Origin: Nitrospirota bacterium
Lineage (GTDB): Bacteria > JACPQY01
Assembly: GCA_016180645.1 (NCBI GenBank)
Contig: JACPAV010000007.1
Location: 62,001 to 126,000, forward strand
Length of the DNA: 64,000 nucleotides
Direction of reading: 5' to 3'
Below, piece after piece: positions 1 to 64,000 of the stretch. The position numbers and the translations under genes are program-made. Under the pieces are notes generated by a model. That model was not told the DNA's origin, searched no databases, and saw only the letters and a list, made by a program, of their open reading frames with translations. Positions within the stretch are counted from its first letter, which is position 1; every line of letters begins with the position of its first letter.

Positions 1-2
1 TT

Positions 3-86
3 CCCGAGACCGATCTCGAGTGGCATCCGACGATCATCATACGGGGATTGAAATCTCTCCCTATCCGATTTACGGCGATTCAGTAG
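3..86 (+). CDS. C-terminal end of a probable cytochrome P450 (5' truncated by window)
   Basis: An open frame enters from the window edge and stops at TAG 84-86. The last residues include LEWHP, then RGLKSLPIRF and a short tail. Many bacterial cytochrome P450s end with a similar W-x-P...LRGL-x-x-LPVRF pattern, so this is read as the last 27 residues of a P450. The heme-binding Cys loop would lie outside the window, so the family cannot be confirmed. It lies 18 nt upstream of the acyl-CoA dehydrogenase in the same direction, which would fit an oxidative catabolic operon. Confidence 0.45.
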   Translation, partial: PETDLEWHPTIIIRGLKSLPIRFTAIQ

Positions 87-104
87 AACGAAGAGAGGGT
101 ATCC

Positions 105-1301
105 ATGACTACAGGCATCGAAACAGAAAGCGCGGCGAATCTGAGATCCGAGGCGCGGTCTTGGATCCGAAAAAACCTTCCCAAAGAGTGGCGAGCGGCT
201 TCCGCTGAAACCATCGGAGAGGAAAACTACATGGAGATCCGCCGTGCCTGGGCGAAGAAACTCTACGAGGCCGGCTGGGTCGGCCTCTCCTGGGCGAAGG
301 AGTACGGCGGAAAAGGATTGTCGCTCGTGGAGGAGGTCGTTTTCGCCGAGGAGGAAGCGCTGGCGCAGGCGCCGGACTTCATCAGCCGGAACAGCGTGTA
401 CTACATTGGTCCGACGATCATTGCGCATGGGAACGAAGAGCAGAAGCGGCGATACCTCCCGAAGATGTTGTCCGCCGAGGAAGTCTGGTGCCAGGGGTAT
501 TCGGAGCCGAATGCGGGATCGGACCTGGCCTCCCTGCGGACGGCGGCGATGAAACGGGACGGACGCTGGATCGTGAACGGGCAGAAAACGTGGACCACCA
601 TCGGGAACCACGCCACGTGGTGCTATTTCCTGGCACGCACGGATCCGTCGGCGCCGAAACACAAAGGCATCACGGCGTTTGTGGTCGATATGAAAACGAA
701 GGGCATCACCGTTCGTCCGATCACCACGATCACGGGCTCCACCGAATTCTCGGAAATGTTTTTCGACGACGTGGAAGTGCCGGAGGAGAATGTGCTCGGC
801 GCGCTGAATCAGGGATGGAAAGTGACGATGACGACGCTTGGGTTCGAGCGGAGCATGAACAATTTCGCCCGCGCGGTGCTCCTCCGCTCCGAAGTGGAGG
901 AAGTGGCCCGACTGGCCCGGCGAACGAGGCGGCACGGCCGGCCGGCGATCGAAGACGGCTGGATCGCGCAGCGCCTCGCCCAGTGCGCGGAAGAGGCCGA
1001 AGCGCTCAGGCTCACGATTCATCGCTACCTGCCCAAATGGGCGGAGACGCATCAGCCGGGGCCGGAATCGTCGGTCATCAAGATCATGTGGTCCGAGGCT
1101 CATCAAAGGCTGATGGAATTGGCGCTCGAGGTCCTGGGACCGGGCGCTCAGCTTCGGACGGGTCCCGATGCCGAAGCCAAGGGCCGTTGGCCGATGATGT
1201 ATTTGTTCACGCGCGCCGAGACCATTTACGCGGGGACGTCCGAGATTCAGCGGAACGTGGTAGCCGAGCGAATGCTGGGGATGCCGAGGGCGAAAGAGTG
1301 A
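105..1301 (+). CDS. Acyl-CoA dehydrogenase
   Basis: 398 aa, the usual length for the FAD-dependent acyl-CoA dehydrogenase family, which introduces an alpha,beta double bond into acyl-CoA thioesters and passes electrons to ETF. Seen: the family signature YSEPNAGSD near residue 131, a central beta domain with WTTIG, and the C-terminal helical domain ending in YAGTSEIQRNVVAERMLG, the classical end motif. The ATG at 105 follows a purine-rich GAGAGGG. It is the first complete gene of a rightward cluster with two SDRs and an AtuA pair, so a role in beta-oxidation-like breakdown of a branched, terpenoid or steroid-like acid is inferred. The exact substrate cannot be read from the sequence. Confidence 0.95.
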   Translation: MTTGIETESAANLRSEARSWIRKNLPKEWRAASAETIGEENYMEIRRAWAKKLYEAGWVGLSWAKEYGGKGLSLVEEVVFAEEEALAQAPDFISRNSVYYIGPTIIAHGNEEQKRRYLPKMLSAEEVWCQGYSEPNAGSDLASLRTAAMKRDGRWIVNGQKTWTTIGNHATWCYFLARTDPSAPKHKGITAFVVDMKTKGITVRPITTITGSTEFSEMFFDDVEVPEENVLGALNQGWKVTMTTLGFERSMNNFARAVLLRSEVEEVARLARRTRRHGRPAIEDGWIAQRLAQCAEEAEALRLTIHRYLPKWAETHQPGPESSVIKIMWSEAHQRLMELALEVLGPGAQLRTGPDAEAKGRWPMMYLFTRAETIYAGTSEIQRNVVAERMLGMPRAKE

Positions 1302-1334
1302 TTTGACATTTGAGATTTCAGATTTGAGATTCGG
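1301..1334. repeat. AT-rich GATTTGAGATTTCA repeat, copy 1 (inverted)
   Basis: A low-GC stretch of tandem, imperfect 8-9 nt units (TTTGAGATT / TTTCAGATT) sits between the acyl-CoA dehydrogenase stop and the four-helix-bundle gene. It is the reverse complement of the units at 1614-1646, 1833-1861 and 3599-3623. Its base composition is very different from the surrounding roughly 60% GC coding sequence. Confidence 0.7.
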
Positions 1335-1337
1335 GAA

Positions 1338-1835
1338 ATGACGTACGAACGTTTTGAAGACTTGCCCGTGTGGAAGGCGGGGATGGAGCTCGCCGAGAAA
1401 GTGTATGCGCTCACGAAATCGCGGGAGTTTCGGCCCCAGCGATCGCTCCGAGACCAGATCGAACGGGCGGCCGTGTCGGTCTCCAACAACATCGCCGAGG
1501 GCTTCGAGCGCGGAACAACCAACGAACTGCTCGCATTCCTCTACATTGCTCGCGGCTCAGCCGGCGAAGTCCGCTCCATGCTTCTTCTCCTGGACCGCCT
1601 TCCCGATTTCTTCAATTTGAAATCTCAAATCTCAAATCTGAAATCCCTGGCCGAATCCATCTCCTGCCAGCTTCGCGCTTGGGCCGACTCCCTCCAGAAT
1701 TCCCCCATCCAAGGCCAGCGCCACCTGACGGACAAAGTTCGGAAGCTTGAAGCTGAAAAGAAAGCCCGTAACGAGTTCATCCTCGAAATCCACCGCATTT
1801 CCGGAAAGAAAATCCTGCGCGTGGACGAATCATGA
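1338..1835 (+). CDS. Four-helix-bundle protein (23S rRNA intervening-sequence family)
   Basis: 165 aa. The N-terminal 95 residues match the four-helix bundle / S23 family: YERFEDLPVWKAGMELA at the start, then RDQIERAAVSVSNNIAEGFER, the most conserved segment, and the helix around ARGSAGEVRSMLLLLD. Members are often encoded in 23S rRNA intervening sequences or as stand-alone genes; their molecular function is unknown. Odd: residues near 92-103 (NLKSQISNLKS) are encoded by the AT-rich repeat, which also abuts the gene on both sides, and the C-terminal third (about residues 110-165) is longer than usual for the family. The gene interrupts an otherwise metabolic cluster, so it may be an inserted cassette. 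Confidence 0.85.
   Translation: MTYERFEDLPVWKAGMELAEKVYALTKSREFRPQRSLRDQIERAAVSVSNNIAEGFERGTTNELLAFLYIARGSAGEVRSMLLLLDRLPDFFNLKSQISNLKSLAESISCQLRAWADSLQNSPIQGQRHLTDKVRKLEAEKKARNEFILEIHRISGKKILRVDES
1614..1646. repeat. AT-rich AAATCTCAAATCTGAAATC repeat, copy 2 (inside the four-helix-bundle gene)
   Basis: Three imperfect units of the same 8-9 nt motif are translated in frame as NLKSQISNLKS within the four-helix-bundle protein. Orientation is opposite to copy 1 and the same as copies 3 and 4. Confidence 0.75.
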
Positions 1836-1861
1836 AATCTCCAATCTCAAATCTGAAATCG
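1833..1861. repeat. AT-rich repeat, copy 3 (overlaps stop codon)
   Basis: Units of AATCTCAAATCTGAAATC begin at the TGA stop codon of the four-helix-bundle gene and run to about 1861, ending just before the Shine-Dalgarno of the downstream SDR. Together with copy 1 it brackets the four-helix-bundle gene. Confidence 0.75.
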
Positions 1862-1893
1862 AAGAAGTTAGAAGCAATGAAGGAGGAATTGCG

Positions 1894-2799
1894 ATGGAAG
1901 TGAATTCAAAAGTGCGTTTGGACGGAAAGGTGTGCATCGTGACCGGATCGGGGAGGGGGATCGGGTTCGGGATCGCGAGGACGATGGCCGCCATCGGAGC
2001 GAGGGTCGTGGTGAACGATATCGACCAGGAGCCGCTGGACGCCGCGGTGAAGGAGATCCAGAGGGCGGGCGGCGAAGCGATCGGCGTGAAAGCTTCCGTC
2101 GGCTCCGTGGAAGACGGCCAGAAGCTGACGAAGTCGGCGCTGGACAAGTGGGGAGGTGTGGACGTGTTGGTGAACAATGCCGGGATCACGCGCGACTCGC
2201 TCTTCCACAAAATGAGCGAGCAGCAGTGGGACGAAATCATGAACGTTCATGTGAAGGCCCTTTTCTGCTGCACGCAGCCGGTGATCCAGCATCTCGTCGA
2301 ACGCCAGAAGAGCGGAGGGGCGGGCGGCAGCATCGTCAGCATGTCCTCCACGGCGGGGCTCAAGGGCAATGTGGGGCAGGCGAACTATTCCGCCGCGAAG
2401 GCCGGCGTCCTCGGCTTCACCCTCGCGCTTGCCAAGGAAATGGAACGGTTCAAAGTCCGCGTGAATGCCGTGGCGCCCTCGGCATGGACGCGGTTGACCT
2501 CGGCCATACCCGAAGAGGTTCTCGTCAAGAGCGTGGGGCAGGAAGGTGTGGATCGCATGAAATCGCGCAGGCCGGAGGATCTTGCGTCGATCATCTGCTT
2601 CCTCGCGTCCGATGCCGCCGACGGCGTGACCGGCCAATTCGTCCGTGCCGCGGGCAACATGATCGGCCTTTGGAACCATCCCGATGCGAAGGTGACGATC
2701 TACACCGAAGACGGTTGGACTCCCGATACCGTGGCCGCCGCCTTTGAGGACAAGCTCCGCCCCCGGATGGAGAAACTGGTGGGTATTTTCAATCAATAG
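1894..2799 (+). CDS. Short-chain dehydrogenase/reductase (SDR), classical type
   Basis: 301 aa from ATG 1894, chosen because AGGAGG lies 7 nt upstream (1881-1886) and the SDR domain begins directly afterwards; a longer open frame upstream runs through repeat sequence. Seen: cofactor motif TGSGRGIG near residue 18, NNAG, a Ser in SIVSMSSTAG, and the catalytic YSAAK. The roughly 45-residue C-terminal extension (after the FVRAAGNMIGLWNHP region) is typical of SDRs in fatty-acid or steroid side-chain catabolism, where they oxidise 3-hydroxyacyl-CoA or hydroxysteroids with NAD(P). Its place after the acyl-CoA dehydrogenase supports a beta-oxidation-like hydroxyacyl dehydrogenase role (inferred). 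Confidence 0.93.
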   Translation: MEVNSKVRLDGKVCIVTGSGRGIGFGIARTMAAIGARVVVNDIDQEPLDAAVKEIQRAGGEAIGVKASVGSVEDGQKLTKSALDKWGGVDVLVNNAGITRDSLFHKMSEQQWDEIMNVHVKALFCCTQPVIQHLVERQKSGGAGGSIVSMSSTAGLKGNVGQANYSAAKAGVLGFTLALAKEMERFKVRVNAVAPSAWTRLTSAIPEEVLVKSVGQEGVDRMKSRRPEDLASIICFLASDAADGVTGQFVRAAGNMIGLWNHPDAKVTIYTEDGWTPDTVAAAFEDKLRPRMEKLVGIFNQ

Positions 2800-2822
2800 C
2801 TGACGGCTGAACGCTGATTATC
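2800..2822. repeat. CTGACGGCTGAACGCTGA-type short repeat
   Basis: The 24-nt gap between the two SDR genes is almost entirely a CTGA...GCTGA degenerate repeat. The same kind of unit (TCAGC / GCTGA) makes up the gap at 44641-44731. Confidence 0.5.
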
Positions 2823-2823
2823 G

Positions 2824-3582
2824 ATGGCTAGTATCTTGAAAGGCAAAGTCGCCCTAGTCACCGCTGCCGCCGGCGCGGGGATCGGCCACGCCACCGTGCG
2901 CGCTTTTGCGGAATTGGGCGCCGATGTGGTGGTGACCGACATCCACGAGGGGCGAACGAAGCAATTTTGCACCGACTTGGAGAAAGAATTCGGAAGGCCC
3001 TTCCTGGGTTTGGCTGTGGACGTGACCAAAGAGGACCAGGTGAATCTTGCCGTTTCCGAAACGCACGAACGGTACGGCCGGATTGACATTCTGGTGAACA
3101 ATGCCGCAAGAAATGTCCCCAAACCGGTTTGGGAAATGCCCACCGAAACCTGGCGATTCATTCTGGAGGTCTGCCTCACGAGCCAATTCTTCTTCATTCG
3201 CGCGGCCCTTCCGAACATGATCGAGCGGAAATCCGGCTGCATCATCAACGTCTCGTCGGGCGCCGCGTGGGTGCCGTTCAAGTGGGGCGATTCGGCGTAC
3301 TCGGCGGCCAAGGCGGGCGTGCTTGCGCTCACCCGCGCCGTGGCCGCGGAAGTCGGACCCTACAATATCCGCGTGAATGCCATTGCGCCCGATCTCATCT
3401 GGAACGATCACCTGGCCAAAATTTACCCGCCCGAATATTTCGACGACCTGAAGAAAATGTCGGTTACCGGCAAGACGGGACGCCCCGAAGACATGGCCCG
3501 CATCGCGCTTTTCCTTGCCACGGATACCTATCTTACGGGTCAAGTCATCAACGGCTCCGGCGGTATCTACATGCACCCTTGA
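2824..3582 (+). CDS. Short-chain dehydrogenase/reductase (SDR)
   Basis: 252 aa, standard length. Seen: N-terminal cofactor loop TAAAGAGIG (an Ala-rich variant of TGxxxGIG), NNAARN instead of NNAG, the Ser segment IINVSSGAA and the catalytic YSAAK. The C-terminus TGQVINGSGGIYMHP is the usual SDR end. It follows the previous SDR by 24 nt in the same direction and is probably co-transcribed. It most likely oxidises or reduces a hydroxyl/keto intermediate of the pathway encoded here; substrate is not deducible. The NNAA variation occurs in functional SDRs, so it is not evidence of inactivity. Confidence 0.93.
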   Translation: MASILKGKVALVTAAAGAGIGHATVRAFAELGADVVVTDIHEGRTKQFCTDLEKEFGRPFLGLAVDVTKEDQVNLAVSETHERYGRIDILVNNAARNVPKPVWEMPTETWRFILEVCLTSQFFFIRAALPNMIERKSGCIINVSSGAAWVPFKWGDSAYSAAKAGVLALTRAVAAEVGPYNIRVNAIAPDLIWNDHLAKIYPPEYFDDLKKMSVTGKTGRPEDMARIALFLATDTYLTGQVINGSGGIYMHP

Positions 3583-3598
3583 AACGCGGACGATTTCA

Positions 3599-3623
3599 CA
3601 TTTGAAATCTCAAATCTCAAATT
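3599..3623. repeat. AT-rich repeat, copy 4
   Basis: CATTTGAAATCTCAAATCTC, three units of the AT-rich motif, fills the gap before the AtuA gene. A TTG within it could serve as an alternative start of AtuA, but the ATG at 3628 is preferred. Confidence 0.7.
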
Positions 3624-3627
3624 GCCG

Positions 3628-4983
3628 ATGAAAACCGTCCGCCTTGGCGCGGGCTCGGCCTTTTGGGGCGATGCGCTCGGCCCGGCCGTCGAACTCGTGA
3701 AGAAGGGAAACCTTCAGTACATCGGATTCGATCACTTGGCCGAACTTACGATGGCGATCCTCCAGCGCCAGAAGCGCCGCGATCCGAAGACCGGGTTCAT
3801 CCCGGATCTCATCCCCTGGATGGAAACGATCGTGCCCCTCGCGGCTCCCAATGGAGTAAAGGTGATCACAAACGGCGGCGGCGCGAATCCCGAACAAGCG
3901 GTTGAGCAGATCCTGAAACTGCCCGCCGTGGCGAAATCGGGCTGGAAGGTCGGCATGGTTCTGGGCGACGACGTGACCGATCTCGTCCGCACAATGCACG
4001 AGCAGGGTCACTCCTTCCCAAATCTCGAAACCGGCGAGCGTGACATCGATGGGATTCTTCCCCGCATGGTCGCCGCGAACGCCTATCTGGGCTCGGACGG
4101 CATCGTTGATCTGCTTGCGCAGGGTGCGGACTTGGTTGTTACGGGACGCAACACGGACAATTCGCTCTTCCTCGCGCCCCTCATGTACGAATTCGGGTGG
4201 GGCCACGGCCGCGATACGGACCGGATTGCGGCGGGCATCGTCGTCGGTCACGTCATCGAATGCACCTGTATGTGCATGGGCGGGGCGTCGAATTTCTGGG
4301 GCGACGTTCCCCAAGCTTGGAATATCGGATTCCCCATAGCGGAGGTAACAAGCGACGGCGAGGCCGTGATCACGAAACTCCACGATGCCGGAGGAATGGT
4401 GAACGAATGGACCGTGAAAGAACACCTCGTCTACGAAATCCACGATCCGCGGGCATATGTCATGGCAGACGGAGTGGCCGATCTGACGACCGTGAGACTG
4501 AGCAACGACGGCAAAGATCGCGTGCGTATCAGCCAAGTCAGGGGCAGGCCGCGACCGGAAGCGTACAAAGTGTTGGTTGCGTACGAAGACGGCTTTATGG
4601 GTGAAGCGGCCGTTTACTTCCCGTGGCCCGATGCTCTTGCAAAAGCGAAGCGGGCCGAAGAGGTCTTGAGAAAACGATTCGAACCGTGGGCCGACCGCAT
4701 CCTGGATCTGCGCATCGACCGACTCGGTGTGAACGGCCTCTTGGGGGAAACTTCGCCCGAACCCGTGGATCCCAACGAGATCGGCGTGCGCGTGGCCCTC
4801 CGAACGAGGACTCAGCAGGACATTGAGAAAATCAAGCGGGAGATCGTCCACCTCTGGACGGCCGGCGGCGTCGGCGCGGCCATTCAAGCGCCCACCCCGT
4901 CGAAACCGGTCGTCTCACTCTGGCCCACGCTCGTCCCAAGGGAAAACGTGCCGGTGAGAACGGTGTTGAAGCGAGCCTCATGA
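3628..4983 (+). CDS. Acyclic terpene utilization AtuA family protein (DUF1446)
   Basis: 451 aa from ATG 3628 (a TTG two codons upstream lies in the AT-rich repeat). The opening VRLGAGSAFWGDALGPA, the YIGFDHLAELTMAIL segment and ITNGGGANPE match the AtuA/DUF1446 family. AtuA is required for citronellol/geraniol degradation in Pseudomonas; its catalytic role is undefined. The gene overlaps the next by 4 nt (ATGA, 4980-4983), so the two are translationally coupled and likely act together. Context (acyl-CoA dehydrogenase and two SDRs upstream) suggests catabolism of a branched or isoprenoid acid. Confidence 0.9.
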   Translation: MKTVRLGAGSAFWGDALGPAVELVKKGNLQYIGFDHLAELTMAILQRQKRRDPKTGFIPDLIPWMETIVPLAAPNGVKVITNGGGANPEQAVEQILKLPAVAKSGWKVGMVLGDDVTDLVRTMHEQGHSFPNLETGERDIDGILPRMVAANAYLGSDGIVDLLAQGADLVVTGRNTDNSLFLAPLMYEFGWGHGRDTDRIAAGIVVGHVIECTCMCMGGASNFWGDVPQAWNIGFPIAEVTSDGEAVITKLHDAGGMVNEWTVKEHLVYEIHDPRAYVMADGVADLTTVRLSNDGKDRVRISQVRGRPRPEAYKVLVAYEDGFMGEAAVYFPWPDALAKAKRAEEVLRKRFEPWADRILDLRIDRLGVNGLLGETSPEPVDPNEIGVRVALRTRTQQDIEKIKREIVHLWTAGGVGAAIQAPTPSKPVVSLWPTLVPRENVPVRTVLKRAS

Positions 4984-5297
4984 GAAAGGTTCAGCTCCGC
5001 GATCTCTGCTATGCCCGCTCCGGCGACAAAGGCGACACGGTTAACGTGGGCCTCCTCGCGAAGGATGCCACGGCGTATGATCTCCTCCGCCGTCATCTCA
5101 CCCCCGAAAAAATCAAGTCTCACTTCGGAGCGATGGTCCGAGGCCCCGTCGAAATCTACGAAATGCCCAACATCCAAGCCCTCAACGTCGTCCTCCGCCA
5201 AGCCCTGGACGGCGGCGCCTCCCGAACTCTGCGCTTGGACCAAACCGGCAAGGCCATGGGCAGCGCCCTGTTGCGGATGGAGATCGAATTGGACTGA
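4980..5297 (+). CDS. AtuA-like C-terminal domain protein (AtuA partner)
   Basis: 105 aa. The sequence LRDLCYARSGDKGDTVNVGL at residues 6-25 is the hallmark of the AtuA-like C-terminal domain, which in many proteins is fused to AtuA and in others, as here, is a separate small protein. Starts on the ATGA overlap with AtuA. Function within the pair is unknown; a shared complex is inferred from the recurrent fusion and coupling. It is the last gene of the rightward cluster; a regulator converges on it from the other strand. Confidence 0.9.
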   Translation: MRKVQLRDLCYARSGDKGDTVNVGLLAKDATAYDLLRRHLTPEKIKSHFGAMVRGPVEIYEMPNIQALNVVLRQALDGGASRTLRLDQTGKAMGSALLRMEIELD

Positions 5298-5414
5298 GTT
5301 CGGAAGGTACGGTCGAGGGCGACTGGATCGCTTTGCTCTGCCTCAGTTCCTTGGTGCCCCATCAGGGGGAACTGGATGCACCTCGTCGAGTCTGGCACCT
5401 GAAGATGCGGAAAT

Positions 5415-6329
5415 CTAATCCACCACATTTCGTTTGGCTGAAGAGGAGATGGCCTGGACGGCGGGATGGGAGATTCTCCTCTCGACGGAAACGGCATAGA
5501 ACCGCTCGCGAACTCCGGGAATTCGGCCCACGGCGATGGCGCCGTGCTGGGCGCGCACGTCCCTCTCGATGATGACCGGCGCCGGGAAAAGGCCATGCCC
5601 GGTCTGTCCGAACACCTTCAAGAGGGCGCTGTCTTCAAATTCGCCCACGGTCTTGGGCCGGATTCCCTCTTCGTGGAACCACTGTTCCAGCGAACGTCTC
5701 AAGGATGTGTTCTCGGTCGGCAATAGCATGGGAGCGGCTTCGAGCGACTGGGGGAAGCGCCGCCGGTATCGGGCAGCGACAGCGGGTGCGCCGAAGATCG
5801 AAACCATGCTCTCTGCCAGGAGGTGGTTGAACGCCCGGACCTTGATCATGGGTGGGACGGGCGCGTCGGTCAGAACCATGTCCAATTCATGAATGGCCAG
5901 GTCCGCCAAAAGCCGGTCCGGTTTCCCTTCGCGACACACCAGTTGTACGGCCTCTGGGAGATGTAGGATGGGCGCCAGCAAGCGATAGGCCACCCATTTG
6001 GGCACCACATCCGCAATACCCACGACGAAACGTAGCGGTCGGTCCGGTGGCCGTCCCCTGACCGTTTCCATGAACTCCCTCCCCGTCGAAAAAATCGTTT
6101 CCGCATAGCGAGACGCAAGTTGCCCGAAATCGGTCAGAATCAGTCCCCGGCCTATCTTCCGGAAGAGTTTTTCTCCCAACGCTTTCTCCAAAGCGCGGAT
6201 CTGGCCGCTGATCGTGGGTGGAGACAGATGGATCTCTTCGCTCGCGCGGGCAATCGACCCCAGGCGTGCCACCGTCCAGAAATAGAGCAGGTGGTGGTAG
6301 TTGAGCCATTCCATCGGTTGATCATACAT
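5415..6329 (-). CDS. LysR-type regulator of the NhaR subfamily
   Basis: 304 aa. The start WLNYHHLLYFWTVARLGSI, the HTH segment LSPPTISGQIRALEKALGEKLF and RGLILTDFG are the NhaR version of the LysR winged helix (residues about 6-66); the effector-binding domain follows (about 95-290) and ends with ERFYAVSVERRISHPAVQ as in NhaR. Known NhaR controls the nhaA Na+/H+ antiporter in response to sodium; many NhaR-like paralogues control other genes, and no antiporter is visible here. It converges on the AtuA operon and is divergent from the hibernation-factor operon across a 74-nt AT-rich gap where its own promoter probably lies. Starts at 6329 or the internal ATG at 6314. Confidence 0.9.
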   Translation of the reverse strand: MYDQPMEWLNYHHLLYFWTVARLGSIARASEEIHLSPPTISGQIRALEKALGEKLFRKIGRGLILTDFGQLASRYAETIFSTGREFMETVRGRPPDRPLRFVVGIADVVPKWVAYRLLAPILHLPEAVQLVCREGKPDRLLADLAIHELDMVLTDAPVPPMIKVRAFNHLLAESMVSIFGAPAVAARYRRRFPQSLEAAPMLLPTENTSLRRSLEQWFHEEGIRPKTVGEFEDSALLKVFGQTGHGLFPAPVIIERDVRAQHGAIAVGRIPGVRERFYAVSVERRISHPAVQAISSSAKRNVVD

Positions 6330-6403
6330 CGAAATAACCGAATGATTAAGTCATAACTATCTTATTTTCATATCGTTCAGATCGGGCTATCCAGTCAGGC
6401 ACC
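6330..6403. promoter_or_regulatory. Divergent AT-rich intergenic region (regulator / hibernation operon)
   Basis: The 74 nt between two divergent start codons are markedly AT-rich, with TTAAGTCATAACTATCTTAT near 6343-6362. Divergent LysR promoters are commonly placed like this. No clear -35/-10 pair or T-N11-A palindrome could be assigned with certainty. Confidence 0.4.
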
Positions 6404-6757
6404 ATGCGCCTGAAGGTAGTCGGCAAAGGTTTCAAGGTGACGGACAAGCTCCGGTCGCACATCAATCTCCGTCTTCGCTTCGCTCTAGGCCGCTACGGCC
6501 CGCAGATCAATACGGTGACGGTCGATGTCTCAAGATCGGTCAAGCCGCGCGAACAGTGCCCGGTCCGATGTCGCATCAGAATCCGGGAGACGCAGGATAG
6601 AGTCCTTTTCGCGGAGGGCTCCGAAAAGGATCTTTACACCGCGGTTGCGGTGGCCGCGGAAAAGGCGGCTTGGCAGGTGGAGCAGAGCGCGCTGCGGGAG
6701 CGGGAACCCCTTGCGTTGAACGGGCGCGGGCCCCGCGTCGGCTTCAGAAACCGATGA
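6404..6757 (+). CDS. hpf: HPF/RaiA-type ribosome hibernation factor (short form)
   Basis: 117 aa, close to the short HPF/YfiA length and lacking the C-terminal dimerisation domain of long HPF. Seen: the N-terminal beta strand RLKVVGKGFKVTDKLRSHI, a central segment with positively charged residues, and EGSEKDLYTAVAVAAEKA, which corresponds to the conserved second helix of the family. These proteins bind the 30S decoding centre and inactivate ribosomes in starvation. First gene of a rightward group in which each stop overlaps the next start (6754-6757 ATGA), so it is probably expressed with the carbonic-anhydrase-like protein and TerC. Confidence 0.8.
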   Translation: MRLKVVGKGFKVTDKLRSHINLRLRFALGRYGPQINTVTVDVSRSVKPREQCPVRCRIRIRETQDRVLFAEGSEKDLYTAVAVAAEKAAWQVEQSALREREPLALNGRGPRVGFRNR

Positions 6758-7335
6758 ACAGGATGAAAGAAAGGTCCGGTGATCCTATCCCCGTGAGAGG
6801 GCGAGACGACGTTCTGACCGATTATCGGGATACACCGGTCGGTGACCTCCTCCGCCATCACAACCTCTGCCTGCATCCGAAATACTCGGACCGTCCGCGG
6901 CTTTTCATTGCGGCCTGCATGGACTATCGGATCTCGCTCCGGGTTCCGGATCGCTTCGCTTTTTTCATGCGCGTCCCGGGGGCCAACCTGCGGGGGCATG
7001 AGTTCGGTCTCTCCAGTGCCGTGGCCCTGTTCGGAATTCGCGCGGTCTGCCTTATTGGGCACGACGACTGCGCCATGGAGAATGTGTCGGCCTCGCGTGA
7101 GGCGTTCGTATCCGGTCTCGTCAAGAACGGGGGCTGGAACGAAGAGGAAGCAGCCCGGCAATTCAACCGGTTCCGCGCCTTGAATCAGACCGGCGGCGTA
7201 ACGGTGTTTCTCCGAAGCGAAACAGCGCGCCTGCAAGCGCTCTATCCGAAAGTCTTCTTTGCCGCCCTGCTTTATCGGGTGCGTGAGGACCGGCTCTACC
7301 AGATTCCTCCCGAGTCCCACAAGGCATCCGCTTGA
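6754..7335 (+). CDS. Beta-carbonic-anhydrase-like protein
   Basis: 193 aa from ATG 6754, which overlaps the stop of the preceding gene (ATGA); a second ATG lies at 6763. Seen: C55-x-D57-x-R59 in AACMDYR and H103-x-x-C106 in GHDDCAM, matching the zinc ligands (Cys, His, Cys) and Asp-Arg dyad of beta-class carbonic anhydrases, which interconvert CO2 and bicarbonate. The overall sequence is divergent and starts with about 48 extra residues before the first strand. Its coupling to HPF and TerC suggests a stress or pH role (inferred); activity should not be assumed. Confidence 0.75.
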   Translation: MNRMKERSGDPIPVRGRDDVLTDYRDTPVGDLLRHHNLCLHPKYSDRPRLFIAACMDYRISLRVPDRFAFFMRVPGANLRGHEFGLSSAVALFGIRAVCLIGHDDCAMENVSASREAFVSGLVKNGGWNEEEAARQFNRFRALNQTGGVTVFLRSETARLQALYPKVFFAALLYRVREDRLYQIPPESHKASA

Positions 7336-7337
7336 GC

Positions 7338-8447
7338 ATGGAATCGATTGGAACACCCGTCTTTTGGGTCGGATTCACAATCTCTGTTCTGGTCCTGTTG
7401 ATTCTGGACCTCGGCGTCTTTCATCGAAAGGCCCACGCGGTCGGTTTTCGCGAGGCCCTGGTGTGGAGCGTCGCCTGGATTTCTCTCGCCCTGCTTTTTA
7501 ACGGATGGGTCTATCACGGGTTCGGATCGGAGAAGGGGCTGGAGTTTCTCACGGGTTATCTCATCGAACTCTCGCTCTCCGTGGACAATCTTTTCGTTTT
7601 TCTCGTGATCTTCTCGTACTTTTCCGTTCCGGTCTCGTTGCAGCACCGGGTCCTCTTCTGGGGCATCCTGGGGGCGGTGGTGACGCGGGCGACGTTTATC
7701 TTCGCCGGAACGGCCCTCATCCAGTCCTTCCACGCGGTGATCTACGTGTTCGGGGCCTTGCTTATGTTTACGGGCGTCAAGCTATTGGCACAACAGGAGC
7801 ACGAGGTTCACCCGGAACGCAATCCGGTCCTGCGCCTTTTTCGCCGATGGGTTCCGTTCGTCGAAAACTACCACGGGGCGAAGTTCGTCGTGTCGGAATC
7901 GGGCCGCCGCTTCGCCACCCCTCTCCTGGCGGTCCTCGTCGTCGTGGAGGCGACGGACGTGTTCTTCGCGGTGGACTCGATTCCCGCGATCTTCGCCATC
8001 ACGACGGACCCGTTCATCGTGTATACGTCCAACATCTTCGCCATCCTCGGCCTTCGGTCCCTCTTTTTCCTCTTGGCGGGCATGATGGGAAAATTCAGAT
8101 ACCTCCGGGTGGGGCTGGCCCTTGTCCTCACGTTTGTCGGATGCAAAATGGTGCTTCAGGAAGTTTACAAACTCCCCATCACGATCTCCCTTGCCGTTGT
8201 CGCAACGCTCCTGGCGGGTTCGGTCGCGGCCTCCCTTCTCCGTCCTCCCCCCGTTCCCGTCCGGGAGCCGTTGCGAGACCGTTCTCGCGAAGATTCTCTC
8301 TCGGCGTCGCCGGATTCCAAGGAGCGATCGGAGGCGACGCAACAACCCCATGACAAAACCTTTCGTCGTCCCGGTGCCGATCCTCATACCCTCCCGACCA
8401 CCGTCCCCGGAGGGGGCCGAAGCGGAGCGAAGGGGGCGGCTCCATGA
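7338..8447 (+). CDS. TerC/Alx family integral membrane protein
   Basis: 369 aa from ATG 7338 (a TTG at 7332 is possible). A multi-helix membrane protein with the TerC motifs SLSVDNLFVFLVIFSYF and VEATDVFFAVDSIPAIFAIT, whose acidic residues lie in the membrane and are thought to bind metal. TerC/Alx proteins act in manganese export, pH response and metalation of exported proteins. The roughly 60-residue hydrophilic C-terminal tail (after LLRPPPVPV) is unusual and includes a copy of the GC-rich CCGTCCCCGGAG repeat at 8401-8436. The stop overlaps the next gene by 4 nt. Confidence 0.9.
   Translation: MESIGTPVFWVGFTISVLVLLILDLGVFHRKAHAVGFREALVWSVAWISLALLFNGWVYHGFGSEKGLEFLTGYLIELSLSVDNLFVFLVIFSYFSVPVSLQHRVLFWGILGAVVTRATFIFAGTALIQSFHAVIYVFGALLMFTGVKLLAQQEHEVHPERNPVLRLFRRWVPFVENYHGAKFVVSESGRRFATPLLAVLVVVEATDVFFAVDSIPAIFAITTDPFIVYTSNIFAILGLRSLFFLLAGMMGKFRYLRVGLALVLTFVGCKMVLQEVYKLPITISLAVVATLLAGSVAASLLRPPPVPVREPLRDRSREDSLSASPDSKERSEATQQPHDKTFRRPGADPHTLPTTVPGGGRSGAKGAAP
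8401..8436. repeat. GC-rich CCGTCCCCGGAG repeat inside the TerC gene
   Basis: CCGTCCCCGGAGGGGGCCGA followed by AGCGGAGCGAAGGGGG. It shares its ends and the GCGGAGCG/GCGAAG core with repeats at 12634-12660 (GH31), 17068-17094 (J-domain gene), 20902-20953 and 24523-24547. Here it encodes part of the low-complexity TerC tail (VPGGGRSGAKG). Confidence 0.55.
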
Positions 8448-8698
8448 GTTCCCCGCCGTTGCAAAACCGTTCGACGGGGCTTGGGGGCCGGGTTCTGCGT
8501 TCGACGGCAGTTGCGGGCGGGTTCATTTTGACCGCTATGGGTTTGGTGTTTCTTTTCCTACCGGGACCCGGTCTGCTGCTCCTGTTCCTCGGACTGACCC
8601 TGCTCGGCACGGAGTTTATCTGGGCGAGGCGGATCCTTGAAAAGGTGAAAGGTCAGGGGAAACGCCTGGGTTCTATTTGGGAAAACAGGAGGAGGTAA
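8444..8698 (+). CDS. PGPGW family small membrane protein
   Basis: 84 aa. One hydrophobic hairpin with the signature LPGPGLLLLFLGLTLLGTEF and a Trp shortly after (FIWARRILEK), which defines the PGPGW transmembrane family. Function unknown. Its ATG overlaps the TerC stop (ATGA at 8444-8447), so the two membrane proteins are probably made together. The basic C-terminus (KVKGQGKRLGSIWENRRR) is likely cytoplasmic. Confidence 0.8.
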   Translation: MSSPPLQNRSTGLGGRVLRSTAVAGGFILTAMGLVFLFLPGPGLLLLFLGLTLLGTEFIWARRILEKVKGQGKRLGSIWENRRR

Positions 8699-8701
8699 AC
8701 C

Positions 8702-8815
8702 AACCATGAACCAATCACGGGGCAAAAACTGATGAGCCTCTTCAGCACCCACCCGCCGATGGCGGAACGGGTCCGCAGGCTCGAGAACATGAGCGCCGCG
8801 AAGGCGGCCGGATAA
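8702..8815 (+). pseudogene. Fossil C-terminal end of an htpX-type (M48) protease gene
   Basis: Reading 8702 to the TAA at 8813-8815 gives EPITGQKLMSLFSTHPPMAE then RVRRLENM, which aligns with the last residues of the intact HtpX in this window (NPLSGxG..LLSTHPPIEERIARLRSM pattern; its C-terminus is at 18598-18688). The zinc-binding HEMGH part and membrane helices are absent: upstream sequence is the PGPGW gene. Hence this is a remnant of a second htpX, left when the rest was deleted or replaced. No start codon suggests expression, although ATG 8732 could yield a 27-residue peptide. Confidence 0.75.
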
Positions 8816-8834
8816 GGGCGCAACACGACCGAAG

Positions 8835-9761
8835 ATGAACGCTCATTCACTCGCGATAGACCTCCCCGATCCGGCCGGTGCACTCCTCTCAACGGATTTC
8901 CAGAACATCAAGCCCCTTCGCCGGGGCAAGGTGAGGGACATCTATGGGGCGGGGAGAAACTTGCTCATCGTGGCAACGGACCGGATCTCGGCCTTCGACG
9001 TGGTCCTGCCGACCGGCATTCCCGACAAGGGGGCGATCCTGACTCAAATATCGGCCTTCTGGTTCCGCGAGCTCGCGCGGATCGTGCCGAACCATCTCAT
9101 CAGCACGGAGGTGGCCGATTTTCCCAGGCCCTTTCATCCGCACGAAGACGCGCTGGGGAAACGCAGCATGCTCGTGCGCCGCGCGAAGCCGCTGCCGATC
9201 GAGTGCATCGCTCGGGGGTATCTGTCGGGGTCGGGGTGGACGGAGTACCGGGAGTGTGGCACCGTGTGCGGGATGCGACTTCCGAAGGGCCTACGCGAGT
9301 CGGACAGACTTCCCGATCCCATTTTCACGCCGTCGACCAAGGCCGAGAAGGGGCACGACGTGAACATCTCCTTTGAAGAAGCCTGCCGGATCTTGAAGGA
9401 CAAGGGCGTGGCTCGTCGCGTGCGCCGAATCAGCCTCGACCTGTATGCGGCGGCCTCAGAGCACGCGGCCCGCCGAGGGATCATCATCGCCGATACGAAG
9501 TTCGAATTCGGCTGGTGCGGAGATGAATTGACCCTGATCGATGAGGTTCTCACGCCCGACTCCTCCCGTTTCTGGCCGTGGGACGGGTACGAGCCGGGTC
9601 AACCCCAGGAAAGCTTCGACAAGCAGTTCGTCCGGGATTACTTGGTCGGTCTCCGGTGGGACAAAACGCATCCCGGCCCGGACCTTACCCAGGAAATCGT
9701 TGAAAAGACTCGGCAGAGATATGGGGAGGCTTTGAGGAAACTCACTTCGAAGGGCCGCTAA
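8835..9761 (+). CDS. purC: Phosphoribosylaminoimidazole-succinocarboxamide synthase
   Basis: 308 aa, matching the longer (yeast Ade1-like) form of SAICAR synthetase. It joins CAIR with aspartate using ATP in purine synthesis. Seen: [31 protein letters not shown] at residues about 29-59, [23 protein letters not shown] near 112-134, and [12 protein letters not shown] near 214-226, all conserved. It follows the htpX remnant by 19 nt and is not clearly operonic with it. Standard, complete enzyme. Confidence 0.97.
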
Positions 9762-9776
9762 AGAAGGAGGTAGGTT

Positions 9777-10130
9777 GTGCCCGTGAAACCCAGCGAAGCG
9801 GAAAACGAATACTTCACGCGGATCGAGCTCGAGCGGTTGAGACGCGCGGAAGAGGAAAAGCAGAAGACCCTCTCCGAAGAGGAGCGACACAAACTGAAAG
9901 AAATCCACTTCATGTGCTGCCCGAAATGCGGGATGAAATTGGTGGAGATCCGTTACAAGGGTGTCGAGATCGACGAATGCTCGCACTGCGAGGGAGTGTG
10001 GCTTGACGCCGGAGAACTGGTGAAAATGTTGGCAGAGGAGAAAAAGCGAAAGATCCCCCTGTTGTCTCTCTTTACGGCGAAAGCCCACCCGCACAAGGAA
10101 TCAGCCCGGAAGTCGGGATCGAAACACTAA
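9777..10130 (+). CDS. zf-TFIIB domain protein
   Basis: 117 aa with a GTG start preceded by a strong AAGAAGGAGG at 9761-9770. Residues about 43-70 contain two CxxC pairs (CPKCG and CSHC) followed by EGVWLDAGEL, the signature of the zf-TFIIB zinc-ribbon family. Basic, Lys-rich C-terminal tail. The N-terminal region is a charged helix. Such proteins are widespread and uncharacterised; zinc binding is likely, DNA or RNA binding is possible. It is 15 nt downstream of purC and may be read through from it. Confidence 0.85.
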   Translation: MPVKPSEAENEYFTRIELERLRRAEEEKQKTLSEEERHKLKEIHFMCCPKCGMKLVEIRYKGVEIDECSHCEGVWLDAGELVKMLAEEKKRKIPLLSLFTAKAHPHKESARKSGSKH

Positions 10131-10458
10131 GCTCGACTTTTGCCATTTTTCCATGCTGTGTGAACATCACTTCACGAGGGAAGGCCATTTCCACGCCGTG
10201 AATTTTGAGACAGGAGCCGTTTTCCGCAAAAGTCGAGCTAAGGATGGCGCAGCATGGAACTCGGCCTCGGCACGGGGGGGGAGTGAAAAAGGCCATCGCT
10301 TCATGCGGAATTTCGTCCGGAGGCCATCAGGCCCCAGGTGGACAGAATCCGGAAAGTCTGCGAAGGTGAAAAACGAATCGGCGATGCCCTCAATCTCGAC
10401 GATCACAGGGACGACCGCAAAAGCAACGTGAAATAAGCGATCACTAAAGGAGGACGCA
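10131..10458. other. 328-nt gene-free stretch with inverted repeat and a decayed reading frame
   Basis: A perfect 14-bp inverted repeat, AGCTCGACTTTTGC at 10130-10143 and its complement at 10226-10239, encloses 82 nt; a second pair, TTCCATGCTG near 10149 and CAGCATGGAA near 10250, lies just inside/outside. From 10287 to the TAA at 10434-10436 one frame reads like protein (for example RPQVDRIRKVCEGEKRIGDA) but has no start codon and is closed upstream by TGA, so it may be a gene remnant. Nothing else is recognised before the SPFH gene's Shine-Dalgarno. Confidence 0.45.
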
Positions 10459-11316
10459 ATGGACGATAGTGATATCGACGCGGCCAAAGATGCCGTGCGG
10501 TCTGCCATGAAGAAAGGCCCTTTGAGGTCGGCTCTGATTGTTGGAGCCATACTGGTGGGTTTCCTGTTTTTTGCGCCATGGGTTCAGGTGGGTCCGGGTG
10601 AAAGAGGGATTGTCCTCAATTTTGGCGCCGTTCAGGATACGGTGTTGAGTGAAGGACTCCATTTCAGGGTGCCTGTCATGCAGAGGGTGGCCATGATGGA
10701 TGTCAAGGTGCAGAAGGCCGTGACGGATTCCGCATCGGCCTCGGCTGATCTTCAGGATGTGACGATGTCGGTTGCGCTCAACTATCATGTCCTGCCTGAC
10801 AAGGCCAATGTGGTCTACCAAACCATCGGGGTGCAATTCAAGGAGCGTATCATAGACCCTGCCATACAAGAGGTGATGAAAGCCGTGTCGGCCAGATACT
10901 CGGCGGAAGAACTTATTGCCAAGAGGCCGGCCGTAAGCGAGGCCATGAGAGGGGCCCTTTCTGAAAGACTCCTGGCGTACAATATAGCCGTGGATGCGTT
11001 TTCCATCGTCTCGTTCAGTTTCTCGCGGATATTTACGGAGGCTATTGAGTCCAAGCAGACGGCGGAACAGCTTGCGTTAAAGGCAAAAAGAGACTTGGAA
11101 AGGATAAAGATTGAGGCGGAGCAGAAGATTACGGCGGCAAGGGCAGAGGCGGAGTCGTTGAGATTGCAGAGGGCGAATATTTCGGAAGACCTGATCGAGC
11201 TGAGAAAGATTGAGGCCAATCTCAAGGCCATAGAGAAATGGAACGGAATTCTCCCGCAGGTCACAGGCGGCGGCGCGGTGCCGTTTATCGGCGTGGGTGA
11301 TGTGCCGAAAAGGTAG
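10459..11316 (+). CDS. Prohibitin/SPFH (band 7) family membrane protein
   Basis: 285 aa, ATG preceded by AAAGGAGGACGCA. One N-terminal membrane helix (about residues 24-41), then the SPFH domain (about 44-215) with VGPGERGIVLNFGAV and GLHFRVPVMQRV, then a charged coiled coil (about 200-255, KRDLERIKIEAEQKITAARAEAE). This is the prohibitin architecture; such proteins form rings at the inner membrane, act as scaffolds and often modulate FtsH-type proteases. Codon choice appears less GC-rich than in the neighbours, which together with the decayed sequence upstream hints at acquisition. No protease partner gene is adjacent. Confidence 0.9.
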   Translation: MDDSDIDAAKDAVRSAMKKGPLRSALIVGAILVGFLFFAPWVQVGPGERGIVLNFGAVQDTVLSEGLHFRVPVMQRVAMMDVKVQKAVTDSASASADLQDVTMSVALNYHVLPDKANVVYQTIGVQFKERIIDPAIQEVMKAVSARYSAEELIAKRPAVSEAMRGALSERLLAYNIAVDAFSIVSFSFSRIFTEAIESKQTAEQLALKAKRDLERIKIEAEQKITAARAEAESLRLQRANISEDLIELRKIEANLKAIEKWNGILPQVTGGGAVPFIGVGDVPKR

Positions 11317-11400
11317 ACTCGGAAACGCTGGCTCCGCCCTTTACAGCTCTTGCGACACCGGCTACAATGCGCGCCCATGTTTAGCAAAGGAGAAACAAGA

Positions 11401-12141
11401 ATGAGCAAACATTTGGCGGCCCTTTTCGCGGCGGCGGCGGTCGTAGCCTGCACGTCCGCCGGGAACAAGGGTCTCGAAGAACGCGTCAAGAAGCTTGAAG
11501 ACCAGGTCAAAGACCTCCGCGTGGACGTGAACAACGTCAAGACCGCGCGCCCCAGCGGCGGCGGTGAAGAGGAACCGGCCAAGGAGGTCACCGTCAAGAT
11601 CGGGGAGTACTATCAGGGAGACGAGGATGCCAAAGTCGGCATCGTCGAATTCTCTGACTTCCAATGACCGTTCTGCGGTCGTTGGTACAACGACACATTG
11701 AGCAAGCTCAGAGCGGACTACATCAACAAGGGCAAAGTGGTTTTCTCGTATCGTCAATATCCTCTTCCCTTCCATCCCCACGCTCAGAAAGCGGCGGAAG
11801 CCAGCGTCTGCGCGGGCGACCAGGGCAAGTTCTGGGAAATGCACGACGCGATCTTCCAGGACATCCAGAAGATTGAAGTGCCCGCCCTGAAGGAAAGGGC
11901 CAAGAAGATCGGACTGAAGCAATCCAAGTTCGATTCCTGCGTGGATTCCGGAAAACTCAAGGAGGCGGTGGAGAAGGATGCGAGCGATGGCGCTGCCGTG
12001 GGCATCCGTGGTACGCCCGGGTTCGTCGTCGGCAAAGTGGATCACAAGAACAAGACCGTCACCGGGAAGATCATCTCCGGCGCGTATCCCTATCAGACCT
12101 TCAAGGACCAGATCGAGGAGAGCCTCAAAGCGATTGACTGA
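11401..12141 (+). CDS. DsbA-like thioredoxin-fold lipoprotein, probable selenoprotein (UGA = Sec89)
   Basis: A single 246-residue frame if the in-frame TGA at 11665-11667 is read as selenocysteine. Start ATG 11401 has AAAGGAG 9 nt upstream. Domains: lipoprotein signal peptide with Cys17 (VVAC), a short coiled coil (about 24-48, LEERVKKLEDQVKDLRVDV), then a DsbA/thioredoxin_4 domain. The active site reads EFSDFQ-U-PFCGRWY: UGA occupies exactly the first Cys of the usual FxDFxCPxC motif, giving UxxC. The frame continues for 157 codons with conserved features (YPLPFHPHAQKAA, cis-Pro loop GTPGF), so it is not a decayed end. A hairpin fitting a bacterial SECIS begins 11 nt after the UGA. It would be an envelope thiol/disulfide or selenol oxidoreductase. 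Confidence 0.85.
11678..11694 (+). promoter_or_regulatory. Putative bacterial SECIS hairpin
   Basis: GTCGTTG-GTA-CAACGAC, a perfect 7-bp stem with a 3-nt loop starting with G. Exactly 17 nt separate the UGA (ends 11667) from the loop (11685), inside the 16-37 nt window described for bacterial SECIS elements, which also require G near the loop start. SelB would bind here to direct Sec insertion. The hairpin lies within the coding sequence, as expected in bacteria. Confidence 0.7.
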
Positions 12142-12179
12142 TTTCGGGCGGGGCGCACACTGGGTTAGACGCATTCTCA

Positions 12180-12308
12180 CCCTTCGACGGCGCTCAGGGC
12201 GAGCGGCATGTGCTGATGGGAGCGAAAGCTCCGTTCGTGGTGAGCCCCTCGATAAACTCGGGACCTTATGGGGTCCTGAGCGAGTCAAAGGGCCTGTCGA
12301 ACCACGGG
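12180..12308. repeat. CCCTTCGACGGCGCTCAGGG / GTTCGTGGTGAGC-type dispersed repeat
   Basis: This stretch is built of units such as CCCTTCGACGGCGCTCAGGG, CCGTTCGTGGTGAGCCCCTC, GTCCTGAGCGAGTC and GGGCCTGTCGAACCACGG. These are the well-known intergenic palindromic units found scattered in many environmental bacterial genomes; halves are complementary (CCGTTCGTGG with CCACGGG-like ends). It occupies the place where the start of the GH31 gene would be expected. Confidence 0.7.
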
Positions 12309-12328
12309 CCGATGCCTGCTTCATCTCT

Positions 12329-14560
12329 CTGGGACTACTTGCCGCTCTCCTTCTTTCCGCCTGCTACACGGACAAACCCCAGTACGTGGGTGGGTTCCGG
12401 GTGCAGCAATCGGGAAACCGTTTCACTCTATCCGGACCGGACGGCCGGAAACTCCTGGTGGATGCCTCGGCCCAAGTAGGCCAATTCACCTTCCAACCCT
12501 GCTATCCGGACCCTCTCGGCCTGTCGTGCGGGAGTGGACAGGACATTCTCGGATGGGTGAGGATCGCTCGGGACTGGTCCGATTGGGCCGGTGAAGGAAG
12601 CGGCGGCGCAAGTTCTGATGACGGTACGGATCGCCGTCCCCGGAGCGGAGCGGAGCGGGGGGCCAAAGTCGATTTCATCGAGGAAGGGAAAGGCGTGATC
12701 CGAATCCACATCGAGAGCGCGGACGGGCGGGACAATGGAGGATTTCTCTCGTTCGACTGCGACTCCCGCGATGCCTTTCTGGGCTTGGGCGAACGGTTCG
12801 ACGGCGTCAACCAACGCGGGCGGATCGTTCCGACCATCGTGGAAGAGGGTGGCGTCATCTACTCCGGAAACGACCGGCCCAAACCGCATCTGGCCACGTA
12901 CTATCCCGTGCCGTTCTATCTGAGCCCCCGCGGCTATGGGCTTTGGGTGGACGTCTCCGAGCCGACGTACTTCGATCTCTGCTCTTCCGATCCCAAACGC
13001 GTCTCCATCGAGGTTCTAAAACAACCTTTCGACGTGTGGATCTTTTCGGACAAAGACCCTCTGAAGATCATTTCCCTCTTCACCGAGCGCACGGGACGCC
13101 CAAAACTCTCGCCGCCGTGGGCCTTCGCGCCGTGGAACGATTCCGTGGCGTGCAGTTTCATCTCCTCCGAGACCAACTACGGCGAAACCTGCGATATCGC
13201 CAAGGAGCCAGGCCTCGGTGAACGAAAAGTCCGCGCGTTGGCAAAAGAGCTCAAGGAGAAAGAGGTCCCCACGTCCGTCATCTTCTCCGAAGATTGGATC
13301 GGCGCCGAGCCGGCAAGCCCCTTCGGCTACACGATTGTCGCCGACGCCACGATCGATCGCGGGCTCTACCCGAACATCGAGTCGCTGGCCCAAGATCTCC
13401 ACGCGCAGGGGATACGGTTCCTAGTGTACTACTTCCCCTACCTGATCGAAGAATTGGACGAGAACGGCGAACCCCGCAAGGGCAGCGACTACGCCGAGGC
13501 ACTCTCGAAGGGATACGCCCTCAAGGATGCCGCTGGGAAGCCCTACAATTTTCTCATGATCACGCGCCGTGTCGCTCAGGTCGATTTCACGAATCCGGCC
13601 GCACGGAAGTGGTACAAGGGCATCCTGCGCCGCGCGATCGACCTCGGCGCGGACGGCTGGATGGCCGATTTCGGTGAATACACGCCGCTGGACGCGGTGG
13701 CGTACGACGGCACCAGCGGCCTCGCCCTCCGAAACGCGTTCCCCGTCCAGTGGCACAAGATCAATCGCGAAGTGTGGGACGAAGCGAGACCCAACGGCGA
13801 CTACGTCTTCTTCACCCGCTCCGGATACACCGGCACCCAGCAGTACTCGCCCGTTTCCTGGCCGGGAGACCAGAACACCGATTGGAGCCTGCTGGACGGC
13901 CTTCCCTCCATTCTTCCCTCCGCGCTCGCCCTGGGCATTTCGGGTCAACCCATTTTTGGGCACGACATCGCGGGCTACACCACCATTCCCGGCGCGAAGA
14001 ACACCGACAAGGAATTGTTCATGCGGTGGACGGAACTGGGCGCCTTCTCGCCCATCATGAAAACCCACCACGGAAACGAGGCCGGCCAGAATTGGACGTT
14101 CGATCGGGACGACGAAACGCTGGCCCATTTCAAGCTCCATGCCGAGGTCCACACCGCGCTCTTCCCGTATCTCTACGGCCTGGCCCAGGAGGCATCGGAC
14201 ACGGGCCATCCCCTCATGCGTCATCTCTACCTCCAATACCCGGAGGATGCCGAAGCGTCCTCCATCGAAGATGAGTATCTCCTGGGCCCGGATCTCCTGG
14301 TCGCGCCGGTAGTGACACCAAGTACGTCATCACGCACAGTCTACTTTCCGAAAGGGCGATGGATCGATTTCTGGAGACTCTACTTTGGCAATCCGGAGCC
14401 GGAGGCGTACGGGGGTCCCGGCCGCCATGATGTTCGCGCATCGCGTATCCCGGTCTTCGTGCGCGCCGGGGCCTCGATCCCTGTGCTCGACCCGGTGCCC
14501 CTGACTCTCGACGGCATAGATCTGGACAATCTCAGCTTGAGAACCATCGAGGCCCAGTAG
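12329..14560 (+). CDS. GH31 family glycosidase, lipoprotein (alpha-glucosidase/xylosidase-like)
   Basis: About 743 aa. The reading frame is certain from about 12329, where GLLAALLLSAC encodes a lipoprotein signal with lipobox; no ATG, GTG or TTG lies in frame between the upstream gene and this point, so the true start is uncertain (CTG 12329 is a placeholder) and may have been disturbed by the adjacent repeat. Catalytic core: nucleophile Asp in DGWMADFGEY (codon at 13667), acid/base Asp in SWPGDQNTDW (codon at 13868), C-terminal beta-sandwich to 14560. The DFGEY and GDQ segments resemble the YihQ branch of GH31. In-frame GC-rich repeat at 12634-12660. Retaining alpha-glycosidase activity in the envelope is inferred. 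Confidence 0.88.
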   Translation: MGLLAALLLSACYTDKPQYVGGFRVQQSGNRFTLSGPDGRKLLVDASAQVGQFTFQPCYPDPLGLSCGSGQDILGWVRIARDWSDWAGEGSGGASSDDGTDRRPRSGAERGAKVDFIEEGKGVIRIHIESADGRDNGGFLSFDCDSRDAFLGLGERFDGVNQRGRIVPTIVEEGGVIYSGNDRPKPHLATYYPVPFYLSPRGYGLWVDVSEPTYFDLCSSDPKRVSIEVLKQPFDVWIFSDKDPLKIISLFTERTGRPKLSPPWAFAPWNDSVACSFISSETNYGETCDIAKEPGLGERKVRALAKELKEKEVPTSVIFSEDWIGAEPASPFGYTIVADATIDRGLYPNIESLAQDLHAQGIRFLVYYFPYLIEELDENGEPRKGSDYAEALSKGYALKDAAGKPYNFLMITRRVAQVDFTNPAARKWYKGILRRAIDLGADGWMADFGEYTPLDAVAYDGTSGLALRNAFPVQWHKINREVWDEARPNGDYVFFTRSGYTGTQQYSPVSWPGDQNTDWSLLDGLPSILPSALALGISGQPIFGHDIAGYTTIPGAKNTDKELFMRWTELGAFSPIMKTHHGNEAGQNWTFDRDDETLAHFKLHAEVHTALFPYLYGLAQEASDTGHPLMRHLYLQYPEDAEASSIEDEYLLGPDLLVAPVVTPSTSSRTVYFPKGRWIDFWRLYFGNPEPEAYGGPGRHDVRASRIPVFVRAGASIPVLDPVPLTLDGIDLDNLSLRTIEAQ
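12634..12660. repeat. GC-rich CCGTCCCCGGAGCGGAGCGG repeat inside the GH31 gene
   Basis: 27 nt differing at only two positions from 17068-17094 in the J-domain gene. Translated in the same frame in both (RRPRSGAE). The CCCC and GGGG ends can pair. In the GH31 protein it forms a hydrophilic insertion between two beta strands of the N-terminal domain. Confidence 0.75.
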
Positions 14561-14707
14561 GCCCTCGCCTTGCGTCAATTTGACGTGCCGATTTTCCAGT
14601 TCTCGCCGCGGGCGCATGAGAAATGACCTCCTATCAATACAATCTTGAATTTCCCATGGCATCGGAATTGCCCATCTATACCCGACATCGAATGAAGGAG
14701 GTTTGAA

Positions 14708-16612
14708 ATGGCGCAGGCACAAGCGAAAATTATCGGCATCGATTTGGGCACCACCAACAGCGTGGTGGCCATCATGGAGGGCGGCGAACCCCTGGTGATT
14801 GCCAACGAAGAGGGAAGCCGGCTGACTCCCTCCGTTGTCGGATTCGGCAAAGACGGAGAAGTCATGGTGGGCCAGATCGCCAAGCGCCAGTCCGTGACCA
14901 ATCCCGAGAATACCGTCTACTCGATCAAACGCTTCATGGGTCGGCGATACGAGGAAGTCAATGAAGAGATGAAGATGGTTCCGTATCGCGTGCTCAAGGA
15001 AGGGGACATCGTGAAAGTGGACGTCAGCGGCAAGAAATACTCGCCGCCGGAAATCTCGGCGCACGTTCTGATGAAGCTCAAGCGGGCGGCGGAGAACCAT
15101 CTCGGCCATCCGGTGACCGATGCCGTTGTCACCGTCCCCGCTTATTTCAACGATGCGCAGCGAAAGGCGACGCAGGACGCGGGCAAGATCGCGGGACTGA
15201 ATGTGCGCCGGATCATCAACGAGCCGACGGCCGCTGCGCTGGCCTATGGCCTGGACAAGAAGAAGGATCAACTCATTGCGGTGTACGATTTCGGCGGCGG
15301 CACGTTCGACATCTCGATCCTCGAAGTGGGCGACAACGTGGTGGAAGTGAAGGCCACCAACGGCGATACCCACCTGGGTGGCGACAACATCGACCAGCGG
15401 ATCATTGAGTGGCAAATCGCGGAGTTCAAGAAAGAATCCGGGATCGACCTTTCAAAGGATCGCATGGCGCTCCAGCGGCTGCGCGAAGCCGCCGAGAAGG
15501 CCAAGATCGAGCTCTCCAGCGTCAAGGAAACGGAAATCAATCTCCCCTTCGTCACGGCGGACGCGAACGGGCCGAAACATCTCTTCTTGAAACTGACGAG
15601 GGCCAAGCTTGAAAGCCTCGTCGGCGACCTCGTCGAGCGAAGCCTCGGCCCCCTCAAGCAGGCGCTCAAGGATGCCGGCGTGAAACCGTCCGACGTTCAC
15701 GAGGTCGTCATGGTGGGCGGCCAGACCCGCATGCCGAAAATCCAGGAGGTGGTGAAGGAGTTCTTCGGGCGCGAACCTCACAAGGGCGTGAACCCGGATG
15801 AAGTCGTGGCCGTGGGCGCGGCGGTTCAGGGCGGCGTTCTCCGCGGCGAGGTGAAGGATATCCTCCTGCTGGACGTGACTCCGCTCTCGCTCGGTGTCGA
15901 AACGCTCGGCGGCGTGATGACCACGCTGATCCAACGGAACACGACCATCCCGACGCGAAAGAGCGAAGTCTTCACCACGGCGGCCGACAGCCAGACGTCC
16001 GTTGAGGTCCACGTCCTCCAGGGCGAACGCCCGATGGCGAAGGACAACCGGACGCTCGGCCGGTTCCATCTCGTGGGCCTGCCTCCCGCACCCCGCGGCG
16101 TTCCGCAAGTGGAGGTGACGTTCGACATCGATGCCAATGGCGTCATCAACGCCTCCGCCATCGACAAGGCCACGGGCAAGGAGCAAAAAATCACCATCAC
16201 GTCATCGAGCGGTCTCAGCGAAAAGGATGTGGAGAAGATGGTGAAGGAGGCGGAATCGTTCCGCGAAGAGGACGCCCAGCGGCGCGAGGTGGTGGATGCG
16301 CGGAATCAGCTCGATTCCCTCGTCTACTCCACCGAGAAGCTCCTGAACGACAACAAGGACAAGATTCCCGAAAAGGAAGCCAAGGCTATCGAGGAGGCCC
16401 TCAAGGAAGCAAGGGAAGCGTCGACCGGCGAAGACTTGAAAGCGGTCAAGAAGGCCACGGAGCAACTGACTCAGGCCACACACAAGCTCTCCGAAGTCCT
16501 GTACAAGCAGGCGTCCGGCCCCACCGGCGCGCCGGAGGCGGAAAAAGGCAACGGCGCCGGCAAGGCCGAGGAGGCGGAGGTCGTGGACGCGGAAGTCGAG
16601 GATTCGAAGTAG
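14708..16612 (+). CDS. dnaK: Chaperone DnaK (Hsp70)
   Basis: 634 aa, full length. Start ATG preceded by GAAGGAGGTTTGAA. Nucleotide-binding domain with [14 protein letters not shown] at the start, [13 protein letters not shown] and [11 protein letters not shown]; substrate-binding domain about 390-500; helical lid and a negatively charged tail ending [14 protein letters not shown]-driven folding of client proteins with a J-protein and GrpE. The J-domain gene follows by 84 nt; no grpE is nearby. I looked upstream (14561-14707) for a CIRCE element or a correctly spaced sigma-32 promoter and did not find one. The stop lies in a GTAGGGG palindrome. Confidence 0.98.
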
Positions 16613-16632
16613 GGGCGAGGCATGCCTCGCCC
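16609..16632. repeat. GTAGGGGCGAGGCATGCCTC palindrome at the dnaK stop
   Basis: GGGCGAGGCA at 16613-16622 is followed immediately by its exact complement TGCCTCGCCC. It has the GTAGGGG head seen in other repeats of the window (17664, 20275, 41433). Without a T-run it is not a classical terminator, though the hairpin could slow transcription or protect the dnaK message. Confidence 0.65.
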
Positions 16633-16696
16633 GAGCCAAGGCGGCGGCTAGTGCGGTCGTCTTTACACGGGCCGCCTCCGTCTCTACATTAGGAGC

Positions 16697-17647
16697 ATGG
16701 GCAAGGACTACTACAAGACCCTGGGCGTCTCGCACAACGCGTCGACGGACGATCTGAAGAAAGCCTACAAGCGGCTGGCGAAGAAGTATCACCCCGACTT
16801 GAATCCGGGCGATAGATCGGCCGAATCGAAGTTCAAGGACATCAGTGAGGCGTACGCCGTTCTGGGGAACGCGGAGAAACGCCGCCAGTACGATCACGTC
16901 GGCCCGTCCGGCTTTCATTTCGATCCGCGCGAGTACCGGACAACGGGGGGCGGCGTTCAATTCGATCTCGGCGGGTTCGATCTCGGCGACTTGTTCGACG
17001 GTATCTTCGGCGGGCGCGGCGGGCGGGGTCGCGGCGGCAGCGCGGATCCCCGTGACGGATCCTTCCGCCGTCCGCGGAGCGGAGCGGAGTGGGGCGGGTT
17101 TGGTCAGCAACAGATGCCGCACGGCGGCGATCTGGAATATACGCTGGAGCTTGAATTCGATCAGGCCATCGAAGGCTACACCGCGGGCATCAACGTGAAC
17201 GGTGAGATCATCAAGGTCAAGATCCCTGCAGGAGTGGACAACGGGTCCAGGGTCCGGGTTCGTCAAAAGGGAGCCGTCAGCCCGTTCGGCGGGCCTCGGG
17301 GCGATCTCTATATCCGGGTGCTGGTCCGCCCTCACCCCCTGTTCGAGCGAAAAGGAAAAGATTTGCACGTGGAATTGCCCGTGACGTTTCCGGAGGCTGC
17401 CCTGGGCGCCACGGTGGAGGTGCCTTCATTGCACGACCGGACGAAAATCAAGATTCCGCCCGGCACGTCGAGCGGCAAGGTCTTCCGGATCTCCGGGAAG
17501 GGCGTGCGGGTGACCAATGGTGACGGTCCGGGCGACCTGTATGTCAAAGTGAAAATCGTGGTTCCGAAGGATCTGAAAGGCCGGGCGAAAGACCTCGTGG
17601 AGCAGCTCGGAGAGGAGCTTTCCGAAAATCCCAGATCGAGTTTCTAA
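16697..17647 (+). CDS. J-domain co-chaperone without zinc finger (CbpA type)
   Basis: 316 aa. N-terminal J domain (1-65) with the HPD motif in KKYHPDLNPGD, a Gly-rich linker (about 95-115), and the two DnaJ C-terminal substrate-binding beta domains (about 143-305) with GDLEYTLELEFDQAIEG and ALGATVEVPSL. No CxxCxGxG zinc repeats, so CbpA/DnaJ2-like rather than classical DnaJ. Stimulates DnaK ATPase; located directly downstream of dnaK. The residues FRRPRSGAEWG in the linker are encoded by the GC-rich repeat at 17068-17094, an in-frame insertion in a permissive region. Confidence 0.92.
   Translation: MGKDYYKTLGVSHNASTDDLKKAYKRLAKKYHPDLNPGDRSAESKFKDISEAYAVLGNAEKRRQYDHVGPSGFHFDPREYRTTGGGVQFDLGGFDLGDLFDGIFGGRGGRGRGGSADPRDGSFRRPRSGAEWGGFGQQQMPHGGDLEYTLELEFDQAIEGYTAGINVNGEIIKVKIPAGVDNGSRVRVRQKGAVSPFGGPRGDLYIRVLVRPHPLFERKGKDLHVELPVTFPEAALGATVEVPSLHDRTKIKIPPGTSSGKVFRISGKGVRVTNGDGPGDLYVKVKIVVPKDLKGRAKDLVEQLGEELSENPRSSF
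17068..17094. repeat. GC-rich repeat inside the J-domain gene
   Basis: CCGTCCGCGGAGCGGAGCGG then AGTGGGG; same reading frame and nearly the same bases as 12634-12660. It falls in the flexible Gly/Phe-type linker between the J domain and the substrate-binding domain. Confidence 0.75.
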
Positions 17648-17653
17648 GTGCGT

Positions 17654-17742
17654 CTAACAGAATGCGTAGGGGAGGGTCTTCAGACCCTCCCGACAAGAGG
17701 GAGCATCTGAAGATGCTCCCCTACGAATCGGCATTCTGTTAG
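17654..17742. repeat. Palindromic MITE-like repeat, copy 1 (upstream of htpX)
   Basis: Perfect 12-bp terminal inverted repeats CTAACAGAATGC (17654-17665) and GCATTCTGTTAG (17731-17742). Inside are two hairpins: GGGAGGGTCT-TC-AGACCCTCCC and GGGAGCATCT-GA-AGATGCTCCC, framed by GTAGGGG and CCCCTAC. A nearly identical copy lies at 18752-18838 on the other side of htpX. Between this copy and htpX are two further hairpins, GCAGAGCCTTCAGGCTCTGC and CGCAAG-GACT-CTTGCG. Confidence 0.85.
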
Positions 17743-17848
17743 AGGTCTGTTAGAGGCTCTAAGAATGATAATCTGGTGCAGAGCCTTCAGGCTCTGCCAG
17801 TAAAGTGCGCAAGGACTCTTGCGAGCATAGTTGGATGGAGGTGATGAC

Positions 17849-18691
17849 ATGAACAATCTTCGAACCGTTTTCCTGCTCGGAACACTCACCGCGCTCCTGC
17901 TCTTCGCGGGCGGCATGATGGGTGGTCAGCAAGGACTCACCATGGCCCTCTTCATGGCGGGCCTAATGAACTTCATCGCGTACTTCTGGTCTCACAAGAT
18001 CGTCCTGGCCATGTATGGGGCAAAGGAAGTGTCGGAAGCCGAAGCGCCCGATCTGCACCGAATCGTCAACGAGCTCGCGATGCGCGCGGGAATTCCGAAA
18101 CCGCGCGTGTTCATCATGCCGTCCGAGGCCCCCAACGCGTTCGCCACGGGACGCAATCCTCAGCACGGCGTCGTCGCGGTCACCCAAGGCACCCTCAAGC
18201 TCCTCAGCCGGAACGAACTCGAAGGGGTTCTGGCCCATGAAATGGGACACATCAAGAACCGCGACATCCTTATTGCGACGATGGCGGCCACGATTGCGGG
18301 CGCTATCGGTTACCTCGCGCACATGGCGCAGTTCGCGGCCATCTTCGGCGGCGGGCGGAGCGACGACGACGATCGAGGCGGAGCCGGTTCACTGATCTTC
18401 ATGGCCATTCTCATTCCAATCATCGCGATGCTGATTCAGATGGCCGTTTCGCGCTCGCGCGAATACGTGGCGGACGAAACGGGAGCGCGCCTGGCCGGAA
18501 ATCCCTTCGGATTGGCCGATGCCCTTCAGAAATTGCAGGCCTACTCTCAGAGAATCCCGATGGGCGCGAATCCCGGCACGGCGCACCTGTTCATTGTGAG
18601 CCCCCTGAGCGGCCGGGGCGTCATCCAACTCCTCAGCACCCACCCGCCCATCGAAGAACGCATCGCCCGCCTCCGCTCGATGACGTTCTGA
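17849..18691 (+). CDS. htpX: Zinc metalloprotease HtpX (M48B)
   Basis: 280 aa; ATG 17849 follows GGAGGTGATGAC. Two N-terminal membrane helices, zinc motif HEMGH (with a downstream Glu in SREYVADETGARL), two more helices around 150-195, and the conserved C-terminus STHPPIEERIARLRSM. HtpX degrades misfolded inner-membrane proteins; in many bacteria it is a heat-shock or envelope-stress gene, fitting its place after dnaK and a J-protein. The gene is sandwiched between two copies of a palindromic repeat, and a fragment of a second htpX sits at 8702-8815. Confidence 0.96.
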   Translation: MNNLRTVFLLGTLTALLLFAGGMMGGQQGLTMALFMAGLMNFIAYFWSHKIVLAMYGAKEVSEAEAPDLHRIVNELAMRAGIPKPRVFIMPSEAPNAFATGRNPQHGVVAVTQGTLKLLSRNELEGVLAHEMGHIKNRDILIATMAATIAGAIGYLAHMAQFAAIFGGGRSDDDDRGGAGSLIFMAILIPIIAMLIQMAVSRSREYVADETGARLAGNPFGLADALQKLQAYSQRIPMGANPGTAHLFIVSPLSGRGVIQLLSTHPPIEERIARLRSMTF

Positions 18692-18716
18692 AAGTACCGA
18701 ATTGTCACACAGAGGC

Positions 18717-18745
18717 TAAACCTCGACAGTTACTATCGAGGTTTA
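18717..18745 (+). terminator. Hairpin after htpX (possible terminator or repeat)
   Basis: TAAACCTCGA (18717-18726), 9-nt loop, TCGAGGTTTA (18736-18745): a perfect 10-bp stem starting 26 nt after the htpX stop. The CCTCGA...TATCGAGG core resembles the hairpin at 29280-29318, so it may belong to a repeat family rather than being a dedicated terminator. Confidence 0.5.
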
Positions 18746-18751
18746 GTGCGT

Positions 18752-18838
18752 CTAACAGAATGCGTAAGGGAGGGTCTTCAGACCCTCCCGACTAGAGGGA
18801 GCATCTGAAGATGCTCCCCTACGAATCGGCATTCTGTA
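18752..18838. repeat. Palindromic MITE-like repeat, copy 2 (downstream of htpX)
   Basis: Nearly identical in order and orientation to 17654-17742: CTAACAGAATGC at 18752, the two internal hairpins, and GCATTCTGTA at the right end (last bases diverged). The GTGCG preceding the left end is also shared with copy 1. Copies 1 and 2 lie 1.1 kb apart with only htpX between them. Confidence 0.85.
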
Positions 18839-18872
18839 ATGGGCCCTTAGCCTCGAAGTCTTGGAGGTGAAG

Positions 18873-20171
18873 ATGCTGCGGCTTGGAGTCACTTCGCTGA
18901 GTGTCCTGCTTCTGTTCTCCTGCGATCAATCCAAACCGAAGCAGTCGTACCCCACTCCCATCGAGCACGTTATTTTCATCAGCAAGGAGAATCGGACGTT
19001 CGACACATATTTCGGGGCCTATTCGTCTCCCTCCGGTGATCACGTGGAAGGAACCACAAAAGGAAAGCTGGGATCCACCGTAATCGACCTTCCGAGAGGG
19101 CAGGACGTCGGGCCCTACGTCATGCACGAGCACTCGAACGCCCTTCTTTCATGGAACGGCGGCGCGATGGATGGGTTCTACCTGACTCCCCGTTTGTACG
19201 GACCCCCCACCCAAGAGGAGAAATTGGAATCCTACGTGCAGTACCTGAGGGACGATATCCCGAACTATTGGGCGCTCGCCGACCGCTTCGCGCTGGCCGA
19301 TCATTACTTTACGTCCGTCATGACCTCGACCTTCCCGAATCGGCTCCATTCCGTGGCCGCGCAGGCGGCCGGGATGTATCAACTGCCGATCTCCAAGCCG
19401 TGGAGTTGCCAAATCAAATACGCCGCCGCGCCGGTCTTTAAGGAAGACTGCTCCACAGACATGGTTGTCCCCTGTTTCGACATCCCGACCATTTTCGACC
19501 TCGTGGAGGCGAAGGGGCTGACCTGGAAGATGTACATTTCGCCCAGGGATGGAGGCGGCAATTTCAATGCGCTCTACTCCATCCGCCGCTACTATGAAAA
19601 AGTTCAATCGGACCCCGCCTATGCCGACAAGTTCTTTCCACCTGTCAGCCAATTGGCGGAAGACGCGAGGCGGGACCGGCTGCCCAACGTGGCCTTCGTG
19701 ATCTACCCGATGGAACTCAGCGAGCACGCTCCGGAAGGACCGGTCTGTTGCGGCGAAGAGGCCACCACAAGAGACATCTGGGCCCTCATGGAGAGCCCGG
19801 CGTGGAAACGGAGCCTCATCATCCTGACGTGGAACGACTACGGCGGCTACCACGACCACGTGCCGCCGCCCGAGCCGCACGCGTGCCCTTCGGGCGAGGG
19901 GCACTACGAGCCCGGCTTCAGAGTGCCCGCAATCTTTGTTTCCCCATACGTCAGGCGAGGGTCGGTCGTTTCAACGGTGCTTCAACACGGATCGGTCCTG
20001 CGTGGAATCGAGGACATCTTCTCGCTCGGAATGACGCTCCACGACCTGGACCCGCGGGCCAACGATCACACGATGAATTCCATCGCCGAAGTTCTGAATT
20101 TCGCCTCCCCCGATTTCACCGTCCCCCCTCGCACCGCCCGCTCCTGCCCAAACGCCTGCCTCGCAGATTAG
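18873..20171 (+). CDS. Phosphoesterase family lipoprotein (phospholipase C / acid phosphatase-like)
   Basis: 432 aa from ATG 18873 (GGAGG 5 nt upstream). Lipoprotein signal ending LLLFSC. The phosphoesterase family (PF04185) features are clear: IEHVIFISKENRTFDTYFG near the start of the mature protein, FALADHYFTSVMTSTFPNRL in the middle, and WNDYGGYHDHVPPPE in the C-terminal third, providing metal and phosphate ligands. Members cleave phosphate esters, including phospholipids. It would act in the periplasm or on the envelope, perhaps to scavenge phosphate. The TAG stop lies inside the left end of a MITE-like element. Confidence 0.88.
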   Translation: MLRLGVTSLSVLLLFSCDQSKPKQSYPTPIEHVIFISKENRTFDTYFGAYSSPSGDHVEGTTKGKLGSTVIDLPRGQDVGPYVMHEHSNALLSWNGGAMDGFYLTPRLYGPPTQEEKLESYVQYLRDDIPNYWALADRFALADHYFTSVMTSTFPNRLHSVAAQAAGMYQLPISKPWSCQIKYAAAPVFKEDCSTDMVVPCFDIPTIFDLVEAKGLTWKMYISPRDGGGNFNALYSIRRYYEKVQSDPAYADKFFPPVSQLAEDARRDRLPNVAFVIYPMELSEHAPEGPVCCGEEATTRDIWALMESPAWKRSLIILTWNDYGGYHDHVPPPEPHACPSGEGHYEPGFRVPAIFVSPYVRRGSVVSTVLQHGSVLRGIEDIFSLGMTLHDLDPRANDHTMNSIAEVLNFASPDFTVPPRTARSCPNACLAD

Positions 20172-20395
20172 GGATTGCGAGAAAACAAAGTTCACATGTT
20201 GGGCCGGCATCCGGCCTTCCCAGCCGCCTGGGCGGAGCGGGCAGCCGCCCCCTACGAAGGATCTCCTATCTTGGTAGGGGAGCAGCTTTAGCTGCTCCCT
20301 TTTCTCTTGGGAGGACCCAAAGGTCCTCCCCTACGCGATCGGCCTTGGCCGCGCTCTTCGCGCGATTGAGCAGCTAGTTTCCTCGCAATCCCCTA
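20169..20395. mobile_element. 227-bp MITE-like element with about 18-bp terminal inverted repeats
   Basis: Left end TAGGGATTGCGAGAAAAC (20169-20186), right end complementary to TAGGGGATTGCGAGGAAAC (20377-20395): one mismatch and one extra G. The interior holds a chain of palindromes, GGGCCGGCATCCGGCC, GGGAGCAGCTTTAGCTGCTCCC-type and GGGAGGACCCAAAGGTCCTCCC-type, framed by GTAGGGG/CCCCTAC. No open frame of note. The element supplies the stop codon of the phosphoesterase gene. Confidence 0.6.
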
Positions 20396-20462
20396 GCTGC
20401 ATTTGGCCACGCCCCGCCTGCGCCGGACGACCTACACCGATCCGCATTGACCCTTCCCGGCA

Positions 20463-20726
20463 GTGGGTGATAAAGTGGGGGCTGTGGGAAAGTCGCTTTC
20501 GGCCGGGCGTGATGCCGGCCGCACTCTCGGCCTTCCTGGCGGACAGGATGTCAGCGATGGTGGGGAGAGTGCGTTATCGAATCGATATCTAAAGCACGCG
20601 GAGCAACTGCATGCGAACTTCTATGAAGATTTCTTGAAAGTCCGGGAGCTCCGGCTACAGGCCGAAGACCTCAAGACGCTCGTACTGAAACTCCGATCCC
20701 TTTTGAATCAGAACGGCGCCCGTTAG
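20463..20726 (+). CDS. Small hypothetical protein with C-terminal coiled coil
   Basis: 87 aa from GTG 20463. The first 35 residues are low complexity; residues about 40-83 (YLKHAEQLHANFYEDFLKVR, then LRLQAEDLKTLVLKLRSLL) form a convincing amphipathic helix or coiled coil. No Shine-Dalgarno is obvious, and no family is recognised. The protein-like second half and its position free of other genes support a real gene, but the start is uncertain. Confidence 0.35.
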   Translation: MGDKVGAVGKSLSAGRDAGRTLGLPGGQDVSDGGESALSNRYLKHAEQLHANFYEDFLKVRELRLQAEDLKTLVLKLRSLLNQNGAR

Positions 20727-20807
20727 CTCCCTTCAACGAAAAACATCCGAACCGATAGGACCCTGAAATGTCGGCAACGACGCATCAGAGGCCAACGCGA
20801 CGGAAGC

Positions 20808-21141
20808 CAATTGACACGGAATCAGCCACCGGTAGAATTCGACGCATGGCTCCCATGACGATTCATTTCGCGGCGCAAAGGCCGAACCACTGTTCTACTC
20901 GCCGTCCCCGAAGCCTGGCGAAGGGGGTCGCCCCCGGAGCGAAGCGAATGGGGTCGTTTGTCAGGCATGGACACCGCAACGGGGGCAAAACGGGGAATCA
21001 AATCGAAAATATCGGCTGAGATCGCTGACATGATAGTAGGCATCCGGCCTGCCCGCGCCCTTGGCAGGCGGGCAAAACCGCCCGAACACAATCCCGATAC
21101 AAGAATATCAGGGCAAAATGCCAAGCTAATCAATGGTTAGG
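20808..21141. repeat. Long direct repeat, copy A (334 bp)
   Basis: Begins CAATTGACACGGAATCAGCC and ends ATCAATGGTTAGG. Matches 24459-24733 along its length; the main difference is about 55 extra bases here (around 20875-20930) that duplicate the CGTCCCCGGAGCG element. Contains GGCATCCGGCCTGCCCGCGC followed by CTTGGCAGGCGGGC, a hairpin. It ends 8 nt before the ATG of the next small gene, as copy B ends just before the beta-flower gene. Confidence 0.85.
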
Positions 21142-21148
21142 TTGTTCA

Positions 21149-21661
21149 ATGACACCTAGGAAACGTCTTCGTCGAGTGGCAATTCTTTGCTGCCATTGCC
21201 TCCGCAATCTGGCGTTTTACAGGGCCGGTTGGAGAGGAAGGACGCCTATCTTTGGGGGGCAGTTCTGGAGAAGTGTGAACGGAAACTTCCTAGACGTTTG
21301 TGTGTTGGAGTGGTGCAAGCTGTTTGGAGATGAACGCGGGAAACACTATTGGAGGAAAGTCATTTCCCACCCAGACGCATTCTTCCAAGAGTTGTTAGGC
21401 GAAATCGGCGTAGCCGAGTCCAAACTCGACGAACACATCAAAGAAATGCGGACATACAGGGATAAATTTGTGGCTCATCTCGACGATGAAGAGGTAATGC
21501 AGATTCCAACTCTCACAATCACATTGAAGAGTGTGTCATGCCTTTATGACTATCTGCTCGCCAATGAAGGTGAGCCGGAGTTTTTTTCTGACGCCATAAA
21601 ATATGCATCAACCTTCTATAGACGATTTCTTGTAGAAGGCGAAAAGGCATACAAAGCATGA
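21149..21661 (+). CDS. Hypothetical protein, HEPN-like
   Basis: 170 aa, helical. Residues about 105-112 read YRDKFVAH, compatible with the R-x(4-6)-H motif of HEPN domains, often RNases or their inactive relatives in defence and toxin systems. Resembles proteins of the AbiU2 type in general layout, but this is weak. It begins 8 nt after the end of direct repeat A, has no Shine-Dalgarno, and lower GC content than the housekeeping genes, all typical of an acquired cassette gene. Confidence 0.55.
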   Translation: MTPRKRLRRVAILCCHCLRNLAFYRAGWRGRTPIFGGQFWRSVNGNFLDVCVLEWCKLFGDERGKHYWRKVISHPDAFFQELLGEIGVAESKLDEHIKEMRTYRDKFVAHLDDEEVMQIPTLTITLKSVSCLYDYLLANEGEPEFFSDAIKYASTFYRRFLVEGEKAYKA

Positions 21662-21798
21662 AAGAGCAACATGACCACGCGTTCAACTCGACCTCGGCGA
21701 CGCTGCGCACCCCCTCGGCTGGCTAGCTCGAAGGTGAGGCGCCCGAGGAGGGTGACCGTGACACGGGAATACCCAGCGCTCATGAACGACTGGATCTC

Positions 21799-22758
21799 AT
21801 GAAGATTCGACGGATCAACGCTGACAAGCCGCACCTCTGGAAGGCCGACATCGCGGCCTCCGTTGACCAATTCAACCAGTGGTTCATGCGCTTCGCGCCC
21901 GAGGCGTTCCGATCCACGCGGGTGGAGACGACCGAGCACGTCAAAGCGGCGCTTGTGGCAACCCAGAACCTGCGCGCCCTGAACGCTGCCACGTTGAAGG
22001 CCAACCCGGGCGCACTCCCGACTCTCCGCATGTGCACCGCCCCGCCGCTCGCCGTGGACCGCCTGATCGGCTTGGCCGACGCGAGCAAGAATCTCGTCGG
22101 CCGGATGGAGAAGGGTAAGCTGCCGACCAAGATTCAGGCTGCGGACCTTGACGCGGAGTTGACCAAGCTCTGCCGCATTCTGTCGCGGCTCTTGGACCGG
22201 GACATATTTCCCTGGCTCGACAACCGGACGGCCCCGACCGACCATGAGCGCGACCGGGCCTCAACGATCGTTGCCGATCGGCTGTGCAGCGCGGTGGCGA
22301 ACCCGATCGTCCGCAACGCTCAGGAGCAACGACAACTCGCATTGATCGGCGACCATCTCGACGGCCGGGGCTATCGCAAGCAAGCCCACCCGCCGGGCAA
22401 GCCGCTCACGCAGATGGAACCCGGCACGTATGCCTTCCGCATGAATCTGGCCGTCGGAAAGGCTCTCAAAGTCAACATCCCGGTCGACGTCGTGATCTAG
22501 CCCAAGAGTCTCCGCAAAGACCGGCTGCCAATTCTGATCGAAGCCAAATCCGCGGGTGATTTCACGAACACCAACAAGCGCCGCAAGGAGGAGGCAACCA
22601 AGATCCACCAGTTGCAGGCAGCCTACGGCGCGACCGTGGTGTTCGTGCTCTTCCTCTGTGGATACTTTGGCAGCGACTATCTGGGCTACGAAGCTGCCGA
22701 GGGGATCGACTGGGTGTGGGAGCACCGAATCGAGGACCTCGCGAAGCTGGGGCTGTAA
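21799..22758 (+). pseudogene. XamI-like restriction endonuclease with in-frame amber stop
   Basis: One 319-codon frame interrupted by TAG at 22498-22500. The upstream part (233 aa, INADKPHLWKADIAASVDQF ... VNIPVDVVI) and downstream part (86 aa, [20 protein letters not shown] ... [13 protein letters not shown]) together match the XamI restriction endonuclease family along their full length; the E-x-K of IEAK belongs to the PD-(D/E)xK active site and lies after the stop. Therefore the nuclease is inactive unless the amber is read through or is a sequencing error. The methylase follows by 5 nt. Target, by analogy with XamI, might be a SalI-like site, unverified. Confidence 0.75.
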
Positions 22759-22763
22759 CACCA

Positions 22764-24359
22764 ATGATCACGCCACGCGAGAACCCGATTGAAGCTCGAC
22801 GACAGGCCATTCAGGCGGCGCTCGACGCAAGGAAGTCGGCCGCCGAGAGGAACCGCCTCGGTCAATTCGCGACTCCCAACGCCCTCGCGATCGAGATTGC
22901 CCGCTACGTTCGGTCCATTGCGGGCCGCCGTCTCCACGCGGTCCATTTCGCCGACCCCTCCGTCGGCACGGGCAGCTTCTACAGCGCCGTGCTCGCCGTT
23001 TTCGGCTCCGAGCAAATCGAGAACGCCGTCGGCGTCGAACTCGACCCCGGCTTCTGCGATGCCGCCCGCGACCTGTGGGCGGAAGCGGGCCTTGATGTGA
23101 TGCAGGGCGACTTTACCCGCATTGTCGCAAGTGCCGGTTGCCCGGTCGCACCTAACCTGATCCTCGCCAACCCGCCCTACGTCCGGCATCATCACTTGGA
23201 GCGCAAGGACAAGGAACGCCTGCAAGCCCTCACGCACCGGATGGCGGGTGTCGAGGTCAATGGCCTCGCGGGTCTATACGTTTACTTCCTTCTTCTCGCC
23301 ACGGCGTGGATGGAGGAAGGCGGCTATGCCGCGTGGCTTATCCCCTCCGAGTTCATGGACGTCAACTACGGCGCGGTGGTCAAGCGCTTCCTGACGGACC
23401 GCGTGGAGCTTCTCCGCGTTCATCGTTTTGACGCCGAAGATGTGCAGTTCGGCGACGCCTTGGTCTCATCCGTCGTCTTGGTGTTCCACAAGGCGCCACC
23501 GCCACGCGATCATGCCGTGGAGTTTACCTTCGGTGGCACGATCGCTGAGCCGCATGCCCGCGAATCCGTCACGCTGGACCGGCTGCGCGACTCACGCAAG
23601 TGGACCGCGTACCCCGAGCACGATCGGAATGACCGTCGCTCGTCCACGAACGGCGAAGGGCCAACGCTTGGTGACTTGTTTCGAATCCAGCGCGGTATCG
23701 CCACCGGTAACAACAAGTTCTTCGTCCTTGACCGGTCCGACGCGGCCAAACGCGGCCTACCGAAGAAGTTTCTACGCCCGATCCTCCCCAGCCCGCGCCA
23801 CCTCAAGGCGACGATCATCGATGCCGGCGAAGATGGCTACCCGCTGATTGACCCACAGTTCTGCGTTGTCGACTGCGAGCTGCCGGAGCATGTTGTTGCG
23901 GCCAAGTACCCGGCCCTTTGGGCATACCTGCAAACCGCCGAGGCGCTGGGGATCAAAGATGGCTATCTCGTCGGTAAGCGTTCGCCGTGGTACAGGCAGG
24001 AGCAACGGTTGCCTGCACCCTTCCTTTGCACCTACATGGGTCGGGGCGCCGAAGAAAAGCAACCATTTCGCTTCATCTGGAACCGCTCGGCTGCCATCGG
24101 GACAAACCTCTACCTCATGCTGTATCCACAGCGCACCCTCGCTGCGAAACTGCGGGCACAACCAGAGTGCGGCGCAGCGATCCACGATCTCTTGCGATGT
24201 GTCACCGGGCACGAGCTGCGCGGAGAGGGACGTGTCTACGGCGGTGGGCTCAACAAGATAGAGCCGAGTGAGTTGGGCCGCATTTCGGCGGCACCGTTCA
24301 TCGCGCGTTGGCCAGAGCTGAAGTCCGCTGTGCAGCGCCAGGTAGGGCTCTTCGGGTGA
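22764..24359 (+). CDS. N6-adenine DNA methyltransferase (Eco57I/type II class), partner of the XamI-like nuclease
   Basis: 531 aa from ATG 22764. Seen: SAM-binding motif I in [18 protein letters not shown] (about 60-77), catalytic NPPYVRHHH (about 138), and a long C-terminal target-recognition region with [16 protein letters not shown]. This is the gamma-class adenine methylase layout used by Eco57I/TaqI-like systems. It modifies the recognition site of the upstream nuclease. The methylase frame is intact while the nuclease is broken, which is the expected order of decay because a surviving methylase is harmless. Directly bracketed, together with the upstream HEPN-like gene, by long direct repeats. 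Confidence 0.88.
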
Positions 24360-24458
24360 CTCGCAGCAGAATCGGAGTGGGCACCCCCGGGGTGCCTAGC
24401 AACCGGTTGCGCGGATGGTCCGCTGCGCGGCCCGCCGGGTAGAGGAACCTCAGAGAGT

Positions 24459-24733
24459 CAATTGACACGGAATCAGCCTCCGGTAGAATCCGACGCATGG
24501 CTCCCATGACGATTCATTTCGTCGTCCCCGGAGCGAAGCGAATGGGGCGCTTGTCAGGCATGGACACCGCAACGGGGGCAATACGGGAATCAAATCGAAA
24601 ATATCGGTCGAGATCGCTGACATGATAATAGGCATCCGGCCTGCCCGCGCCCTTGGCAGGCGGGCAAAACTGCCCGAAAGCAGTCCCGATATCGCCTTGT
24701 CAGGGCAAAATGGCAAGTTAATCAATGGTTAGG
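24459..24733. repeat. Long direct repeat, copy B (275 bp)
   Basis: Second copy of 20808-21141 in the same orientation, sharing CAATTGACACGGAATCAGCC at the start, GGCTCCCATGACGATTCATT, TGTCAGGCATGGACACCGCA and the end ATCAATGGTTAGG. It lacks the extra 55 bases of copy A and has scattered substitutions. The two copies bracket 3.3 kb with the HEPN-like gene and the restriction-modification pair. Confidence 0.85.
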
Positions 24734-24749
24734 GGGCGAGACATACTCT

Positions 24750-25121
24750 ATGGATTACGTTGCCTTCCATAACAAGCAAGGCCGGCCTGTCGCATGGATT
24801 GGCGATAACCAGGACTACCCGTCAATCTTTCTGTTCAACGGTAAGCCTGTTGCGTGGATAGCCGATGACTGCGTCTATAGCTATTCCGGAAAGTACTTGG
24901 GTTGGCTCCAGGACGGATGGATACGGGACAGAAACGGTCACGCCGTGTTCTACACCGGCGAGGCTTCTGACGGTCCTGCCAAACCTGCTAGACAGGCTCG
25001 ACCTGCTCGCGGGGCTCGTGGTGCGCGACCCGCGCGTGGCGCGCCCGAGGCTCGACCAGCAAGACCTGCGCGCTCAACATCTTGGTCACCACTCAGCGAT
25101 GAGTCGTTCTTTGAGCAATAG
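24750..25121 (+). CDS. 4-fold beta-flower domain protein with Pro-Ala-Arg-rich tail
   Basis: 123 aa. Residues 1-68 contain four related strands-turn units (VAFHNKQGRPVAWIGD, IFLFNGKPVAWIAD, VYSYSGKYLGWLQD, WIRDRNGHAVFY), the layout of the 4-fold beta-flower family. Residues about 76-108 are a PAR-rich repeat (PARQARPARGARGARPARGA and so on), followed by WSPLSDESFFEQ; this tail plan recurs in the family. Function unknown. Begins 17 nt after direct repeat B and ends 10 nt before an attC-like site, so it looks like a gene cassette. Confidence 0.75.
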   Translation: MDYVAFHNKQGRPVAWIGDNQDYPSIFLFNGKPVAWIADDCVYSYSGKYLGWLQDGWIRDRNGHAVFYTGEASDGPAKPARQARPARGARGARPARGAPEARPARPARSTSWSPLSDESFFEQ

Positions 25122-25129
25122 CGGCGCGC

Positions 25130-25183
25130 CCCCTAACAATTCATTCAAGCCGACGCCGCTTCGTGCCGCGGCTGATGCCGGAC
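25130..25183 (+). other. Integron attC-like site 1 (left half clear, right end degraded)
   Basis: CCCTAACAATTCATTCAAGC then CGACGCCGCTTCGTGCCGCG then GCTGATGCCG. The start CCTAAC matches the R'' core of attC sites, and TTCAAGCCGACGCCGCTTCG is a very common attC left half in environmental cassettes; AGCCG pairs with CGGCT. The expected right core GTTRGGC is missing (the sequence runs into GGACCTTTCCCC). Confidence 0.5.
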
Positions 25184-25209
25184 CTTTCCCCTGAAAGACG
25201 CAAAGCGCC

Positions 25210-25833
25210 ATGTCGTTCTATAAGGCCAGCGACACGAGCAATTTCGTAATCTCCTTTACACGTGACCCGAAAGGAGATTTCAGCGCGTTCGCGAAGGGCT
25301 ACACACGCGCGGCAAATCGTTTGGCGGCGGCACTGCTCGGGGGTCCGAGGTTCCCTGACTATGAAGCGTACCCCGTTGTTTTCTTGTATAGGCACGCGCT
25401 CGAACTGTCGCTAAAGCACATTATCTACGGTGGAGCCGAACTCGCAGCGTACCGGTGCATGGATGAAATAAACGAACAGTTGCAGATCAACCATAACCTT
25501 GCTGAGCTTTCGCGGGTAGCCGGCAAGGTGCTTTCGCTCCTCTTTCCGAATGACGAGATGCTCAACCGTGTCAATGCAACTGTGGCAGCGATTTGCGCCG
25601 ACTGGTCCAAGATAGACCCCGGCTCCTTTGCGTACCGATATCCCATAGTCACGAAGGGCCTACCCACTACAGAACGAAATCAAACTGTGAGCCTGCGCGC
25701 GCTCTCAACCCATATGGCAGCTGTCCTGGAAGATCTCGACACTGTTCAGTTTGGTCTTGATATGGAAACTTACAAGGCGCAGGAACTGTACGGAATTCTT
25801 GAGCAGTTCGTTCCATCCGGCCGTGCACATTGA
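25210..25833 (+). CDS. Hypothetical protein, HEPN-like
   Basis: 207 aa, mostly helical, with YPVVFLYRHALELSLKHIIY at about residues 56-75, a segment common in uncharacterised HEPN-type proteins of gene cassettes and genomic islands. No catalytic R-x(4-6)-H with confidence. The gene starts 27 nt after attC-like site 1 and ends 10 nt before attC-like site 2, occupying exactly the space of one cassette. GC content is lower than in housekeeping genes. Function unknown; a defence or toxin role is only a guess from context. Confidence 0.6.
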   Translation: MSFYKASDTSNFVISFTRDPKGDFSAFAKGYTRAANRLAAALLGGPRFPDYEAYPVVFLYRHALELSLKHIIYGGAELAAYRCMDEINEQLQINHNLAELSRVAGKVLSLLFPNDEMLNRVNATVAAICADWSKIDPGSFAYRYPIVTKGLPTTERNQTVSLRALSTHMAAVLEDLDTVQFGLDMETYKAQELYGILEQFVPSGRAH

Positions 25834-25842
25834 CAGCTTGTA

Positions 25843-25914
25843 GGCCAACAACGCACTTCAGCCGACGTCGCGCTCGCTGCGCTCGCGCACCGCGGCTGAG
25901 CGCGGGCATTGGGC
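25843..25914 (+). other. Integron attC-like site 2
   Basis: Starts GGCCAACAACGCACTTCAGC, then CGACGTCGCGCTCGCTGCGC, and closes with CCGCGGCTGAGCGCGGGCAT and TGGGC. TCAGCCG and CGGCTGA form a perfect 7-bp inner arm; GCCAAC and the final ATTGGGC correspond to the outer R'' and R' boxes, although R' has A in place of the G needed at the crossover. The overall plan and size (72 bp) are those of an attC site. Confidence 0.6.
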
Positions 25915-25949
25915 GGACATGAACAACACCAACTGGGATTGAGGCGGCT

Positions 25950-27094
25950 GTGATCCAACTCTACCAAGCCGGCGGCGCGGGCGACTTCGCCATCCTCCAA
26001 GATGCCTGGACTCATGAACAGTGTCGACTTCTCTTCGAGAACGCGGGGCGTCTTCTTAATGAACGCGTGCACTCGCGAGCCGCCGAGCTCCTACGAGCCG
26101 TACCGTTTCGAGTCGCTGATGCAACGAACCATTTCAATGATGAGTTCTCGCTACTGCACGCTGTCGTACCGCTTGCGGAATATGAGCAGCTTCGCCGTGG
26201 GCAGGACGACCCGGTTAATCGGCAGGCGGTACGACAGATCGCCGCCGTATTGTCCGAACTCGGAACGCCGATCCGGTTCATAGCAATCGAACTAGCCTTG
26301 GAAGCGCCAGTGCATCCGGCCACGCGGGCCGGTGGCGGTCTGAAGCAATCGGAGGTCAACAAGCTCGTATCGAGGTACATCGGCGTCTCGGGGGGCTACC
26401 TGGGTGATTTCTCGTATCGAAGCCACCATGAGTTCTACATCGAGCTGGATCTCGATATTGACCCCTACAACTACGATGGGACCACCCGCGAACGATTCAC
26501 CAGGTTCTGAGCGAGAGCTCGCCCGTGGTACAGGCCAAGATCCTCGAAGGCGTCTTGGCTCGCTTCCCAGTTAGCAGCTCCGAATTTCGTACATCGGACA
26601 GGGCTGCGGAGATTCGACGCTGGATCGCGCGTCTCCGCTCTGGCCCCGAGGTCGAACAGCCGACCCTGCGGATCACCAGCGAGGTGGTGGAACGCGCTTT
26701 GTTGGATGCCCAACAGCTCGTTCGCGCCACCGGAGCTACTAGTGGGGTGGATAGGCTCCACACCGCGCTTCACGGCTATCTCCGCGTAGTCTGCGGTGAC
26801 GCGAATATCAAGGTCGACGGTGATGCGTCGCTGACCGACCTCTTCAAGCAGCTACGGGAGAGACATCCAGCCTTTCGCGATCTTGGCCCCCGGAGCGGCG
26901 ACATCCTTCGAGTTCTCAGGGCGCTGGGGAGCATTCTTGACACACTGAATCCCTTACGAAACAAGGCCAGCCTCGCGCACCCAAATCCAGTGCTCCTTCC
27001 CGGGCCCGAGGCGATGCTGGCCATCAACGCGGCCCTCTCAATCCTGCACTACGTTGATGAAAAGGTGCACCGTAATGCAACTGGAAGCAGCTAG
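25950..27094 (+). pseudogene. Abortive-infection (Abi_C) family gene broken by a frameshift
   Basis: Two overlapping frames form one protein: 25950-26510 (GTG start, 186 aa, ending FTRF) and 26525-27094 (189 aa). Around 26498-26512 the sequence can be read as ...TTRERFTR in one frame or HQVLSESSPVVQAKI in the other, so a one-base change splits the gene. The second part contains LNPLRNKASLAHPNPVL, the R-N-x(5)-H motif typical of the Abi_C domain (PF14355), a HEPN-type nuclease module; the first part resembles AbiJ-type N-terminal domains (KLVSRYIGVSGGYLGDFSYR). If intact it would be a phage-defence gene. Last gene of the accessory region. Confidence 0.7.
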
Positions 27095-27256
27095 CTCTTG
27101 GTGCCACGGTCTTGGTGCCTGGCATGACTTATTGACTTATTTGAACGCGTGAGACCGTCCCTCGTGCTGGTGGGCAGATTAAAGCCAAGCATCAATGCAG
27201 TCTTGACCATGTAGTCCGGCTACGGCCGGAGTTGACCTGGTTTCGGGGACGCTGCT

Positions 27257-28228
27257 CTACACCATGTGGCAGGCGGCCCAGTGGCTCGGGCGGACCTCGC
27301 GCCAGGCGGGCATCTCGCGGGAACATATCTCCTTCTTGATCGGACAACGCGGTTCAAAGGGGCAGCCCTTCGGTAGGTTGTAGGGACTGGGCACGTCGCC
27401 CTTGATCGGCTCCGCGCCGTCGTGAAGACTCAGCGTCAGCCCCGGAACGGAATTGAGAAGCGCCTGCGTGTAGGGATGCTGGGGATTGTTGTAGAGCTCC
27501 ATTGAGGGCGCCAGCTCGATCATGAAACCGAGATACATCACGGCCACGCGATGGCTGACGTACGTGACCACGCGCAAATCGTGTGAGATGAAGAGGTACG
27601 AAAGTTTCAGCTTCTCTTGGAGCTCGATGAACAGGTTGATGATCTGGGCTTGAATGGAAAGATCGAGTGCCGAGACCGGTTCGTCCGCGATGACGAGCCG
27701 GGGCGACACCGAGAGCGCCCTCGCGATGCACACGCGCTGCCGTTGACCGCCGCTCATCTCGTGCGGGTAGGCCCTGAGCAGGGCCTCCGAGAGGCCCGCC
27801 ATTCGCATGAGCTCGACCGTCCGCTCCCGGACCTCTTTCCCCTTGGCGAGATGGTGAACCTTTATTCCTTCCGAAATGGTCCCCTCAACATTGATACGGG
27901 GGTTGAGCGATGCGAAGGGATCCTGGAAGATGACCTGCACGCTCCGGCGGTAGGCCTTGAGGTCATGGGCCGACATGTGGATGCTCACCGGCTTGCCGTC
28001 GAATCGAATGGTTCCGCCATCGTGGGCGAGTAGAAGAAGAACGGTGCGGGCGAGGGTTGTCTTCCCGCAACCGCTTTCGCCGACGAGTCCGAGTGTCTCG
28101 CCGGGGAAGATTTCAAAGGTGACTCCGTTCAAGGCAAAAACCTTGCGCTTGGAGACGCTAAAGAACCCCTTCCTGGACTCGTACCCCTTGCGGAGTTCAT
28201 CAATTTTCAGGAGGGCGGAATCACTCAT
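27257..28228 (-). CDS. oppF: Oligopeptide/dipeptide ABC transporter ATPase (OppF/DppF type)
   Basis: 323 aa. Walker A GESGCGKTT (about 49-57), Q-loop FQDPFASLNP, signature SGGQRQR, Walker B RLVIADEP, and the C-terminal oligopeptide-binding extension with the Cys cluster CPFEPRCPIKKEIC (about 289-302), which in OppD/F-type ATPases can hold an iron-sulfur cluster. Second gene of a leftward pair; its ATG overlaps the end of the OppD-like gene by 8 nt. No permease or binding-protein genes are within the window, so they lie elsewhere or the pair is an orphan. Confidence 0.93.
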   Translation of the reverse strand: MSDSALLKIDELRKGYESRKGFFSVSKRKVFALNGVTFEIFPGETLGLVGESGCGKTTLARTVLLLLAHDGGTIRFDGKPVSIHMSAHDLKAYRRSVQVIFQDPFASLNPRINVEGTISEGIKVHHLAKGKEVRERTVELMRMAGLSEALLRAYPHEMSGGQRQRVCIARALSVSPRLVIADEPVSALDLSIQAQIINLFIELQEKLKLSYLFISHDLRVVTYVSHRVAVMYLGFMIELAPSMELYNNPQHPYTQALLNSVPGLTLSLHDGAEPIKGDVPSPYNLPKGCPFEPRCPIKKEICSREMPAWREVRPSHWAACHMV

Positions 28229-29276
28229 AGAGGTAACACTTTACAACGCGTCCGTCGGCCTGCCGGACATCGTGCGGCTCCGATTGGCGGCAGATATCCA
28301 TGACGCGTGAGCACCGGTCGGCGAATCGGCAGCGGTTCCCGCCTTCCCAACGCAACGGGACCGATCCGGGAATCGGATTGAGCTTCTTCTTGTGCCCGTC
28401 CTTGAAAATCTGCGGTTCTGAGGCCAGGAGTCCCATGGTGTAGGGGTGAAGGGGATTCGAAAAGATCTCCTGGACGTTGCCTTGCTCCACGATTTGTCCG
28501 AGGTACATCACGGCAAGCCGATCGCAGGTTTCCTCGACTATGCCCATGTTGTGCGTGATGAGCAGCATGGCCATGCCCGTCTCTTTCTGGAGCCGGTTCA
28601 GGAGCTGGAGAATCTGCGCCTGTATTGTCACATCGAGCGCCGTGGTAGGTTCGTCGGCGATCAGGAGCTTGGGATTGAGGGCGAGCGCCATTGCAATCAT
28701 GGCCCTTTGTCGCATTCCCCCGGATAGCTGGTGCGGATATTCGTCGAATCGATCATCCGGTGCCGGGATGCCGACTTTCTTGAGAAGCTCGATGCCCATC
28801 TTCCGCGCTTCGCGCTTGGAAATCGATTGATGGGCCAGGATGCCTTCGGCGATCTGGTAGCCGATGGTGAGGACGGGGTTCAGGGCGGTCATCGGCTCCT
28901 GGAAAATCATGGCGATTTCTTTGCCCCGAATGGTTCGAATCTCTCTCCGGCCGAACGACAGGAGGTCGCGCCCTTCAAAGTAGATCCCTTTCGCGCGCAC
29001 TTCGGCGGGCGGTTCCTGAAGGAGGCGCAACGTCGAAAGGGCCGTAACCGTCTTGCCGCATCCGCTCTCGCCCACCAGGCCCAGCGTCTCGCCTTTGCGG
29101 AGGGTGAGGTTCAGATTGAAGACGGCGTTGTGGACGCCCCCGCCGGGCGATCGGAAGGAAATATGGAGGCCTCGGATTTCGAGAAGATCACCGGAAGCGC
29201 CCGGTGATGGGGTGGGGTGTTGGCTCGGATCAGGAGCGATCGCCAATGGCATCGGATTTCGAATGTCTTGCGCCAA
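28221..29276 (-). CDS. oppD: Oligopeptide/dipeptide ABC transporter ATPase (OppD/DppD type)
   Basis: 351 aa from a TTG start; an ATG eight codons in (start of MPLAIAPDP) is an alternative. Walker A GESGCGKTV, FQEPMTALNPV, signature LSGGMRQR, Walker B LLIADEPTTALD, and the C-terminal Cys-containing extension (CRFADRCSRVMDIC). Energises peptide import together with OppF; the two genes overlap. A strong hairpin (29280-29318) sits right at the start, before the first codon. Confidence 0.92.
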   Translation of the reverse strand: MAQDIRNPMPLAIAPDPSQHPTPSPGASGDLLEIRGLHISFRSPGGGVHNAVFNLNLTLRKGETLGLVGESGCGKTVTALSTLRLLQEPPAEVRAKGIYFEGRDLLSFGRREIRTIRGKEIAMIFQEPMTALNPVLTIGYQIAEGILAHQSISKREARKMGIELLKKVGIPAPDDRFDEYPHQLSGGMRQRAMIAMALALNPKLLIADEPTTALDVTIQAQILQLLNRLQKETGMAMLLITHNMGIVEETCDRLAVMYLGQIVEQGNVQEIFSNPLHPYTMGLLASEPQIFKDGHKKKLNPIPGSVPLRWEGGNRCRFADRCSRVMDICRQSEPHDVRQADGRVVKCYLYE

Positions 29277-29279
29277 TAG

Positions 29280-29318
29280 AGGCCGAGCTTCGATAGCCGC
29301 TATCGAGGTTCGGCCTCG
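29280..29318. repeat. 18-bp stem hairpin upstream of oppD
   Basis: GAGGCCGAGCTTCGATAG, loop CCG, CTATCGAGGTTCGGCCTC: 16 of 18 positions pair as Watson-Crick and two as G-U in RNA. The TTCGATAG/CTATCGAGG core resembles the hairpin at 18717-18745. Depending on where transcription starts it would lie in the oppD leader or act as an end signal between oppD and the divergent/adjacent slt gene. Confidence 0.55.
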
Positions 29319-29357
29319 GAGACCAAGCAGGAGATGAGAACATTTGTGTCGATTGCC

Positions 29358-31502
29358 CTAGTCATAGGATACGACGGGCGGCTCATCCTTGTACAGCCAC
29401 GAATAGACTTGGTAAGAGGAGAGCACTTTCTTCACGTAGTCGTGCGTCTCCCGATAGGGAATGAACTCTGCAAATTCGGCGTCGTCCCGGTAGGTCCGTT
29501 CGGCCATCCATCGTTTGACGTTGCCCGGACCCGCATTGTACGCGGCCAGCGCCAGAATCACGCTCCCGTCGTATTGATCGAGCAAATCCTTGAAGTGCGT
29601 CACCCCGAGCTTCACGTTGAAGTACGGATCGAACAGGTCCTCCTTGTTCATGAACGTCATTCCGGTTTGATTCTGAACGATCCGGGCGGTGGAGGGAATG
29701 AGCTGCATGAGTCCGCGTGCGTTGGCGGAGGAGGTGATTTTCGGGTTGAACGTGCTCTCCTGGCGGATGAGGGCATAGAGCAGGTTGGGATCGACCTTCT
29801 CCTTTTCGGCCATGTAGGAGACGAACTGCCGGTACCCCCGCGGATACAGGAGCGGCCAAATTTCATCGCAGGGGAGCATGCTGGGCTGGAGCGGGACAGA
29901 GAATCGCCGCCGTCCGTCGCTGATCACTGTCGCGTACTGCTTGATGCCCACGAGTTCCTGATAGGCAAGGTAGACGGCGCTGGGATCGTTCTTGCTCTCT
30001 AAGAGGCCTTGAAGCTCCATGCGGGCCAGCTCTTCGAGGCCGATTCGGGCCATGCGGCTGGCGCGATCCAAATAGCGCGTAGCGGCGGGCGACTTGTTCA
30101 GGTAGCAGGAGTCCTCGGCGGAGGCGCCGCGCATCGCCGATCGGGCGAAGGAAGGTCGTTCCGGGCCCGACACCTTGGCGATCCGGGAGTCGCCCACGAC
30201 CTGCTCGATGAGATACGCGTAGTAGCTGAGGGGATAGTTTTGCAGGACTTCCTGGTAAAAGTAGTGAGCCATGTTGCGGTCGCCCATCCATTCGGACAAG
30301 CGCCCGAGCCAGTAGACCGCCGCCGGGGCCTGCCACCAATTCTCTCCCGGCGTCTTGATTTGAAGCAGCAGCTCCCTCGCCGGGTAGTACTCGCCGCCGT
30401 TCAGTTGTTCGAGAGCGGCGCGCCAGCGGTATTCGGTTCTCCGGTTGCTCACGTCCGGATCCTGCGCCAGGCGGAGATACATCGGCCCAAGTTCATCCGA
30501 AGCATCGGGCCGCTTCTTGAGGCTCTGGACGAGCGCTTCCGCCGCGCGGGCCTTCAACTCGCCGGTGGCCGGATGCTCCAAGAGTTCGCGCAGAAGGCCG
30601 TGTGCCCGTTCATACCATTTTTTCTGGATGTAGGCGCGGGCCAGACCGAGTTGAGCCTCCGCTTCGAGGAAGTCGACCGAGACCAGCCTCTGGAACGCCT
30701 GAATCGCCGCGTCGGATTTTTCCTGGGCGAGATAGATCTGGCCGAGTTTCAGATCGAGGTACTTTTTCTGGCTGGGGTCCAGCCCGCCCCGCTGGTTGAG
30801 CGTGCGGATCTCAGAGAGGGCTTTCGAGTACTGTTCCTCCCGAACGAGCACGTCCACACGGGCGATCGAATCGCGAAGCGTCCACCGGGAACGGAATTCC
30901 TTGAGCAGCGGCTTGTTGCGCTGAACTTCCGACCACGCTTGGTCGGCCTCGGAGCGATGGGGGAATCCCCGATACAGGTCGAGAAAAATCGGCAGGGCGC
31001 TTTCATGGCCCGCGGAAAGGTGGATGCGAAAGAGCCGATAGAAATAGAGAGGCTTCTGCTCGTTGTCGTCCCCGAGGAGGCTGTGGTAGATCGGATCGGC
31101 TTGCTTGTAGTTTCCCGACTGATAATACGCGTTGGCCATGGCCGCGCGATGGGCGCGGGCCAGGGGAAAATCCGGGTATTCGTCCAGGAGTTCCTTGTAG
31201 GTTTCCACGGCCTCCTGCCATTGGCCGAGCCGTTCCCGCGAGCGCGCCGCGAGGTGGAGCGTGTAGTCCCGGAGCCAGTAGGACCGGTCTTCAAGCAGAA
31301 ATTGAAGCGAGCGGAGGGTCTCCGAATAGCGGCCCCGTTTGTACGCCTGGTAGGCACGGACAAAAGTGAGGTCTTGATCGGGGAGCGTTCGCTCCCATCC
31401 GGGAATAGACCGGCTAGAGGAGTAGGCTGCTGCTCCAGTCCGTTGGAGCGGCGAGGCCAGAATCAGAACACCGGCCAGAACGGCCTCGATAGTCATCCAC
31501 AT
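29358..31502 (-). CDS. slt: Soluble lytic murein transglycosylase (Slt-like)
   Basis: 714 aa. N-terminal signal sequence (about 1-24), a long superhelical region of TPR-like helices (about 45-510) and a C-terminal SLT/lysozyme-like domain (about 560-700). Catalytic Glu582 in LIRQESTFNP, followed by ARGLMQLIPSTA and LALAAYNAGPGNVKRW, the canonical motifs. Cleaves the MurNAc-GlcNAc bond in peptidoglycan to give anhydro-MurNAc. Same domain plan as E. coli Slt70. Stands alone between oppD and the biotinyl-domain gene, all leftward. Confidence 0.94.
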   Translation of the reverse strand: MWMTIEAVLAGVLILASPLQRTGAAAYSSSRSIPGWERTLPDQDLTFVRAYQAYKRGRYSETLRSLQFLLEDRSYWLRDYTLHLAARSRERLGQWQEAVETYKELLDEYPDFPLARAHRAAMANAYYQSGNYKQADPIYHSLLGDDNEQKPLYFYRLFRIHLSAGHESALPIFLDLYRGFPHRSEADQAWSEVQRNKPLLKEFRSRWTLRDSIARVDVLVREEQYSKALSEIRTLNQRGGLDPSQKKYLDLKLGQIYLAQEKSDAAIQAFQRLVSVDFLEAEAQLGLARAYIQKKWYERAHGLLRELLEHPATGELKARAAEALVQSLKKRPDASDELGPMYLRLAQDPDVSNRRTEYRWRAALEQLNGGEYYPARELLLQIKTPGENWWQAPAAVYWLGRLSEWMGDRNMAHYFYQEVLQNYPLSYYAYLIEQVVGDSRIAKVSGPERPSFARSAMRGASAEDSCYLNKSPAATRYLDRASRMARIGLEELARMELQGLLESKNDPSAVYLAYQELVGIKQYATVISDGRRRFSVPLQPSMLPCDEIWPLLYPRGYRQFVSYMAEKEKVDPNLLYALIRQESTFNPKITSSANARGLMQLIPSTARIVQNQTGMTFMNKEDLFDPYFNVKLGVTHFKDLLDQYDGSVILALAAYNAGPGNVKRWMAERTYRDDAEFAEFIPYRETHDYVKKVLSSYQVYSWLYKDEPPVVSYD

Positions 31503-31563
31503 CCGTAGTCAAGATAGTCTAGCAGGATGAGCCGGGTTTTTCAACTGGAAATGGGGGGGGGGC

Positions 31564-31779
31564 TTACTCGATGAGGGCGACGACCTGGCCCTCGATCACG
31601 TTCTGGGTTTCCTTGACCTTGATTTCCTTCAGCGTGCCGGAGGCGGGCGCCTCGATGGGAATTTCCATCTTCATGGATTCCAAAATGATGAGCACGTCGC
31701 CTTCAGAGACGGCGTCCCCGGTCTTCTTCTCGATCTTCCAGACGTTGCCCGTGATGTGGGCGGTGACTTCAGTTGCCAT
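31564..31779 (-). CDS. Biotin/lipoyl-attachment domain protein (BCCP-like)
   Basis: 71 aa from ATG 31779; a GTG at 31800 would add seven residues. The whole protein is one biotinyl domain with the ESMKMEIPI motif (Lys is the biotinylation site) and the PASGTLKEIKVK strand. Such stand-alone carriers serve acyl-CoA or oxaloacetate-type carboxylases; no carboxylase gene is in the window, so its partner is unknown. A G10 run (31551-31560) lies just after the stop. Confidence 0.88.
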   Translation of the reverse strand: MATEVTAHITGNVWKIEKKTGDAVSEGDVLIILESMKMEIPIEAPASGTLKEIKVKETQNVIEGQVVALIE

Positions 31780-31815
31780 GATTGAGGGGCTAGTTAGCAC
31801 ACGGCCGGTGGGGGG

Positions 31816-32229
31816 TCAAACAGATTCTCTCATCAGGAACTTGTGCGAGGCCATGATGCAGGTGTCCATCACCACGATCAGACCGGCCTTCTCGGCCTTG
31901 GCCGCATCATGACGGATGCCGAGCTGCATCCAGACGATCTTGGCGCGTTTGGCGATCGCGTCGTCCACGGCCGATTCGACGGCTTCAGGCCGAAGAAACA
32001 GGTCTGCAATATCGACGGGCTCCGGGATGTCACGCAAACTGGCATAGCTGTCCGGCCAGACCGACCGGAGCTTCGGATTCGGACTTACGCCGAAGACCCG
32101 ATACCCTTTCGATTTCAGATACTCGGCCGCCCTGAAGCTGTCCTTCGTCTTGTCCGTGGAAAGACCGACAATCGCAATCGTGCGGGCCTCCCTCAGTATT
32201 TTGATCAACTTCTCCGCCGGTTCGGGCAT
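31816..32229 (-). CDS. CoA-binding domain protein (YccU family)
   Basis: 137 aa. A single Rossmann CoA-binding domain: RTIAIVGLSTDKTKDSFRAA (Gly-rich loop), VFGVSPNP, PVDIADLFLRPEAV and the end VVMDTCIMASHKFL. Corresponds to the succinyl-CoA-synthetase-like CoA_binding_2 family; function unknown, CoA binding proven for relatives. Probably an independent leftward gene, 37 nt upstream of the biotinyl-domain gene, possibly co-transcribed with it. Confidence 0.88.
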   Translation of the reverse strand: MPEPAEKLIKILREARTIAIVGLSTDKTKDSFRAAEYLKSKGYRVFGVSPNPKLRSVWPDSYASLRDIPEPVDIADLFLRPEAVESAVDDAIAKRAKIVWMQLGIRHDAAKAEKAGLIVVMDTCIMASHKFLMRESV

Positions 32230-32377
32230 CGGCGAAGGATAGTCGCCCGGCAGCCTCTTGGCAAATATTGCAAGACTTGACGGCTCGGCCCTCCTGCTCC
32301 ATAGTGACCCCGGGAAAAGGGACCTTCTCTACAGATGGTAGGCAACGAGTCCCGGGAACTCAGAAAAGGGGGAACGA

Positions 32378-33529
<1,152 letters not shown>

Positions 33530-33688
33530 CCGCCATTCCCGCCGGGAAATGAGTGAATGAGCGTGTCCACGGGCGCTCAGCCGTACCGGATTAGAGCAAA
33601 TGGCCGGCATCTCGGCCAGGCCATGGTGTCGGAAAACGTTTTCAACAACCGGCGCCTTGTGCCCCGCGCCAAGGAGCGGCGTGAAAAG

Positions 33689-34585
33689 ATGATCGCCTTC
33701 GGCTACTACGGCGGCAAGTTTTCACACTTGGATTTCCTTCTCCCCCTCTTGCCCACCCATCTTACGCACTTCTGCGAACCCTTCGGAGGTTCAGCCGCCA
33801 TCATCATCAATCGCCCTCCAGCACCGGTGGAAACGTACAACGACTTGGACTCAGAAGTGGTGAATTTTTTTCGCTGTCTTCGCGATCACGGCGCAGAACT
33901 TGTGAAGCTGATCGGCTTGACGCCGTTTTCTCGTGAGGAGCTTGTGAAGGCATGCACCCCGCAGCCTGGACTCGCTCCTCTGGAACGAGCACGGCGATTC
34001 TTCGTTCGCGCCCGACAGACCCGAACCGGCTTGGCCCAAACAAGCTCGGAAGGCAGATGGGCACATTGTGTACTGACCTCGCGGGCGGCGATGGCCGGCG
34101 CCGTCTCCCGCTGGCTGGGAAGCGTTGAGGGCCTCCCGGAAATAGTCCAGCGTTTCCAGCGGGTCCAAATCGAAAACGCGCCGGCGGTTGAAGTCATTCG
34201 ACGCTTCGATTCTCCTGACACCCTGTTCTACTGCGATCCGCCATATCCGCACGAAGCAAGGGGCGATAGCAAGGCATACGGATTCGAAATGACGGACCGG
34301 GAGCACGCTGACCTTGCCGAGGCGTTGCGTTCATGCCGCGGGGCAGTGGCCGTGTCGGGATACGATTGTCCTTTGATGGAACGCCTCTATCGAGGATGGC
34401 GCCGAGTGGACGCGGATCTTCGTCTCTGCAATTCCTCAAAGGGTCAACGCAGGGAATCTGTGTGGATGAACTATGATCCGGCTCATTTCGCGGCACGGAG
34501 TGATGGAGGGCGTGTCGAGGAGACTTTGACCCTGCTTGAGCGATCCCGACCCTATGGAAGAAAGAGGCGTGGCAAAAAGAGCTAA
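33689..34585 (+). CDS. D12-class N6-adenine DNA methyltransferase
   Basis: 298 aa from ATG 33689, chosen because homologous proteins begin with MIAFGYYGGKFSHLDFLLPL; the frame is open for 44 more codons upstream (to 33557) without conserved sequence. Seen: motif I-like CEPFGGSAAIIINR (about 29-42), YNDLDSEVVNFFR, and catalytic DPPYPHEAR. Dam/MT-alpha family, methylating adenine in a short target. Its end overlaps the SacI-like nuclease gene (34554-34585), indicating a two-gene restriction-modification unit inserted between recA and pilT. Confidence 0.9.
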   Translation: MIAFGYYGGKFSHLDFLLPLLPTHLTHFCEPFGGSAAIIINRPPAPVETYNDLDSEVVNFFRCLRDHGAELVKLIGLTPFSREELVKACTPQPGLAPLERARRFFVRARQTRTGLAQTSSEGRWAHCVLTSRAAMAGAVSRWLGSVEGLPEIVQRFQRVQIENAPAVEVIRRFDSPDTLFYCDPPYPHEARGDSKAYGFEMTDREHADLAEALRSCRGAVAVSGYDCPLMERLYRGWRRVDADLRLCNSSKGQRRESVWMNYDPAHFAARSDGGRVEETLTLLERSRPYGRKRRGKKS

Positions 34586-35696
34586 ACCGCCATTCACGCT
34601 CGATCACTCCAAGGCGCAATTGATCCTTGAAGACCATTGGAAGACAATCGGGCAGGAGGCAGCGGCGAACCCAAATCTCGCTTATCTGAGCGACCCCGCG
34701 CTCTTGGAGGCAATTCGATCTTCTCTGAATCACAAGCAGGTTGCGTACAGATTCTGCCTTCCCATCCAATTGCTCGGTAAGCTCGCGGATCCGGCTATCG
34801 ACTGTCTTCGACTTCAGAGGAAGAAAGGGAGCAAACGCGATGTAGGAGGATGGGATGCGCGCAGTCTCGGAAGCAAGGTCGTCGCGCCCTTCAATCAACG
34901 ACAAGAAGGCGTGTTGGGATCCTCCGCCGACCCCTATGTCGGCAACCCCATGCGAATTCCACGAATGCGCAGAGACGACCCGAGCAAGAAAGACATAGCC
35001 GGTTGGAACGTACTCGTTGGTGTCCTTGAAGAGGTAGAATCGAAAAATGATCCGGAGCTTACGGTCAAGGTCTTTCGGCAGGTTCTGCTGGAAGTGTTCA
35101 GATGCCAGCAGGCTTTGCGATTCGCTTTTCCCCTGCCTCCCCGAATCAGTCTCGAGGATACTCTGGTACTTGCGGATCAATTCCTTCGCGAGAAATCCGG
35201 TGGAGACCGGGCGTTGGCTCTTTGCGGCGCCCTTTTCGATACAATCGGACTTCATTTCGGCCTGTTCAAGTCCGTGAATCGTGCCCGCATCAACGCGAGC
35301 GATGAGGCCATCGGACAGGCTGCCGACTTGGAATGTATGGACGAGAACGGGAATGTTGCCTTGGCGGTCGAAGTCAAGGACAGGTTTCTTTCTTTGACGG
35401 ATGTGGAAGGTACAATCCGAAAGTCTCGCCGCCGCGAGATAAGAGAGGTGTTTTTCGCCACCCCGTCCGTTTTACTTGCGGACCAGGACGCCGTGAAAGA
35501 ACGGGTCCAAAAAACATTCGCGGCCGGTCAGAACCTCTACGTTTTCGACTTTTTCCAGCTCGCAAGGAGTGTGCTGGCTTTGGGCGGAGAAGCTGCCAGG
35601 ATAACATTCATCAAGTGCGTCGGTGAGCACTTGAATCGCTGGAATACCCAGCCGGCGCACCGGCAGTCTTGGAAGAAGCTCTTGGATTCGGTGTAG
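34554..35696 (+). CDS. SacI-like type II restriction endonuclease (partner of the D12 methylase)
   Basis: 380 aa from ATG 34554 (GTG 34569 is possible). WDARSLGSKVVAPFN, NPMRIPRMRRDD and W-x-x-LV-x-x-LEEVE follow the layout of the SacI restriction endonuclease family, and NVALAVEVKDRFLS (about 279-292) contains the E-x-K of a PD-(D/E)xK nuclease with Asp in LECMDEN just upstream. Overlap with the methylase gene supports pairing. SacI recognises GAGCTC; whether this enzyme shares the site is unknown. Frame intact, so the system may be active. Confidence 0.75.
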   Translation: MEERGVAKRAKPPFTLDHSKAQLILEDHWKTIGQEAAANPNLAYLSDPALLEAIRSSLNHKQVAYRFCLPIQLLGKLADPAIDCLRLQRKKGSKRDVGGWDARSLGSKVVAPFNQRQEGVLGSSADPYVGNPMRIPRMRRDDPSKKDIAGWNVLVGVLEEVESKNDPELTVKVFRQVLLEVFRCQQALRFAFPLPPRISLEDTLVLADQFLREKSGGDRALALCGALFDTIGLHFGLFKSVNRARINASDEAIGQAADLECMDENGNVALAVEVKDRFLSLTDVEGTIRKSRRREIREVFFATPSVLLADQDAVKERVQKTFAAGQNLYVFDFFQLARSVLALGGEAARITFIKCVGEHLNRWNTQPAHRQSWKKLLDSV

Positions 35697-35813
35697 CAAC
35701 GGAGAATTTGGCCCGCCACCTCCTGCATGTTGGCAACAATCTTCATCAGGTCAGGCCTTTGCACGCCCTGATCGCGCGTGTACTCACACCTTTCCGCAGT
35801 GTAGAATGACGCC

Positions 35814-36965
35814 GTGATATTAGAGCCCTATCTCCGATTTGCGATTCAGGTGGGGGCTTCGGACCTCCACATCAAGGTCGGCAGCCAGCCCATTCTGCGC
35901 ATCAACGGCAAGCTCGTGCCGGTGAAGAACGGCAAGCGGATGAACAACGAAGAATTGACCCGCGCTGCGTACGAGGTTCTCAATGATGAACAGAAGGTTC
36001 GGCTGGAGCGGCTGCATGAGGTCGATCTTGCGCTCAGCGTAGCCGGGCTGGGGCGGTTCCGGGCCAACGTCTTCCACCAGCGTGGCTCCATCGAGATGGC
36101 CCTCCGCGTGGTGCCGTTTGGCGTCGGCACGATCGAATCGCTGAACCTGCCCAAGGTCATCGAGAAACTGGCTGATGCCCAGCGGGGAATGATTCTCGTG
36201 ACCGGAACGACGGGGAGCGGGAAATCCACCACGCTTGCCACGATGGTCGAACGGATCAATACGCGGCGAACCTGCCACATCGTCACCATCGAGGATCCCA
36301 TCGAATTTCTGCTCAAGGACAACAAAAGCATCGTGACGCAACGGGAGATCGGACAGGACACCACCTCATTCGCGTCCGGACTCCGAAGCGCGCTTCGGCA
36401 GGATCCGGACGTCATCATGGTGGGCGAAATGCGCGATGTGGAAACGGTGGAGGTCGCCTTGCAGGCGGCCGAAACGGGACACTTGGTGTTGTCTACCGTC
36501 CACACGCTTGATGCGACCGAAACGATCAACCGCGTCATCTCCTTTTTTCCGTTGCACCAACATCAGCAGGTCAGATTTCAGTTGGCCGCCGTACTGAGGG
36601 GGATCGTTTCCCAGCGTCTCCTGCCGAAGACCGATGGGAAAGGGCGAATTCCGGCGGCAGAGGTGCTGGTGGTCAACGGCGCCGTGCGGGAATGCATCCT
36701 CAACCAGGATCGCACGAAGGAAATCCCACAGTTCCTGGCGAAGGGCTACTCGACCTATGGGATGCAGACCTTCGATCAATCCCTGATGCAGTTGTACTCC
36801 AAACAGCTCATCACCTATGAGGAAGCCCTGAGAAGCTGCACGAATCCCGACGACTTTGCCCTCCGCGTCAAAGGCGTCCACGTCACCGGCGAAGACCTCC
36901 AGTGGAAGGACTTCGAGCAGAAACAGGAAAAGGACTCCGAACCCGAATTCAACATCGATATCTGA
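35814..36965 (+). CDS. pilT: Type IV pilus retraction ATPase PilT
   Basis: 383 aa, GTG start. N-terminal PAS-like domain (QVGASDLHIKVGSQPILRIN), Walker A GTTGSGKST, IEDPIEFL, the ASGLRSALRQDPDVIMVGEMRD Asp/Walker B region, HTLDATETINRVISFFP, and the PilT-type AGYSTYGMQTFDQSL-like end. Hexameric ATPase that depolymerises type IV pili for twitching, DNA uptake and phage sensitivity. The C-terminal 25 residues are a charged tail. Other pil genes are not in the window. Confidence 0.95.
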   Translation: MILEPYLRFAIQVGASDLHIKVGSQPILRINGKLVPVKNGKRMNNEELTRAAYEVLNDEQKVRLERLHEVDLALSVAGLGRFRANVFHQRGSIEMALRVVPFGVGTIESLNLPKVIEKLADAQRGMILVTGTTGSGKSTTLATMVERINTRRTCHIVTIEDPIEFLLKDNKSIVTQREIGQDTTSFASGLRSALRQDPDVIMVGEMRDVETVEVALQAAETGHLVLSTVHTLDATETINRVISFFPLHQHQQVRFQLAAVLRGIVSQRLLPKTDGKGRIPAAEVLVVNGAVRECILNQDRTKEIPQFLAKGYSTYGMQTFDQSLMQLYSKQLITYEEALRSCTNPDDFALRVKGVHVTGEDLQWKDFEQKQEKDSEPEFNIDI

Positions 36966-37016
36966 TCCATCCTGCCGGCGCTTGCCGGTTTTGGGCATAC
37001 CGATACAATAGACTCC

Positions 37017-39695
37017 ATGGCTCAACATTCGGCGCAGTCCGCCGAGAAAGTGCGGCAGGAGTTCATCGACTTCTTCACGAAGGACAAGGGGCACACGTAT
37101 GCCCACAGCATCCCGCTCGTGCCGGCGGGCGATCCGACGCTCCTCTTCACCAACTCGGGCATGGTCCAGTTCAAGGGGATCTTCCTCGGAATGGAGCAGC
37201 GACCCTACACGCGCGCCGCCAACTCCCAACGCTGCCTCCGCGTGAGCGGGAAGCACAACGATCTGGAGGACGTCGGGAAGGACACCTACCACCACACTTT
37301 TTTCGAGATGCTCGGCAACTGGTCCTTCGGCGATTACTACAAGCCCGAGGCCATCGAATGGGCGTGGGAACTTCTGACGAAACGCTACGGAATCGATGGG
37401 TCCCGGCTCTGGGCGTCGGTGTACAAGAACGACCCGGAATCGAAAGGTCTCTGGCCGAGAATCGTGGGGATGCCTTCCGAACGGGTCTGGGAATTCGGCG
37501 AGAAGCATAATTTCTGGGAGATGGGGGAGACCGGCCCATGCGGTCCCTGCTCGGAAATCCACTATGACCGGGGCGAGAAGTATGGCTGTAGCAAGCCCTC
37601 ATGCGGGCCGAACTGCGATTGCGGCCGATACATCGAACTGTGGAACCTTGTCTTCATCCAGTACAACCGGGAGGCGGATGGGAAACTGACGAACCTGCCC
37701 AAGACGCACGTGGACACAGGGATGGGGTTTGAACGGCTCGTGGCCGTACTTCAGGGGAAGGATTCCAACTACGACACGGATCTTTTCGCCCCGCTCCTCA
37801 GCGCCGTGGCGGATCGCACGGGATTGGAATACGGGCAGGATGGGCGGAACGACATGTCCTTCCGGGTGCTGGCCGACCACATCCGGGGCGTCACTTTCTT
37901 GATTGCGGACGGTGTCGTCCCCACCAACGAAGGTCGGGGGTATGTGCTCCGCCGAATCATGCGTCGCGCGATTCGTCACGGAAAGAAACTGGGACTGCAC
38001 GAACCCTTCCTGTTCGAACTGTCCGGACGCGTCATCGATGCGATGCGACAGGTGTTCCCCGAAATTGTTCCTCAAGCGAGGCTGATCGCGGATGTCATCA
38101 AGAACGAAGAAGAACGGTTCATGGAGACGCTCGACATGGGACTCCAACTGGTGGGCGAGGAGGTTGAGCACCTCAAGTCGGCGGGTAAGACGATCCTTCC
38201 GGGAGACGTGGTCTTCAAGCTCTACGATACCTACGGATTTCCGGCGGATCTCACGCGGACGATCGCGGACGAAGAAGGACTCCACGTGGATGAGGACGGT
38301 TTCCACGCCGCCATGGAGAAGCAGCGCGAAATGGGCCAGAACGCCCGCAAGTCGAAGGAAGCGGGGGTGATTGCACCCGAGATTCTCGATCGAGTGAAGG
38401 CCCTCAAATCCACATTTTCCGGTTATGAACGGTTGGAGGACGATGGGCGCATCACGGCGCTTTTCAGCGGCTCGCGGGAAGTCCGCGAAGCGAGAGAAGG
38501 TGAGACGGTGGATCTCGTCGCCGATGCCACGCCCCTCTACCCCATGGGGGGGGGGCAGATCGGCGACCGAGGAAGAGTGTCGTGCGCCGCCGGAGAGGGC
38601 GAAGTCGTCGATACCGTGCCCATCGGAACGGGAGACAGCAGGGTAATTCTCCACAAAGTCAAAGTGCTCCGGGGTCGGCTGGCGGTGGGGGAGGACGTGA
38701 AGTTGAAAGTGGATGCAAGGCGGCGCGAGGCGACACGCCTAAACCACAGCGCCACACATCTTATGCACGCGGCGCTTCGCGAAGTGCTGGGGAAACACGT
38801 CCGGCAGTACGGCTCGCTCGTAGAACCGGAGAGACTCCGGTTCGACTTCACGCACTTCGCCCCGTTGACGCCCGTCGAGATCAAGAAGATCAACGGCCGC
38901 GTTCAGGAAGCCATTCGCGCGAACCTCAAGATCGAAACGCTGATCGCCGGAATGGACGAGGCCAAGAAAATGGGCGCGCTCATGTTCTTTGGGGACAAAT
39001 ACGGCGATTCGGTCCGAGTGCTCCGGATGGGGAATTTCAGCATCGAACTGTGCGGCGGTACGCATGTGTCGACCACCGGAGAAATCGGGATCTTCAAGCT
39101 CATCCAAGCCGGCGGCGTGGGGGCGGGAATCCGGAGAGTCCAGGCCGTCACGGGCGAAGGCGCGGTGCAAGAGTTGGATCGCATGGTGGAGTGGCTTGAA
39201 CGGTCCGCGGGAACACTCCAGCTCCAGGATGCGTCACAACTTCCGCGAAGGATCGAGGAGCTTATTGAGGAAAATCGTAAGCTGAAATCGGAGTTGGAAT
39301 CCGCCCGCAAGCGCGCCATGGCCGGCGAGGCCGAGGAGGTTGCCGGAAAGGCCGAAGTCGTCGCAGGCGTCAAGGCCGTCTACTATTGGTGCCCGGAAGA
39401 AAAGAGTGCGGGGGAGCTTCGCGTGATTACCGACCGAATCCGGAGCAACATCAAGTCCGGCGTGGTGTTCGCGGGAAGCATCACCGCAGGGACTGTCGCA
39501 CCCATTGTCGTTGGAATCACGCCGGACCTCACCGGCCGATACCACGCTGGAACGATTCTGAAGCAGGTGGCTCCTGCCCTCGAGGGAAAAGGCGGAGGGA
39601 AGGCGGACTTCGCTCAAGGTATAGGCAGGCCAGAGTTAAGGGAAAAGGGAAGGGAAAGGTTCATATTCACGCTCAAGTCTTCGGAGGCCAAGTGA
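37017..39695 (+). CDS. alaS: Alanyl-tRNA synthetase
   Basis: 892 aa, full length. Aminoacylation domain with RVSGKHNDLEDVGKDTYHHTFFEMLGNWSFGDYYK, editing domain with zinc-binding NHSATHLMHAAL and CGGTHVSTTGEIG, and C-terminal DHHA1/C-Ala region (about 760-880). Charges tRNA-Ala and clears mischarged Ser/Gly. A CCC-ATG-GGGGGGGGG run (38542-38552) in the coding sequence encodes the conserved MGGGQIGD. Last codon overlaps the GTG start of ygfZ. Confidence 0.98.
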   Translation: MAQHSAQSAEKVRQEFIDFFTKDKGHTYAHSIPLVPAGDPTLLFTNSGMVQFKGIFLGMEQRPYTRAANSQRCLRVSGKHNDLEDVGKDTYHHTFFEMLGNWSFGDYYKPEAIEWAWELLTKRYGIDGSRLWASVYKNDPESKGLWPRIVGMPSERVWEFGEKHNFWEMGETGPCGPCSEIHYDRGEKYGCSKPSCGPNCDCGRYIELWNLVFIQYNREADGKLTNLPKTHVDTGMGFERLVAVLQGKDSNYDTDLFAPLLSAVADRTGLEYGQDGRNDMSFRVLADHIRGVTFLIADGVVPTNEGRGYVLRRIMRRAIRHGKKLGLHEPFLFELSGRVIDAMRQVFPEIVPQARLIADVIKNEEERFMETLDMGLQLVGEEVEHLKSAGKTILPGDVVFKLYDTYGFPADLTRTIADEEGLHVDEDGFHAAMEKQREMGQNARKSKEAGVIAPEILDRVKALKSTFSGYERLEDDGRITALFSGSREVREAREGETVDLVADATPLYPMGGGQIGDRGRVSCAAGEGEVVDTVPIGTGDSRVILHKVKVLRGRLAVGEDVKLKVDARRREATRLNHSATHLMHAALREVLGKHVRQYGSLVEPERLRFDFTHFAPLTPVEIKKINGRVQEAIRANLKIETLIAGMDEAKKMGALMFFGDKYGDSVRVLRMGNFSIELCGGTHVSTTGEIGIFKLIQAGGVGAGIRRVQAVTGEGAVQELDRMVEWLERSAGTLQLQDASQLPRRIEELIEENRKLKSELESARKRAMAGEAEEVAGKAEVVAGVKAVYYWCPEEKSAGELRVITDRIRSNIKSGVVFAGSITAGTVAPIVVGITPDLTGRYHAGTILKQVAPALEGKGGGKADFAQGIGRPELREKGRERFIFTLKSSEAK

Positions 39696-40714
39696 ACCCA
39701 CTCTCCCCTGAAGTTGAACGCCAATACCGTGCAGCCCGCTCCAATGCCGTGGTCTTCGAGTGGCCGCAGGCCGGGGTACTTCGCGTGACCGGACTCGACG
39801 CCCGCGATTTCCTGCACAACATCGTGACCAACGATGTGAAGTCGGTCCGCCCCGGCTCGGGCTGCTACTCGGCTTTTCTGACCAGCAAAGGCAAGGTCAT
39901 TGGGGATTTCCTCCTGCTGGCGAAGGAGGAGGAGTTTATGATCGTCAGTTACTTCGCGCCGGCGGAAGCGCTGGCCGAGGCGATCGGGCGTTTTGTCATC
40001 TCAGAAGATGTGACGATTGAGAACGAAAGCCGCCAATATTCGATCATCTCCGCGCAGGGGCCGGAGGCCGAGCGATACCGGAGCGGCAAGGGCGATGGGG
40101 CGCCGGGCGCATTTCAGCACGCCAGTGAAAATATCGACGGCCTCGAAGTCTTGGCCTGCCACGTGGATCATTTCGGCGACGGGGGAGTGGATTTTCTGGT
40201 GAATCGGGAGGCGGCCCGGGGTCTCACGGAGAGTTTGAGAGCGAAGCTCACCGGTTCCGAGTCACTGGACGAGGATGCCCGTGAAGTCCTCCGGGTGGAG
40301 GCAGGATGGCCCCGGTACGGATTGGACATGGACGAGAGCAGTTTGCTTGTGGAGACCGGCCTTGAACAGTTTGCCGTCAGCTTCACGAAGGGTTGTTACG
40401 TGGGCCAGGAGTTCGTCACGCGAATCACGCAGCGCGGTCAGGCCGCGCGGCACCTTCGGGGCCTTGTCATTCAGAATCCCGATCTTCCCGATCGAGGAAG
40501 TTCAATTCTGCTGGCGCCGTCCGATCCCAAACCGATCGGTGAAGTGCGGAGCGTCGCTTTTTCACCGGCCATTAACAAACCGGCCGCGCTGGCCTACATC
40601 TCGACCCGACCCGAGGGCCTCAAGCACGTCTTCGTTCAGACCTCCGCGGGCACCGCGCCCGCCGAAATCATCGACCTCCCCTTCTACCACCCCGTCCACC
40701 GCCTGAACTCCTGA
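39692..40714 (+). CDS. ygfZ: Folate-binding YgfZ/GcvT-like protein
   Basis: 340 aa from GTG 39692, which overlaps the alaS stop (GTGA) and follows TCGGAGG; the same frame is open further upstream inside alaS but without homologous sequence. Folate-binding domain of the GcvT fold with the signature KGCYVGQE (about 229-236) preceded by LLVETGLEQFAVSF. YgfZ assists repair or assembly of certain Fe-S proteins such as MiaB using folate. No other Fe-S gene is adjacent; translational coupling to alaS is evident. Confidence 0.92.
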   Translation: MNPLSPEVERQYRAARSNAVVFEWPQAGVLRVTGLDARDFLHNIVTNDVKSVRPGSGCYSAFLTSKGKVIGDFLLLAKEEEFMIVSYFAPAEALAEAIGRFVISEDVTIENESRQYSIISAQGPEAERYRSGKGDGAPGAFQHASENIDGLEVLACHVDHFGDGGVDFLVNREAARGLTESLRAKLTGSESLDEDAREVLRVEAGWPRYGLDMDESSLLVETGLEQFAVSFTKGCYVGQEFVTRITQRGQAARHLRGLVIQNPDLPDRGSSILLAPSDPKPIGEVRSVAFSPAINKPAALAYISTRPEGLKHVFVQTSAGTAPAEIIDLPFYHPVHRLNS

Positions 40715-40838
40715 AGCCGGCTTCAGCTTGCCTCTTCCTGCCAGAGCGGGGATTGTAACTTCCCTCTTCTTGAAACGGAGAAGACCGGGAGTCCTGCGAG
40801 ACAGCCGGGAGATTGGAAGGGAAGGGGGGGGTGGAGTC

Positions 40839-41081
40839 TCAGCCGCGCAGAAGTGCGGCAACGGACAGATCCTCGTCCAACGCCTCCCAGTGGATGCCCA
40901 CACCGTTGCCGATCAGCCTCCACTCCTTCCGTTGGGAGGGAGTCGCGTCACGGAGTTTCGGAAACCATTCGAGTGGGACACTCACCTGACGGCCATCCAG
41001 CAGTCGGATGTGAATGAAGTCGGGATCGAAGGACACTCCCGAAGCCAGCGCCGTCGATGTATCAGATCTTAGAGTGCTCAT
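40839..41081 (-). CDS. DUF2442 family protein (possible antitoxin-like partner)
   Basis: 80 aa. LASGVSFDPDFIHIRLLDGRQVSVPLEWFPKL is the DUF2442 core: a small beta-rich domain that binds DNA or proteins in predicted toxin-antitoxin pairs. Overlaps the end of the upstream DUF4160 gene by 20 nt. DUF4160/DUF2442 pairs recur in many genomes and have been proposed as toxin-antitoxin-like modules; activity is not established. Confidence 0.85.
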   Translation of the reverse strand: MSTLRSDTSTALASGVSFDPDFIHIRLLDGRQVSVPLEWFPKLRDATPSQRKEWRLIGNGVGIHWEALDEDLSVAALLRG

Positions 41082-41391
41082 TCCATTTATCCTTGAAGAG
41101 CTGTGCGTTCCCCGAAACCACCGTTCTCAAGCGGCCGATCTCGTAAGCCGGAAATCCGACCGACCGGGCAAGCGCCACGGGCTCCAGCCAAAACTTGGCA
41201 TATTTCTCCCCTGCTTCCACGTGCACGTGAGGAGGCTCATGCCCTTCATTGCTGAAGAAAAAGAACCTGACCCCCTCGATCCTCGCAACCGTTGGCACCT
41301 CGGCATCGAAGCACGATTCTTCGCCATCTGCATTTGGATATTGTACTACGAACCACAGCCCGGAGGCAGCGGGCCCTTCGTTGGCGCCCAT
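41062..41391 (-). CDS. DUF4160 family protein
   Basis: 109 aa from ATG 41391 (AGGAAC upstream); most family members start at the equivalent of GTG 41298 (PTVARIEGVRFFFFSNEGHE), so the first 31 residues may not be translated. The GHEPPHVHVEAGEKYAKFWL segment with HxHV is the DUF4160 signature. First gene of a leftward pair with DUF2442. Small, mobile, often chromosomally acquired. Confidence 0.82.
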   Translation of the reverse strand: MGANEGPAASGLWFVVQYPNADGEESCFDAEVPTVARIEGVRFFFFSNEGHEPPHVHVEAGEKYAKFWLEPVALARSVGFPAYEIGRLRTVVSGNAQLFKDKWNEHSKI

Positions 41392-42206
41392 TAGTTCCTG
41401 ATCTCCCGCCTGAATTCCAGGAGGGCGCGGATCGTAGGGGAGCCCTTTATCGGCTCCCGATCACGGGCCATGTTCTTAGCGGCCCATCTTGGGCCGCAAC
41501 CTTGCATGGCCCCGTGCCGTCCTGGGCACGGGGAGGGGATGAACCCCTCCCCTACGGGCGAACCCCAATCAGGGAAACAGGGCGGGAAACAGGAAACAGG
41601 CTCAACTCTAGACACTGGACAAACTGGCTGCGTCGGAAAAACCTCCCGGCATGGAGGCGGATGGCCGCCCGCGGGCTCTCGATCCCGTCGAGTAGCGTTC
41701 CGCCTCGGCCTCTTCTACCGATTCGGCGGGAGAGGGAATCAGGGCTGAAGGCCCGGCGGTCGGGAATTAGTGCTTGCGCCCGCGGCGGGTGCGGGCGCCG
41801 TTTCCGCCGAACCGGCCATTCGAAACAATCCGGCGGAGGAGACGATTGCTTTCCTCTTGAAGCCACACCCGCCTTCGCAGCAGGGCCACGATCAAATTGC
41901 CCTTCCGATTGATGGATTTCGCCATTCCGCGCAACACTCTCTGGTCCTTGTCAATTATTCCACGACCCGTGGGACTCATTCAACGAGCCTGTCTCCACCG
42001 CCTGGAGCCGATCCTTCTCCGCTTGGATCCGAAACGCACGGCCTTCCTGGACGAATGTTGCCGTCGTTGCCTCTATACTGCGGAGGATGTCTCGGATGGA
42101 ATCCTGCTGACCCCGCTCCTCACCATTCATGTCATCAAGCTACCCCTCCAAGTCCCGTGGTGTCAATAATCAGCGGTGGGAGGTGGAGAGGGGAAGAACC
42201 AGCCGG
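41392..42206. other. 815-nt gene-poor intergenic region
   Basis: Contains the palindromic repeat 41433-41556, then GGGAAACAGG units (41574-41600), and a stretch up to 42206 without a convincing gene. On the minus strand ATG 41925 to stop 41767 would give a 52-residue very basic peptide (MAKSINRKGNLIVALLRRRV then an RTRRGRKH end); it lacks a Shine-Dalgarno and is only a possibility. The last 250 nt before the fadL stop show nothing recognisable. Confidence 0.5.
41433..41556. repeat. 124-bp palindromic repeat with CGTAGGGGAG / CTCCCCTACG ends
   Basis: Perfect 10-bp terminal inverted repeats. Inside: GGGAGCC-type arms around CTTTATCG, GGGCC units (CGGGCCATGTT, GCGGCCCATCTTGGGCCGC), CCCCGTGCCGTCCTGGGCACGGGG and GGGGAGGGGATGAACCCCTC followed by CCC. 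Same architecture and ends as the elements at 17654, 18752 and inside 20169-20395. Confidence 0.75.
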
Positions 42207-43646
42207 CTACAACCGGATGGTGGTCGAGACGGCGAGGAGGAAGATGCCGTGTTCGTATCGGCCGTTGCCGACGGGTTTGGGCTTCAGCCTGAAAAGGTCT
42301 TTCACCGTGGAGTCGCCGATGAGGGTCGTTTCCAGACCGTTGATTTCGAGGACCTGGCTGTCCATGACCTCCCGGTCCTCGTAGAACAGGTAGCCTGAAG
42401 CCAGATCAAACGAAACACGATTCCAAGTGAAGGTCGCCCCGCCGGCGAGCGCCTTCTTGGTCGCGTCTTGGAGCGAGGGGGTCTGCGTCTGCGGCGGAAT
42501 GGCCGCGGATTCGTAGAGGCCGCCGGTACGAAGCGTCAGGAAGGGCGTCGCTTCCCATTCGATGCCGAGTCGCAGATCGTAGGAGTCCTTGAATTCCAGC
42601 GGAACGACCACGTCGCTGATTTCGATGGCTTCGATCGGGGGGTCGCCAAGACTCGTGATGGGCTGGGACAGGTTGAAGGTGTTGCTGTCGAGATCGCCGA
42701 CCAACTGTTTCAAAGTTCCCCACTGGGTGTAGGTGAAACCTGCCTCGGCGTAGATGCTTCGCAGAATGTCGTATCCGACCCCGACCCGGTACTGGGAGGG
42801 AAGCTTGAGGGGGACGGTGATTCCCTTTGAATCATGGATCTGGACGGGAATGCCGGGTGTCTCTTCCGGATTGTTCGGATCACGGCCGAACTGGATGTCC
42901 TGCTCGACCGCCACGTTCCCTTTGAGGTCGAGCGACATGGCCGGCTGAAACGATAAACCGGCATGGAGCGGGCCACGGGCGTACCGCACACCGGCGATGA
43001 GGGAAGGACTGTTGATGGCGTCCGCCTTCATGCTGAAAAATCCATCGTTCTCGGGATGGTCCTTGGCGTCCAGTGCCAGCGTATAGGCCTGTTCAAATTC
43101 GGTGTAGACATACGTGAGGAGCGCGTCCAGTCCGAAGCTGAGGCCTTTGATCGGCTCGTAGGCGGCCCCGAGACCGTAGAAGACCTCGCCGATCTCTGAG
43201 TCGATCACCGCATATCTCTGCGGCCCGATTTTGTCGAACTTGTATCCTCCGGAGAGCGGCGTGATGAGACCGCCGGCAAGTTTGAATTGTTCGATGCCGA
43301 AATCATGGGCAATGACCGCCGAAGGGACGTAGAAAAAGAAGGGTGACTGGTTGTGTACGGGATCGAACGTGACCTTTCCGCCCTCCTCCGGGGCCCTCTG
43401 AAAATCGGCCTTCGTGTTGAGCATCGAGAGGCCGAGGAACACCTCGTTGCCCAACGAGGTCAGCGCGGCGGGGTTGTAGTAGAAGGCCGTGAGATCGGTG
43501 GGCTTGGCGACAAAGGCCCCCCCCCGGCCGAAGGCGCGGGTGCCAGTGTCGGGAACGGTGTAGCCTGCGGACTTCGCGTCTGAGGAGGATAGAAGCGTCA
43601 AAACAAGGGCAAGAACGGCAGGACGGACTCTGAAGAACCCGCTCAT
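42207..43646 (-). CDS. FadL/OmpP1 family outer-membrane transport protein
   Basis: 479 aa with a signal peptide (about 1-27). After it, YTVPDTGTRAFGRGGAFVAKPTDLTAFYYNPAALT is the FadL N-terminal hatch signature (NPA motif); the rest is a 14-strand barrel with alternating hydrophobic residues. The C-terminal residue pattern ends TTIRL rather than Phe. FadL proteins bring long-chain fatty acids and other hydrophobic compounds across the outer membrane, which fits the catabolic genes elsewhere in the window. Divergent from the next gene with 60 nt between. Confidence 0.92.
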   Translation of the reverse strand: MSGFFRVRPAVLALVLTLLSSSDAKSAGYTVPDTGTRAFGRGGAFVAKPTDLTAFYYNPAALTSLGNEVFLGLSMLNTKADFQRAPEEGGKVTFDPVHNQSPFFFYVPSAVIAHDFGIEQFKLAGGLITPLSGGYKFDKIGPQRYAVIDSEIGEVFYGLGAAYEPIKGLSFGLDALLTYVYTEFEQAYTLALDAKDHPENDGFFSMKADAINSPSLIAGVRYARGPLHAGLSFQPAMSLDLKGNVAVEQDIQFGRDPNNPEETPGIPVQIHDSKGITVPLKLPSQYRVGVGYDILRSIYAEAGFTYTQWGTLKQLVGDLDSNTFNLSQPITSLGDPPIEAIEISDVVVPLEFKDSYDLRLGIEWEATPFLTLRTGGLYESAAIPPQTQTPSLQDATKKALAGGATFTWNRVSFDLASGYLFYEDREVMDSQVLEINGLETTLIGDSTVKDLFRLKPKPVGNGRYEHGIFLLAVSTTIRL

Positions 43647-43706
43647 GGACGGCAGTTTAGCCCCCGCCCTTGCAAAAGCACAGCAAAATGTCTACATTTT
43701 TCGACC

Positions 43707-44021
43707 ATGGGGAGAGACAGCGAAGATTCGGGAGGGGATCGAAGAGGTCTCCTGAAGAAAGCCATCTCGGCGGGCTTGGGCACTCTGTCTGTCACGGAGG
43801 GCGCCGTGCGAGGGATGTTGAAGGAGGGGAAGATGCCCAGGCAGATCATCGGCGCCGCCGTGGGAACCGTGGAGAGGGCGCAGAAAGAGTTTGTGACCCT
43901 CCTGGCGAAGGAAATCGGCGAGTACTTCAAACATCTCAACGTGGCGGAGGAAACGAAGAAGGTCTTGGATGGCATGGAGATCACCGTGACCCTCCGTTTC
44001 AACCGCAAGAAGGGAAAGTAA
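43707..44021 (+). CDS. Conserved hypothetical, phasin-like small protein
   Basis: 104 aa, charged, helical. RGLLKKAISAGLGTLSVTEGAVRGML at the start resembles N-termini of uncharacterised proteins in deltaproteobacteria-like genomes, and KEFVTLLAKEIGEYFKHLNV in the middle is amphipathic. Ends with a basic RFNRKKGK. No catalytic motif. Starts ATG 43707 and ends 18 nt before the HNH gene, probably one transcript. Phasin-like is a description of appearance, not a family assignment. Confidence 0.65.
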   Translation: MGRDSEDSGGDRRGLLKKAISAGLGTLSVTEGAVRGMLKEGKMPRQIIGAAVGTVERAQKEFVTLLAKEIGEYFKHLNVAEETKKVLDGMEITVTLRFNRKKGK

Positions 44022-44039
44022 ACCGGGCATCGAAATTTC

Positions 44040-44639
44040 ATGCTGAACAGCGCCGTTCTCGTCCTGAACCGGTCCTACATGGCCATCGACATCACGACGG
44101 CCAAGAAGGCCTTTGTCCTTCTCTACAAAGGCATCGCGGCGGCGGTGGACGACGACCTGCGGACGTTTGATTTCGATTCATGGCGAGATGTGGCGGAGTC
44201 CGACTTGGCGAACGGTCTGGGTACCGTTTCCGGCGTGATCGCCATTCCGAAAGTGATCCTTCTCCAAACCTACAGCAAGATTCCCCGTCGCGAAGTTCGG
44301 TTCAACCGATTCAACCTCTACATGCGGGACGAAAACTCCTGCCAGTACTGCGGCGAGAAACTCCCTAAGAGCGAGCTTACGCTGGACCACATCGTGCCGC
44401 GTTCGAAGGGCGGGCGGACGACCTGGGAGAATGTGGTGTGCTGCTGCATTCCGTGCAATCTAAGGAAGGGCGGGCGGACCCCTCAGGGCGCGCACATGAG
44501 ACTTATGCGAAAGCCGATCAAGCCCGCCTGGTGGCCGACCTCCAAGTTCAACGCCAATCATTTCCTCCGGAAGGAATGGCTGCCCTTCCTCAGCATGGTG
44601 GATGCGGCGTACTGGAATACGAAGCTGCAAGAGGACTAG
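44040..44639 (+). CDS. HNH endonuclease
   Basis: 199 aa. Zinc-coordinating CQYCGEKLP (about 101-109), HNH core LTLDHIVPRSKGGRTTWENVVCCCIPCNLRKGGRTP with the second CxxC. N-terminal 80 residues (LVLNRSYMAIDITTAKKAFVLLYKG) are the common extension of chromosomal HNH proteins. Metal-dependent nuclease or DNA-nicking enzyme; these stand-alone chromosomal copies have no defined role. Downstream gap holds TCAGC repeats. Confidence 0.9.
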   Translation: MLNSAVLVLNRSYMAIDITTAKKAFVLLYKGIAAAVDDDLRTFDFDSWRDVAESDLANGLGTVSGVIAIPKVILLQTYSKIPRREVRFNRFNLYMRDENSCQYCGEKLPKSELTLDHIVPRSKGGRTTWENVVCCCIPCNLRKGGRTPQGAHMRLMRKPIKPAWWPTSKFNANHFLRKEWLPFLSMVDAAYWNTKLQED

Positions 44640-44640
44640 C

Positions 44641-44731
44641 GGTCAGCCCTCAGCTTTCAGCGGTCAGCTTCAAGGGAAACGGGAAAGACATTTTCAGGCT
44701 GAAAGCCGAATGCTGAGCGCTGAGAGCTTTC
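44641..44731. repeat. TCAGC/GCTGA degenerate repeat cluster
   Basis: GGTCAGCCCTCAGCTTTCAG then CGGTCAGCTT, an intervening stretch, and GGCTGAAAGCCGAATGCTGA then GCGCTGAGAG: two oppositely oriented sets that can form a long imperfect hairpin between the HNH and patatin genes. Related unit at 2800-2822. Confidence 0.6.
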
Positions 44732-44735
44732 TGCA

Positions 44736-45644
44736 ATGAAGATCGGACTGGCTTTGGGCGGCGGAGCGGCGCGCGGCCTCGCCCACCTCGGCATCATCAA
44801 AGTCCTCAAAGAAGAAGACATCAAGATCGACGTCGTCGTGGGGACGAGCATGGGCGCGATCATCGGCGCGCTCTACGTCACCCAAACCGACATGAGCGAC
44901 ATCATCGAGAAGGTCAAAACGTTCCTCACCGGTCCGCTCTTCCACAAGATCCGGCTGGACTTCTTCAAGCAGCAGATCAGCGATCAAAAGGGCGGTTTTC
45001 TCAAAGGCATTACAGCGGCCCTCAAAAAGGGGGTGGTCTACACCGCTTCCATGAGTCGGCAATCGTACGTGCGGAACGACTTGTATATGGACGTCATGTC
45101 CAGTGTGTTGCCTGACGTCCTCATTCAAGACATGCGCACGCCGTTCGCAGCGGTGGCGACCGATTTGGTGTCGGGCGAGGAGGTGATCCTCAAATCCGGC
45201 TCTCTCCGGCCCGCGATCGCCGCCAGCTCGGCCATTCCGGGTCTCATGCCTCCGATCACGATCGACGGAAAAATGCTGGTGGATGGCGGATGGATCGATC
45301 AAGTGCCCGTTCGCCCGACGTACAAAATGGGCGCTGATTTTGTCATGGCCGTAGACGTGGGGGAAGAGTTGGATCGCGTTCCGGAGCTGGATCGAAGCTT
45401 GGATATCGTTACGCGGGCGAACTTCGTGGCTCGGAAACGACTCATGCGGCTCCTTTCGGAGGAGGCGGATCTCCTACTACGCCCCGAAATGAAGGAAATT
45501 CACTGGGCTGATTTTTCCCAGTTGGAGAACGCGATCAAAATGGGCGAGCAGGCGGCCCGAGAGAAAATCGATGCCCTCAAGGAACTCATCGGACGAACGA
45601 AAGTGAAGAAATTCTTCCAAACCTTCAATCCTTGGAAAGATTGA
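44736..45644 (+). CDS. Patatin-like phospholipase
   Basis: 302 aa. ALGGGAARGLAHLG oxyanion loop, nucleophile Ser in VVGTSMGAIIG, and catalytic Asp in DGGWIDQVPV form the patatin Ser-Asp dyad. Family members hydrolyse acyl esters of phospholipids; NTE/RssA-like bacterial proteins are cytoplasmic or membrane-associated. The tail (about 250-300) is a charged helix. Stop overlaps the RluD start region by 13 nt, so likely co-transcribed. Confidence 0.93.
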   Translation: MKIGLALGGGAARGLAHLGIIKVLKEEDIKIDVVVGTSMGAIIGALYVTQTDMSDIIEKVKTFLTGPLFHKIRLDFFKQQISDQKGGFLKGITAALKKGVVYTASMSRQSYVRNDLYMDVMSSVLPDVLIQDMRTPFAAVATDLVSGEEVILKSGSLRPAIAASSAIPGLMPPITIDGKMLVDGGWIDQVPVRPTYKMGADFVMAVDVGEELDRVPELDRSLDIVTRANFVARKRLMRLLSEEADLLLRPEMKEIHWADFSQLENAIKMGEQAAREKIDALKELIGRTKVKKFFQTFNPWKD

Positions 45645-46597
45645 CGGTTGCTCGCCGCGTTGAAGCTGCCCCGTCCCCCTCGATTCGAATTGATCAGTGG
45701 CTGCTCGTTGAGCTGAAGCTGGCCTCGCGGTCCGCCGCCCAGAAACTTCTTCGAGAGGGCGCCGTGCAGGTCAATGGACGGTCGGTGAAGGCGAGCCACC
45801 TCATGAGACTGGGAGACCAGGTGAAAGTGGTTCTTCCAGAAGCCGGGCACGTCGGCGTGGAGCCGGAATCGGTGCCGTTGGAGGTCATCTACACAGATGA
45901 CGATCTCGTCGTGGTGAACAAGCAGCCTGGCGTGGTGGTCCATCCGGGGGCCGGCTCGAATAAAGGAACATTGGTGGCGGGTCTCCTCCATCGGTTCGGC
46001 TCCCTGGCCTCCCCTGGTGGCCCGTTACGGCCCGGCATCGTTCACCGTTTGGATCGGGGGACCTCCGGAGTAATGGTGGTAGCCCGGAGCGAGCGCGCCT
46101 ACTACGATCTCATCCGTCAATTCCGGGACAGAGAAATTCAGAAAGAATACTGGGCGCTGGTGTGGGGAACGATGAGGGGGCGCGGGGCGTTGGACGCTCC
46201 CATTGGACGCCACCCCACGCGACGGACCGTCATGAGCGTAAGCGCTGCCGGGCATGGAAGGCCGGCACAGACCGAATGGGGGGTAATCGATTCCAGTGAC
46301 TCATTTTCCCTCGTTCGCCTCAAGCCGAGAACGGGCCGGACCCATCAGATCCGGGTCCATCTCAGCTACTTGAAGCATCCCATCGTGGGTGATCCCGTGT
46401 ATGGAACCCGGGTGGCAGGGGGACTTTCTCGGAAGTTGGAGGCCGGCCATCCGGTACTCAGAGTGGATCGTCCACTTCTCCACGCACGTCGACTCTCGTT
46501 CCGGCATCCGGCGAGCGCTGAAGGGCTGACTTTCGAAGCCCCGGTGCCGGAGGATTTCAGTCGGGTGGTTGAAGCAGTCGGATTGAAGTCTTTGTAG
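45632..46597 (+). CDS. rluD: RluC/RluD-type 23S rRNA pseudouridine synthase
   Basis: 321 aa with TTG start overlapping the patatin gene by 13 nt. N-terminal S4 RNA-binding domain (IRIDQWLLVELKLASRSAAQKLLREG, about 18-75) and catalytic domain with GIVHRLDRGTSGVMVVAR (Asp nucleophile in HRLDRGTSG) and RTHQIRVHLSYLKHPIVGDPVYG. Converts uridines to pseudouridine in 23S rRNA; RluD versus RluC cannot be separated here. Convergent with the lipid-kinase gene. Confidence 0.93.
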   Translation: MERLTVARRVEAAPSPSIRIDQWLLVELKLASRSAAQKLLREGAVQVNGRSVKASHLMRLGDQVKVVLPEAGHVGVEPESVPLEVIYTDDDLVVVNKQPGVVVHPGAGSNKGTLVAGLLHRFGSLASPGGPLRPGIVHRLDRGTSGVMVVARSERAYYDLIRQFRDREIQKEYWALVWGTMRGRGALDAPIGRHPTRRTVMSVSAAGHGRPAQTEWGVIDSSDSFSLVRLKPRTGRTHQIRVHLSYLKHPIVGDPVYGTRVAGGLSRKLEAGHPVLRVDRPLLHARRLSFRHPASAEGLTFEAPVPEDFSRVVEAVGLKSL

Positions 46598-46603
46598 GCG
46601 CCG

Positions 46604-47530
46604 TCACGGAGAGACGAAACTGAGGCTGGGCCCGAGCTCGACATTCAATTTGGTCCCGGCCGTGAGCATCTCGCCGTCCAGAATAAGGGGCTGCTCCTGC
46701 GGAGTTTCGATCTCCACCTTCTGCGTGATGTGTTCCCAGAATCGATCATCGGGAATAGGCATTCCGCGGTGGAGACGATAGAGGAAGCGAAAGTAATACG
46801 GCAGGGGGAAGCTGGCCAGGCGTAGATGAAAATGATGCGGTTTCTCGAGGGCGCGGGGCACGAGGAGAAAGCCGAGCGGGTAACGCGTGATCGTGCCGGC
46901 CAGGAGGGCGGTGAAGTGTTTCTCCGCGACGGGTCGTCCATCGACCTGAACCGCGGCTTCGAACGGCTCCGCGATCCAGCGGGCAAACTCCGATCCGGTG
47001 GCCACGGAGAGGGCCCCGCGGCCGATGATGCTCATGACCGTTCTGGCCGCCCCCCCACCTTTGTAGTACACGCTCATCAGCTTCGTTGCGAACCCGAGGC
47101 CGAACATGAAGGCAAAGTGCTCGTTCACTTTCAGCATCGGCCTTTCCACCGAATCGATCGGTTCATCGTGCCGGAGCTTGTGGACGAGGGCGCGAAGATA
47201 GGAACGTCCCATCCCGCGGAGTCCGAGGGCTGTAATGATCGTATTCATCGTGCCGCCCTTCACCAGGGCGAACAGGGGAAGAGGCCGCCCCTTCCATTCG
47301 TGAATGACGGTGGTGATCGTTTTCTGAATGGAGCCGTCTCCGCCGCAGATGCCGACGATCTCGCACTCGCGTCGCCGAAGGTCGGCGATGACTTCTTCAA
47401 GATGGGTGAGGTTCTCGCTGACGATGAAATCGCCGACGGGTTTCACGATCGACCGGTACCGGTACATCCTCCATGGGAATTTCCGGTTGCGCTTGGCCTT
47501 CGGATTGTAGATGAGGGCGAACCGTCTCAC
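46604..47530 (-). CDS. Diacylglycerol/lipid kinase family protein
   Basis: 308 aa. IYNPKAKRN at the start, GICGGDGSIQKTITT (Gly-rich GGDGS nucleotide loop), VKGGTMNTIITALG and a beta-rich C-terminal domain. Belongs to the DAGK/sphingosine kinase-like (YegS-type) family which phosphorylates lipid hydroxyls with ATP; substrate unknown. It converges with rluD and is divergent, 21 nt away, from a small nucleotidyltransferase. Confidence 0.88.
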   Translation of the reverse strand: MRRFALIYNPKAKRNRKFPWRMYRYRSIVKPVGDFIVSENLTHLEEVIADLRRRECEIVGICGGDGSIQKTITTVIHEWKGRPLPLFALVKGGTMNTIITALGLRGMGRSYLRALVHKLRHDEPIDSVERPMLKVNEHFAFMFGLGFATKLMSVYYKGGGAARTVMSIIGRGALSVATGSEFARWIAEPFEAAVQVDGRPVAEKHFTALLAGTITRYPLGFLLVPRALEKPHHFHLRLASFPLPYYFRFLYRLHRGMPIPDDRFWEHITQKVEIETPQEQPLILDGEMLTAGTKLNVELGPSLSFVSP

Positions 47531-47551
47531 GGATCGTTCTTAGCAAGGGGT

Positions 47552-47806
47552 GTGCGGCTTGACAAGCGGTTAGTTGTAGAACGAGTGGCGGTAACCGGCT
47601 CGCTGCTCCATCCGATGCGGTTCGGCTCAGGTTCGGACCTCGATTTGATCGTGTGGGGGTTGCCCAAGGGGAAATACCTGGAGGCCCTCGACCTTGTCTG
47701 GATGGAGCTGACCCCGCTTCTTGGGAAGGTCGGTCCGCTCGCCAGGCAAGCGGAGGCCGAGGTGACCTCCTTCCGGACATTCGTCCGCGCGCTGGCTTCC
47801 GACTGA
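47552..47806 (+). CDS. Small nucleotidyltransferase (MNT-type)
   Basis: 84 aa from GTG 47552, preceded by AAGGGG. VAVTGSLLHPMRFGSGSDLDLIVWG contains the G-S-x(n)-G-S-D-x-D metal-binding motif of the minimal nucleotidyltransferase fold. MNT proteins usually pair with a HEPN toxin and act as AMPylating antitoxins; here no adjacent HEPN gene is seen. It lies between the divergent lipid kinase and convergent XRE regulator, so it may be an orphan. Confidence 0.7.
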   Translation: MRLDKRLVVERVAVTGSLLHPMRFGSGSDLDLIVWGLPKGKYLEALDLVWMELTPLLGKVGPLARQAEAEVTSFRTFVRALASD

Positions 47807-47838
47807 GCGCGCCCCCGGGGGGCAACCGTTTTCGTCGC

Positions 47839-48183
47839 CTAATGGCGCCTGCGCATGTTCAGAATGTTCCGCAGGATTTCCGAAATGGCAAGGGAATCGT
47901 CCGGAGAACAATGCTGGAGCATATCGTACACCTGCACGGAGGGATCCCGTTGAACTTTGGCTTCCACGGGCCAGGGGAAATTGAAGAGTTCTTTGGGAGA
48001 ACTGCCCAGCGCGTTGGACAGAGCTTCCAGCGCTTCCAATGAAGCCGATTTCCGCCCGCCCTCGATCGCGTTCACGTGGCTCCAAGAAAGACCGGCCTTC
48101 TCGGCCAGGCCTTCCTGAGTCATCCCCTTCAGCTTCCGCAGGCGCTGTATTCTTTTGCCGAGCGCCCTCCTGATCTTTCCCAT
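47839..48183 (-). CDS. XRE family helix-turn-helix regulator
   Basis: 114 aa from ATG 48183, with GGAGG 5 nt upstream; longer upstream reading in this frame is spurious. HTH_3/Cro-C1 domain at about 8-62 (GKRIQRLRKLKGMTQEGLAE, KAGLSWSHVNAIEGGRKSAS). The C-terminal 45 residues are helical. It is divergent, 208 nt apart, from the CsgG-like lipoprotein gene and is a candidate regulator of that exported-protein locus. Confidence 0.92.
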   Translation of the reverse strand: MGKIRRALGKRIQRLRKLKGMTQEGLAEKAGLSWSHVNAIEGGRKSASLEALEALSNALGSSPKELFNFPWPVEAKVQRDPSVQVYDMLQHCSPDDSLAISEILRNILNMRRRH

Positions 48184-48391
48184 CGGACCTCCATGTACCC
48201 TCCTGTAGACTGAATAGCCGACGAACCGGCGCGAGAACATATCCCAATAGGATGTACAATACACTTGACACATTCCCACGGGGTGTGTTACGAGGTCGTA
48301 AAACGCGAAGTAACCGCCTTGCAGGGAGGGAAACGTAGACCAAGGGAGAAATGGAATGCGGTTGGATTTACGCAAGCAAAGGAGGACACGA
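48184..48391. promoter_or_regulatory. Divergent promoter region of the XRE regulator and lipoprotein locus
   Basis: 208 nt. Contains TTGACA at 48265-48270 with a poor -10 17 nt later, on the plus strand; AT-rich TGTACAATACACTTGACACA around 48254-48273 may serve both directions and be an operator. ATG 48392 is preceded by AAAGGAGGACACGA. I could not define an inverted repeat with certainty. Confidence 0.4.
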
Positions 48392-49459
48392 ATGAACAAA
48401 TTCAGCGAAGGCGCGGGTCTCCGGTTCTGGATGCGGGCCGCAGGGGTGGCTGTTTTGTGGATGGGCTTTGCCGGTTGCGCGGCGACCCTGAAGGTGGCTC
48501 GCATGAAACCCGCGGAGATCAATCTCGCGGCATTCAAAAAAATCGCCGTGGCGGACATCACGGGTGAAGGCGGACAAGAAATTGCGGATACGATGAACCA
48601 GGCGCTGTTCGATTCCCAAAGATTCGAGGTCTTGGACCGGCAAAATCTTACCAAGATCATGAAGGAGCAGAATCTGGTGATCGGCGAAGCCTTCGATCCT
48701 TCCCAGTCGGTCCAGATCGGAAAGCTTTTGGGCAGTGCCGCGATGATCTTCGGCGGCGTGACGACGCGGAAGTACGACGAGAAGAAGACGTATGAGGACA
48801 AACAGTGCACCCAGGTGGTGGGCGGACAGACGGTTACGCGCCCGTGCCGCGTGTACACCGTCACGGGAACGTGGAACGTCAACATGGGGCTCAAAGTCGT
48901 CGATACGGCCACCGGCAAGATGGTGGCCACCAAGGCGTTCAAGGAACAAGACTCCAAGAAGGTGAGCGCCACGGACGCCGTCCCGGCGATTGACTGGGAC
49001 AAGGACGCCGTTTTCAGCGACATCCAGGGGAAAATTGTGGTCCAGTTCATGAAAGTGATCGCCCCCTACACGGAGATGGTGGACGTGGAGCTCTTCAAGA
49101 GCGGCGATCTGCCTGAGATGGAGAAAGGGATCAACTTCGGCAAGCGGGGTGAATGGGCGGATGCCATCGAGCAGTTCAGGACGGCCGTGGGCAAGGCCGA
49201 CAACGATCCGAAGATCAAGAACAGCCTTCGGGCCAAGGCTCACTACGATCTTGGAGTTGCCCTCGGATACAGCGGCCAGTATGACGAAGGGTTGAAGGAA
49301 CTCAAGAAGGCCAATGATCTCGAAGCCAGCGGGACTTTCGACAAGGAAATCGGACGGATCAAACAGTATAAGAAGGATGCGGAGAAGCTCAAGCAGCAGG
49401 GGGTGGGCGCCGAGTCCAGTTCCGTGCCTCCGCGCCCGAGATTCGTGGTGGCGGGGTGA
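48392..49459 (+). CDS. CsgG-like lipoprotein with TPR-like C-terminus
   Basis: 355 aa. Lipobox with Cys29 (FAGC). Residues about 45-205 match the CsgG/penicillin-binding-activator fold: FKKIAVADITGEGGQEIADT, FDSQRFEVLDRQNLTKIMKE, and SAAMIFGGVTTRKY. The C-terminal region (about 245-330: MEKGINFGKRGEWADAIEQF ... AHYDLGVALGYSGQYDEGL) contains two or three TPR-like helices. CsgG-like proteins form outer-membrane pores or periplasmic scaffolds. First gene of the exported-protein locus, opposite the XRE regulator. Confidence 0.85.
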   Translation: MNKFSEGAGLRFWMRAAGVAVLWMGFAGCAATLKVARMKPAEINLAAFKKIAVADITGEGGQEIADTMNQALFDSQRFEVLDRQNLTKIMKEQNLVIGEAFDPSQSVQIGKLLGSAAMIFGGVTTRKYDEKKTYEDKQCTQVVGGQTVTRPCRVYTVTGTWNVNMGLKVVDTATGKMVATKAFKEQDSKKVSATDAVPAIDWDKDAVFSDIQGKIVVQFMKVIAPYTEMVDVELFKSGDLPEMEKGINFGKRGEWADAIEQFRTAVGKADNDPKIKNSLRAKAHYDLGVALGYSGQYDEGLKELKKANDLEASGTFDKEIGRIKQYKKDAEKLKQQGVGAESSSVPPRPRFVVAG

Positions 49460-49463
49460 TCCG

Positions 49464-49691
49464 GTGACAACGTTGGGAAAGATCGGATTGACAGGCTGGA
49501 TCTCGGTGATGGGATTGTTTCTTGCGGCGTGCTCCGAGGATCCGTGCGACAAGGGCGCCTACAAGTGCGACGGAACGGTTCTCATGTACTGCGGCTCGGA
49601 CGAGTCGTGGTCGATCTCCAAGGACTGCGGTTCCGTCGGAAAGGGCTGCGCCTCCAAGTGCGCCTCAGGAGCGGCTTGCTGCATAGACTAG
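49464..49691 (+). CDS. Small cysteine-rich lipoprotein
   Basis: 75 aa from GTG 49464, 4 nt after the previous stop. Lipobox FLAAC, then eleven further Cys in about 45 residues (CDKGAYKC, MYCGSDE, DCGSVGKGCASKCASGAACC), probably five or six disulfides. Cys-rich lipoproteins of this type occur in deltaproteobacteria-like genomes; function unknown, possibly surface display. Confidence 0.75.
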   Translation: MTTLGKIGLTGWISVMGLFLAACSEDPCDKGAYKCDGTVLMYCGSDESWSISKDCGSVGKGCASKCASGAACCID

Positions 49692-49741
49692 CCCGGCGTA
49701 CGCGGCCAAAATCACCTCCGCGGTATGGCGCCTGACACAGT

Positions 49742-51214
49742 GTGTCACGCAATACCCTCCTTCAATCCCTATTAGGGGCTGCGGTCGGGCTGGCAACAGC
49801 TTGTGCCGCAGCCCAACCTGTGTGGGTCTCCACCAATATCCACCCGGTATTTTCCACGCGGGAATACGTAATCGGGGTGGGCGCGGCTCCGCACACGCGA
49901 AGCGAGGAAAATGATCTGGCCCAGGCCGACTCCAACGCCCGCACGGAGATCGCCAAGCAAGTCCAAATCCGCGTTGAAGAGGTCATGTCCACGCGCCAAC
50001 ACGAGGCAGCCAGGGGAGAGGTGCGGACCGGCTCCTACGAAGTTTCCGTCCGGTCTCAGGAAAGCGTGGGTCTCACGTTGGAAGGCGTGAAAATCGTTGA
50101 GCGGTCCTTCGACAAGAAAGCCGGGCAGCACTACGCGCTGGCGGTCTTGCCGCGGGTCAGCACCTCTATCCGTCTGGCCGATCAGGCCGCTCAGGGTTTC
50201 CGTCAAGCCAAGGCAGCTTTGCGCGAGTCCGCGTTGCTCATCGACTCCGGCGACGTCGTGGGCGCCGCGCGAAGGCTGATCCTCGCGTCCGATGTTTACG
50301 AGAAGGCGGTTGGCCACGAATTGGTTTCTTCCGTCCTCGGACAAACAGGTTCGTCGCCCGATCGGGGCCCACCTCCCTTTCCCACTCTCATGGACTTGGT
50401 GGACAAGACGAAACTGGAGGTCGGGGCGGGTGACGGACAGGCGGGTGTGGCCGGAAGCCCGCTCCCTCGACCCATCCGTGTGCGCGCGGTCTACGCGGGA
50501 GCGGTTCCAGTGGCGCGGTTGCCCCTTGCCGTGGAGGCGCCCTCCGACGCGGCAAGCATAGAGCCGGGGATCCGAACCAACGCGAACGGCGAGGCGGAAA
50601 TTCGGGTCCTCAACGTCAGGAAAACGGGTAGAAGCGTAAACTCCGTCCCCGTTCGGGTGGCTTGGGACGATCTGGTGCAGGAGAGTCTGGGAGGCCGGCC
50701 GCCGTCCTGGATGGGGCGGCTCGGAGGCGGAACGGTCGCCTTCAGGTATCGGCTGCGAACCAAATCGGAAACGAGAGTCTTGGTTCAGACCTGCGTCTCG
50801 CGGGAGGATCGCGTCGTGTCGGATACCGTTCTGTTGCCGCGGCTGATGGGTGAATTCAAGAAGGCTGGGTTCCAGGTCCTGGAAGCACCCGCTTCGTTGG
50901 GAGCATGGGGCGCATGCCCGAAACCGGATGATTTGAGTGCGCTCCGCGAGAGTTTCCGCGACAGGACCGATTTACTTGTTCTTGCCGTTGCCGCAACGTC
51001 CTTCGCGGGCGTGAGAGAGGCCGTGACCGTCCATCGCGCACACCTGTTCGCGGCGGCGTATGACCTGACCCGAGATGAAACCGTCGCCTCTCTCGAAGGA
51101 GAAGCCGCGGGAGGCGGGAACACACCCGAGCGGGCTGCCGACCGCAGCGTGAGGCAGGTGGCCGAAGACTTGGCGCCTGAACTGGTTCGGAAAGCCGTTG
51201 AAGGTCTGCGGTAG
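49742..51214 (+). CDS. LPP20-like lipoprotein with Ig-like and CsgG/TolB-like regions
   Basis: 490 aa, GTG start. Lipobox with Cys21 (LATAC). Residues about 26-140 (PVWVSTNIHPVFSTREYVIG, DSNARTEIAKQVQIRVEEVM, YALAVLPRVSTSIRL) match the LPP20 lipoprotein domain. Residues about 235-325 resemble an Ig-like/carboxypeptidase-regulatory domain (GIRTNANGEAEIRVLNV). The C-terminus (about 345-490) looks like a TolB-N/CsgG-like domain. The palindrome TGACAC-AGT-GTGTCA overlaps the start at 49733-49747. Located in the exported-protein locus; forms a complex with neighbours by inference only. Confidence 0.8.
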   Translation: MSRNTLLQSLLGAAVGLATACAAAQPVWVSTNIHPVFSTREYVIGVGAAPHTRSEENDLAQADSNARTEIAKQVQIRVEEVMSTRQHEAARGEVRTGSYEVSVRSQESVGLTLEGVKIVERSFDKKAGQHYALAVLPRVSTSIRLADQAAQGFRQAKAALRESALLIDSGDVVGAARRLILASDVYEKAVGHELVSSVLGQTGSSPDRGPPPFPTLMDLVDKTKLEVGAGDGQAGVAGSPLPRPIRVRAVYAGAVPVARLPLAVEAPSDAASIEPGIRTNANGEAEIRVLNVRKTGRSVNSVPVRVAWDDLVQESLGGRPPSWMGRLGGGTVAFRYRLRTKSETRVLVQTCVSREDRVVSDTVLLPRLMGEFKKAGFQVLEAPASLGAWGACPKPDDLSALRESFRDRTDLLVLAVAATSFAGVREAVTVHRAHLFAAAYDLTRDETVASLEGEAAGGGNTPERAADRSVRQVAEDLAPELVRKAVEGLR

Positions 51215-51293
51215 CAACCGGCATCGTCCTTCTTCCGCCGGGAGCTACTTTACCTCAAGGGCGTCGTTTGATATAAGGCGGATGGAGGTTACG

Positions 51294-51755
51294 GTGGGGA
51301 AAATAAACCGCTTGATCGTCCTCGCTCTCATCGCACTGTTCTGCGTTTCGTGGCCCGGCGCTGCCTTATCGGAGGAATCACCCAAGAAGTCGAAATCCGT
51401 TCTTGATGAAGCGCTTTCCAAGTGCCAGCTCATTCTCGACGGTCTGGAGAAGGGCGGAAAGGAAGAGCATCGTCGGACGTCGGTGATCGGCGTGCGCGCT
51501 GGAAAGCCGGCGGGCGCACAGGAACTCTCGGACGATCCCGAGATCTCCGCGCTCCAAAAACAACTCAAGTCGGCAGGTGAGGCCGCCGCCCGGTTGCGGG
51601 GCGCCGTGGAAGCGAGTTCCGATCCGAAGTTCCGCGCCGATGCCTACAAGGCCCTCAGTGATCTCTATGGCTCGATGGCTGAGGCGGAGAAGCAGATCGC
51701 CGAGAAAACGGGCGCCAAGAAACAACCCGCCGATGGAGAAAGTGGAAAGCCGTAA
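51294..51755 (+). CDS. Exported helical protein of unknown function
   Basis: 153 aa from GTG 51294, favoured by GGAGG 5 nt upstream (ATG 51282 is also in frame). Signal peptide about 1-25 (LIVLALIALFCVSWPGAALS). Remaining sequence is helical and charged (SVLDEALSKCQLILDGLEKG, LQKQLKSAGEAAARLRGAVE), so a coiled-coil adaptor is likely. Overlaps the protease gene by 23 nt, indicating co-translation. Confidence 0.75.
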   Translation: MGKINRLIVLALIALFCVSWPGAALSEESPKKSKSVLDEALSKCQLILDGLEKGGKEEHRRTSVIGVRAGKPAGAQELSDDPEISALQKQLKSAGEAAARLRGAVEASSDPKFRADAYKALSDLYGSMAEAEKQIAEKTGAKKQPADGESGKP

Positions 51756-52662
51756 CCGTTTCCTGCGTTCCTTCCTTCTGCTGGGATTCATTCTTCTTCC
51801 CGGGAGCGCTTTTTCGCTCTCCCCCAAGGAGATTTACAAGAAGTCGGCGCCGTCCGTGGTGGCGATCCTGTGCTATGACCTCAAGGGGAGCGGCACCGCC
51901 GGCTCGGGGTTTCTGATCGATGAGAAGAGCCGCGTCCTTACGAATGCGCATGTGGTGATCGGCGGAAAAGGCGCTCCCTACGAGAAGATCTGGGTGTACT
52001 TCAAGCCGGAATCGATCACGGGCAATCCCGACAAGGACCTTCGCAATCCGGTGAAGGCGAAGGTTGAACGTTTCGACGACAAGTTGGACCTGGCCCTGCT
52101 GTCGCTCGAAAGTCCCCCCGCGGGAAGTTCTCCCTTGGCCCTGGCCGATCCCTCCTCCGTGGAGATCGGCGACTACGTGGCCGCCATCGGCCACCCGGAG
52201 CAGGGCGGACTATGGACGCTGACCACGGGGACGGTGAGCACGGTGGTGGCGGACATGGAAGGGGTTCCCGGCAAGGACGCATTTCAGACGGAGGCCAGCA
52301 TCAATCGCGGCAATTCGGGTGGGCCTCTCTTGGACGAGAACGGGAACGTCATCGGGATTAACTCGCTGATCGTAAGGCAGGCCGCCGACGGGCTGGCCAT
52401 CACGGATGTCAATTTCGCGATCAAGTCCGGCGTGGCCCAGAAATGGCTCAACCAGGGCGGCCTGAACGTGGCCCTCACCCCAAAATCGCCTACGTCGGGA
52501 GAAGACCCGGCCTTCGTGAGGGCGGCGGCGTCCAAGGAGAAGATCACCACATCGAAGCAGCCGTTCCGCATCGAAACGGTGGTCGAGGCGCAACGAAAGA
52601 AAATCGAGAAAGAGATGTCCGACATGATGGACGAAATGCATCGAAGGGTCATCGAAGAGTAA
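51733..52662 (+). CDS. Trypsin-like serine protease (HtrA/DegP type, no PDZ seen)
   Basis: 309 aa from ATG 51733. Signal peptide about 1-28. Catalytic triad His73 (TNAHVV), Asp119 (LDLALL) and Ser195 (NRGNSGGPL). C-terminal third (about 250-309) is charged and helical, without the PDZ domain of DegP, so substrate recognition may depend on partners. Cleaves misfolded or specific envelope proteins. Lies between an exported coiled-coil protein and a DUF4384 lipoprotein; a functional link with the caspase-like protein of the locus is speculative. Confidence 0.92.
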   Translation: MEKVESRNRFLRSFLLLGFILLPGSAFSLSPKEIYKKSAPSVVAILCYDLKGSGTAGSGFLIDEKSRVLTNAHVVIGGKGAPYEKIWVYFKPESITGNPDKDLRNPVKAKVERFDDKLDLALLSLESPPAGSSPLALADPSSVEIGDYVAAIGHPEQGGLWTLTTGTVSTVVADMEGVPGKDAFQTEASINRGNSGGPLLDENGNVIGINSLIVRQAADGLAITDVNFAIKSGVAQKWLNQGGLNVALTPKSPTSGEDPAFVRAAASKEKITTSKQPFRIETVVEAQRKKIEKEMSDMMDEMHRRVIEE

Positions 52663-52675
52663 AGGAGGAATTCGA

Positions 52676-53794
52676 ATGAAGAGGAAACTATGGACCGGTG
52701 TGCTGGCTTGCGGCCTGGCCGGTCTGATCTTGTCCGGCTGCGCCGAACCCAAGCCAAAGCCTGATACGCGCGAGAAGGCCAAACGCTCCCACGATGAACT
52801 CGAGCAGGAAGAAGAGCAGATGAAGGAACGGAAAAAAGAAGGCTCGCGCGATCATTCGAGGCTGGAGGAAGCGGCCCCCCCCCGTGGGGAGGTTGCTTCC
52901 CTGGTCCCGGCCCGCCCGCAGGATGCGGAAGCGGTGCCGGAAGCGGCCAGGAAGGCCGACCCGGCCGCTCCCGCGGCCCCGAAACCAACGATGGCCGAGC
53001 CGTGCCGTTGGGTCGAGGCGGAGGGAGTCGTCGGGATGAGCGACCAGGACACACTCTACCAGGCGAAGGGCCGCGCGATTGCGGCGGCGCGGCAGGAGGC
53101 CATCAAGAACGTGCTCGGTTACGAAATCCGATCCCGCGATGCGGTTTTCCAACAAGAGTCGCTCCGGGGCGAGCAGACTTTGGTGGAAAGCCTCATCGTC
53201 AGCACGCAATACGGACTCATCCTCGATGAAGAGATTCTGGCGGCGGGACCCCTCCGGGATGGGGCGAAGTATCGCGCGAGAGTTCGAACGTGCATCGCTC
53301 GACAACCGGAGAGAATGGACAAGGGATTTCGCGTGACGTTGGGCCTCAATCGGCAGACGTTCGTGGAAGGGGACGAGGCGGTGGTGGATATGACGGTCAC
53401 GCGGGATTCCTGTGTGTATCTGCTGAACGTGGACACGATGGGGAACATGAGCCTGGTGTTTCCCAACTCCGTGGCATCCGGGAACTGCGCGGTGGCCGGC
53501 AAGTTCATCCAATACCCCGATGCCTCGCTTCAACGGAAGGGTGTTCACCTGACAGCGGTCTTGCCTCAGGGGACGAGGACCTCAACCGAAACGTTGAAGA
53601 TTATTGCCTTCAAGACGAAAATGGATCACTTGTTCTCCGATTCCCCCCCGGCCGTTGCATCGACAATCAACGTGAGTTTCGAGCGGCGAGAGCAACACAA
53701 CACCGGGGCCTACGGCGACTTGGTTCGGAAGCTTGTCCTCGATGACGTCGAGTGGGTCGAAGATTCCGCCGCTTTTGTCATCCACGCGAAGTGA
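52676..53794 (+). CDS. LPP20-like/DUF4384 lipoprotein
   Basis: 372 aa; AAAGGAGG upstream. Lipobox Cys22 (LSGC). A charged coiled segment (about 30-65) and Pro/Ala-rich linker lead to an LPP20-like region (about 108-205: WVEAEGVVGMSDQDTLYQAK, RAIAAARQEAIKNVLGYEIR) and DUF4384 (about 222-300: FRVTLGLNRQTFVEGDEAVV, YLLNVDTMGNMSLVFPN). DUF4384 is often fused or adjacent to caspase-like (C14) or kinase domains, consistent with the caspase gene 1.1 kb downstream. Outer-membrane or periplasmic lipoprotein; function unknown. Confidence 0.85.
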   Translation: MKRKLWTGVLACGLAGLILSGCAEPKPKPDTREKAKRSHDELEQEEEQMKERKKEGSRDHSRLEEAAPPRGEVASLVPARPQDAEAVPEAARKADPAAPAAPKPTMAEPCRWVEAEGVVGMSDQDTLYQAKGRAIAAARQEAIKNVLGYEIRSRDAVFQQESLRGEQTLVESLIVSTQYGLILDEEILAAGPLRDGAKYRARVRTCIARQPERMDKGFRVTLGLNRQTFVEGDEAVVDMTVTRDSCVYLLNVDTMGNMSLVFPNSVASGNCAVAGKFIQYPDASLQRKGVHLTAVLPQGTRTSTETLKIIAFKTKMDHLFSDSPPAVASTINVSFERREQHNTGAYGDLVRKLVLDDVEWVEDSAAFVIHAK

Positions 53795-53831
53795 CGTTGC
53801 GGGTGTGGGAGGCCGGTGCTAATCTTTGGGT

Positions 53832-53921
53832 GTGGGAAAGATCGTCAGGAACCTGACCCTTACAAGGGACAAGGGGAGCGCCAAATTTGAATGTCTGCTG
53901 GACTCAGGGGCCGGCGTCTAA
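53832..53921 (+). pseudogene. N-terminal fragment of a clan AA (retropepsin-like) aspartic protease
   Basis: 29 codons from GTG 53832 to TAA: GKIVRNLTLTRDKGSAKFEC then LLDSGAGV. Clan AA aspartic proteases begin similarly, with an initial strand followed by an A-x-x-D-[ST]-G-A catalytic motif; here LLDSGAG then stops abruptly. The rest of the gene (about 80-100 residues) is missing. Probably a remnant left by insertion of the nuclease gene that starts 10 nt later. Confidence 0.55.
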
Positions 53922-53930
53922 GGTACTACC

Positions 53931-54431
53931 ATGAGGAAGCGGCGGGCGCCCTACAAAGCCGATCGGGTGAAAGCGCAGATCACCGAAATCCGCGAGCGGG
54001 TTGCGTACCTGACCGACGGATGGGGGCGATTCGTGGAAGGATTGGTCCAGCCGTGCGTGCCGGAGTTGTTCAAGACATTGGGGATTGAGCTTTCCGAGAC
54101 GGCCGAAAGCCGGAAGAAGCACAAAGACGACGACACCCTTGAGGTGGACGTATTGGCCGTGGGAGACGAGCACGTGGTGGCCGTGAGCGTTAAGACAACC
54201 CTATCGAGGAAAGATGATGTGGACGACCTTGAAAGGGACCTTGGACGTTTTTTTGACTTCTTTCCCGAGTACCGGGGCAGGAGACTACTCGGCGCCATGG
54301 CGGGAATCACTGTAAGAGGCGGGGTGGACCGCTACGCCGAAAGCAAGGGATTTTATGTCCTCACTCCCGCTGGCCATGCGATGAAACTCGCCAACTCCAA
54401 AGGCTTCAAGCCCAGGGTCTGGAATGCGTAG
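53931..54431 (+). CDS. PD-(D/E)xK nuclease superfamily protein (DUF3782-like), altered active site
   Basis: 166 aa. VKAQITEIRERVAYLTDGWGRFVEGLVQP is the usual helical N-terminus of DUF3782-type proteins, and DDDTLEVDVLAVGDEHVVAVSVKTTLSRKDDVDDL corresponds to the nuclease core. In active members D-x(n)-E-x-K is present; here the E position is Ser (VSVKT), so it may be catalytically dead. Family members are widespread mobile genes. The C-terminal 48 residues are duplicated at 54642-54785. Confidence 0.75.
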   Translation: MRKRRAPYKADRVKAQITEIRERVAYLTDGWGRFVEGLVQPCVPELFKTLGIELSETAESRKKHKDDDTLEVDVLAVGDEHVVAVSVKTTLSRKDDVDDLERDLGRFFDFFPEYRGRRLLGAMAGITVRGGVDRYAESKGFYVLTPAGHAMKLANSKGFKPRVWNA

Positions 54432-54640
54432 TATGGCGATCTTCCTCGCGCGTTCCCCGGCCGGTAGCCGCACCCTTTATGGGTGCGTCTTCAGGCGCGC
54501 TGGGCGCAGGCATAAAGCCTGCGGCTACCTCGCGCTCTTAATGTCGGCGGCCGTGGCCACAGGCTGTGCGCATCCCAAACCCATCCTGGACGACACCCGC
54601 CAGAGGACACGCGATGAACCCGGACGCTACCGACTACACT
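54432..54640. other. Scrambled stretch: palindromic repeat plus orphan lipoprotein signal
   Basis: After the nuclease gene come the repeat 54463-54529 and, in one frame, LALLMSAAVATGCAHPKP from about 54532 (possible start ATG 54541), a good lipoprotein signal peptide with lipobox but without its protein: the frame passes into the duplicated nuclease fragment region out of register and ends at 54669. Read as a truncated lipoprotein gene. Confidence 0.45.
54463..54529. repeat. GGTAGCCGC palindromic repeat
   Basis: 9-bp ends GGTAGCCGC (54463-54471) and GCGGCTACC (54521-54529). Inside, CGCACCC-TTTAT-GGGTGCG and CGCAGGC-ATAAA-GCCTGCG form two hairpins. Same two-hairpin plan as the GTAGGGG family but with different arms. 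Confidence 0.75.
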
Positions 54641-54641
54641 T

Positions 54642-54785
54642 CTCGGCGCCATGGCCGGGATTACAGTGAAGGGCGGTGTGGACCGGTACGCAGAGAAGAA
54701 AGGGTTTTACGTGCTGACCCCCGCCGGAAATGCCATGAGAATCGCGAACTCCAAGGGCTTCAAGCCGAGAATATGGGCCGGGTAA
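54642..54785 (+). pseudogene. Duplicated C-terminal fragment of the DUF3782-like gene
   Basis: 48 codons reading LGAMAGITVKGGVDRYAEKK then GFYVLTPAGNAMRIANSKGF and KPRIWAG before TAA. Nearly identical to the last 48 residues of the gene ending at 54431 (LGAMAGITVRGGVDRYAESK ...). The N-terminal two thirds are missing. Divergence of a few residues shows the duplication is not brand new, or that it came from a sister gene. Confidence 0.8.
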
Positions 54786-54906
54786 CTTCCGGACCGGTCG
54801 GCGTGGACCCCGAGGTGATTGAAATCGCGTGAGGGCCATGAAACTCTCAACTCCCATGGAGTCTGACCCGATGCCCACAATGTACATGAGCAATGGAGGA
54901 TTTCGA

Positions 54907-56442
54907 GTGGGTCGCTTGACGGCGAGGTTGCTGAAACGAGGGAAACTTCTTCAATTCCTCTTGGTGGTAACGATGTTCGGTAGGGTGGAGTACGTTCTCA
55001 GCGATGACAGCGGCAAGCCCTCGTGGGTGGAACGCGGCAGCGGGGCGTTCGTTGTTGCCGGTCAGAAGATATTCTACGGCGTAGGCGTAGTAGAGGGCAT
55101 CAAGAACGCGAATATGGCACAAAAAACGGCTGAGAACAGGGCTCGTGCTGAACTCGCGAAAGTGAGCGAGAGCTATTCGGCATACCTCATGAGGAGGTGG
55201 GATCAAGTCTTGTCGGAGTACGGACAGTTCTCTCTCAGAAGAGGTCTTGAGGAAGCAATTCAGACCGCGTTCACTCAAGCGATTGCCGATGCGAAAATCG
55301 TGGATCGGTGGCAGGCAAATGAAGATGACGGTTCCGTGTGGGGTACGATAAAGAAGTCTCCCGTGTACGTGTTAACGGGTTTCAGTTTGGACGACGTACA
55401 GCGGTATGCGGCCAAGGAGTTCAATCGGTTGCTACTGTTTTCCAGCGAAAACCGAGAGGGTGCCAAGGGCCTTGGGAAGCAGTGGGACAAAGCTTTCTCC
55501 GAGCTTCTCAAGGTGGATGCTGCACACAGGTTGACCGGGGAGTCTCATGTCGGTGAAGGCGAGTTCACCACTCCTGCGTCCCCGCAGTCATCCTCAGCAC
55601 TGCGTGCACAAACGAGCGCGATCACCCCGGTCGGATCTGAAGTCGACTCCCCACCTGGAGTTCGCGTGAAGGCGGCTGGCTCGTTCTGGGCGCTTATTGT
55701 GGGGATCGAACACTATCCGAGTCTGCCTGCGGTCGATTTTGCACAACAGGATGTGACCGCCATCAAGCAGTACCTGACGACCACCATGGGATTCCCGGAG
55801 GAAAACGTTGTTATGCTCACTGACTCCAATGCGACGAAATCCGGAATCCAGAAGTACTTGAACGAGTGGCTGCCGCGCAATACGAACGCGAAGTCGCGCA
55901 TCCTGATCTTCTTTGCCGGTCATGGCGCGCCGGAAACCGAAACAGGAGACGCGTATCTTGTCCCGTATGACGGCGATCCCAATTTCCTCAAGACCACGGG
56001 AATCCTTCTCAAGGACTTCTACACGGCCATCGAGGCTCTTCCGGCCAAAGATGTCATCGTATTGACTGATGCCTGCTTCTCAGGCGCGGGCGGCCGTTCG
56101 GTGCTGGCCAAGGGTGCGCGACCACTCGTGACGAAGGTTGACACCGCCCTGCCCCCGAGCTCCAAGATTCTCTCCATCGCCGCCGCTTCCGGCTCCGAGA
56201 TCACCGCCTCTTACGAAGAAAAGGGGCACGGACTCTTCACGTATTTTCTTCTCAAGGGTTTGCGAGGCGATGCGGACAAAGATCAGGACGGGTGGGTGAC
56301 GGTGGCCGAGGCTTACGACTACCTCAAGCCGAACGTCCAGAAGATGGCCCGGCGGCAAAACCGCGAGCAGACGCCACAACTGCTCCCCGGCCTCGATGCG
56401 CTTGGGGTGAAAGCCAAACTGAAACTGGCCAAGGTGAAGTAG
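54907..56442 (+). CDS. Exported caspase-like protein (C14) with N-terminal LPP20-like domain
   Basis: 511 aa from GTG 54907, preceded by GGAGGA (in-frame ATGs upstream lack such a site). N-terminal signal/anchor (LLQFLLVVTMFGRVEYVLS), LPP20-like region (about 38-160: PSWVERGSGAFVVAGQKIFY, AENRARAELAKVSESYSAYL), linker (210-255), then the caspase p20-like domain (about 260-420): WALIVGIEHYP, catalytic His339 in IFFAGHGAP and Cys390 in VLTDACFSGAGG, followed by IAAASGSEITASYEEKGHGL and a small C-terminal p10-like part. Metacaspase-like proteases cut after Lys/Arg. The export signal is notable because most bacterial caspase-like proteins are cytoplasmic. Last complete gene of the locus. Confidence 0.88.
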   Translation: MGRLTARLLKRGKLLQFLLVVTMFGRVEYVLSDDSGKPSWVERGSGAFVVAGQKIFYGVGVVEGIKNANMAQKTAENRARAELAKVSESYSAYLMRRWDQVLSEYGQFSLRRGLEEAIQTAFTQAIADAKIVDRWQANEDDGSVWGTIKKSPVYVLTGFSLDDVQRYAAKEFNRLLLFSSENREGAKGLGKQWDKAFSELLKVDAAHRLTGESHVGEGEFTTPASPQSSSALRAQTSAITPVGSEVDSPPGVRVKAAGSFWALIVGIEHYPSLPAVDFAQQDVTAIKQYLTTTMGFPEENVVMLTDSNATKSGIQKYLNEWLPRNTNAKSRILIFFAGHGAPETETGDAYLVPYDGDPNFLKTTGILLKDFYTAIEALPAKDVIVLTDACFSGAGGRSVLAKGARPLVTKVDTALPPSSKILSIAAASGSEITASYEEKGHGLFTYFLLKGLRGDADKDQDGWVTVAEAYDYLKPNVQKMARRQNREQTPQLLPGLDALGVKAKLKLAKVK

Positions 56443-56464
56443 GGTCGTGACGTGATGGCCCGCC

Positions 56465-56736
56465 ATGCAACGAGTAGCCTACCAGGAGTTTGAGGCGAGC
56501 GAGATCTACTGCCCGAAGTGCGGGCGGGCGATGCCGGTCAGGAAGAGGCTACTGCTCGCGCTCCCGGAAGGGGACAAGTTCGACCCATGGAGGGGTCTGT
56601 ACTTGCGCGCGCGCGGGCCAGGACGGCACGCTTCGATCGATCGCGCAAGTGCGATTATGTCTGCTCGCAGTGCGGCTCGCCGGTGGGGTCCAAGTTGGAC
56701 AAGTCCGCCGGGCCGGTGAGATTCACCCGGCGGTAG
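56465..56736 (+). pseudogene. Small zinc-ribbon gene split by a frameshift
   Basis: First frame from ATG 56465: ASEIYCPKCGRAMPVRKRLL then LALPEGDKFD. Second frame (-1 relative) ending TAG 56734-56736: KCDYVCSQCGSPVGSKLDKS then AGPVRFTRR. CPKCG and CSQCG make a four-Cys zinc ribbon, so both halves belong together. The frame change lies near the GCGCGCGCGCG run at about 56606-56616, a site prone to indels. Either a real mutation or a sequencing error. Confidence 0.6.
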
Positions 56737-56740
56737 CCGG

Positions 56741-56842
56741 CCCCCCCCCCCCCCATCCCAACCTTCCCCCTCCAGGGGGGAAGGAGAAGGGGCGAACCTC
56801 CAAGTTCGCCCATCACAGGAGGGAGCATCTGAAGATGCTCCC
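56741..56842. repeat. C14 homopolymer and three hairpins of the palindromic repeat family
   Basis: C14 at 56741-56754; CCTTCCCCC-TCCA-GGGGGGAAGG; GGCGAAC-CTCCAA-GTTCGCC; GGGAGCATCT-GA-AGATGCTCCC (56821-56842). The last hairpin and the following CCTACG are identical to part of the htpX-flanking repeats. Confidence 0.65.
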
Positions 56843-56906
56843 CTACGTCAAGGAGGTCCCGGGATTGGTCCCAAGCGAAGTAAGAAGCCTCTTGGGGCGC
56901 TTGGCC

Positions 56907-57599
56907 CTACTGGGCGTAGATCGTGACCAGAGAGACCGACTGGTCGTATACCCCTACGGTGCTCGTGCCTAGTGCGCTCCCGTCCGATCCGGTTGCCGTG
57001 ATCGTCGCTTTCCCCACCGGCAGACCGAAGAAAATGAATCGACCCGAAGCGTCGGACGATTTGGCCTGCAAGTCGGGAACCAATCCCGCGAAGTAGATAG
57101 GGGAAAGGCCGGAGTCAACGGCGGCCTTGGCGCCGAAAATGCCTTTTTCCTCGCCATCGACGACCCGCACGACGGACCCGGCCAGCACACCAACGCCTGC
57201 GGGTACTCCGGAGGCGCCCAGCAGGGTCAGCATGGTGGTGGCCAGTGAGGTGTTCACCAAGTAGAACGTTCTCCCGGTCAGGTCGCTTTGGATGGGGGAG
57301 CCGCCGACGTGGAAGGTGAAGGTCGGCTTCCCAAGATAGCTATCGGAGGCCAATACGGCCAGGGTCACATCCGTTCCTTGGGGAACGCCCTCAATCTTGA
57401 TGGCTCCTCCGGCCCCCGATGTGGCTGTGATCCCCATCGGCTGGTCGAAATTGAGGAGATCCACCGTGGCGCCTTGCACCGCGGTTCCGATCGAGAACAC
57501 CTCGACCTTTCCTTCGATCGATTGGGTGGCCGCTTTGTCATCGCCACATCCGGCCAAGAGACCTGCAAAGAGCGCCGCAATCCAAACATGTTTGTTCAT
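56907..57599 (-). CDS. Lipoprotein with carboxypeptidase-regulatory-like repeats
   Basis: 230 aa; ATG preceded by GGAGGTGGATT. Lipobox LLAGC at about 17. Sequence is beta-rich: IEGKVEVFSIGTAVQGATVD (about 28-47) and GRFIFFGLPVGKATITATGS (about 186-205) are typical carboxypeptidase-regulatory-like/Ig-type folds. Last gene of the leftward RND/DUF1302/penicillin-acylase/DUF1329 operon; 17 nt after the DUF1329 stop. Binding or structural role inferred. Confidence 0.8.
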   Translation of the reverse strand: MNKHVWIAALFAGLLAGCGDDKAATQSIEGKVEVFSIGTAVQGATVDLLNFDQPMGITATSGAGGAIKIEGVPQGTDVTLAVLASDSYLGKPTFTFHVGGSPIQSDLTGRTFYLVNTSLATTMLTLLGASGVPAGVGVLAGSVVRVVDGEEKGIFGAKAAVDSGLSPIYFAGLVPDLQAKSSDASGRFIFFGLPVGKATITATGSDGSALGTSTVGVYDQSVSLVTIYAQ

Positions 57600-57616
57600 A
57601 ATCCACCTCCGCCTTT

Positions 57617-59008
57617 TTATTTTCCGTAATTCAGAAAATTGCTGGATGAAAAGAGCGACGGCTCGATGGCGATGCTGAACACCGTCGGGTTGATTTTCGC
57701 CTCGACCCGGCTCGACACCGATGCCCGGTTTCTTTTCTCATCCACCACAAATGAAATTTCAGCCGCCGCAGCGGAAATCTTTCCGTCCGGCGATTGGTAG
57801 TAACTCTGGTTCAGCACCTGGGTCCGCCAGAAATCCCCGCCCCGGTCCCATCCGAGCTTCATGTGAACTCGGTTCGTCTCCCGGTCGATGACGAGCAGTT
57901 GACGGCCGATGCTGTAGTATGGATCCTTCGATGTCCCCTCGACGATGTAGACCGGCCGTTTCACGAATACCCAGTTGAGGGGCCACCATGCGGCCAGACC
58001 GGATTTGGGATCGTCATAGCCCCAGCGAACGGCGTAGCGCGGTTGCTCGAAGGCGCGTGCTCCGTACTTCCCGGCTGCCTTTCCCTTCCGGGGAAAAGTG
58101 ACTGTCTGTCCTTGTGCCTCGGCCGCTCCGGGCTCCTTCCCTCGCGCGGCACTTCCCCCGTCCTGGGGGTCGTCCGGCAGGTACGCCAGCAGCATGTCCT
58201 TCTGCTCGATGAGCTTCCACTTCATGAACTCGATCTTGCCCGAATATCCGTTGAGGTCGTCGAGAATAAAATCCGTCGGGCCGATGGGGTCGGATCGGTT
58301 GGCGGAACTCGTCCGGCGAACGCGGCGAATCGAGGGTGAGTAGGCCCACGTCGTGTCCCACTTCCCTGCCTCCTGCCACCGCCAGGTGAGCGTGACCGTC
58401 CCGAAGAGGTCGGCCGGTGCGAGATACAACGCGTTCTCCATATAGGAGAGGCCCTTCGCGGCGCCCTTCACCTCGTGCGAGGCAAAATCCACGTTCATGC
58501 GCGCGACCTTTCCGATCACCTCCACCTCCACCGCGGTTCCCTTCAGGGTACGCAGAACAAACATGGCTTCTTGCGAATCGTTCTGGAATTCCGTGGCATA
58601 GAAGTTCCAAAGGATCTTTGTTCCGGCGTCCGGATCGGAAGGGTCGAGGTCGGGGAAGGGGAGCCCGTAGGGTAGATTTTCACGCTTCCCCGAATCGGCG
58701 GAGATGAGCCCTCCCTCCTTGTCCAGCTTGAATTTTCCCTTGTTGGCCTGAGAAGCATCGTAGAATCCCTTGGCGTAAACGGTTCCCAGAGAGCCGGATT
58801 TCATTTCTCCGATCGTGAGGGCGTAGCTCCCCGCGGCCACCCGCTTGGCGACCGACTCGGGAACATGATCGGCGTAGGCCGATACATTGGACTTGTCGAT
58901 TTTCGAGCCGGGCGAAAGTTCAGCGGCGAATGCGGATCCGCCCATCGCATATCCTGAGAGCAGTGCCATCGCCATGGCCCAAGACAGGCCTCTTTCTTGA
59001 AATGTCAT
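57617..59008 (-). CDS. DUF1329 family protein
   Basis: 463 aa from ATG 59008 (AGGAGG 8 nt upstream; the open frame continues upstream without homology). Signal peptide (about 1-28, ending SAFAAE). The DUF1329 domain covers almost all the rest, with WDTTWAYSPSIRRVRRTSSA and GDFWRTQVLNQSYYQ among conserved stretches. DUF1329 and DUF1302 proteins occur together with RND (MMPL) exporters in proteobacteria and are thought to act in outer-membrane transport of hydrophobic compounds; LolA/LolB-like fold proposed. 1 nt after the acylase stop. Confidence 0.9.
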   Translation of the reverse strand: MTFQERGLSWAMAMALLSGYAMGGSAFAAELSPGSKIDKSNVSAYADHVPESVAKRVAAGSYALTIGEMKSGSLGTVYAKGFYDASQANKGKFKLDKEGGLISADSGKRENLPYGLPFPDLDPSDPDAGTKILWNFYATEFQNDSQEAMFVLRTLKGTAVEVEVIGKVARMNVDFASHEVKGAAKGLSYMENALYLAPADLFGTVTLTWRWQEAGKWDTTWAYSPSIRRVRRTSSANRSDPIGPTDFILDDLNGYSGKIEFMKWKLIEQKDMLLAYLPDDPQDGGSAARGKEPGAAEAQGQTVTFPRKGKAAGKYGARAFEQPRYAVRWGYDDPKSGLAAWWPLNWVFVKRPVYIVEGTSKDPYYSIGRQLLVIDRETNRVHMKLGWDRGGDFWRTQVLNQSYYQSPDGKISAAAAEISFVVDEKRNRASVSSRVEAKINPTVFSIAIEPSLFSSSNFLNYGK

Positions 59009-59009
59009 G

Positions 59010-61946
59010 CTACTTGCCTCCTGCGGGTTCAAGAACGAGAAGCTCGGCGGCGGCCGCGCGAACCTCCTCGCGGGTGAAGGGGAATTTCTTGTATTCGTTG
59101 GCCCACCAGAGCTCCCTGAGCTGATTGCTGTAGAATCGGCTTCGTGGGTGGGCGACGTTGCCCCCGGGAAGCGCGGTGTAGGCTTCGGGTCCATCCGGTT
59201 TCATTTCCACCACGATCCGATAGGACGGCCCGCTGCCGTAGGAGAACTTGGACTGCTGCTTCGAGGACATGAGGTCGAGACCGGGGTCGGAAGCATCCAC
59301 CACAAACTGGCCACCAGGGCGGGGAAAACCTTTTAGGCCGAGCTTTGCGAAGATCGGATCCGTGGGAGACGGAATGCTGAACATCTCGGCGCTGTCGCCC
59401 TCCACGCTCTCACTGTCGGCGAGGTGACGCACGGTGAGGGTGTGAATTTTCCCCCAGAGCCACTGGCTGACCACCGAAGTTCCGAATTTTGCGGTCAGAC
59501 CCTCAATCGCCTCCTTATAGGCGCGTAGCGCGATGTCGCTACGGGTTTCGACGTCCGGTGTGCCCCAATCGTCCCAGAAGACGCTGGATCCCGTGCTTCC
59601 ATCCCCTGTGTTCTGGCATGCGGTTCCGGCGTCCGCGTCAACCGCATCACATTTCTTACGGAAGGTGATGTTGTAAAGCGCCCGCGCGTACTGTTGGCTG
59701 CCGAACGACTCGCCGCCGAGCTGGTCGTCAAACGTGAAATGCGCCAAGTTGGAAATCCACGCGTGGAAGATGGACGTGGCCACGGAGCTGGAAATGACCT
59801 GGGAATCCTGAGCCAGTTGGAGATCTCCCGTATCGGAGTCATACTTGTAGCCGGATGGGCTTGAGCATTTCCATCCGTCCACGTAGCTATATGCCGCCAG
59901 TCCCGTCTCGCCGAGCTGTGCCTTCTTCGGCCCAACGGAATCGGTCAGGACTTTGAGGAAATCGTCGCAGAGGAGCAGATACGTATCACCCTGAATCTCC
60001 TTCATCTCCTTTATGGAAACCTTTCCGGTATTGCGGAGAACCTCGTCGATTCGCCCGGTGATTCGAGCTGCCCGGTAGCCCGCGTCATAGAACGAGCCGT
60101 GGTAGTAGTCTTTGGTTGAAGTGGGCTGGTTGTTGGCCGTGGCGATGTAGCCCGTGTCGGGGTTTCTAAGCTTGGGGAGCCTGGCTTCATCGATGAATCC
60201 CTTCCAATCGCAGCTCCCGTCGCCGGGTAAGGGGAGGTAGAACGGAGAGGCGCACTTGGCGGAATCCCGATCGGGAACGAGGGCATTGGGGAACCAGCCG
60301 ATGTTGTCATTTGAATCGATCACCACCTGGTTCTGCGCGCCCACTTTGAAGTTCTTCACGGCCGCCTCGAAATCGTCGATGCCCTTTGCCGTGAGGTATC
60401 CCTTGAAGGCGCGAAGTTCAAAAGTCGGGTCAAACCCGGTCCAGCGGACGGTCACGAGCGAGGTCGCCACTCCCTGTGCATCCCTCACGACCCGAACGAC
60501 GGGGCCATGTCCCTCCACCTCATACGTGAAGAAGTTGGACATGACGCATCGGCTCAGTGCTTCTTCATAGGTCGGGGGACTGTACGTGACCAGCATGTCG
60601 TCCAATCGGCTCTTGACCGACTTGGGGAGCGCGCATTTGCCTTCCGGACTTGATCCCGGCGCGAAAATGAGCGTGTCCTGATTCGCTTTCAACGGCCGAT
60701 CGGCTCCCTGGAATTTCACGGTCCACTTGTCGGGTGAACCGTCCGCCTTGGTGAGCGTCTCGACATAGAAATCGGTCACATCGTAACCCACCACCGTTTC
60801 CCCCCACGCGATTTTCTGGTTGAAACCGATGGCGATCCCGGGCGCGAGCGGGAACATGACGCCGGCCACGTTGAGGTCGCCGCCCTGCGTCTCCGTGTTG
60901 AGGTGGGCTTCGTGGAAGACGGAAGGTTGCTGAAGGGAGAGGTGGGGATCGTTAGCCAGCATCGGATACCCCGATTCGGTCTTGAGTCCGCGCACGACCC
61001 AATTGTTCGACGTCGGATTGAGCCCGGTGAGTTTCCGGAGGTTGTTGATGTACGAATCGAGGCCGTCAAACCCGGCGGTCGGCAGGGGGCCCGGCGCGGG
61101 ACCATCCACGCCCTTCGCGTCGCGCCTTGCGGCCGACGATCGGGCAGGGGTCTTCTCAAACTTCCCGAACGACCCGGGCTTGGCCACGATGGCATTTCTG
61201 AGCGGCGTGGTGACGAAGAGGTCCTGCATGTAGCCCAGCGCGGTCTTGCTCGCAGCGGTCGCGTCGGCCTCGACCTTACGATTGACCAGCTCCTTGACGA
61301 GGAAGGTATTGATGCTCTCATACCTGGTCCCTTCGCCCCCCTCGTTGTCGAAGCTCAAGAGGAAAGTCATCAGGCGCGCGAAAGCAAGGGAGTCGAGCGG
61401 CGACCAACCGGGATCCCCGTCTCGGGCGTTCAGAAGGCTGCCGTACAAGAGCTTCGGATCGCTGATGCCTTGGGCAAGAAATTCGAGAGGCATCTCTTCG
61501 GGGTTCATGGACTTGAGGTAGGCATTCACGCCGTCCGCGTACCGCTGCAAGAATCGGTTTTCCTCTGGGGTCATGTCACCGCTTCGAAAGAGCGCCTCGG
61601 CCACCTTGTAGTATCGGAACATCCGCGCCTGGATGTCGTCGGCGACCATGCTGCCCCCGAGGAGAATCGCCAGTTCCCCGGTGGCGGCCGCCCTCTGGAT
61701 GATCATCTGGAACAGCCGATCCTTGGCATGGATGTAACCCTGCGCGAAGGCGACGTCGCCCTCGGATTTTCCGTAGATATGGGGAACGCCGTAGACATCC
61801 CGAACGACTTCGACGCGTGCGTCCAGCCCCTTGGCGGAGACTCTTTCATTCACGGCCATGTCGAACAGGGCGCCTTCCCCGAGCGTCTTCTGGCTGCATG
61901 CGGAGAGGATCAGGCCGGCCGCCAAGACAGTAGCGCGACGTCTCAT
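59010..61946 (-). CDS. Penicillin acylase-like Ntn-hydrolase lipoprotein
   Basis: 978 aa. Lipobox Cys17 (LSAC). Alpha-chain region with VRDVYGVPHIYGKSEGDVAFAQGYIHAKDRLFQM; proposed autocatalytic cleavage site at Ser313 in NPTSNNWVVRG (SNNW is the conserved start of the beta chain in penicillin/AHL acylases). Then PMLANDPHLSLQQPSVFHEA and the long beta chain to the stop at 59010. Cleaves amide bonds of acyl side chains; substrates may be acyl-homoserine lactones, penicillins or fatty-acyl amides. In operon with DUF1302/DUF1329 and an RND transporter, unusual company for this enzyme. Confidence 0.92.
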   Translation of the reverse strand: MRRRATVLAAGLILSACSQKTLGEGALFDMAVNERVSAKGLDARVEVVRDVYGVPHIYGKSEGDVAFAQGYIHAKDRLFQMIIQRAAATGELAILLGGSMVADDIQARMFRYYKVAEALFRSGDMTPEENRFLQRYADGVNAYLKSMNPEEMPLEFLAQGISDPKLLYGSLLNARDGDPGWSPLDSLAFARLMTFLLSFDNEGGEGTRYESINTFLVKELVNRKVEADATAASKTALGYMQDLFVTTPLRNAIVAKPGSFGKFEKTPARSSAARRDAKGVDGPAPGPLPTAGFDGLDSYINNLRKLTGLNPTSNNWVVRGLKTESGYPMLANDPHLSLQQPSVFHEAHLNTETQGGDLNVAGVMFPLAPGIAIGFNQKIAWGETVVGYDVTDFYVETLTKADGSPDKWTVKFQGADRPLKANQDTLIFAPGSSPEGKCALPKSVKSRLDDMLVTYSPPTYEEALSRCVMSNFFTYEVEGHGPVVRVVRDAQGVATSLVTVRWTGFDPTFELRAFKGYLTAKGIDDFEAAVKNFKVGAQNQVVIDSNDNIGWFPNALVPDRDSAKCASPFYLPLPGDGSCDWKGFIDEARLPKLRNPDTGYIATANNQPTSTKDYYHGSFYDAGYRAARITGRIDEVLRNTGKVSIKEMKEIQGDTYLLLCDDFLKVLTDSVGPKKAQLGETGLAAYSYVDGWKCSSPSGYKYDSDTGDLQLAQDSQVISSSVATSIFHAWISNLAHFTFDDQLGGESFGSQQYARALYNITFRKKCDAVDADAGTACQNTGDGSTGSSVFWDDWGTPDVETRSDIALRAYKEAIEGLTAKFGTSVVSQWLWGKIHTLTVRHLADSESVEGDSAEMFSIPSPTDPIFAKLGLKGFPRPGGQFVVDASDPGLDLMSSKQQSKFSYGSGPSYRIVVEMKPDGPEAYTALPGGNVAHPRSRFYSNQLRELWWANEYKKFPFTREEVRAAAAELLVLEPAGGK

Positions 61947-62004
61947 GACGGATCCCTCTTCTTGCTCCCCCTCCGCTTTGCTTCGGGGACGACGATAGGA
62001 TTCC

Positions 62005-63810
62005 TCATGGGGTCTTCTCGCGTCGCCAATACTCTGCGATCTGATCGATGAACAAATCCATCCGGATCATGAAGTTGTCGCGGTCCCGCAGGAACCCGAT
62101 GCCGGAGTAGGCTCCCGCGATCCGGTCATACTCAAACCGGAACTTGAAAGGCGCGATGAGGTATTCGACGGCCGGCTGGAGGAGATACGAGAGCGAATCG
62201 AACTCCCCGTATTCGGCGATCGTGGCGAACGAGGGGGCCAGATAGCCTCGACCCAGCGTGTATCCGGTCTGGATCAGGAAGGTGGATTTGTAGCCATTCA
62301 CCTTCATTCGAACGAATCGCGGCTGCGAGAGGGTCTGGTCTCCCTTTCCCGGAACGGTCAGTCTGGCGACGAAGGCGTCCTCCTGCACGCTGAACGAAGC
62401 GCCCTTCTGGAGATCGGCCCAATGTTCCCCAATGACCTGGGCGGAGATGAAAAATGTCTGGCGGGGATTGAGCGCCCGAATCCACTGGTTGTGATCCGCG
62501 CCCAGCGCCCACTTCACCACATCGGAGCGCGGGAGCGTCCCTTCGCGCCCGGATTCCAGGACGGCCTTCTGCCGGGCGAGGACATCGGTGAGGGCAACCG
62601 GATCGACTCGCCGGGTTTCGTCCAGCTCGAAGGTGGGCGCGAGAAGCGGGATGTTGGTTTCGGGGAGAAAGTAGGGGTGATCGTAGAGAAGCGCCGTCTC
62701 TCCGCGCAGGATCGTGTAGGGAGAGAAAGGGACCGGGCCCGAAACCGTGGCGCCGGTAATCATGATTTTCGGGTAGGCCAGTTCGAGAAACGGGGTGCCC
62801 TTGGGATATTCCTTGTCGATGATGGGGGCCGTGGACGAAATCGCCGTCTTGATCTGCTTCGTGAGCGACGTATCGAAGGCGAGTCGTGGTGTGGGCGATT
62901 CGGGATAGGTCCAGTAGTGGGCCGTGGTGTAGCTCATGTCGCCGGCGTTGAAGAGCAGACGGCCGCCTGTGCGCGCATCGTCCCATCGGTTCTTGGAGAG
63001 GAGCCGGAGCGAGAGGGGGGATGGGGGACCGGTAATGACCGACCACGGGCCTTCCTGTGGAACGGTGGGACCGGGCGTCAGGGCCGGGAGAGGCTCGTAG
63101 AACCCTTCCAGGGCGACGTTGTAAACCGGACCGGCCGAGCCGACATCGTACGATCCCTTGAGCATGACGGATGGCACGCGCCGCTCGTCCAGCGGGGTGA
63201 GGAATCCTCCGAAGGTCTGGTCGAGCGGATTGATAATGTCCAGAATGCGGAAGACGTCGGCCTCGCCCCAGGAGAGGTTTTGTTTTCCGATTCGGACGTT
63301 GAGATGGCGGAACGCGCGGAAGTCGCCGTAGACTTCATGGATTCGCGATTTCTGCCGGAGATTGTTGCGGACCGGCTCTGGGATGGTGTCCGTGAAGAGC
63401 TTCGGGCCGTAATCGTAAATGCCGTCGTACTCCACTCGCACGCCGAAGAAGAACTTGACCTGATCGATGGCGAGCCGCTCGTCCAGCATCTGGAGCGAGG
63501 GCGTGACGCTTCCCCGCTTGGACATGTCGATGTTGAGCTGGGGTTCCAGATAGTAGCGGTTCTGGAGAAGCGAGTAGGCCTCCATATCGAACGTCGGCAC
63601 GAAGGTCTGTTGGGGCGATTGCGGATCGCGCAGATCCAGCAGGGTGTACCCTTTTCGGAATCCTTCCGGCTCCTGCGCGAGGAACCGCGCCTGTGTGTAG
63701 GTTTTGAGGGTGACCTGCACGGCCCGATCTTCATCGAGGAAAACGACGGCTCCTGCGGTAGTGGAGTGAGCCGCCAAGACCAACAGCGCCATAGCGAACG
63801 TTCTCTTCAT
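62005..63810 (-). CDS. DUF1302 family outer-membrane protein
   Basis: 601 aa with signal peptide (about 1-21). Beta-rich, with LNVRIGKQNLSWGEADVFRILDIINPLDQTFG, the central DUF1302 signature. Predicted outer-membrane barrel. DUF1302/DUF1329 pairs accompany RND exporters of hydrophobic substrates. Its ATG (63810) overlaps the stop of the RND gene (ATGA at 63807-63810), so it is translationally coupled to it. The penicillin-acylase-like gene follows after 58 nt. Confidence 0.88.
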   Translation of the reverse strand: MKRTFAMALLVLAAHSTTAGAVVFLDEDRAVQVTLKTYTQARFLAQEPEGFRKGYTLLDLRDPQSPQQTFVPTFDMEAYSLLQNRYYLEPQLNIDMSKRGSVTPSLQMLDERLAIDQVKFFFGVRVEYDGIYDYGPKLFTDTIPEPVRNNLRQKSRIHEVYGDFRAFRHLNVRIGKQNLSWGEADVFRILDIINPLDQTFGGFLTPLDERRVPSVMLKGSYDVGSAGPVYNVALEGFYEPLPALTPGPTVPQEGPWSVITGPPSPLSLRLLSKNRWDDARTGGRLLFNAGDMSYTTAHYWTYPESPTPRLAFDTSLTKQIKTAISSTAPIIDKEYPKGTPFLELAYPKIMITGATVSGPVPFSPYTILRGETALLYDHPYFLPETNIPLLAPTFELDETRRVDPVALTDVLARQKAVLESGREGTLPRSDVVKWALGADHNQWIRALNPRQTFFISAQVIGEHWADLQKGASFSVQEDAFVARLTVPGKGDQTLSQPRFVRMKVNGYKSTFLIQTGYTLGRGYLAPSFATIAEYGEFDSLSYLLQPAVEYLIAPFKFRFEYDRIAGAYSGIGFLRDRDNFMIRMDLFIDQIAEYWRREKTP

Positions 63811-64000
63811 TTAGTCTGGGACCTCCCTGGAAGGATCATTTTGGCCAAGACCGGTACAAAGATCAATGCTCCAATGTAGTTCAAAATCATGAGGAGGGCC
63901 AGCAAAAGCGCCATTTCGGATGTGAACTTGAGCGGGGTGAATACCCAAAAGATGACCCCGGCCACGAGCGTGGTGGCGGTGAAGAGGACCGCCTTGCCCG
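63807..64000 (-). CDS. RND (MMPL-type) transporter, C-terminal end only
   Basis: The last 63 residues (from the window edge): GKAVLFTATTLVAGVIFWVF, FTSEMALLLALLMILNYIGA, LIFVPVLAKMILPGR. Two transmembrane helices with the pattern of the last helices of RND/MMPL exporters. Gene continues beyond position 64000. First gene of the operon with DUF1302, the acylase and DUF1329; likely energises transport across the inner membrane with DUF1302 in the outer membrane. Confidence 0.8.
   Translation of the reverse strand, partial: GKAVLFTATTLVAGVIFWVFTPLKFTSEMALLLALLMILNYIGALIFVPVLAKMILPGRSQTK

Follow-up and report, generated by a model that had tools for sequence, protein, structure and literature searches.

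Within the window analyzed here, a 64,000-nucleotide stretch of contig JACPAV010000007.1 from a Nitrospirota bacterium, a divergent gene for an XRE-family regulator is followed by six co-directional, tightly packed genes encoding a CsgG-TPR lipoprotein, a Cys-rich lipoprotein, an LPP20 protein, a coiled-coil protein, a trypsin-type protease and a DUF4384 lipoprotein and then, after a scarred gap, by a caspase gene (Table 1). This gene list, first drawn up in a sequence-only reading, proved real, as Pfam matches were obtained for HTH (6e-13), CsgG, LPP20, Trypsin_2, DUF4384 and Peptidase_C14. Export of the parts to the envelope, claimed in the same reading, is predicted from visible signal or lipobox sequences.

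The gap between the DUF4384 and caspase genes holds four features that had escaped notice: a PD-(D/E)XK-like ORF, its degenerate duplicate, a lipoprotein remnant and a palindrome, a piece of which (80% similar) is present in the sister genome. The PD-(D/E)XK-like ORF is probably an insertion that lies outside the system. Because 475 nt separate the caspase gene from the next gene, with the scar in between, the caspase is perhaps not co-transcribed with its neighbors, which counts against reading the locus as one module.

Table 1. Features of the locus, in window coordinates; the starts of the XRE, CsgG, Cys-rich, coiled-coil, trypsin and caspase genes were re-set from the sequence
Feature	Position	Strand	Evidence and remarks
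XRE-family HTH regulator, 114 aa	47839..48183	-	Pfam HTH_3 6.3e-13; divergent; tied to the operon by position only
Lipoprotein of 355 aa: CsgG domain, then TPR region at the C-terminus	48392..49459	+	Pfam CsgG 2e-13, TPR_2 1.7e-5 (weak); lipobox GFAGC
Small Cys-rich lipoprotein	49464..49691 (start approximate)	+	ORF with LAAC lipobox; no Pfam family match
LPP20 protein, 490 aa: N-terminal LPP20, weakly CsgG-like C-terminal domain	49742..51214	+	Pfam LPP20 2.2e-11
Coiled-coil protein, predicted exported	51294..51755 (start approximate)	+	Signal sequence; Shine-Dalgarno ahead of GTG 51294; no family match
Trypsin_2-family serine protease, predicted exported	51733..52662	+	Pfam Trypsin_2 1.4e-28; helical C-terminus
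FlgT_N/LPP20-like (SHS2-type) and DUF4384 Ig-like lipoprotein	52676..53794	+	Pfam DUF4384 2.6e-8
PD-(D/E)XK-like ORF	53931..54431	+	PADLOC CARF_PDDEXK 0.003 (weak); no Pfam match
Palindromic element	54463..54529	.	25-nt arms, 84% complementary
Lipoprotein N-terminus remnant	54524..54669	+	ATGCAHPKPILDDTRQRTRDE here vs AAGCAQPRPVLDETRQRARQADE in the WD40-caspase of the sister genome (G001)
Degenerate second copy of the 3' end of the PD-(D/E)XK-like ORF	54638..54776	+	77% identical over 139 nt; 80% over 133 nt
Caspase (C14) with N-terminal LPP20 domain, predicted exported	54907..56442	+	Pfam C14 1.5e-17; RBS GGAGG ahead of GTG 54907

Domains of the proteases and lipoproteins

The caspase belongs to Peptidase C14 (orthocaspase) by domain, fold and catalytic dyad, and proteolysis is predicted. 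The Pfam C14 match spans residues 287-518 of the 537-aa ORF, structural comparison with metacaspase 4 gives a Z of 24.2 (220 aligned, rmsd 2.6), MALT1 is matched by Foldseek at 8e-13, and the His/Cys dyad (H339/C390) is intact. The fold search listed caspase-domain matches only, and the N-terminal domain was assigned from sequence instead. This domain has no direct Pfam LPP20 match. It shares 48% identity over 115 aa with a lipoprotein from the same genome, and that lipoprotein matches PF02169 above cut-off; the LPP20-like domain earlier ascribed to the caspase thus stands through this relative and not as a direct family match. Judged by that identity, the caspase N-terminal domain derives from an LPP20 lipoprotein. 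In the trypsin-type protease, the triad H73/D119/S195 is complete and Trypsin_2 is matched over the full model. The label of HtrA-like protease that it had been given is overstated, as PDZ is absent from its Pfam matches (E up to 1) and it scores 111 bits against NCBIfam degP_htrA_DO, below the cut-off of 416.

Among the lipoprotein genes, the product of 490 aa passes Pfam LPP20 (PF02169) with 44.5 bits over a cut-off of 25.9, its C-terminus aligns weakly with CsgG (hhalign E 2.4e-4, probability 44%), and its architecture is also present in L040 (17360-18901) and L050 (9752-11956). For region 111-208 of the DUF4384 lipoprotein, FlgT (3w1e) is clearly the top match in structural comparison (Z 9.0, rmsd 2.1, 71 aligned), and weak Pfam FlgT_N matches, below cut-off, occur in relatives; the module seen there is better named FlgT_N/SHS2 than LPP20-like. 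The SHS2 fold is common to FlgP, Lpp20 and FlgT, and FlgP forms rings (PMC12222027). An LPP20-like module common to at least three proteins therefore mostly holds, being direct in the 490-aa protein, indirect in the caspase and of FlgT_N/SHS2 type in the DUF4384 protein. The supposed kinship of the LPP20 and CsgG folds was rejected, as similarity between the profiles is undetectable (probability 0.3%). The CsgG-TPR protein matches CsgG profile positions 23-159 of 210 and ends in TPR, an architecture that recurs in L040, L041, L052 and L056. Elsewhere in the same genome, an LPP20 gene adjoins LpoB.

Recurrence of the gene pairs in other genomes

Relative to random placement in a 3.3-Mb genome, contig breaks ignored, C14 lies near 29 of the 99 DUF4384 matches (~1.5 expected; 16 genomes; some fusions within a single protein included), CHAT lies near 16 of 99 (0.9 expected) and LPP20 adjoins CsgG in 10 of 71 cases (0.6 expected). 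All of these counts are lower bounds, as the C14 scan of 241 genomes missed the caspase of this very locus, which a single-genome scan picked up. The enrichment agrees with the known association of DUF4384 with C14. Exported caspase or CHAT genes abut or overlap DUF4384 genes in Nitrospirae, Desulfaltia, deltaproteobacterial and Calditrichota genomes, as well as in L049, L052, L053, L062 and L063, with approximate spacings, as the relatives' genes are longest-ORF guesses. The two groups (DUF4384 with C14 or CHAT, and LPP20 with CsgG) are joined in a few genomes, such as G227, G095 and G166. A DUF4384 or CsgG neighbor was undetected for 12 of the 18 close caspase relatives, within the surrounding sequence examined, which we count against a module. 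Trypsin never adjoins C14 or DUF4384 in 31 other genomes, and its membership of a conserved core was ruled out by this zero adjacency.

The island is absent at the corresponding site of the only sister genome. Elsewhere in that genome a DUF4384 gene, whose product is 47-50% identical to the one described here, is followed by a gene for a WD40-caspase with a C14 domain 71% identical to that of the locus. When the two caspases are compared, an N-terminal domain swap is evident at the sequence level, with LPP20 here and a WD40 propeller in the sister. The expectation that the genes would co-occur was thus borne out, in unrelated genomes, for DUF4384 with C14 or CHAT and for LPP20 with CsgG, and failed for the full set: conservation of the complete locus in relatives was ruled out, as the only sister genome lacks it, and the whole gene set is known in this genome only.

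A candidate extracytoplasmic protease module

In bacteria, most discussion of caspase-type proteases treats them as effectors of cell death in the cytoplasm. With confidence somewhat short of even, we favor reading the locus as an extracytoplasmic protease module on a recurrent core, in which an exported caspase-fold protease is partnered by an exported SHS2(FlgT_N/LPP20)-DUF4384 protein. The locus is most likely a lineage-specific assembly around this recurrent pair, and probably an envelope-stress protease system anchored at the outer membrane. In favor of the module we count the enrichment of DUF4384 beside C14 or CHAT and of LPP20 beside CsgG, the close spacing of the core pair in several lineages, its retention in the sister, the FlgT-N fold of the DUF4384 partner, the LPP20-derived N-terminus of the caspase with a lipoprotein remnant upstream, the Rhizobium operon described below and two published findings (PMC12222027, PMC6426788); the restriction of the full set to this genome and the missing trypsin adjacency in the 31 other genomes count against it. 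The DUF4384 lipoprotein would anchor or gate the caspase at the outer membrane, while the CsgG-TPR and LPP20 lipoproteins would form a scaffold, a role that we propose because SHS2 domains can build rings (FlgP, FlgT). Ring formation by FlgP needs a hairpin insert, and this too counts against the module. The caspase would dock on the scaffold through its acquired LPP20 domain, which would replace the WD40 propeller of the sister, and the trypsin-type neighbor would be a likely activator or co-protease. Envelope damage may be the trigger, and limited cleavage of envelope proteins the outcome.

It is also possible, though we lean against it, that the locus is a mosaic, in which a caspase arrived independently beside an envelope-lipoprotein operon running from the CsgG to the DUF4384 gene, so that at most the caspase and DUF4384 proteins cooperate and the rest serves general envelope maintenance. 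The scar, duplicate and palindrome that separate DUF4384 from caspase, the sister site without the island, the failure to keep trypsin as a neighbor and the LPP20-LpoB adjacency all fit such an origin, but DUF4384 and caspase genes are neighbors across several phyla as well as in the sister, the caspase has an LPP20 domain as do its neighbors, and Rhizobium fuses trypsin to caspase-DUF4384. An outer-membrane secretion or ring apparatus (a CsgG pore or a FlgT/FlgP-like ring), in which the proteases would serve processing or quality control, is improbable; the CsgG domain, the FlgT-N fold and the ring-forming SHS2 precedents (PMC12222027) point that way, but the CsgG match is partial and followed by TPR, no curli substrate is seen among the neighbors and the annotated neighbors include no flagellar genes. 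Least probable is an anti-phage or programmed-lysis role, in which infection or envelope injury would act through the trypsin-type protease and then the caspase to cause cell death: known defence systems include caspase and trypsin-type proteases, and the divergent XRE gene and a nuclease-like ORF lie nearby, but the signal sequences indicate an extracytoplasmic location of the proteases, the PADLOC matches (caspase model 3e-20; weak matches of the protease to protease parts of defence models) are to generic protease domains, and no complete defence system was found among the locus proteins scanned.

If bacteria do conserve an exported caspase that has its own envelope partner, caspase-type cleavage would be regulated outside the cytoplasm, and a testable role would be gained for DUF4384 and SHS2/LPP20 lipoproteins that so far lack an assigned function. 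The swap of N-terminal domains leads to the hypothesis that the docking domain decides which envelope scaffold recruits the protease. The widespread caspase-lipoprotein pairs suggest a little-studied protease system outside the cytoplasm. A fuller version, which we consider rather unlikely as a whole, would be a widespread undescribed extracytoplasmic caspase family, in which an SHS2-DUF4384 or CsgG-DUF4384 lipoprotein anchors and gates an exported caspase or CHAT protease at the outer membrane, sensor or docking domains (WD40, ankyrin or LPP20) are swapped at the N-terminus of the caspase, and some lineages add a trypsin-type initiator and a serpin inhibitor to give a periplasmic two-protease cascade.

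Comparison with known systems

In the literature searched, no paper was found that pairs LPP20 with CsgG, or lipoproteins with an exported caspase, an absence that is not proof. A similar gene run is a Rhizobium leguminosarum plasmid operon (NZ_CP050110) encoding a DUF4384-TPR-OmpA protein, a caspase, a trypsin-caspase-DUF4384 fusion, a serpin and a Ser/Thr kinase, of which the first four, through the serpin, all carry signal-like N-termini; 88 plasmid records cover 80% or more of the fusion. As in the present locus, caspase, trypsin and DUF4384 products with predicted export are encoded in a single run, whereas the operon has a serpin, a kinase and an OmpA anchor, its trypsin is fused to a pseudo-caspase, and LPP20 or CsgG was not found among its scanned proteins. 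CsgG/LpoB-type outer-membrane lipoproteins share the CsgG domain and lipoprotein signal, but here a C-terminal TPR replaces the rest of CsgG, and a pore is only putative. The SHS2-fold envelope proteins FlgT, FlgP and Lpp20 resemble the first domain of the DUF4384 partner and the LPP20 sequence family; here the module is joined to DUF4384 or caspase, and a flagellar role is not indicated. Alphaproteobacteria have trypsin-QC caspase-DUF4384 proteins (PMC6426788), and these and the Rhizobium fusion agree with the link of trypsin, caspase and DUF4384 drawn from this locus. Such bacterial orthocaspases likewise combine a caspase domain with DUF4384 and a linked trypsin-type protease, whereas here the three are separate proteins, each with predicted export, the His/Cys dyad is kept, DUF4384 carries an SHS2 domain, and LPP20 and CsgG lipoproteins are added.

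Organization of the locus and its proteins

The locus begins with a divergent XRE regulator, followed by genes for a CsgG-TPR lipoprotein, a Cys-rich lipoprotein, a 490-aa LPP20 protein, an exported coiled-coil protein, a Trypsin_2 protease and a DUF4384 lipoprotein, export being predicted from the N-terminal sequences by eye and with a hydrophobicity scan. From CsgG-TPR to DUF4384 these genes are all on the plus strand and packed closely, with 4 nt between the CsgG stop and the Cys-rich start, a 23-nt overlap of the coiled-coil and trypsin genes, and 13 nt from trypsin to DUF4384. The caspase gene starts at 54907, beyond a gap containing an unrelated ORF and a palindromic element that is possibly a dispersed repeat. 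Between the DGK and XRE genes, a plus-strand open frame (47525-47806) carries a nucleotidyltransferase-like GSGSDLDL motif and had no match in a Pfam search.

Elements upstream of the caspase gene
Feature	Position	Location	Similar sequence
PD-(D/E)XK-like ORF	53931-54431	between DUF4384 and caspase	
Degenerate 139-bp duplicate of the 3' end of the PD-(D/E)XK-like ORF	54638-54776	between DUF4384 and caspase	
Palindromic element, 25-nt arms	54463-54529		80% similar piece in sister genome, L085 8222-8283

The gene list of the sequence-only reading mostly stands: Pfam supports the families, including LPP20 for the 490-aa protein, and the active sites of the trypsin-type protease (H73/D119/S195) and the caspase (H339/C390) are intact. 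The kinship that it drew between LPP20 and CsgG was rejected, as profile-profile comparison shows no relation; the C-terminus of the 490-aa protein is weakly CsgG-like (hhalign E 2.4e-4, probability 44%). The LPP20-like part claimed for the caspase has no direct Pfam match and is supported indirectly: across 115 aa it shares 48% identity with a lipoprotein of the same genome, encoded elsewhere, on contig C6 (L046), whose score exceeds the LPP20 cut-off. On that contig (L046 7332-10572), an LPP20 protein and a large lipoprotein are encoded in one run with an LpoB (NCBIfam TIGR02722 6e-32). In the predicted structure of the DUF4384 lipoprotein (mean pLDDT 67; mostly 79-92 in ordered segments before DUF4384), the region before DUF4384, also called LPP20-like, matches FlgT best (3w1e, Z 9.0, rmsd 2.1, 71 aligned). 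Its matches also include H. pylori Tip-alpha, a reported structural homologue of Lpp20. The DUF4384 domain itself is predicted to resemble an Ig-type sandwich (Z 7-8, a level common to many such folds), and the model of the caspase domain clearly takes the caspase fold (Z 24.2 against metacaspase 4; for MALT1, Foldseek 8e-13).

Recurrence and the caspase N-terminus

The proposed co-occurrence of these genes is borne out in part. Within 10 kb, in 241 genomes excluding this one and its sister, C14 accompanied 29 of 99 DUF4384 matches (~1.5 expected), CHAT 16 of 99 (0.9 expected), and CsgG 10 of 71 LPP20 matches (0.6 expected). With the caspase as query, 84,980 species genomes yielded 18 loci, six with a DUF4384 or CsgG neighbour (the sister genome, Nitrospirae L068, Desulfaltia L069, deltaproteobacterial L080, Flexithrix L082 and Calditrichota L084); the others had neither within the stretch covered at each. 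At loci L049, L052, L053, L062 and L063, an SHS2- or CsgG-DUF4384 protein is encoded ~0-60 nt from a gene for a caspase or CHAT protease; in L062 it precedes its partner, as in the window. Genomes combining both groups include G227 (several exported caspases, CHAT, LPP20, CsgG, DUF4384), G095 (CsgG-DUF4384, TPR-CHAT, CsgG-TPR, LPP20) and G166 (LPP20-DUF4384 adjoining a caspase).

Contig C1 of G227 (L047-L048) carries an array in which several exported caspase-domain proteins and CHAT proteins are accompanied by LPP20, CsgG, DUF4384 and exported coiled-coil proteins; in G054 (contig C4, L050 6689-15011) five consecutive LPP20-like proteins precede a TPR-CHAT protein. The window's own genome has a second exported-looking caspase (contig C53, L042 11297-15620), whose neighbours look FecR-type and CHASE2/adenylate-cyclase-type by eye.

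The sister genome, which matches MAG contig JACPQY010000060.1 ('Nitrospirae bacterium'), is the sole same-phylum relative in the compared set. The island is absent from its site corresponding to the window (patatin, RluD, DGK). It encodes a DUF4384 protein 47-50% identical to the window's, then a caspase (71% identical in C14) starting with a lipoprotein signal and WD40 repeats. Upstream of the window caspase, a remnant, GCAHPKPILDDTRQRTRDE, resembles this WD40-caspase N-terminus and adjoins the degenerate duplication and the palindrome. This is most simply explained by replacement of the N-terminus of the window caspase, with loss of a lipoprotein/WD40 start and gain of an LPP20 domain.

Possible function and known systems

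The idea of one envelope machine uniting LPP20-like modules with both proteases is, as a whole, partly right. The SHS2-DUF4384 lipoprotein may anchor or gate the caspase, the trypsin-type protease might activate it, and the LPP20/CsgG proteins could form a scaffold, by analogy with FlgP, which has the same fold and forms rings (PMC12222027). A serious rival is that the locus is a mosaic of envelope genes, partly unrelated; the complete gene set is unique to this genome, and the caspase and SHS2-DUF4384 pair recurs. The component families are already known; the exported caspase/SHS2-DUF4384 pair that recurs and the LPP20-caspase seem to have no description in the searchable literature.

Among the matches listed for 31 other genomes, selected as carriers of these families or as the sister, no Trypsin_2 lay within 10 kb of C14 or DUF4384. 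Rhizobium leguminosarum plasmids encode an exported trypsin-caspase-DUF4384 fusion with a QC pseudo-dyad (FSGQG and DACHVG), and 88 plasmid records cover at least 80% of this fusion protein. It is neighboured by an exported caspase, a serpin, a DUF4384-TPR-OmpA protein and a Ser/Thr kinase (L090 8262-18012, NZ_CP050110.1). PMC6426788 describes proteins built in the same way. Trypsin, caspase and DUF4384 are therefore associated in at least one lineage besides this one, fused in Rhizobium, where the caspase part is a pseudocaspase, and encoded by separate genes in the window.
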